20,718 nt of DNA, taken from IMG/VR virus record IMGVR_UViG_3300020172_000848, positions 1 through 20,718 of that record, one strand, 5' to 3'. This stretch comes from a virus. Below are positions 1-20,718 of this stretch, piece by piece. The stretch's first letter is position 1. Each line of letters starts with the position of its first letter. The notes under the pieces are model-generated. The model searched no databases. It was not told where the DNA came from and saw only the letters and a list, made by a program, of their open reading frames with translations. A program made the translations under genes and the position numbers.

Positions 1-1
1 C

Positions 2-268
2 CTTGATGGTATCGGACAGACATTCGGTGGAGCACGTACAACTCGTGTTCTCGGAATTGAAGTTCAGGAAGTTCCTTACTACCCAGCAGGCTATATCGAT
101 TTGACATTCCCTGCAAACCGTGTATGGGGATTCCAAAGAGACATCGTTGTAAACCGTGAGTACGTAGCAAAGAAGGACACAATTGAATACACAGTATTCG
201 TCCGCTTTGGTATTCAATGGGAAGAAGAGGATGCAATTGCATTCGCTGACGCTGCTGCAGATGCATAA
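2..268 (+). CDS. Major capsid protein, C-terminal fragment
   Basis: This is the last 88 codons of a gene that begins before the window; the reading frame is open from base 2 to the TAA at 266-268. The fragment reads through GARTTRVLGIEV, a hydrophobic YYPAGYIDLTF stretch, then RDIVVNREYVAKKDTIEYTV and FVRFGIQWEEEDAIAFAD. This is typical of the C-terminal P-domain/A-domain end of HK97-fold major capsid proteins, which form the icosahedral shell. Five of its six arginines use CGT or CGC and only one uses AGA, unlike most other genes here, as expected for the most abundant virion protein. It is followed directly by a strong terminator and then by head-tail genes, the usual order. Capsid identity rests on this short fragment plus gene order, so the call is probable rather than proven. 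Confidence 0.75.
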   Translation, partial: LDGIGQTFGGARTTRVLGIEVQEVPYYPAGYIDLTFPANRVWGFQRDIVVNREYVAKKDTIEYTVFVRFGIQWEEEDAIAFADAAADA

Positions 269-289
269 TCTGTAAACAGTATCTTTAAT

Positions 290-330
290 GGGGGGCGGGA
301 GTTCACTCTCCTGTCCCCCTTAATACTTTA
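290..330 (+). terminator. Intrinsic terminator after the capsid gene
   Basis: A 12-bp stem pairs 290-301 with 308-319 (five G-C pairs, two G-T wobbles and five more Watson-Crick pairs) around the 6-base loop TTCACT. It is followed by a modest T-rich tail (TTAATACTTT). It starts 21 bases after the capsid stop codon and would separate capsid transcription from the neck genes. Confidence 0.8.
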
Positions 331-331
331 A

Positions 332-340
332 TGATATAAT
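332..340 (+). promoter_or_regulatory. Extended -10 promoter upstream of the neck operon
   Basis: TGATATAAT is a perfect extended -10 element (TG at 332-333, TATAAT at 335-340). No -35 box is evident; the expected position falls inside the terminator arm. Transcription would start near 346-348, right at the ribosome site (AAGGAGGA, 347-354) of the gene starting at 359. The placement directly after a terminator supports function. Confidence 0.55.
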
Positions 341-358
341 ACAAACAAGGAGGATACA

Positions 359-775
359 ATGGAAAATAATAATTACAATCAGCCATTTTCATCACATGAT
401 GAAGAGCCTGTATATGTCGAAGCCCCAGTGGTAGAGGCACCAGCAGAGCCAGTAGCAGAGCCAGTTGTAGAAGCACCAGTTGTCGAGGCAGTAGTCGAAG
501 CACCTGCAGCAGTTGAGCCAGTTCAAGCACTAGGCTTTACAGAGACAGGTGCTATTGGATCAATGGCAGCAGACGGACCAACCAAGGAAATTAACTTAGA
601 TGTTAACCTTTCAGGAAAAGTAGCACTTTATTCAACAAAAAGCGTTCGTTGGGAAGAAGTTGGAACTCTTAATAGAGGGTACAACATCGTAACACAAAAG
701 CAAGCAGACAAGTGGCTTACAAGATCACATGTTCGCACTGCTACACCAGAAGAAGTTAAAAAGGCTTTTGGATAA
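359..775 (+). CDS. Small virion protein with a P/E/V/A-rich linker (unknown role)
   Basis: A 138-residue protein starting at ATG 359, four bases after a strong AAGGAGGA ribosome site. It has two parts. Residues about 20-54 are a low-complexity string of VEAP, VVEA and AEPV units, probably extended and acidic. Residues about 75-138 form a compact conserved-looking domain (GKVALYSTKSVRW, then GYNIVTQKQADKWLTR and ATPEEVKKAFG). Similar C-terminal domains occur next to capsid genes in many actinobacteriophages as proteins of unknown function. The location between the capsid and adaptor genes suggests a head decoration, cement or neck-associated protein. The long linker could let the C-terminal domain protrude from the shell. 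This role is inference: no catalytic motif, signal peptide or membrane segment is visible. Confidence 0.7.
   Translation: MENNNYNQPFSSHDEEPVYVEAPVVEAPAEPVAEPVVEAPVVEAVVEAPAAVEPVQALGFTETGAIGSMAADGPTKEINLDVNLSGKVALYSTKSVRWEEVGTLNRGYNIVTQKQADKWLTRSHVRTATPEEVKKAFG
416..520 (+). repeat. Imperfect VEAP/VVEA/AEPV codon repeat
   Basis: Residues 20-54 of the preceding protein repeat Val-Glu-Ala-Pro and close variants about eight times. At DNA level the units share gta-gaa/gag-gca-cca words but differ at third positions, so the repeat is not recent. It encodes a disordered acidic linker. Confidence 0.7.
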
Positions 776-777
776 TT

Positions 778-1659
778 ATGGAAATATTGAGAGTTCCGCC
801 ATACGCTAACATACCAGTTATGTACACAATCCCTACAGGTGTAGTGGACGAAGATGTAACTGTCACTGTTACCGATTTGGCGGACCTTTCAATTTCTACA
901 TTAGAATTTGACGAACTTTCAACGGGAGACACAGTAACAATAAACCTTCCTGGAAGATATGACTCTGACTATAGAGTAGAAGTTATTATTGACGGAGACA
1001 TTGTTTCTGACACCACATACGAGATAGTTAGGCCATATGTAAACCCAACTACAAAGGGAGATACGGCCTCAGACATTTCTGCCTATGCAGATAACGAAGA
1101 ATTGGCAAGAGCAATTATTGACTCAATAGTTGGAGAAGGATTTTATTATAAGAAAAAGGTTTTAAATTTTACAGGAACTGGATCAGACTACCTGCCTATC
1201 TGGGATGATGTAAAAAAGGTTTTAGCGGTATATGAAAATAACAAATTGGTAACAGACAGAGAATATGAAGTAACATCTGACAAGACAGCAATTGTTGAAA
1301 AGTCAACAGACAACATTAACCGTGCAGAGTCAGCCCCACTAGTATTACCTGCAGCGTCTTCTGATTCTTTAGACCCACAATTTATTTATAGAGGATTTGG
1401 AAAAACTTGGGACTACAGAATAACCGTTGAATACGGACACACATCTGTTCCATCAGATATTGTTAAGGCAACAGAGATGCTTGTCCATGATATAGAGTGT
1501 GGCAAGTTAGATTATTACAAGAGATTTATTTCTTCATACAACACAGATCAATACAGAATTCAATTTGATAAAGGTTTATTCGAAGGAACAGGAAATATAC
1601 TTGTAGACAAGATACTCTCGAAGTATACTAAGTCTATTACAAAACTTGGGGTGTTGTAA
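778..1659 (+). CDS. Head-tail adaptor (connector) protein with an added N-terminal beta domain
   Basis: A 293-residue protein starting two bases after the previous stop, with no strong ribosome site, so probably translationally coupled. Residues about 1-90 are rich in alternating hydrophobic/threonine strands (DVTVTVTDL, TVTINLPG, YRVEVIIDG), like an Ig-type sandwich. From about residue 95 the pattern changes to helical segments around NEELARAIIDSIVGEGFYYKKK. A beta hairpin (VKKVLAVYENNKLV) and a C-terminal helical bundle (SDIVKATEMLVHDIECGKLDYY) follow. This alternation matches HK97 gp6/SPP1 gp15-type adaptors, which bind beneath the portal ring. Those are usually about 100-200 residues, so the first 90 residues look like an added domain. 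Its place ahead of the stopper and terminator genes supports the call. Its stop overlaps the next start by one base. Confidence 0.6.
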   Translation: MEILRVPPYANIPVMYTIPTGVVDEDVTVTVTDLADLSISTLEFDELSTGDTVTINLPGRYDSDYRVEVIIDGDIVSDTTYEIVRPYVNPTTKGDTASDISAYADNEELARAIIDSIVGEGFYYKKKVLNFTGTGSDYLPIWDDVKKVLAVYENNKLVTDREYEVTSDKTAIVEKSTDNINRAESAPLVLPAASSDSLDPQFIYRGFGKTWDYRITVEYGHTSVPSDIVKATEMLVHDIECGKLDYYKRFISSYNTDQYRIQFDKGLFEGTGNILVDKILSKYTKSITKLGVL

Positions 1660-2108
1660 TGGCTATTTGCGAAACACCAGACTTCACGTTCCCAATGCAG
1701 GGATCTGTCTATCACCCAATAGTCGAACAAGGTGACTTTGGAGCAATCAAAAAACAGTGGATATTAGACAGAGTATTTGCCTGTAGTTTTTCATCTGGCG
1801 GTACATCATTTAAAGAAGAAGTAAAGCCTAATGTAAACATTACACAGAACTCAATTCTTATAGGAAGATCAAAGTCTGACCTAAGAATATCCTCTCGTGA
1901 CAACAAAAATTCTTTAACAAATATTTTAATAACAGACATTAAAGATCAAGAAGGAAATCTTATTTACATTGAAACTTCTGGACCAAGATCTGGAAAAGGG
2001 ACCTTGTTTGAAATAGCAACTTATGAACCGTTTGTTGGTCCATTTGGAGTAGTTGAATCTTACAAGTTAGTAATTAGAAGATCAGAAAATCAAACAGGTG
2101 ATGTTTAA
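1659..2108 (+). CDS. Probable head-tail stopper / completion protein
   Basis: A 149-residue beta-rich protein whose ATG overlaps the preceding stop (TAATG). It has no membrane segment or enzyme motif. Features include an N-terminal Pro/Phe-rich segment (CETPDFTFPMQGSVYHPIVEQ), a KKQWILDRVFACSF strand, a central ILIGRSKSDLRISSRDN loop and a terminal SYKLVIRR strand. Size and position, second after the capsid-side adaptor and before the gp10-like protein, fit the stopper that closes the portal channel in lambda gpFII/SPP1 gp16-type systems. Sequence alone is not diagnostic and the assignment rests mainly on gene order. Arginine is encoded almost only by AGA, in contrast with the capsid and tube genes, consistent with low copy number per virion. 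Confidence 0.5.
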   Translation: MAICETPDFTFPMQGSVYHPIVEQGDFGAIKKQWILDRVFACSFSSGGTSFKEEVKPNVNITQNSILIGRSKSDLRISSRDNKNSLTNILITDIKDQEGNLIYIETSGPRSGKGTLFEIATYEPFVGPFGVVESYKLVIRRSENQTGDV

Positions 2109-2782
2109 TGTTAAAACTAGTAATTGATAGCAAGCAATTTAAAAAAGAAATGAACAATATCATGGAGTATTCAGTCGGGTTCTTAGATGGCGTACAAAAA
2201 GGAAAGATGGAGTTCTACCTATCATTGGCACCAAAAGTTTCTGAGTTAGCAGCACAGTTTGTTGACGCAAATGCCAGGATGTCTCCAGACCTGCTTCATC
2301 ATGTTTATGAGTGGCAAAGAACTGGAAGTCCAGAAGCAAGGTTGTTTGATTTAGACTACAAAGTTAGCAATATTGGAATTACTTTTACATCATCACTAAA
2401 GCAGTCGGTATCAATTAAAGAAGGATCAAATGTTCCGTTCTATAATAAAGCAAAGATTATGGAAGAAGGTATTGGTGTTACTATCAGACCAAAAAGAGCA
2501 AATGTTTTAAGGTTTGAAATTGATGGTACAGAGGTTTATACATCAAACCAAGTTCGTGTAGAAAACCCTGGAGGACAGACACAGGGTCAGTTTGAAAATG
2601 TGCTTAATAATTTCTTTGGTGTTTATTTTAGGCAATCCTTTTTAAACTCAAGTGGTCTTTTGCAATACTTTAAGTATCCACAAGCCTATAAGAAAAATAT
2701 GATATCTGCAAAAAGAGGCGGTAGGTCTTTAGGCTTAAAGACTGGTTATCGTTGGATTGCTAAAGCGGGGGTAGGTTCATAA
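2108..2782 (+). CDS. HK97 gp10-like neck / head-tail joining protein
   Basis: A 224-residue protein starting with a TAATG overlap and preceded by AGGTGAT. It opens with an amphipathic helix region (LVIDSKQFKKEMNNIMEYSVGFLDGVQKGK). A conserved-looking PDLLHHVYEW motif follows, then beta segments containing an EEGIGVTIRPKRANVLRF strand. It ends in a basic tail (KKNMISAKRGGRSLGLKTGYRWIAKAG). This helix-then-beta-barrel layout with a basic C-terminus is typical of the HK97 gp10 / neck protein type 1 group, which sits between stopper and tail. It lies immediately upstream of the probable tail terminator, the usual position. No alternative function suggests itself; the exact role in this phage is inferred. 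Confidence 0.55.
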   Translation: MLKLVIDSKQFKKEMNNIMEYSVGFLDGVQKGKMEFYLSLAPKVSELAAQFVDANARMSPDLLHHVYEWQRTGSPEARLFDLDYKVSNIGITFTSSLKQSVSIKEGSNVPFYNKAKIMEEGIGVTIRPKRANVLRFEIDGTEVYTSNQVRVENPGGQTQGQFENVLNNFFGVYFRQSFLNSSGLLQYFKYPQAYKKNMISAKRGGRSLGLKTGYRWIAKAGVGS

Positions 2783-3300
2783 TGGCTCTTATTCATCATC
2801 CACCAACAATTATTAATAAATATCTTGCAGCAAACATAGACCCTGGGTTTGGCGCTCAAGGAACAACGTATTTTTTCCCAACTTTGCCAACACAGATTGA
2901 TGCATTAACTGAGACATTCCCAGACAGTAATGAGGTTTTTGCTGTATATGACAGAATGTTTAAAATGAGAAGAACCCCATTCCCATACATTAAATGTGAG
3001 CAACTTCTATATTATTTTTATGCTACAGGAGAAAATGCTACAAGCAAAATGGTCGTAACTCAGCAACAAGTAAGTGACCTACTTGATAACGGAGACGACT
3101 CGGCAAAAGATCTAAATGATTGGGCATCAGCAAACTTAGACTATGACACGATAGACTCAAAGCCATGCTTCTTCCACAACTTTAAGATATATCAACTAGA
3201 AGAAACTAGAGATATAGTAGACTTTGGCACAGCCCGTACTTATGCGGGGAATAAGATAATCATCGACTATGACTGGCATCCACTAGAACTACCAGTGTAA
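2782..3300 (+). CDS. Probable tail terminator / tail completion protein
   Basis: A 172-residue protein with a TAATG start overlap and a G-rich stretch (GGGGGTAGG) upstream. It begins with MALIHHPPTIINKYLAANID, and the C-terminus alternates strands (TYAGNKIIIDYDWHPLELPV). The mixed alpha/beta profile, length and place directly before the major tail protein fit tail terminators (lambda gpU, SPP1 gp17.1 type). These cap the finished tube and bind the neck. It ends the tightly coupled five-gene block: after its stop the spacing opens and a new promoter-like box appears. The assignment depends on synteny more than on motifs. Confidence 0.5.
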   Translation: MALIHHPPTIINKYLAANIDPGFGAQGTTYFFPTLPTQIDALTETFPDSNEVFAVYDRMFKMRRTPFPYIKCEQLLYYFYATGENATSKMVVTQQQVSDLLDNGDDSAKDLNDWASANLDYDTIDSKPCFFHNFKIYQLEETRDIVDFGTARTYAGNKIIIDYDWHPLELPV

Positions 3301-3309
3301 TAAAAACCC

Positions 3310-3317
3310 TGTATAAT
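3310..3317 (+). promoter_or_regulatory. -10 promoter-like box upstream of the tail tube gene
   Basis: The sequence reads TGTATAAT, with TATAAT at 3312-3317, in the 66-base gap before the tube gene. The TG is one base closer than in a standard extended -10, and no -35 box is clear. Transcription would start near 3323, giving a leader of about 40 bases. A separate promoter would suit the high demand for tube protein. Confidence 0.4.
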
Positions 3318-3366
3318 TGATCTGAGGAAACAACCCCCTTTTAATAAAATGAAAGAGGTGAGATAT

Positions 3367-4023
3367 ATGGCATACAGCCGTGGTTCAAGTAGTAACATCA
3401 TCGTAGGTGCAGCAGCACTATTTACGCATGATGCAGGTCCAATCGGATATGATTCAGCAAGTGGAGCAATTACTGATACTCAAGCAGCATCAGATCTTCC
3501 AGTGTTTACAGCATCCGCAACATCTTACAAGGACACATTGTCAACAGACAATGCATACACAAACGTAGGATATACAACAAATGGTTTGGAACTCGCATTC
3601 CAACCAGATTTCGGCGAAGTAGCAGTAGATCAACTTCTCGACGTTGCTCGTTTATTCAAGCAAGGTATGACAGTTAATCTAAACACTGCATTCGCAGAAG
3701 CAACACTAGAAAATCTTCTAGTAGCAATCGCAGCAGATGACTCAGATCTAACATCAGCATCAGGAGTTTCACAACTCAAGATGTCTGCTGGTGATATCGG
3801 AGACGTTCCGCTAGAGCGTGGACTCGTAGCAGTAGGACCAGGTTCTGGTTCTTCTCTAGAGCCAAAGGAAAGAATTTATGTTGCATACCGTGCACTCTCA
3901 ATCGAGAGCGTAACAGTATCAGCAAAGCGTGATGAGGCTTCAATGTTTGAAGTATCATTCCGTCTTCTTCCAAACGACAATGCATCATACGGAAAGATCG
4001 TAGATCGTTCCCTAGAAGCATAA
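3367..4023 (+). CDS. Major tail protein (tail tube)
   Basis: A 218-residue protein forming the tail tube lumen. The start at ATG 3367 is preferred over an in-frame ATG at 3349. The ribosome site AGAGGTG (3354-3360) lies inside the longer form and is correctly spaced for 3367. The protein is Ala/Ser/Thr/Asp-rich with beta strands (NVGYTTNGLELAFQPDFGEV, VYVAYRALSIESVTVSAKRD-like segments, ASMFEVSFRLLPNDNASYGK), as in siphovirus tube proteins. It lies between terminator and chaperone genes, the canonical place. Seven of eight arginines use CGT, whereas low-copy neighbours favour AGA, a sign of selection for high expression. It is flanked by its own promoter-like box and a strong terminator, consistent with high, insulated transcription. 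Confidence 0.8.
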   Translation: MAYSRGSSSNIIVGAAALFTHDAGPIGYDSASGAITDTQAASDLPVFTASATSYKDTLSTDNAYTNVGYTTNGLELAFQPDFGEVAVDQLLDVARLFKQGMTVNLNTAFAEATLENLLVAIAADDSDLTSASGVSQLKMSAGDIGDVPLERGLVAVGPGSGSSLEPKERIYVAYRALSIESVTVSAKRDEASMFEVSFRLLPNDNASYGKIVDRSLEA

Positions 4024-4040
4024 TACAACTTAATATATGA

Positions 4041-4075
4041 GAGGCTCAATCCTTCGGGGTTGGGCCTTTCTGTTT
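4041..4075 (+). terminator. Strong intrinsic terminator with UUCG tetraloop after the tube gene
   Basis: A stem of 11 pairs (4042-4052 with 4057-4067; a twelfth G-T pair is possible) closes the stable C(UUCG)G tetraloop at 4053-4056. It is followed by a T-rich run ending TTTCTGTTT. It starts 17 bases after the tube stop codon. The stem includes a TTG at 4060 that is an unlikely start for the next gene. Confidence 0.9.
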
Positions 4076-4083
4076 GGTATACT
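4075..4083 (+). promoter_or_regulatory. Extended -10 promoter driving the long chaperone gene
   Basis: TGGTATACT gives TG at 4075-4076 and TATACT at 4078-4083, immediately after the terminator. No -35 box is visible. The expected transcription start, six to seven bases downstream, falls on 4089-4090, exactly at the GTG start of the next gene, so the message would be leaderless. Confidence 0.5.
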
Positions 4084-4089
4084 TATATA

Positions 4090-4770
4090 GTGCCTACAGA
4101 AATATACAAAACCTCTATAATTGAACTCTTTGATGGAACAGAGTTGTACATCACTCCATTAAAAATAAAATACTTAAAGTTGTTTTTAGAAGAATTTGAA
4201 AATGTAAAAACATCAAAAAATGATGATGAGGCAATTAACTATTTGTCTAAGTGTGCAACAATAACCATGAGGCAATACTATCCAAGCATAAAGACTCAAG
4301 AGCAGTTAGAAGACAATATTGACATGCCAACAATCTATAAACTGTTAGACTACTCTGCTGGTATTAAAATAAATGAAAAATCTGAAGAGCCAGTAAAAGA
4401 ACAAGCAAAAGAAAGTGGTTCTACTTGGGATGAGTTAGATTTAGCAGAGTTAGAGGCTGAAGTATTTTTGCTGGGGATTTGGAAAGACTATGACGAACTA
4501 GAATCATCTATGTCAATGCCAGAGATAATGGCAACTCTTAAGGTAAAAAGAGATCTCGACTATAGTCAGAAAAAGTTTTTGGCTGCTATGCAGGGTGTTG
4601 ATTTAGATAAAGCCAGTGGTAAAGAAAATGCCTGGGAAGACATGAAGGCTAAAGTTTTTAGTGGTGGTAAGGCCGTAGATGGAAAAGACATCCTTGCACT
4701 ACAGGGAAAGAATGCAGAAAAGGCTGGGTTTGGAATTGGTATGGGTCTTGATTACGAGGTTTATGATTAG
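4090..4770 (+). CDS. Tail assembly chaperone, long form (G-like plus T-like parts in one frame)
   Basis: A 226-residue protein from the GTG at 4090. The frame is open back to a TTG at 4060, but that codon is inside the terminator stem. Starting at GTG makes the N-terminus the same length as the downstream paralog up to the shared DGTE motif (residues 15-18 in both). Residues 1-95 match that paralog at roughly 30 percent by hand alignment (DGTE, PLK, CA-I-M-Q, PT-Y). Residues 96-112 are a charged linker. Residues 113-226 (WDELDLAELEAEVFLLG, FLAAMQGVDLDKA, KAGFGIGMGLDYE) are the T-like part of actinophage chaperones, which bind the tape measure and recruit tube protein. In most phages the T part is added by programmed frameshifting; here it is continuous. 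No Shine-Dalgarno sequence precedes the GTG. Confidence 0.75.
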   Translation: MPTEIYKTSIIELFDGTELYITPLKIKYLKLFLEEFENVKTSKNDDEAINYLSKCATITMRQYYPSIKTQEQLEDNIDMPTIYKLLDYSAGIKINEKSEEPVKEQAKESGSTWDELDLAELEAEVFLLGIWKDYDELESSMSMPEIMATLKVKRDLDYSQKKFLAAMQGVDLDKASGKENAWEDMKAKVFSGGKAVDGKDILALQGKNAEKAGFGIGMGLDYEVYD

Positions 4771-4789
4771 AAAAAATATGACTCCGCTA

Positions 4790-4798
4790 TGGTATAAT
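4790..4798 (+). promoter_or_regulatory. Extended -10 promoter driving the short chaperone gene
   Basis: TGGTATAAT carries TG at 4790-4791 and a perfect TATAAT at 4793-4798, in the 53-base gap between the chaperone genes. Transcription would start near 4805, leaving a leader of about 19 bases that contains the strong ribosome site AAGGAGGA (4813-4820). No convincing -35 box is seen. Confidence 0.55.
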
Positions 4799-4823
4799 TA
4801 ACTAAACCTTATAAGGAGGAACC

Positions 4824-5150
4824 ATGGCTGACAAGCCTTTAATCAAGAAAACAATCACACTAATAGATGGAACAGAGATTGCGGTAAGACCTCTCAAATT
4901 GTCACTACTTAGACCTTTTATGGCTAAGTTTGCATTACTAGCAGAGGCATCAGACGACAATGATAAGTCAATGGATATTCTTATTGACTGTGCACAAATT
5001 GCAATGAAACAATTCAAGCCAGAATTGGCAGAAGATAAGGCAGGGTTAGAAGAACTTCTAGACCTTCCTACAGTTTACGAAATTATTGACGCAGCATCAG
5101 GTGTTCCTAACAACGATGCAAGCGCAGTATTAACTTCGTTAACTAAATAA
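4824..5150 (+). CDS. Tail assembly chaperone, short form (G-like only)
   Basis: A 108-residue protein starting at ATG 4824, three bases after AAGGAGGA, one of the best ribosome sites in the window. Its sequence (TLIDGTEIAVRPLK, FMAKFALLAEA, DCAQIAMKQFKPEL, LDLPTVYEIIDAASGV) aligns over nearly its full length with residues 1-95 of the upstream long chaperone, but it lacks the T-like extension. It therefore looks like the abundant G-type chaperone that coats the tape measure. No second frame downstream could supply a T part by frameshift, because the tape measure begins 20 bases after its stop. Placement immediately upstream of the tape measure is the canonical chaperone position. The alternative, an unrelated small protein, is unlikely given the shared motifs. 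Confidence 0.75.
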   Translation: MADKPLIKKTITLIDGTEIAVRPLKLSLLRPFMAKFALLAEASDDNDKSMDILIDCAQIAMKQFKPELAEDKAGLEELLDLPTVYEIIDAASGVPNNDASAVLTSLTK

Positions 5151-5170
5151 AACAAAGAGGTGTTTGAGAA

Positions 5171-8100
5171 TTGGCAGATGTAAACTCTAATATAAATATT
5201 AATTTTAATACGGCTGCCGCTCTTGCACAACTTCGTCAACTACAGGCAGGCCTCAGTAAGTTTCATCAAACACTTGCTGAGGGTAACCTGGCTGCTGCAA
5301 ATGCTCAAAAAGGCTTAAACGCCCAACTACTACAATCTGTTGGGGCAACTGGAAAATTCTCTGCAAGCCAAGTAAAGGTTGCAGGAAGTACCCTAGCATT
5401 TACCTCTGCTTTAGAAAAAAACAAACTATCACTTCGTGAGTACTATAGATACACTATGGCAGCAGCAACTGCCAACACCCGTGTTATGGGTAAGGCTTTT
5501 GCACAAGAGCGAGAAATTATTAATCGTGCACGTAGAGACAGAGTAAAAGCACTACAATCACAATACATCCAAATGAACAAGGCCAATGCTGGCTTTATGG
5601 ATGCAATTAGAATTATGCCTAAAAGCCTTCAAATGGCTAGTGGAAAATTTACGGAACTTGGAACAAGAATTCAGTATGCTGCACAAAGACAGCAGTTCCT
5701 TAATCAACTATTAAAGCAGGGATCTACACAACTACTCAACTTTGGTAAGAATACTCAATGGGCAGGCCGTCAGTTGATGGTTGGTTTAACAATGCCTTTG
5801 GCTTTATTTGGTGCAGCAGCAGCAAAAGCATTTAAAGATTTAGATGCTGAGATTGTAAAGTTCCGTCGAGTGTATGGAGATGCTTTTACAAATGATGCAG
5901 AAGTCAATGAAGCAGTTGAAAACATAAGAAGATTAGGAAACGAATATACAAAGTATGGAGTTTCTGTAACAAAGACAATGGAGATGGCAGCAACCGCTGC
6001 AGCAGCAGGTTTTCAGGGAGATGCTTTAACAGCACAAGTTGAAACAGCAACAAAGTTGTCAGTCCTGGGTCAGATAGAACAACAGCAGGCACTTGAAACT
6101 ACAATATCTTTGCAAAGCGCATTTGGAATTTCTAGCGAAGATCTTGCAAAGAAGATTGACTTTCTTAACGCAGTTGAAAACCAGACACTATTATCTATTG
6201 AAGATTTAACAATTGCAATTCCAAAAGCAGCACCAGTTGTAAAGCAACTGGGAGGAACAGTAGAAGATCTTGCATTCTTCCTAACAGCAATGAAGGAAGG
6301 TGGAATTAATGCATCAGAAGGCGCTAACGCACTAAAGTCTGGTCTTGCATCTTTAATTAATCCATCTAAAAAATCAGCAGCATTCCTCGCTGATCTTGGA
6401 ATTAACATTCGTGGAATTGTTGAAGGAAATTCTGGAGACATTAAGGCAACAGTTGTTGGCTTTGCTCAAGCACTTGACACACTAGATCCCCTTAATCGTG
6501 CTCGTGCAATTGAACAGTTATTTGGTAAGTTCCAGTTTTCACGTTTATCAACACTGTTCCAGAATGTAACAAAAGAAGGAAGCCAGGCATCCCGTGCTTT
6601 TGATCTAGCAGGATCATCAATAGAAGAGTTAGCCGTTTTATCTGAACGAGAAATGAAAAAGATAGAAGACTCTACTGGAGTTAAGTTTCAGGCAGCCATA
6701 GAAAAGTTTAAGCAAGAAATCATGCCTTTAGGAAAAGCATTCCTTGAAGCCTTAACCCCAATTGTTAAGTTTTTTGGAGGATTGTTTGAAAAGTTTAACG
6801 GCCTCAGTGATCAAACCAAAAAAGTTGTTGCAACTATTATTGGTGTCGTAGCAGGCTTAGGACCAATCGTTCTTATGACATTTGGTTTACTTGCAAACGG
6901 TGTTGCAAATGTTATTAAATTCTTTGCAATGCTTCGTGGTGGTATTGCTAAACTAAATGGACAAACATCTGTAATGGGTGCAGGGTTTAACTATATGACT
7001 CAAGAGCAGATAGAATCTGCTACAGCATCTCAGCAACTTCATCAAACACACACCAGACTAATCGAAGTATTTAATGTTGAAAAAGCATCTGTAAATAACC
7101 TTGCTGCATCTTATCATGCTTTAAGCACACAGATGAGATCAATGGCATCACAAAATCCAGCATTGTTTGCTGGAGGACTTGGGGGAGCAAAAGTAGCAGC
7201 AAGTAAGTTGCCACCAGTTAGAAAATACATAGATGGCGTTATAAGCGTACCAGGTCCAAAGGGTGCAGGAGATGTTGTGCCAGCAATGCTTTCTCCTGGA
7301 GAAGCCGTCATTCCTACAGAAACAACAGATAAGTACAGAGGGTTAATCACAGCAATGTTCCAGGACAAGGTTCCAGGATTTATGGCTGGAAGACTTCCTG
7401 GAGGACCAGGTAGAGGAATTCCTTTATCTTCAGGACCAGAGGCAGTTAGAAAAGCACAGCAAGCAAAGTACACAAGACAAAGTGATGCACGTCAAGGGTA
7501 CGATGGGCCACACCCAGAAAGAAAAACTGGTCCAGTATTTGTTGGAATGCCAAAGACCTTTAAAGAAGCGTCACAGTCTAGACAAATGCTTGACAAGATT
7601 TCTGAAAGAACAAGTCTTGGAATATTTGGGACAATGCCACCTTCAAACTTTGGAAGAAAACTTCAAGGGTTTAAAGGATACAGTTTTCCTGACACATCAA
7701 TTGGCGGGGTATATAGAAAACCTAATGGAAAAGTTGTAGTAATAAAGCCAACAGTAAGCGCAGATACTGCCCTAGCAGAAGTCCGTATGGCTGAGATTGA
7801 GGCTGCAAGAGGAATGATTGTTCCAAAGCAACAGATAAGAACAATGATAGATCCAACAGATCCTACAGGACAAAGAAAGTTTATTGTCCTTGAGTCTCCA
7901 TATGATAGAAGATTTGTGGACATGGATGGTAAGTTTTCAAAAGGTGACATGGTTAAGCAGTTGGTTGGTTCAACACTAAGAGGAGACAAAGACTTACAAA
8001 AGTCAAATGTATCTGGAAATAGAGTACCAGATCTGAGCAATGCTGGAGTATTTGATAGAGCGTCTGGTCTTAGAGAATACGCTGATGTAATGCCAAGTAT

Positions 8101-11100
8101 GAAAGAGCAAGCAATGATTAATCTTCTTGCGGTAAAGGGTCGTGCAAGAAAAGACTTTGCCCTATCAACTGCGCCTATTGCAGCAAAGATGACTCCCAAG
8201 GAATATGACGACGCAATTAAGGGAGAAATTAATAGAACTATTCCTATAGTAGAAAGAATTATTAAGTCTTGGAATCTAACCCCAGATGAGCAAATAGTGT
8301 ATGGAAAAATGCTTGATAGGCTTAAGGCTGGAGCAAAAGTAGAGTGGGATCAATTCCAACCAATTCATGCTCGTGCTGGGCAGGGCATTGTAAAGGCAGA
8401 TGATGGAATTGGTTCAGGAGCAAAGGGTTCAATTGTTCAAAAACAAATAGAAAAATACTTAATTGGATCTGATGATATTAAAACTAAGCAGATTTCTGAT
8501 TTATCAGAAAGTGTAGAGAAAGAATTTGCATCAAAAGTTAAAGAACTTAAAGCACGGGGTGAAGCACAGGTTGGTGGCACTTCAGCAGAAAATAGAGCAA
8601 GAATAGTACAAGCAGCATGGAATGGTGATGTAGTTCCTCTGCCTCCTTCTGGCAAAGATAAAAATTGGAGTGCCAGACAGACAATGTTCCAGAACGAAAT
8701 TCGAAGCATGATTCCGATCAACGTTGATGGTGTAACAAAGTATCTTCATCCAGATGATATGGACTCATTTAAGTCAGATCCTGACCACAGAGCAAAATAT
8801 GCTAGAACAAGACAGGAAGTAATTGATAACGTTTTATACAGAATGGGTGTTATTCCAAATAAAGATGGCGTTTTTGTTGATAAGGGAGGGTTTAAGGGAA
8901 GGTTTGCAAATAAAACAGAATTTGCAAAAGACCTAAGATCAAGCAACAAAGAAGCAGGTGGTGGCATTAACATGACAAGCAAAGTTGTTAAACCATTTGC
9001 AAAAGAAGAAATCAAAGAATACAATGCAAGAGTAGGAAATCCTCTTAAAACACAAACAGGACAATGGATGCTTGCTAATGGCTGGTCTCCAGATGAAGTA
9101 AGAGATAGATTAAAAGAAAATCTTTCACACATAGAAAAAGAAGTTACTGGCTCAACCGCTGGCGCAGAAAAGATGAAGACTGGAAAAGCACTTTATGATG
9201 CAAGATTATTAAATAATTATCTAAATGCAGACAGAAGAAGTTCTAATATTCTTGCTTGGAATGGAACTGGACCTAATAATATTTTAGGATTATCAGATAC
9301 AGAAATAGAAGAATATAAAAAAGCAGCAGCATTTATGGAAAGAGAACGCCATCCACAGAATCCACAAGAAAGAGCCCTTCTTTCTAAAGCCGTAGAATTA
9401 GATCAAAAAGTTATCGAACATAAGAGTAAAGGCAATTATGTTCCATCAAACTTGCTTATACAAGATCAAAGAGTTCCTAAAGCATTACAAATGTTATTAA
9501 AAGATCCTAAGATACAGCCAGGAAGATTAATAGACCTAGCAGCAACAACATCAGATAAGGTTTTTGTAAATCCTGGTAATGAGTTTAAGGTTAACACGAA
9601 GTCTGGAAAAGAATCAAAACTAACACAGGCTAACACTAATAAACCACCTGCAAATGCAAAGCCAAGCAGCGGAAGCATTAGAGATACCAGAACAACATCT
9701 CTAGGGGCACACGAAACAGTTGCAACAAGAAGACAACTTATGAATTTCCGCAGAGGATTTACACCTCCGCCTGGATTCTCTATGCCTGGTATGGTTTATG
9801 GAGATCCAAGACTAGACCAACAATCAACAAGAGGGGGTTCACTAAGCAAGGCAGCACAAGGAAGAGTCACTAATGCTATGCAAAAGCAAGCACAACTCCT
9901 AAAACAAAGAAACAACTTGACTCAAAAAGAAATAAACCAAGCACTAACCCAATACAGAACAAGGCTTATTGCTGCTGAAGTTGAAAAAAGAAATCAGCAT
10001 GAAAAGCAAAAAGCAATGGCTGATGAAAAAAGACAAAGAGCACAATCATCTCAAACCGCAAAAGAAATTGCCAGACAAGAAAAAGCAGATGCAAAGAGAG
10101 ATATCAAAGAAAAAAGAATGGCTCGCCAGCAAAAGATAGGTGGCATGTCAGGTGGACTATCAATGGGCCTTGGAACTGCAGGTATGGGTCTTATGATGGC
10201 TGGCCAGCAAACAGCAGGTATGGCGGTAATGGGAGCATCTGCAGTTGCAGGTCTAGCGCCAATGTTTGCGGGAATGGGTCCAGGAGGGTTAATTGCTACA
10301 GGAGTTGTTGCAGTCGGGGCAAGTTTGTGGGCTTTGGATAAGCATTTTGAAAATGCAGCAAAGAAGCAGGCAGAGTTTATTAGTTCGGTTTCTGCAACAA
10401 CAAAAAAGATGGATCAAATTGGAGAAGTTACTGGCAAGGTCGGTGCTTCTCGTGCAATGGAGCAGTTCAGAAGCAAGGGATCTTTTGGTGACTATAACGA
10501 TGTAAGCCGTGCAGGAACTCAATTTGGAGATACATTCTTAGAGTCTGAAGTTGGAAAAGAAATGGCTAAGGGCTTTGTTGATAACATGGCTCGTTTTGGA
10601 TCAAAGCAGGCATCTCAAGACTTTGGTCTACAGTTAGCAACATACATTTCTGACGGGGTATTAACATCAGATCAAGCAGCAAGCATTGCAGAGCAAATAG
10701 GCGTTGAGTTAGGAAGCAGATCATATACAACAAACATCCAAGCAGAGGTTAGAAGTTTAGTAGGTCCAAACGGAGAAGACTTAGCAAAAAATGCTTTAAC
10801 CGTAAGAACCAACTTAGTACAAGAAGCAAATAAAAGATCTGTAGCAGAACTAAATGCACTACAGCAAGGTGGCGGTAGGGATAATGCAGCAAGAGTTGCA
10901 GGACTTTCTTTAAATAATATTGAAATTGCCAGAGCACAAAACGATGCTACTGAATGGCAATATAAAAAACAAATTCAAATATTTGAAAAGCAATTGCTAC
11001 AAACTACAGTACTAGAAAAGCAATTAGAATTAAAAACAAAAATTTCTGAACTTGAATCCAAGATGGAAGCAGACACAAAAGTAACAACGGACCTGCTTAA

Positions 11101-14100
11101 CAAACAGATAAAAGCAGAAATGGATGTGTTTGCAAATAACATTCAAAAGAATAGAAGTGCACTCACCGCTTGGTTCCTTCCTGGAGACGATGAGGAAGAC
11201 GCATACTTCACTGGACTGAAAGCAAGAGTTCAAGAAAGATTTAAAGACACATTCCCAGGGTTAACAGCACAACTTCAAAAAGACCTTGCGGGACTAAGCA
11301 ACAGAACAGACCTAGGAATAAAAGGATTTACTGGTGGCCAGAAAGAGGCGCAACAGTTTGAAGTTTTTGCAAACCTTATGATGGGACAAGGTTTTACAAA
11401 TCCTCAACAGTTTAAGGAGTTTATGACTCTTTATGCTGGTAACGAAGGAAAACTTTCTAAAGATCTACAAATTGCCGTAGATGCACAGGGCCCAGAAAAG
11501 GCATTTGAAATGCTTCAATTCTTTACAGAATATGCAGACAAGCCCTTTGCTCAAAAGATATATGCTGATATTATTACTAAAGATCCTAAGCAGTTTGATA
11601 AAATTGGAAAAGCATTAGCACAACTGTCAGTGCTAGATAGTAAAGAGGTAAATGTTGAGGCTTACCTTAAACTTGTAGGTGCTGATGGTTTAGAAAAATT
11701 AGCAAATGATTTAGCAATAATAGACAATATTCCAGATGTTACAACCAAAGAGGCAATCCTTAAGTATTTTGAACAGGGCTCTGGTAAAGGTATGGCTGGA
11801 ATGGACAAGGCTGGACTTGAAACATTAATGGCTAAATGGAAGAATTGGGATAAACTTCCAGATGTAGCAAAGAAAGAAGCCATATCAAAATACAAAACAA
11901 TTTATGAAACTGTATTTGCTGATGAAGCAGCCCGTATTGATTATGCACAAAAAATAGCAAGAGAAAAAGCAAATGCAGGGTCAGACGGCGGAAGACAAAC
12001 TTATTTATATGAATTTATATATAGAAGTACATATGAAACATTAATGAAGGGTGATAAGAATCAACAAGCATCTGCCATTGCTTCTGCTGGTGCGTATGAA
12101 TATGTTGGCGAAAAAGGAGTTGTAGACCCAAAGGTTCCAGGGGTAGTTCCAGATTCTTCAGGCACTGGCACAAAAGTTGATCCATATGCCAACCTACTAA
12201 AAAGATTAAAGGAAGTTAGAAACGCAGCCATTGATGCTAGTGGTGGAATTAAGGCTCTTAATAAGGCTCTAGCAGAAGGAAATGTAACCTCTGTTAAAAA
12301 TAAATATCAGGGTATTGAACAGCAACTTCAAGGCAAGGGATATAACCAAGGCTTTATTGATTTTATTCAGGGGATGGATCCAAAAGAACAAGCAAAGTTT
12401 ATGAGAACTGCTTCTAAGGCAACAAAGGGCAAGTACAAGGGCCAGGTTGTAAATCCATTTTCAAAAAAGCCAGCAGCCAAGGGTAAGACTCCTTTTAAGG
12501 CTGGACAAGTATTCTTAAGTGAAGATGCCAAAAGCATGGGTAGTGGGTTTGATGCTTTAGTAAGCGGAGAGTTTAACACTCAAGCAGACAGACAAATAAA
12601 AAGTTTAAAGTACCAAGAAGATGCATACAAGAAATTACGTGCTGCTGGCTATGATCATCTAACCTCACAAAAAATAGTTTCTGACGAGTACCTTGCTCAA
12701 TCTATTTCTTTAGGCAAAATAACAACAGAAGAGATTGCAAAAAATGGAGTTCTTGCAAAAGAAATAGTTACAAGACAAAAGATTAATGGTTTAATCCAAA
12801 GCGGTAGAGACAAGATTAATGAACAAAACATGTATCTAGCAAAGTCAAAGACTGAAGTTTCTAAGGTACAAGAACTTCTAATGTTCATGGGTTCTAAAAA
12901 TATTAAGTTTGGTGAAGGCGCAATAAGAGATATCCTTGGCGACCCAGAGACTTTGTCCGCTCTTATAATGGCGATGGATGATGTAAAGAATAATACTGAG
13001 GGCGCAGCCAAGGCAATGGAAGATTTGGTTGCTGGCGTAAAAGCATTAAAGGATAATTCTGATATTGAGTTAGCAATAAAGATTGTTACACAGACAGCCA
13101 CCGAAACAGTAAGTATGGGTGCACAAGCAGCACAAAGAATAAATGATGCTCTTAAGGGTGTATATAAAAACTTAACTGCTTCTGAGTTGGGCAAAGTAAC
13201 TTCGTTTAATCCAAAAACAAAGGTTACTAAAAATACTGGTGCTCAAGCAATTGAGAATGTAGGCAAGAGATATGCTGCTGCTGGTGCAACAGTTCCAAAG
13301 GTTGACCCAAATGCAAAGCCTGGTTCAAAAGGATTTGACTCAGCCGACACTGTAAGAAGTGTACAAAAAGAAAGAGCCGAATTAGGAAAAACTATTAGTA
13401 TTGCTCAATCAAATGCTAATGCTGCTCAGCAAGCATATAGTAATATTATGGATTCTATTAGAAATGCAGACGAGAACTTAAGAAAAAATATAGATGGAAT
13501 AACAGAAAGATATAAAACACAGGTTGGTGGACTTGACGATCAAAATAAAAAAATAAAAGATGCTGAAAAAATACTAGATGGATTTACAGAAAAGGAAGAT
13601 GAACTTAATAAAAACAATGCTATGTACAGTAATGACTTAGCATTAATAGATAACTTGTCTGATGACATCAACAAAAAGTATGACAAGCAAGTAGAAGCCC
13701 TAGAGACTGTTAATAAGTTAAATGAACAAATTGCTCAAAGTCAGCAACAACAACTTGACCTAGCAGACGCTTTGTCTCAAGGTGACATAGCAGCAGCAGC
13801 CCGTGCAGCACAAGAAATGAGAGCAACATCTGCAGCAAACCAAGGCGATGCCATGATGCAGGGTCTTGAAAAATCAAGACAAGGCGAACTTGGCGCATTG
13901 GTTGGACCTGAAAGTGGAATGACCAGACTGCAGATTGAAAAAGAGCAGTTTAGAATTAGTCAAGAACTTTACAAACTTGAGACTCATCCAGATAGGAAAG
14001 CGGCTAATGAGGCTATAAAAGAGGCCAAGAAAGCAATTGCAAAACTTGAAGAAGATATGGCAGCAGAGATTGCAAAGGCTGAAGAAGACCATAAAGCAAT

Positions 14101-15163
14101 TGTTGAAAGTTTAAAGGCAGCAGCAGAGAATGCGAAAAAGATAGCAGACGATGCAGCAGCAACTGTTAAGAGCCTGGAAGCAGAAGACACTGCACTAGCA
14201 AGCATTGAAGATTATTTAACTGCAATTGCAGAAGAAGCAGCAGCGCTTGATGAGTCTACAGGGTATACATTAGAAGATTACTTAGAAATGCTTGAAAAGA
14301 TGCCAGACCTTGTAAAACTTGCACAAGACTATAAGGAAGCAATGGTAGCAGCAGAATTAGCATCAGGCAATATGAGTAAGAGTTGGACAGAGATCTTGGC
14401 ATCCATTAATGCCCTTCCAGAAACAATTAACATTAAGTCTGTTCTAGATATTGTAGAAAATATAACTAGAAACATAACTGAATATATTACTACAGTTAAT
14501 CTTAAATCTGGAGCAAGTAGTAGCAGCAGCAGTAGTAGCAGTAGTAGTAGCAGCACTGGCGGTGCACCAGGAAAAGCATGGCTAAAAGATGGCAATGGTG
14601 TTTGGATTAAACCAACTAAACCTTTTGGAGATTACGAATGGAATGATAACGAGGGCTGGACAAAAGAAACAAAAATAGATCCAAACGACGGAGACACTAT
14701 TTTAAAGAATGCTGCTAAAGCAGCAGCAGAAAAAGCAGCAGCAGAAGCAAAAGCAAAGGCTGAGGCAGATGCAAAGGCAGCAGCCGATGCTGCAACAAAC
14801 AACTTATTAAATGGTGGATCCTTCTTTGACTTTAGCGATGGTTATAGAGCAAAGGGCGGACTAATCAACCCAATGAAGTTTGCTATGGGTGGTTTTGCTA
14901 GAGGAACAGATACAGTCCCAGCAATGTTAACACCAGGTGAGTTTATTATGAGCAAGTATGCGGTACAGGCCCACGGTATTGATACTATGAAAGCAATCAA
15001 CAGTGGCAAAACAACAGGTGGGGCAGTGTATAATAATACATATGCACTAACTGTTAACGCCAAGACAGATGCAAATCCAAACGAAATCGCACAAGCAGTA
15101 ATGTCAACAATTAAACAAGTTGACGACAGAAGAATTAGAGGAGTGTACTTAAATGCCAGATAA
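5171..15163 (+). CDS. Tape measure protein, 3330 residues
   Basis: Sets tail length and fills the tube. The start is TTG 5171, eight bases after AGAGGTG. Residues 1-180 are helical. About 185-460 (FGKNTQWAGRQLMVGL, KTMEMAATAAAAGFQGD, FFLTAMKEGGINASEGANAL) match the TP901-type tape measure core. A hydrophobic stretch lies at 550-590, and a first VPAMLSPGE motif at 703-711. Residues about 770-1560 are a non-helical-looking region containing a possible kinase-like lobe (828-1000). A charged coiled coil follows at 1567-1655, then a Gly/Met/Ala-rich hydrophobic stretch at 1656-1723. Two 42-residue repeats lie at 2173-2240, a long coiled coil at about 2730-3025, and a 13-serine run at 3116-3128. 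A Trp-rich patch follows, then an Ala/Lys-rich helix, a second VPAMLTPGE at 3249-3257 and a conserved C-terminus. At 1.5 angstrom per residue an all-helical protein would span about 500 nm. Most known tape measures are far shorter. Confidence 0.92.
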   Translation: MADVNSNININFNTAAALAQLRQLQAGLSKFHQTLAEGNLAAANAQKGLNAQLLQSVGATGKFSASQVKVAGSTLAFTSALEKNKLSLREYYRYTMAAATANTRVMGKAFAQEREIINRARRDRVKALQSQYIQMNKANAGFMDAIRIMPKSLQMASGKFTELGTRIQYAAQRQQFLNQLLKQGSTQLLNFGKNTQWAGRQLMVGLTMPLALFGAAAAKAFKDLDAEIVKFRRVYGDAFTNDAEVNEAVENIRRLGNEYTKYGVSVTKTMEMAATAAAAGFQGDALTAQVETATKLSVLGQIEQQQALETTISLQSAFGISSEDLAKKIDFLNAVENQTLLSIEDLTIAIPKAAPVVKQLGGTVEDLAFFLTAMKEGGINASEGANALKSGLASLINPSKKSAAFLADLGINIRGIVEGNSGDIKATVVGFAQALDTLDPLNRARAIEQLFGKFQFSRLSTLFQNVTKEGSQASRAFDLAGSSIEELAVLSEREMKKIEDSTGVKFQAAIEKFKQEIMPLGKAFLEALTPIVKFFGGLFEKFNGLSDQTKKVVATIIGVVAGLGPIVLMTFGLLANGVANVIKFFAMLRGGIAKLNGQTSVMGAGFNYMTQEQIESATASQQLHQTHTRLIEVFNVEKASVNNLAASYHALSTQMRSMASQNPALFAGGLGGAKVAASKLPPVRKYIDGVISVPGPKGAGDVVPAMLSPGEAVIPTETTDKYRGLITAMFQDKVPGFMAGRLPGGPGRGIPLSSGPEAVRKAQQAKYTRQSDARQGYDGPHPERKTGPVFVGMPKTFKEASQSRQMLDKISERTSLGIFGTMPPSNFGRKLQGFKGYSFPDTSIGGVYRKPNGKVVVIKPTVSADTALAEVRMAEIEAARGMIVPKQQIRTMIDPTDPTGQRKFIVLESPYDRRFVDMDGKFSKGDMVKQLVGSTLRGDKDLQKSNVSGNRVPDLSNAGVFDRASGLREYADVMPSMKEQAMINLLAVKGRARKDFALSTAPIAAKMTPKEYDDAIKGEINRTIPIVERIIKSWNLTPDEQIVYGKMLDRLKAGAKVEWDQFQPIHARAGQGIVKADDGIGSGAKGSIVQKQIEKYLIGSDDIKTKQISDLSESVEKEFASKVKELKARGEAQVGGTSAENRARIVQAAWNGDVVPLPPSGKDKNWSARQTMFQNEIRSMIPINVDGVTKYLHPDDMDSFKSDPDHRAKYARTRQEVIDNVLYRMGVIPNKDGVFVDKGGFKGRFANKTEFAKDLRSSNKEAGGGINMTSKVVKPFAKEEIKEYNARVGNPLKTQTGQWMLANGWSPDEVRDRLKENLSHIEKEVTGSTAGAEKMKTGKALYDARLLNNYLNADRRSSNILAWNGTGPNNILGLSDTEIEEYKKAAAFMERERHPQNPQERALLSKAVELDQKVIEHKSKGNYVPSNLLIQDQRVPKALQMLLKDPKIQPGRLIDLAATTSDKVFVNPGNEFKVNTKSGKESKLTQANTNKPPANAKPSSGSIRDTRTTSLGAHETVATRRQLMNFRRGFTPPPGFSMPGMVYGDPRLDQQSTRGGSLSKAAQGRVTNAMQKQAQLLKQRNNLTQKEINQALTQYRTRLIAAEVEKRNQHEKQKAMADEKRQRAQSSQTAKEIARQEKADAKRDIKEKRMARQQKIGGMSGGLSMGLGTAGMGLMMAGQQTAGMAVMGASAVAGLAPMFAGMGPGGLIATGVVAVGASLWALDKHFENAAKKQAEFISSVSATTKKMDQIGEVTGKVGASRAMEQFRSKGSFGDYNDVSRAGTQFGDTFLESEVGKEMAKGFVDNMARFGSKQASQDFGLQLATYISDGVLTSDQAASIAEQIGVELGSRSYTTNIQAEVRSLVGPNGEDLAKNALTVRTNLVQEANKRSVAELNALQQGGGRDNAARVAGLSLNNIEIARAQNDATEWQYKKQIQIFEKQLLQTTVLEKQLELKTKISELESKMEADTKVTTDLLNKQIKAEMDVFANNIQKNRSALTAWFLPGDDEEDAYFTGLKARVQERFKDTFPGLTAQLQKDLAGLSNRTDLGIKGFTGGQKEAQQFEVFANLMMGQGFTNPQQFKEFMTLYAGNEGKLSKDLQIAVDAQGPEKAFEMLQFFTEYADKPFAQKIYADIITKDPKQFDKIGKALAQLSVLDSKEVNVEAYLKLVGADGLEKLANDLAIIDNIPDVTTKEAILKYFEQGSGKGMAGMDKAGLETLMAKWKNWDKLPDVAKKEAISKYKTIYETVFADEAARIDYAQKIAREKANAGSDGGRQTYLYEFIYRSTYETLMKGDKNQQASAIASAGAYEYVGEKGVVDPKVPGVVPDSSGTGTKVDPYANLLKRLKEVRNAAIDASGGIKALNKALAEGNVTSVKNKYQGIEQQLQGKGYNQGFIDFIQGMDPKEQAKFMRTASKATKGKYKGQVVNPFSKKPAAKGKTPFKAGQVFLSEDAKSMGSGFDALVSGEFNTQADRQIKSLKYQEDAYKKLRAAGYDHLTSQKIVSDEYLAQSISLGKITTEEIAKNGVLAKEIVTRQKINGLIQSGRDKINEQNMYLAKSKTEVSKVQELLMFMGSKNIKFGEGAIRDILGDPETLSALIMAMDDVKNNTEGAAKAMEDLVAGVKALKDNSDIELAIKIVTQTATETVSMGAQAAQRINDALKGVYKNLTASELGKVTSFNPKTKVTKNTGAQAIENVGKRYAAAGATVPKVDPNAKPGSKGFDSADTVRSVQKERAELGKTISIAQSNANAAQQAYSNIMDSIRNADENLRKNIDGITERYKTQVGGLDDQNKKIKDAEKILDGFTEKEDELNKNNAMYSNDLALIDNLSDDINKKYDKQVEALETVNKLNEQIAQSQQQQLDLADALSQGDIAAAARAAQEMRATSAANQGDAMMQGLEKSRQGELGALVGPESGMTRLQIEKEQFRISQELYKLETHPDRKAANEAIKEAKKAIAKLEEDMAAEIAKAEEDHKAIVESLKAAAENAKKIADDAAATVKSLEAEDTALASIEDYLTAIAEEAAALDESTGYTLEDYLEMLEKMPDLVKLAQDYKEAMVAAELASGNMSKSWTEILASINALPETINIKSVLDIVENITRNITEYITTVNLKSGASSSSSSSSSSSSSTGGAPGKAWLKDGNGVWIKPTKPFGDYEWNDNEGWTKETKIDPNDGDTILKNAAKAAAEKAAAEAKAKAEADAKAAADAATNNLLNGGSFFDFSDGYRAKGGLINPMKFAMGGFARGTDTVPAMLTPGEFIMSKYAVQAHGIDTMKAINSGKTTGGAVYNNTYALTVNAKTDANPNEIAQAVMSTIKQVDDRRIRGVYLNAR
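7652..8170 (+). other. Possible kinase-like lobe inside the tape measure
   Basis: Residues 828-1000 do not look like tape-measure helix. A Gly-Gly turn (845-846) sits in a hairpin leading to VVVIKP, with Lys859. A helix with Glu870 and Glu875 follows. Then comes a strand IVLESP (905-910) that resembles a hinge. This is the order of a kinase N-lobe of the PI4K/HipA type. A later NLLAVKGRARKDFAL (984-998) lies where such families carry their DRxxxN catalytic loop, but the signature residues are not clearly kept. This could be a degenerate or very divergent kinase, or a chance resemblance. Fold-level comparison is needed to settle it. Confidence 0.3.
11687..11890 (+). repeat. Two 42-residue repeats within the tape measure
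   Basis: Residues 2173-2198 and 2215-2240 share the pattern GLE-x-L, then PDV-x-x-KEAI-x-KY at the same offset (P2188 and P2230, exactly 42 residues apart). A weaker third unit may precede them from about 2140. The repeats are divergent at DNA level. Such units may be added or lost to change tail length. Confidence 0.5.
14516..14554 (+). repeat. AGT/AGC trinucleotide run encoding 13 serines
   Basis: Thirteen consecutive serine codons, seven AGT and six AGC, none of the TCN type, encode residues 3116-3128 of the tape measure. The run sits between an N-rich beta-like segment and a Trp-rich patch and probably acts as a flexible hinge. A pure AGY run suggests trinucleotide expansion with later point changes. 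Confidence 0.85.
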
Positions 15164-15794
15164 TGAAATAGACCCTAGGGTAGCCTACATTCAGGGACGA
15201 AAAAAATATCATAGACCAAGCGGAATGCTTTGGTCTGAAAACTCTGGAACTCTTCAAGATGGGCTTTATATTCCCTATGGATATGAAATAGGAGCAAGTC
15301 CAACTAATATTGAAACCCCAGAACTTTTAAACCAATTCCTTTTGATTACTGATGACAACAGGTCTCCTCTTAGTTTTTCAGAAGAAAGAATTGAAAAGCG
15401 AGAGAGAATGATTAATGGTCGGATGAGATCTTATCATATTGCAGATAAGATTACGCTAAGCACAAACTGGAACCTTATCCCTTCTAGATCTCACGAAGAC
15501 GTGCCTACATTTAGCACAACTACGGGTATATCTCCTAACAAGTCCTACACTACTGACGGTGGAGCAGGTGGCGCAGACATGCTTGAGTGGTATAACTCGC
15601 ACAAAGGATCTTTTTGGGTGTTCTTAACATATGATAATAAAGGTGCCTTTAAGTCAACGGCAGAACCATATGATCACTTGGCACAATATAATCAGGTAGT
15701 AGAAATGTTTATTAGTGATTTTTCATACTCCGTTGAAAAAAGAGGAACTAAGTTTGACTACTGGAATGTCTCAATAAGTTTGGAAGAAGTATAA
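15153..15794 (+). CDS. Distal tail protein-like minor tail protein
   Basis: A 213-residue protein starting at ATG 15153, nine bases after AGAGGAG and overlapping the tape measure end by 11 bases. A second ATG at 15163 leads to a stop after two codons and is not used. The protein is beta-rich with few hydrophobic helices. Segments include IQGRKKYHRPSGMLW, a charged FSEERIEKRERMINGRMRSY stretch, DKITLSTNWNLIPS, ADMLEWYNSHKGSFWVFLTYD and the terminal KFDYWNVSISLEEV. In siphoviruses the gene after the tape measure encodes the distal tail protein, the ring that joins tube to hub. Length, order and the strand pattern at the end fit this. The family itself cannot be confirmed by eye. Confidence 0.55.
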   Translation: MPDNEIDPRVAYIQGRKKYHRPSGMLWSENSGTLQDGLYIPYGYEIGASPTNIETPELLNQFLLITDDNRSPLSFSEERIEKRERMINGRMRSYHIADKITLSTNWNLIPSRSHEDVPTFSTTTGISPNKSYTTDGGAGGADMLEWYNSHKGSFWVFLTYDNKGAFKSTAEPYDHLAQYNQVVEMFISDFSYSVEKRGTKFDYWNVSISLEEV

Positions 15795-18700
15795 TGTTTG
15801 AAAACAAAGACTTACAAACATTTTTAGAGACCTCATCGACGGTACGCAACAAATCAGTAATCATAGCAGAATGGAATATGAATAGTCCAACCAACATAAA
15901 ACATATTGGAAACTATAGATACAGACCAACAGAAAGTTCTTCAATCTACTCATCGCTTCCAACAAGTTTTGATATTAATGATGCTGGAAATTTTTATACA
16001 GGAGCAACCGACGCAGATGTTTTGGTTGATGGAACATTTAGCAATAACAATGTACCAACAACATTTTTAACAAAGAAAGAAAAATTAAACACTCTTTATT
16101 CTTTAGAGGCATGCTTTGAACAATTTAGACCAAGGTCGGGAATTAACAAAGCAGTATTTTTTGAAAATGGAAAATTGCATCACCCAAATCTTTTTATGGC
16201 TGATAGACCGAGATATTATATGGCAGATAAAAATGATAAGTTTAAGTACTGGACTTCATACAGAACAGAATCAGGACAGGAATATGGAATTGCATCAAAG
16301 ATAAGAGGGTCTCAAAACTCTATCGAAGATGCCTGCCCTTTTGTGGTCTATAAAGAAAAGGTTCCAACAAATAGGCTTGTTATCAAAATGCAAACTCATA
16401 CTGGTACAGAAAACTTAGGTCCATTTTCTTCGCCAACAGGATCAAAACCAGATGTATTTTTTGGAGATTTAAATAAAAAAGTTCCAAGCAATTGGAAAAT
16501 TCAATTCCTAAAAGATGGAAATTGGCAAGATGTTATTTCTTTTAATCCATCAATCACAAGAATAGACGGCTCACCAATTATTAAAAGTGATGGTTATGTT
16601 GAGATTGCTTATGGTCTTATCGTTCCAAATGAGTGGAGATCAAAGTTTGTTTTTGCAGAGACTTATACTAGCACTAGCCTACTACCAGAAAAATCTGTAA
16701 TTGGATATGCTTATCTTATTAAGACAAATGAAAAAGACATAGGTAGTTACCATATTTGGAACGGTACAGAGTATGAAATAATAACACCAAAGTATGGTTG
16801 GTATGTACAAGATGAAACAGTAGACAGACTAACAAACTTTGTTACTGATGCTACATCCCCTGGTGTATTTACAAGATCTCTAGATGGTAAGGAACAATAC
16901 AGAGAGTTTGAATACATTTCTGGAGTAAGAATTGTTGTGGATGCAATGAACGTAAAAGACTCTACCTTTGACTTAATAGAGATTTCTCCACGACTTACTA
17001 TGGACGTTTCTGATAAAACATTAGATTATTCTGTTAACAAGAGTGCTTCAGATCTTGGAATGAGTGGTTTGCCAGTAGGCCAGTTAATTGCTTCTAATGG
17101 AAGTATAAATATTTTTGATCATGATCAAGCCTTTAATGAAAACAACTCGTCAAGTATAATCTCCAAGTATATAAACAGACATGTTCAATTTAAATTTTAT
17201 GAAGTCATCGTTGATGTAGATGGTTGGGATTACTTTATTCCAATAAAAACATTGTACTCCGATGCATTTCCTAAGCAAGACTTTATGGGCAAGACTGTTT
17301 CTCTTACTCTAAGAGATATGTATTGGTATTTAGAATCAACAACTGCCCCAGAAATGTTAATGACACAGGTGTCTGTTAGTTCTGCCGTATGTCTTTTGCT
17401 TGACAGCATTGGTTATTCTAACTACACATTTAAAAGAGTTGATGGAGAAAAAGAAATAATCATTCCATATTTTTTTGTTGCTCCAGACAAAAGCGTAGCA
17501 GAAATTCTTCAAGACTTGGCTATATCTACACAAACTGCAATGTTCTTTGATGAATATAATAACTTTGTAATGATGAGCAAAGATTATTTTATGCCAACAA
17601 AAGAACAAAGAGCAACAACCTTTGAACTTAAAGGAACAAAAGATTTTGTTACAGACAAAGAAATTAAAAATAAAGGAACTAACAATAGTAAGATCGCAAA
17701 CGTTATTGAGGTTTCTGCTCAATCAAATAATGTGTATAACGATGGAGTTATCAACTACACAACAAGACACATTCAGAGATCGGTTGGTTCTATTAGGCAG
17801 GCAAGCCTTTTAGATGATGAAAGAGTCTATATTTACAAGCCTGCACTTCTTTGGGAAGTTTCTGGAACAGAAAACACAAAGTCAATTAATAATGAAGTAA
17901 ATGACCAGTCTTCGTATGTCCTTAGCGCAATACCTTTAAACTCTAACTTAACAGCAGATGTGCCAGTTGTAAAAAATAATATTGTTATTAATAATACTTT
18001 TAGTCTTGGGGAGTCTGTATATTGGGTTACAAGATACAATGGCTACTTTTATTCACAGGGAGAAATTATAAAGTATGATGCAGTTCAGTTTAATGTTAGT
18101 GGCTATGGAAATGTTTGGATAACGTCTACAGAAGACTATCAAGACTACTTCTCTAAATTACCATTTAATGGGAAAATATATCCGACGGGACTTGTAAGGA
18201 TCTATTCAGAGCCAAAATATTTTGAACAGTCTGGAGTAATTAAGTTACAAAACGGTCCAGTAGTAAAGCATGGCCGTGGACAATTTGGAACTGAAGTTGT
18301 AGCCCACTCTGCTGGAATATCTGACTATTGGAAGTCTGATGACAATGTTAAAGGCTGCTATATGTCAGCAGAATATTTGTTTGAAAAAAAGACCCCTGTT
18401 CCAGCAACAACGACAGACACTGCAGGTAAAACAACAGACACAGGAATATCTTCTGATGCTTTAGCAAGAACTTCTTCTAGAACAGGGCTAATTAAAAACT
18501 TTATGTCAACAGTTATGAGTGGAGAAATTACAACAGCGACACAGCCACATCCAGGATCAATTCAGTCTTCTGCTCTTTCTTTAACAGGTCCTAATTTTAC
18601 AACAAAAGAAAAACCAAGAAATTTTGTATCTTATGTTCATAAATCTTTCCCAGACAAGAAGTACAAACATTTTGGTACAAGGCTAAGGATTGTTGGTAAA

Positions 18701-20086
18701 ATAGAAAACGCTAAAAACTCAGGACAAACTGCAAATGGGGCTTCTACTTACTTTGTTGTAAATGGGTCCACTCCAGACAAAAACATAAATATATCTGGAG
18801 GCTCTGCTGGGTTAGCAGTAATGCTAAACACCTCTACAAATGTTGGCTATTACTTTGAGATAGCAGCCCTTGGCTTAGAAAAGTTATCGTCAGATGACAG
18901 AAGGTCAGTTAGCAATGTATTTTTTTATAAAATAAAGTCAAGTCAAGGTACTGCTACTCCTGTTGTTTTATATGATGGACTGGCCAATATATTAGTAGAT
19001 GACGGAAGGTTTACTGGACAGTCTAGAATGTTTGCAGAAGAAAACCCAACTGTCTATGATTTAGCAGTTGAGTACAAAAATATAGGAAATATCCGTAGGT
19101 TTTATTTATATCTAAATGGAAAAATGATCAAGACTGTTGATGACACGGATCCACTTCCAGAATATTCTAACATTGCATTATTTACAAGAGGATCAGCCAG
19201 AGCAATGTTTGAAAATGTTTATGCGTTGTCTGGAAACTATTCTCAAAATACAACATTTTCTATAGACGCTCCAGTCAATTCAGTTTTTGGAGACAATGAA
19301 ATAACTGCAAACGAGTCTTTTAGAAAATACGCAATGAGCGGTTTAGTTCAAAGCACGTATCTTTCTGGCATAGGGTCTTCAGAGCCACCTAAATACAGCA
19401 TGTACTTTGAAGAGTTTGGAAGTATTATGAGAGAAGCAGCCGCATTTAATTTTAAATATGATAAGGCATACCCAGCCTTAACTGCAAAAATTTCTCCAAC
19501 GTTTAATAATATAAAAGGATATGTTGTCTCTGGATTTAAAGCAGGATCCTACGGTGCTGAGTTTTTAATATTTAATGCAACAGACACACAACTTAACTTA
19601 GATGAGACAAGCGGAAACTATTTAAGAATTCAGGGTATCACCTTTACACAACAGTCTAGCAATAAACTTACAGTTGATGAATATTTTAACAAGAATAGTC
19701 TTGAGTTAAATCCGCAATTTGTTTCAGACAGATTAATTTCTAATCCGTTTAAATTCAAACAAGACTATCAAGATATTAAACTTAGCAGAATGACTTACGG
19801 TAAAAAAGATTTTTCTTTAGACACCCAATACATTCAGTCACAAGATGAGGCAGTAGGGCTTATGAAGTGGATAGTTGAAAAAACATCAAAGCCTAGAAAA
19901 TCTTTGGGAGTTAAAATATTTTCAATTCCAACCATTCAACTTGGAGACATAGTTACTTTAGATTATGTAGAAAACAATGTAAGCATGGCCTCAAATCCAC
20001 AAAATAGATTTGTAGTATACAATATTGATTTTTCAAGAAGTTCAAACGGACCAGATATGACATTATTTTTAAGTGAGGTAGTATAG
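15794..20086 (+). CDS. Tail hub / baseplate protein with embedded sugar-binding-like domains
   Basis: A 1430-residue protein with a TAATG start overlap. Residues about 190-390 look like a galactose-binding (discoidin-type) sandwich: NRLVIKMQT, SNWKIQFLKDGNWQDV and VRIVVDAMNVKDSTFDLIEI. Residues about 397-600 (SPRLTMDVSDKTLDYSV, PVGQLIASNGSINIFDHD, VAEILQDLAISTQTAMFFDE) resemble actinophage hub proteins. Residues about 935-1147 are a long beta-rich insert (RNFVSYVHKSF, YYFEIAALGLEKL, RRFYLYLNGKMIKTVDD, SNIALFTRGSARAMFENVYA) with the look of a concanavalin/LamG sandwich. The final 100 residues (DEAVGLMKWIVEKTS, IPTIQLGDIVTLDYVE) are typical of the tail-associated hub C-terminus. The protein probably forms the tail tip plug and contacts surface sugars of the host. 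No peptidase or glycosidase motif is evident. Its TAG stop overlaps the next GTG. Confidence 0.65.
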   Translation: MFENKDLQTFLETSSTVRNKSVIIAEWNMNSPTNIKHIGNYRYRPTESSSIYSSLPTSFDINDAGNFYTGATDADVLVDGTFSNNNVPTTFLTKKEKLNTLYSLEACFEQFRPRSGINKAVFFENGKLHHPNLFMADRPRYYMADKNDKFKYWTSYRTESGQEYGIASKIRGSQNSIEDACPFVVYKEKVPTNRLVIKMQTHTGTENLGPFSSPTGSKPDVFFGDLNKKVPSNWKIQFLKDGNWQDVISFNPSITRIDGSPIIKSDGYVEIAYGLIVPNEWRSKFVFAETYTSTSLLPEKSVIGYAYLIKTNEKDIGSYHIWNGTEYEIITPKYGWYVQDETVDRLTNFVTDATSPGVFTRSLDGKEQYREFEYISGVRIVVDAMNVKDSTFDLIEISPRLTMDVSDKTLDYSVNKSASDLGMSGLPVGQLIASNGSINIFDHDQAFNENNSSSIISKYINRHVQFKFYEVIVDVDGWDYFIPIKTLYSDAFPKQDFMGKTVSLTLRDMYWYLESTTAPEMLMTQVSVSSAVCLLLDSIGYSNYTFKRVDGEKEIIIPYFFVAPDKSVAEILQDLAISTQTAMFFDEYNNFVMMSKDYFMPTKEQRATTFELKGTKDFVTDKEIKNKGTNNSKIANVIEVSAQSNNVYNDGVINYTTRHIQRSVGSIRQASLLDDERVYIYKPALLWEVSGTENTKSINNEVNDQSSYVLSAIPLNSNLTADVPVVKNNIVINNTFSLGESVYWVTRYNGYFYSQGEIIKYDAVQFNVSGYGNVWITSTEDYQDYFSKLPFNGKIYPTGLVRIYSEPKYFEQSGVIKLQNGPVVKHGRGQFGTEVVAHSAGISDYWKSDDNVKGCYMSAEYLFEKKTPVPATTTDTAGKTTDTGISSDALARTSSRTGLIKNFMSTVMSGEITTATQPHPGSIQSSALSLTGPNFTTKEKPRNFVSYVHKSFPDKKYKHFGTRLRIVGKIENAKNSGQTANGASTYFVVNGSTPDKNINISGGSAGLAVMLNTSTNVGYYFEIAALGLEKLSSDDRRSVSNVFFYKIKSSQGTATPVVLYDGLANILVDDGRFTGQSRMFAEENPTVYDLAVEYKNIGNIRRFYLYLNGKMIKTVDDTDPLPEYSNIALFTRGSARAMFENVYALSGNYSQNTTFSIDAPVNSVFGDNEITANESFRKYAMSGLVQSTYLSGIGSSEPPKYSMYFEEFGSIMREAAAFNFKYDKAYPALTAKISPTFNNIKGYVVSGFKAGSYGAEFLIFNATDTQLNLDETSGNYLRIQGITFTQQSSNKLTVDEYFNKNSLELNPQFVSDRLISNPFKFKQDYQDIKLSRMTYGKKDFSLDTQYIQSQDEAVGLMKWIVEKTSKPRKSLGVKIFSIPTIQLGDIVTLDYVENNVSMASNPQNRFVVYNIDFSRSSNGPDMTLFLSEVV

Positions 20087-20664
20087 TGACAGATAAAATT
20101 ACCACAGGCAGTTCTACCGACGCAACCGCAGCACTGCCAAAAGCCGTAGTAAAAGTAGACAACACTTCTGTAAAGATTGCAACTCCAGATTTAATTATTT
20201 TTAAAGATGAACTTTTAAGTATTGAAACAATGACAGACTTAATATTTGAAGATATTGGTGGTTATGAGTTAGCAACAATATCAAGACACGATTTAGTAAA
20301 TGGTCAAAAGGTTAATTATTCTCCAATTAAAAACCTAACAGATCTATATTTACAGTACAACCCAAACAATATTTTAAGTCTTCAATCTTCCGACTCTTAC
20401 TTTAAATCTTTGTCCTTTTCTATTTTTGATAGACTTCCTGAGTGTGGTACGGGGTATGACATAAGCCCACCTGACGATAACCCAAACGAAGAAGACAAGA
20501 CTAAGTGGAAAAAGACACCAAACTGCAAAGCCGTATATATTGACCCAATAACAGGGGATTTGGTTATTAATCTAATCAATACCAGGAAAGAAGAGCAGTT
20601 AGAGGTTCAGGTACTAAGCAGTGGAGATGTTTTTAGTGATACAATACATAGTGGAGGAAATTAA
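20086..20664 (+). CDS. Minor tail protein of unknown fold
   Basis: A 192-residue protein starting at GTG 20086, which overlaps the TAG of the hub gene by one base; no better start lies nearby. After a Thr/Ser/Ala-rich N-terminus, the conserved-looking core reads TPDLIIFKDELLSIETMTDL, then EDIGGYELATISRHDLVNGQ and LYLQYNPNNILSLQ. A Pro/Asp/Lys-rich loop (SPPDDNPNEEDKTKW) precedes the C-terminal strands VYIDPITGDLVINLIN and QLEVQVLSSGDVF. Proteins with this core are found next to hub genes in actinophages and metagenomic phages as minor tail proteins. It probably belongs to the tail tip, but no catalytic motif suggests an enzyme. Translational coupling to the hub gene suggests matched amounts. 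Confidence 0.6.
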   Translation: MTDKITTGSSTDATAALPKAVVKVDNTSVKIATPDLIIFKDELLSIETMTDLIFEDIGGYELATISRHDLVNGQKVNYSPIKNLTDLYLQYNPNNILSLQSSDSYFKSLSFSIFDRLPECGTGYDISPPDDNPNEEDKTKWKKTPNCKAVYIDPITGDLVINLINTRKEEQLEVQVLSSGDVFSDTIHSGGN

Positions 20665-20718
20665 TGATAACTAATATAGGTAAAAATCTTTTAGCCAAGT
20701 ATCTTGTAGGGCAGACCC
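20664..20718 (+). CDS. Start of a further tail protein (truncated by the window end)
   Basis: Only 18 codons are visible, from ATG 20664, which overlaps the previous stop (TAATG) and follows a GGAGG ribosome site at 20653-20657. The fragment begins MITNIGKNLLAKYLVGQTP. Tail proteins of many phages begin with a similar helix, in front of a beta-rich body, so a minor tail or fibre-base protein is likely. The rest lies outside the window. Confidence 0.6.
   Translation, partial: MITNIGKNLLAKYLVGQT

Follow-up and report, generated by a model that had tools for sequence, protein, structure and literature searches.

Two genes that lie between the tail tube gene and the tape measure gene of an uncultivated virus raise the question of where translation of the first of them begins, and whether its message carries a leader at all. 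The stretch of DNA analysed in this study, hereafter the window, comprises the 20,718 nucleotides of the IMG/VR virus record IMGVR_UViG_3300020172_000848. A reading of the sequence alone had proposed a leaderless GTG start for this gene, placed directly behind an extended -10 box. In the following, this proposal was followed through the window, the upstream regions of the relatives, the related phages in which the two domains of the gene are in different frames, and the genomes of large relatives. The coordinates of the features are collected in Table 1.

Table 1. Features of the window around the two chaperone genes.
Feature	Position	Strand	Basis
Probable tail tube (major tail) protein gene	3367..4023	+	ORF; PHROG 2175 'protein with Ig domain'; gene position
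Intrinsic terminator in the gap between tube gene and chaperone gene; tail extends into the promoter	4039..4070	+	terminator scan, fold, relatives
Extended -10 promoter TGG TATACT, without -35	4075..4083	+	sequence; kept in relatives
GTG start codon, coinciding with the predicted (leaderless) transcription start	4090..4092	+	6-nt gap kept; protein alignment begins here
ORF1, 226 aa, putative long tail assembly chaperone with G and T in a single frame	4090..4770	+	PHROG, homology
T domain within ORF1, beginning at the conserved motif [ST]W[DE]EL	4423..4767	+	
Extended -10 promoter TGG TATAAT, 25 nt upstream of the start of the second gene	4790..4798	+	motif count
Shine-Dalgarno sequence AAGGAGG of the second gene	4813..4819	+	sequence
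ORF2, 108 aa, separate short (G-only) putative chaperone copy	4824..5150	+	paralogy, PHROG 10504
Tape measure protein gene, starting with TTG behind AGAGGTG	5171..15163	+	ORF; Pfam PhageMin_Tail

The start site and the chaperone genes of the window

In the window, TGGTATACT occupies positions 4075-4083 and the GTG positions 4090-4092, with six bases between the hexamer and the GTG, and the claim that an extended -10 box ends at 4083 with the GTG at transcription-start distance was thus borne out by the sequence. The absence of a Shine-Dalgarno sequence before this codon was likewise confirmed. Leaderless genes, common in Actinobacteria, are marked by a TANNNT signal some 12 bp ahead of the start (PMC3160421), and the first T of the TATACT, at 4078, lies 12 bases before the GTG, at the distance found in such TA-led genes. 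The frame of ORF1 is open from 4024, and the TTG at 4060, which is in frame, sits within the predicted terminator stem, as had been claimed. Moreover, 14 residues precede a conserved Asp when ORF1 is read from the GTG, the same number as in the paralog at 4824, in agreement with the earlier statement on N-terminal length. The 5' end of the ORF1 message is very likely to be at GTG 4090 or within one base of it, and translation of this phage tail-building gene very probably begins at the first base of its message.

By itself the motif TGNTATAMT is not rare, since the window contains three sites against 2.3 expected. All three sites (332, 4075 and 4790) are on the coding strand and in gaps before genes; behind the first and the last come leaders with Shine-Dalgarno sequences, and the leaderless distance is found only at 4075. 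A promoter scan that required a -35 hexamer omitted the 4075 site, whose -35 region is covered by the terminator, and returned 52 sites in total against 52.3 in shuffled sequences. The 63-nt fold over the terminator had a z of -4.7, and with 14 pairs this hairpin has the most among the terminator-like sites of the window, which are not in excess (14 against 12.9 by chance). As a separate observation, positions 290-358 hold a G/C-rich inverted repeat, seen by eye and absent from the terminator scan, followed by TGATATAAT and AAGGAGG and by a gene at 359; this is perhaps a second terminator-promoter pair, but a leadered one.

The tube ORF was listed from ATG 3349, and the ATG at 3367 is preceded by GAGGTGAG; this gene occupies the position at which Streptomyces phages have their annotated major tail protein. 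ORF1 matched PHROG 10504 at residues 1-100 and PHROG 10474 at residues 130-218, both of unknown function, and ORF2, which also falls into PHROG 10504, shares 34% identity with the N-terminal domain of ORF1, so that the two are paralogs. Pfam gave no match above the cut-off for either protein, and the N-domain profile found no credible relative in the PDB (two weak matches, best E 0.04). The AlphaFold2 model of ORF1, built with 13 sequences, reached a pLDDT of 51 and a pTM of 0.42, too poor for a test of the chaperone fold. ORF1 is, however, homologous to the tail assembly chaperone of Streptomyces phages together with an ORF in its -1 frame, and both genes lie between the tube and tape measure genes, which is where tail assembly chaperones are located; homology and gene order thus suggest a tail assembly chaperone function for ORF1 and ORF2. 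As with gpG and gpGT, they represent a short and a long form with a common N-domain. The G and T domains share one frame and no T frame was found after ORF2 in the window, and for this reason the window was not placed in the class in which frameshifting makes the long form. The tape measure gene that follows is very long, encoding 3330 aa.

Upstream regions of fused and shifted loci

Viral contigs were scanned with the ORF1 protein, which gave 80 loci, and three further profile scans added more. Each scan contributed its best 80 loci, and all locus counts hold among the matches listed. In total, 320 loci were examined and 314 kept, four being dropped with less than 45 nt upstream and two without a full G domain upstream. 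Because single contigs gave several loci, these were collapsed to distinct 45-base upstream sequences, yielding 131 fused loci (G and T in one frame) and 27 shifted loci (T in the -1 frame), those of Streptomyces phages among the latter; L142 and L188, with a misplaced start, were left out.

In the first 80 loci, the block TTTGNTATAMT-N6-ATG/GTG was unchanged in nearly all rows, the exceptions being a gap of 9 nt in L082 and a shifted discriminator in L019, and this block from promoter to start stayed while the terminator sequence ahead of it varied. Among the distinct fused loci listed, TGNTANNNT stood 5-9 nt before the start in 127 of 131, with gaps of 5 nt (3 loci), 6 nt (69), 7 nt (14), 8 nt (14) and 9 nt (27) and with four loci having it elsewhere or not at all. 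In three of the four (L231, L300 and L329) the -10 at 6 nt lacks the TG element, and L241 is atypical in having no extended -10 at 5-9 nt. By a Markov model, an extended -10 at 5-9 nt has a chance of 1.7%, against its presence in 100 of 102 distinct fused sequences. The shortest gap was seen in L216 and L240, where TGCTATAAT lies merely 5 nt ahead of the ATG. Conservation of the spacing, which the sequence-only reading had named as a check on its proposal, was therefore found.

No complete or partial Shine-Dalgarno sequence was present in the 131 distinct fused loci among the matches listed, whereas all 27 distinct shifted loci listed had one, complete or partial (at least 4 bases). In 24 of the 27, the extended -10 was 22-43 nt before the start, and in the other three none occurred within 60 nt; the shift was -1 in all 27. 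A second G downstream of T was found in 129 of 131 fused loci, the contigs of the other two ending 0 and 111 nt after T. After the shifted loci there was no second G in any of the 27, of which 26 had at least 600 nt of room. The second gene itself was preceded by a full or partial Shine-Dalgarno sequence in 116 of 119 distinct relatives, and for the other three the script had chosen an upstream TTG. Its nearest extended -10 lay at 23-30 nt in 92, at 14-15 nt in 19 and at 33-42 nt in 8 of these relatives.

The terminator is also kept in position. Of the 102 distinct fused relatives, 98 had an uninterrupted hairpin of at least 6 bp ahead of ORF1, in 96 cases with a T-rich tail, and a hairpin of at least 6 bp stood upstream of the chaperone in 22 of 23 shifted loci as well; such a hairpin with a T-rich tail was found ahead of only 5 of 119 second genes. 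RNAalifold on a MAFFT alignment resolved only five pairs, of which two had changed on both sides, and these terminator counts were therefore made on the individual sequences. A further observation in this gap concerns a box, ACAACTTAATA and close variants, between the stop codon of the tube gene and the terminator (window 4025-4035; L249:6991); a box of this type lay in the 110 nt ahead of the start in 47 of the 131 distinct fused loci and in 2 of the 27 shifted ones.

The start codons provided a separate expectation. In mycobacteria, a 5'-terminal ATG or GTG is necessary and sufficient for leaderless initiation, and TTG fails there (PMC4633059), so that a leaderless reading of the fused loci predicts the absence of TTG. 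Among the matches listed, the 131 distinct fused loci started with ATG (127) or GTG (4) and never with TTG, and TTG was used in 7 of 27 distinct shifted loci; in the earlier sets, TTG was absent from all 102 fused loci and present in 6 of the 23 shifted ones (Fisher p = 2e-5, a value that takes no account of kinship). The fused relatives thus combine the lack of a Shine-Dalgarno sequence with an ATG or GTG start, as TA-led actinobacterial genes do, and the GTG of the window appears to be a rarer form of their ATG leaderless starts. Taken together, the spacing in the relatives, the missing Shine-Dalgarno sequence and the restriction to ATG and GTG support the leaderless GTG start originally proposed. 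That reading had not taken in the wider setting, a fused long putative chaperone in a clade without the frameshifted arrangement seen in its relatives.

Shifted relatives, the large genomes and the host

In the phage collection, 130 records matched, of 127 Streptomyces and 3 Rhodococcus phages, all less than 60% identical, and among the matches listed the match came in two pieces. In three Streptomyces phages these were the annotated tail assembly chaperone and a second ORF, lying between the major tail protein and the tape measure, with G and T overlapping and T in the -1 frame. The terminator and the extended -10 were in place in the same three phages, the latter 24-33 nt before the start with AGGAGG or GGAAAGG in between, and thus the position of the promoter is common to both forms while the leader differs. 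In loci L083-L085, the T frame upstream of [ST]W[DE]EL contains no Met, Val or Leu; with no ATG, GTG or TTG ahead of it, the motif is reachable by a shift only. Read from these frames, the relatives would make their long form by frameshifting.

A quick tree was built from 91 representatives (69 fused and 22 shifted), with a long-branch warning that concerned shifted rows (L190, L211, L246, L186 and L187). The fused loci formed one side of a branch with an SH-aLRT of 98, and the shifted rows nearest to them (L245, L208 and L190) are viral contigs that are leadered and lack a second copy. A scan that targeted shifted loci added four more distinct ones, all leadered. In a tree of G domains from ORF1, ORF2 and shifted loci, which has few columns and is weakly resolved, three groups appeared with three label changes against a minimum of two, which fits a single duplication. 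The fusion, the duplication and the leaderless start thus fall on one branch; by these trees they would have arisen once and been kept across the sampled clade. In the genome collection, a first scan found no relative, and a second found one contig (L246) from the MAG of an uncultured cyanobacterium, in the shifted and leadered form, which is perhaps a mis-binned phage contig and was left aside in assigning the host.

The pattern extends beyond the chaperone gene. For 714 ORFs of at least 80 aa on both strands of six large relatives (36 pieces), the spacing between a strict extended -10 and the first ATG showed a sharp peak at 6 nt (27 ORFs), with 50 ORFs at 5-9 nt against 2 for a reversed-motif control. 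None of these 50 ORFs had a Shine-Dalgarno sequence by a rule that finds one for 270 of 662 first ATGs. Furthermore, of the 473 strict motifs in the six genomes, 55 had an ATG at gap 6 and 9 at the control gap of 11, and neither GTG (2 of 473) nor TTG (7 of 473) was enriched at gap 6; the rarity of GTG there is a point against the leaderless reading of the window. The enrichment suggests that leaderless ATG starts are habitual in these phages. WhiB, which is described as confined to actinobacteria and serves as a mark of actinophages (PMC6802176), was found in 8 of 8 large relatives and, among 14 control genomes, in Corynebacterium glutamicum alone. This supports an actinobacterial host for the phage group of the large relatives, on which the leaderless start had been said to bear.

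Initiation mode and the short and long forms

In the mechanism proposed here, RNA polymerase with what we infer to be the main sigma factor of the host would recognise the extended -10 without a -35, immediately downstream of the tube-gene terminator, and would start transcription at GTG 4090 or within one base of it. The resulting message would be leaderless, and the ribosome would initiate at the 5'-terminal GTG to produce the long, gpGT-like chaperone. On transcripts reading through from the tube gene, the same GTG would be internal and without a Shine-Dalgarno sequence, and little long form would be expected from these. The short, gpG-like chaperone would come from a separate gene, transcribed from an extended -10 promoter of its own into a message that has a strong Shine-Dalgarno sequence and a leader of about 19 nt. 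Since the terminator is kept before ORF1 and rare before the second gene, the first promoter probably transcribes the long gene, the short gene and onward, and the second probably adds message for the short form. Two genes with different modes of initiation would thus provide the short and long forms, replacing the apparent one-gene -1 frameshift of the relatives. As an overall explanation, a leaderless long form and a Shine-Dalgarno-led short form from two genes is considered likely.

The exact 5' end may vary within the clade. A leader of 1-3 nt, and hence near-leaderless instead of strictly leaderless initiation, is suggested by the 7-9 nt gaps of 55 of the 131 distinct relatives, for which such a leader is as likely as none, and a start at A4089 would leave 1 nt in the window. 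The window, however, belongs to the 6-nt group, and the genome-wide peak at 6 fits one preferred distance from the -10 to the first base, so that a short leader is rather improbable here. Far less probable is initiation further upstream, for example at TTG 4060, or a read-through message from the tube gene without a promoter of its own. The open frame would permit such a start, and at least one in-frame ATG, GTG or TTG before the next upstream stop was found in 31 of 102 distinct fused relatives. Nevertheless, such a codon was absent in the other 71, TTG 4060 sits in the terminator stem, the terminator is kept, and the start is without a Shine-Dalgarno sequence in every distinct fused relative. 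The leaderless start at GTG 4090 is therefore retained.

What this start does to the ratio of the two forms is a more tentative matter. A leaderless long form and a Shine-Dalgarno-led short form would move the ratio in one direction, and a scarcity of the long form brought about by the leaderless start seems to us just short of an even prospect. Leaderless and leadered translation were comparable in mycobacteria (PMC4633059), and in a second study a leaderless message was weaker than one leader and equal to another (PMC7148126); with a strength in mycobacteria that ranges from equal to clearly weaker, this step is best worded as a possibility. Nearly even, too, is the prospect that the leaderless start and the fused, duplicated chaperone are independent traits of one branch with no role in the ratio. 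The joint change occurs once on the tree, so that the association amounts to one event in which coincidence is possible; moreover, leaderless-type starts are found on about 50 of the 714 ORFs of the large relatives, and leaderless translation can be robust (PMC4633059). Against independence stands the contrast within the locus, where a Shine-Dalgarno sequence is missing before every distinct fused gene and present before nearly all second copies. Somewhat more doubtful is the full proposal that the lineage exchanged the -1 frameshift for a fusion of G and T, a duplication of G and a Shine-Dalgarno-free leaderless long form behind a terminator, with promoter and initiation mode setting the short:long ratio.

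Several known systems share parts of this arrangement. TA-led actinobacterial genes likewise have a TANNNT about 12 bp upstream, no Shine-Dalgarno sequence and an ATG or GTG (PMC3160421, PMC3898074, PMC4633059), but in the window the start belongs to a putative tail chaperone gene of a phage, and a terminator covers the -35 region. In Cluster O mycobacteriophages, leaderless promoters have been predicted whose +1 falls on the initial base of the start codon; the chaperone of these phages, however, is described with a programmed frameshift, and the leaderless promoters named are elsewhere in the genome (PMC4351075). The Stanwilliamsviridae (Streptomyces phages EGole, Braelyn and Circinus) have the same order of tube, terminator, extended -10, chaperone and tape measure, with homologous G and T domains, but differ in having T in the -1 frame of G, a single G and a leader with a Shine-Dalgarno sequence. 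Lambda gpG and gpGT are also short and long forms with a common N-domain and a role in tail assembly, made by -1 frameshifting at a short:long ratio near 30:1 that is called crucial for tail assembly, whereas the window has two genes (PMC5009743). T4-like phages have a short gene and a long fused gene without a frameshift (Vladimirov et al. 2022 as cited in PMC10885494); they are another phage type, the citing passage mentions no leaderless start, and the likeness is one of arrangement only. Some Microbacterium phages have separately expressed chaperone ORFs with no evident frameshift (PMC7302621). Predicted leaderless phage genes (PMC4351075) and two-gene chaperones with a short and a fused form (PMC10885494) are accordingly already known, and in the open-licence literature searched, no paper among the matches listed joined a leaderless start to the arrangement of a short and a fused long chaperone.

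In conclusion, leaderless starts are well known, and the present analysis places a predicted one on a gene whose dosage relative to its partner matters in the assembly of the lambda tail. The clade, whose phages were seen here as viral contigs only, would be a natural case in which gene duplication has taken the place of apparent frameshifting, and its leadered relatives grow on laboratory Streptomyces. For these phages, an extended -10 followed after 6 nt by a start codon, mostly ATG, may serve as a rule for the correction of gene starts, and the locus offers a testable link between the mode of initiation and the stoichiometry of tail assembly.
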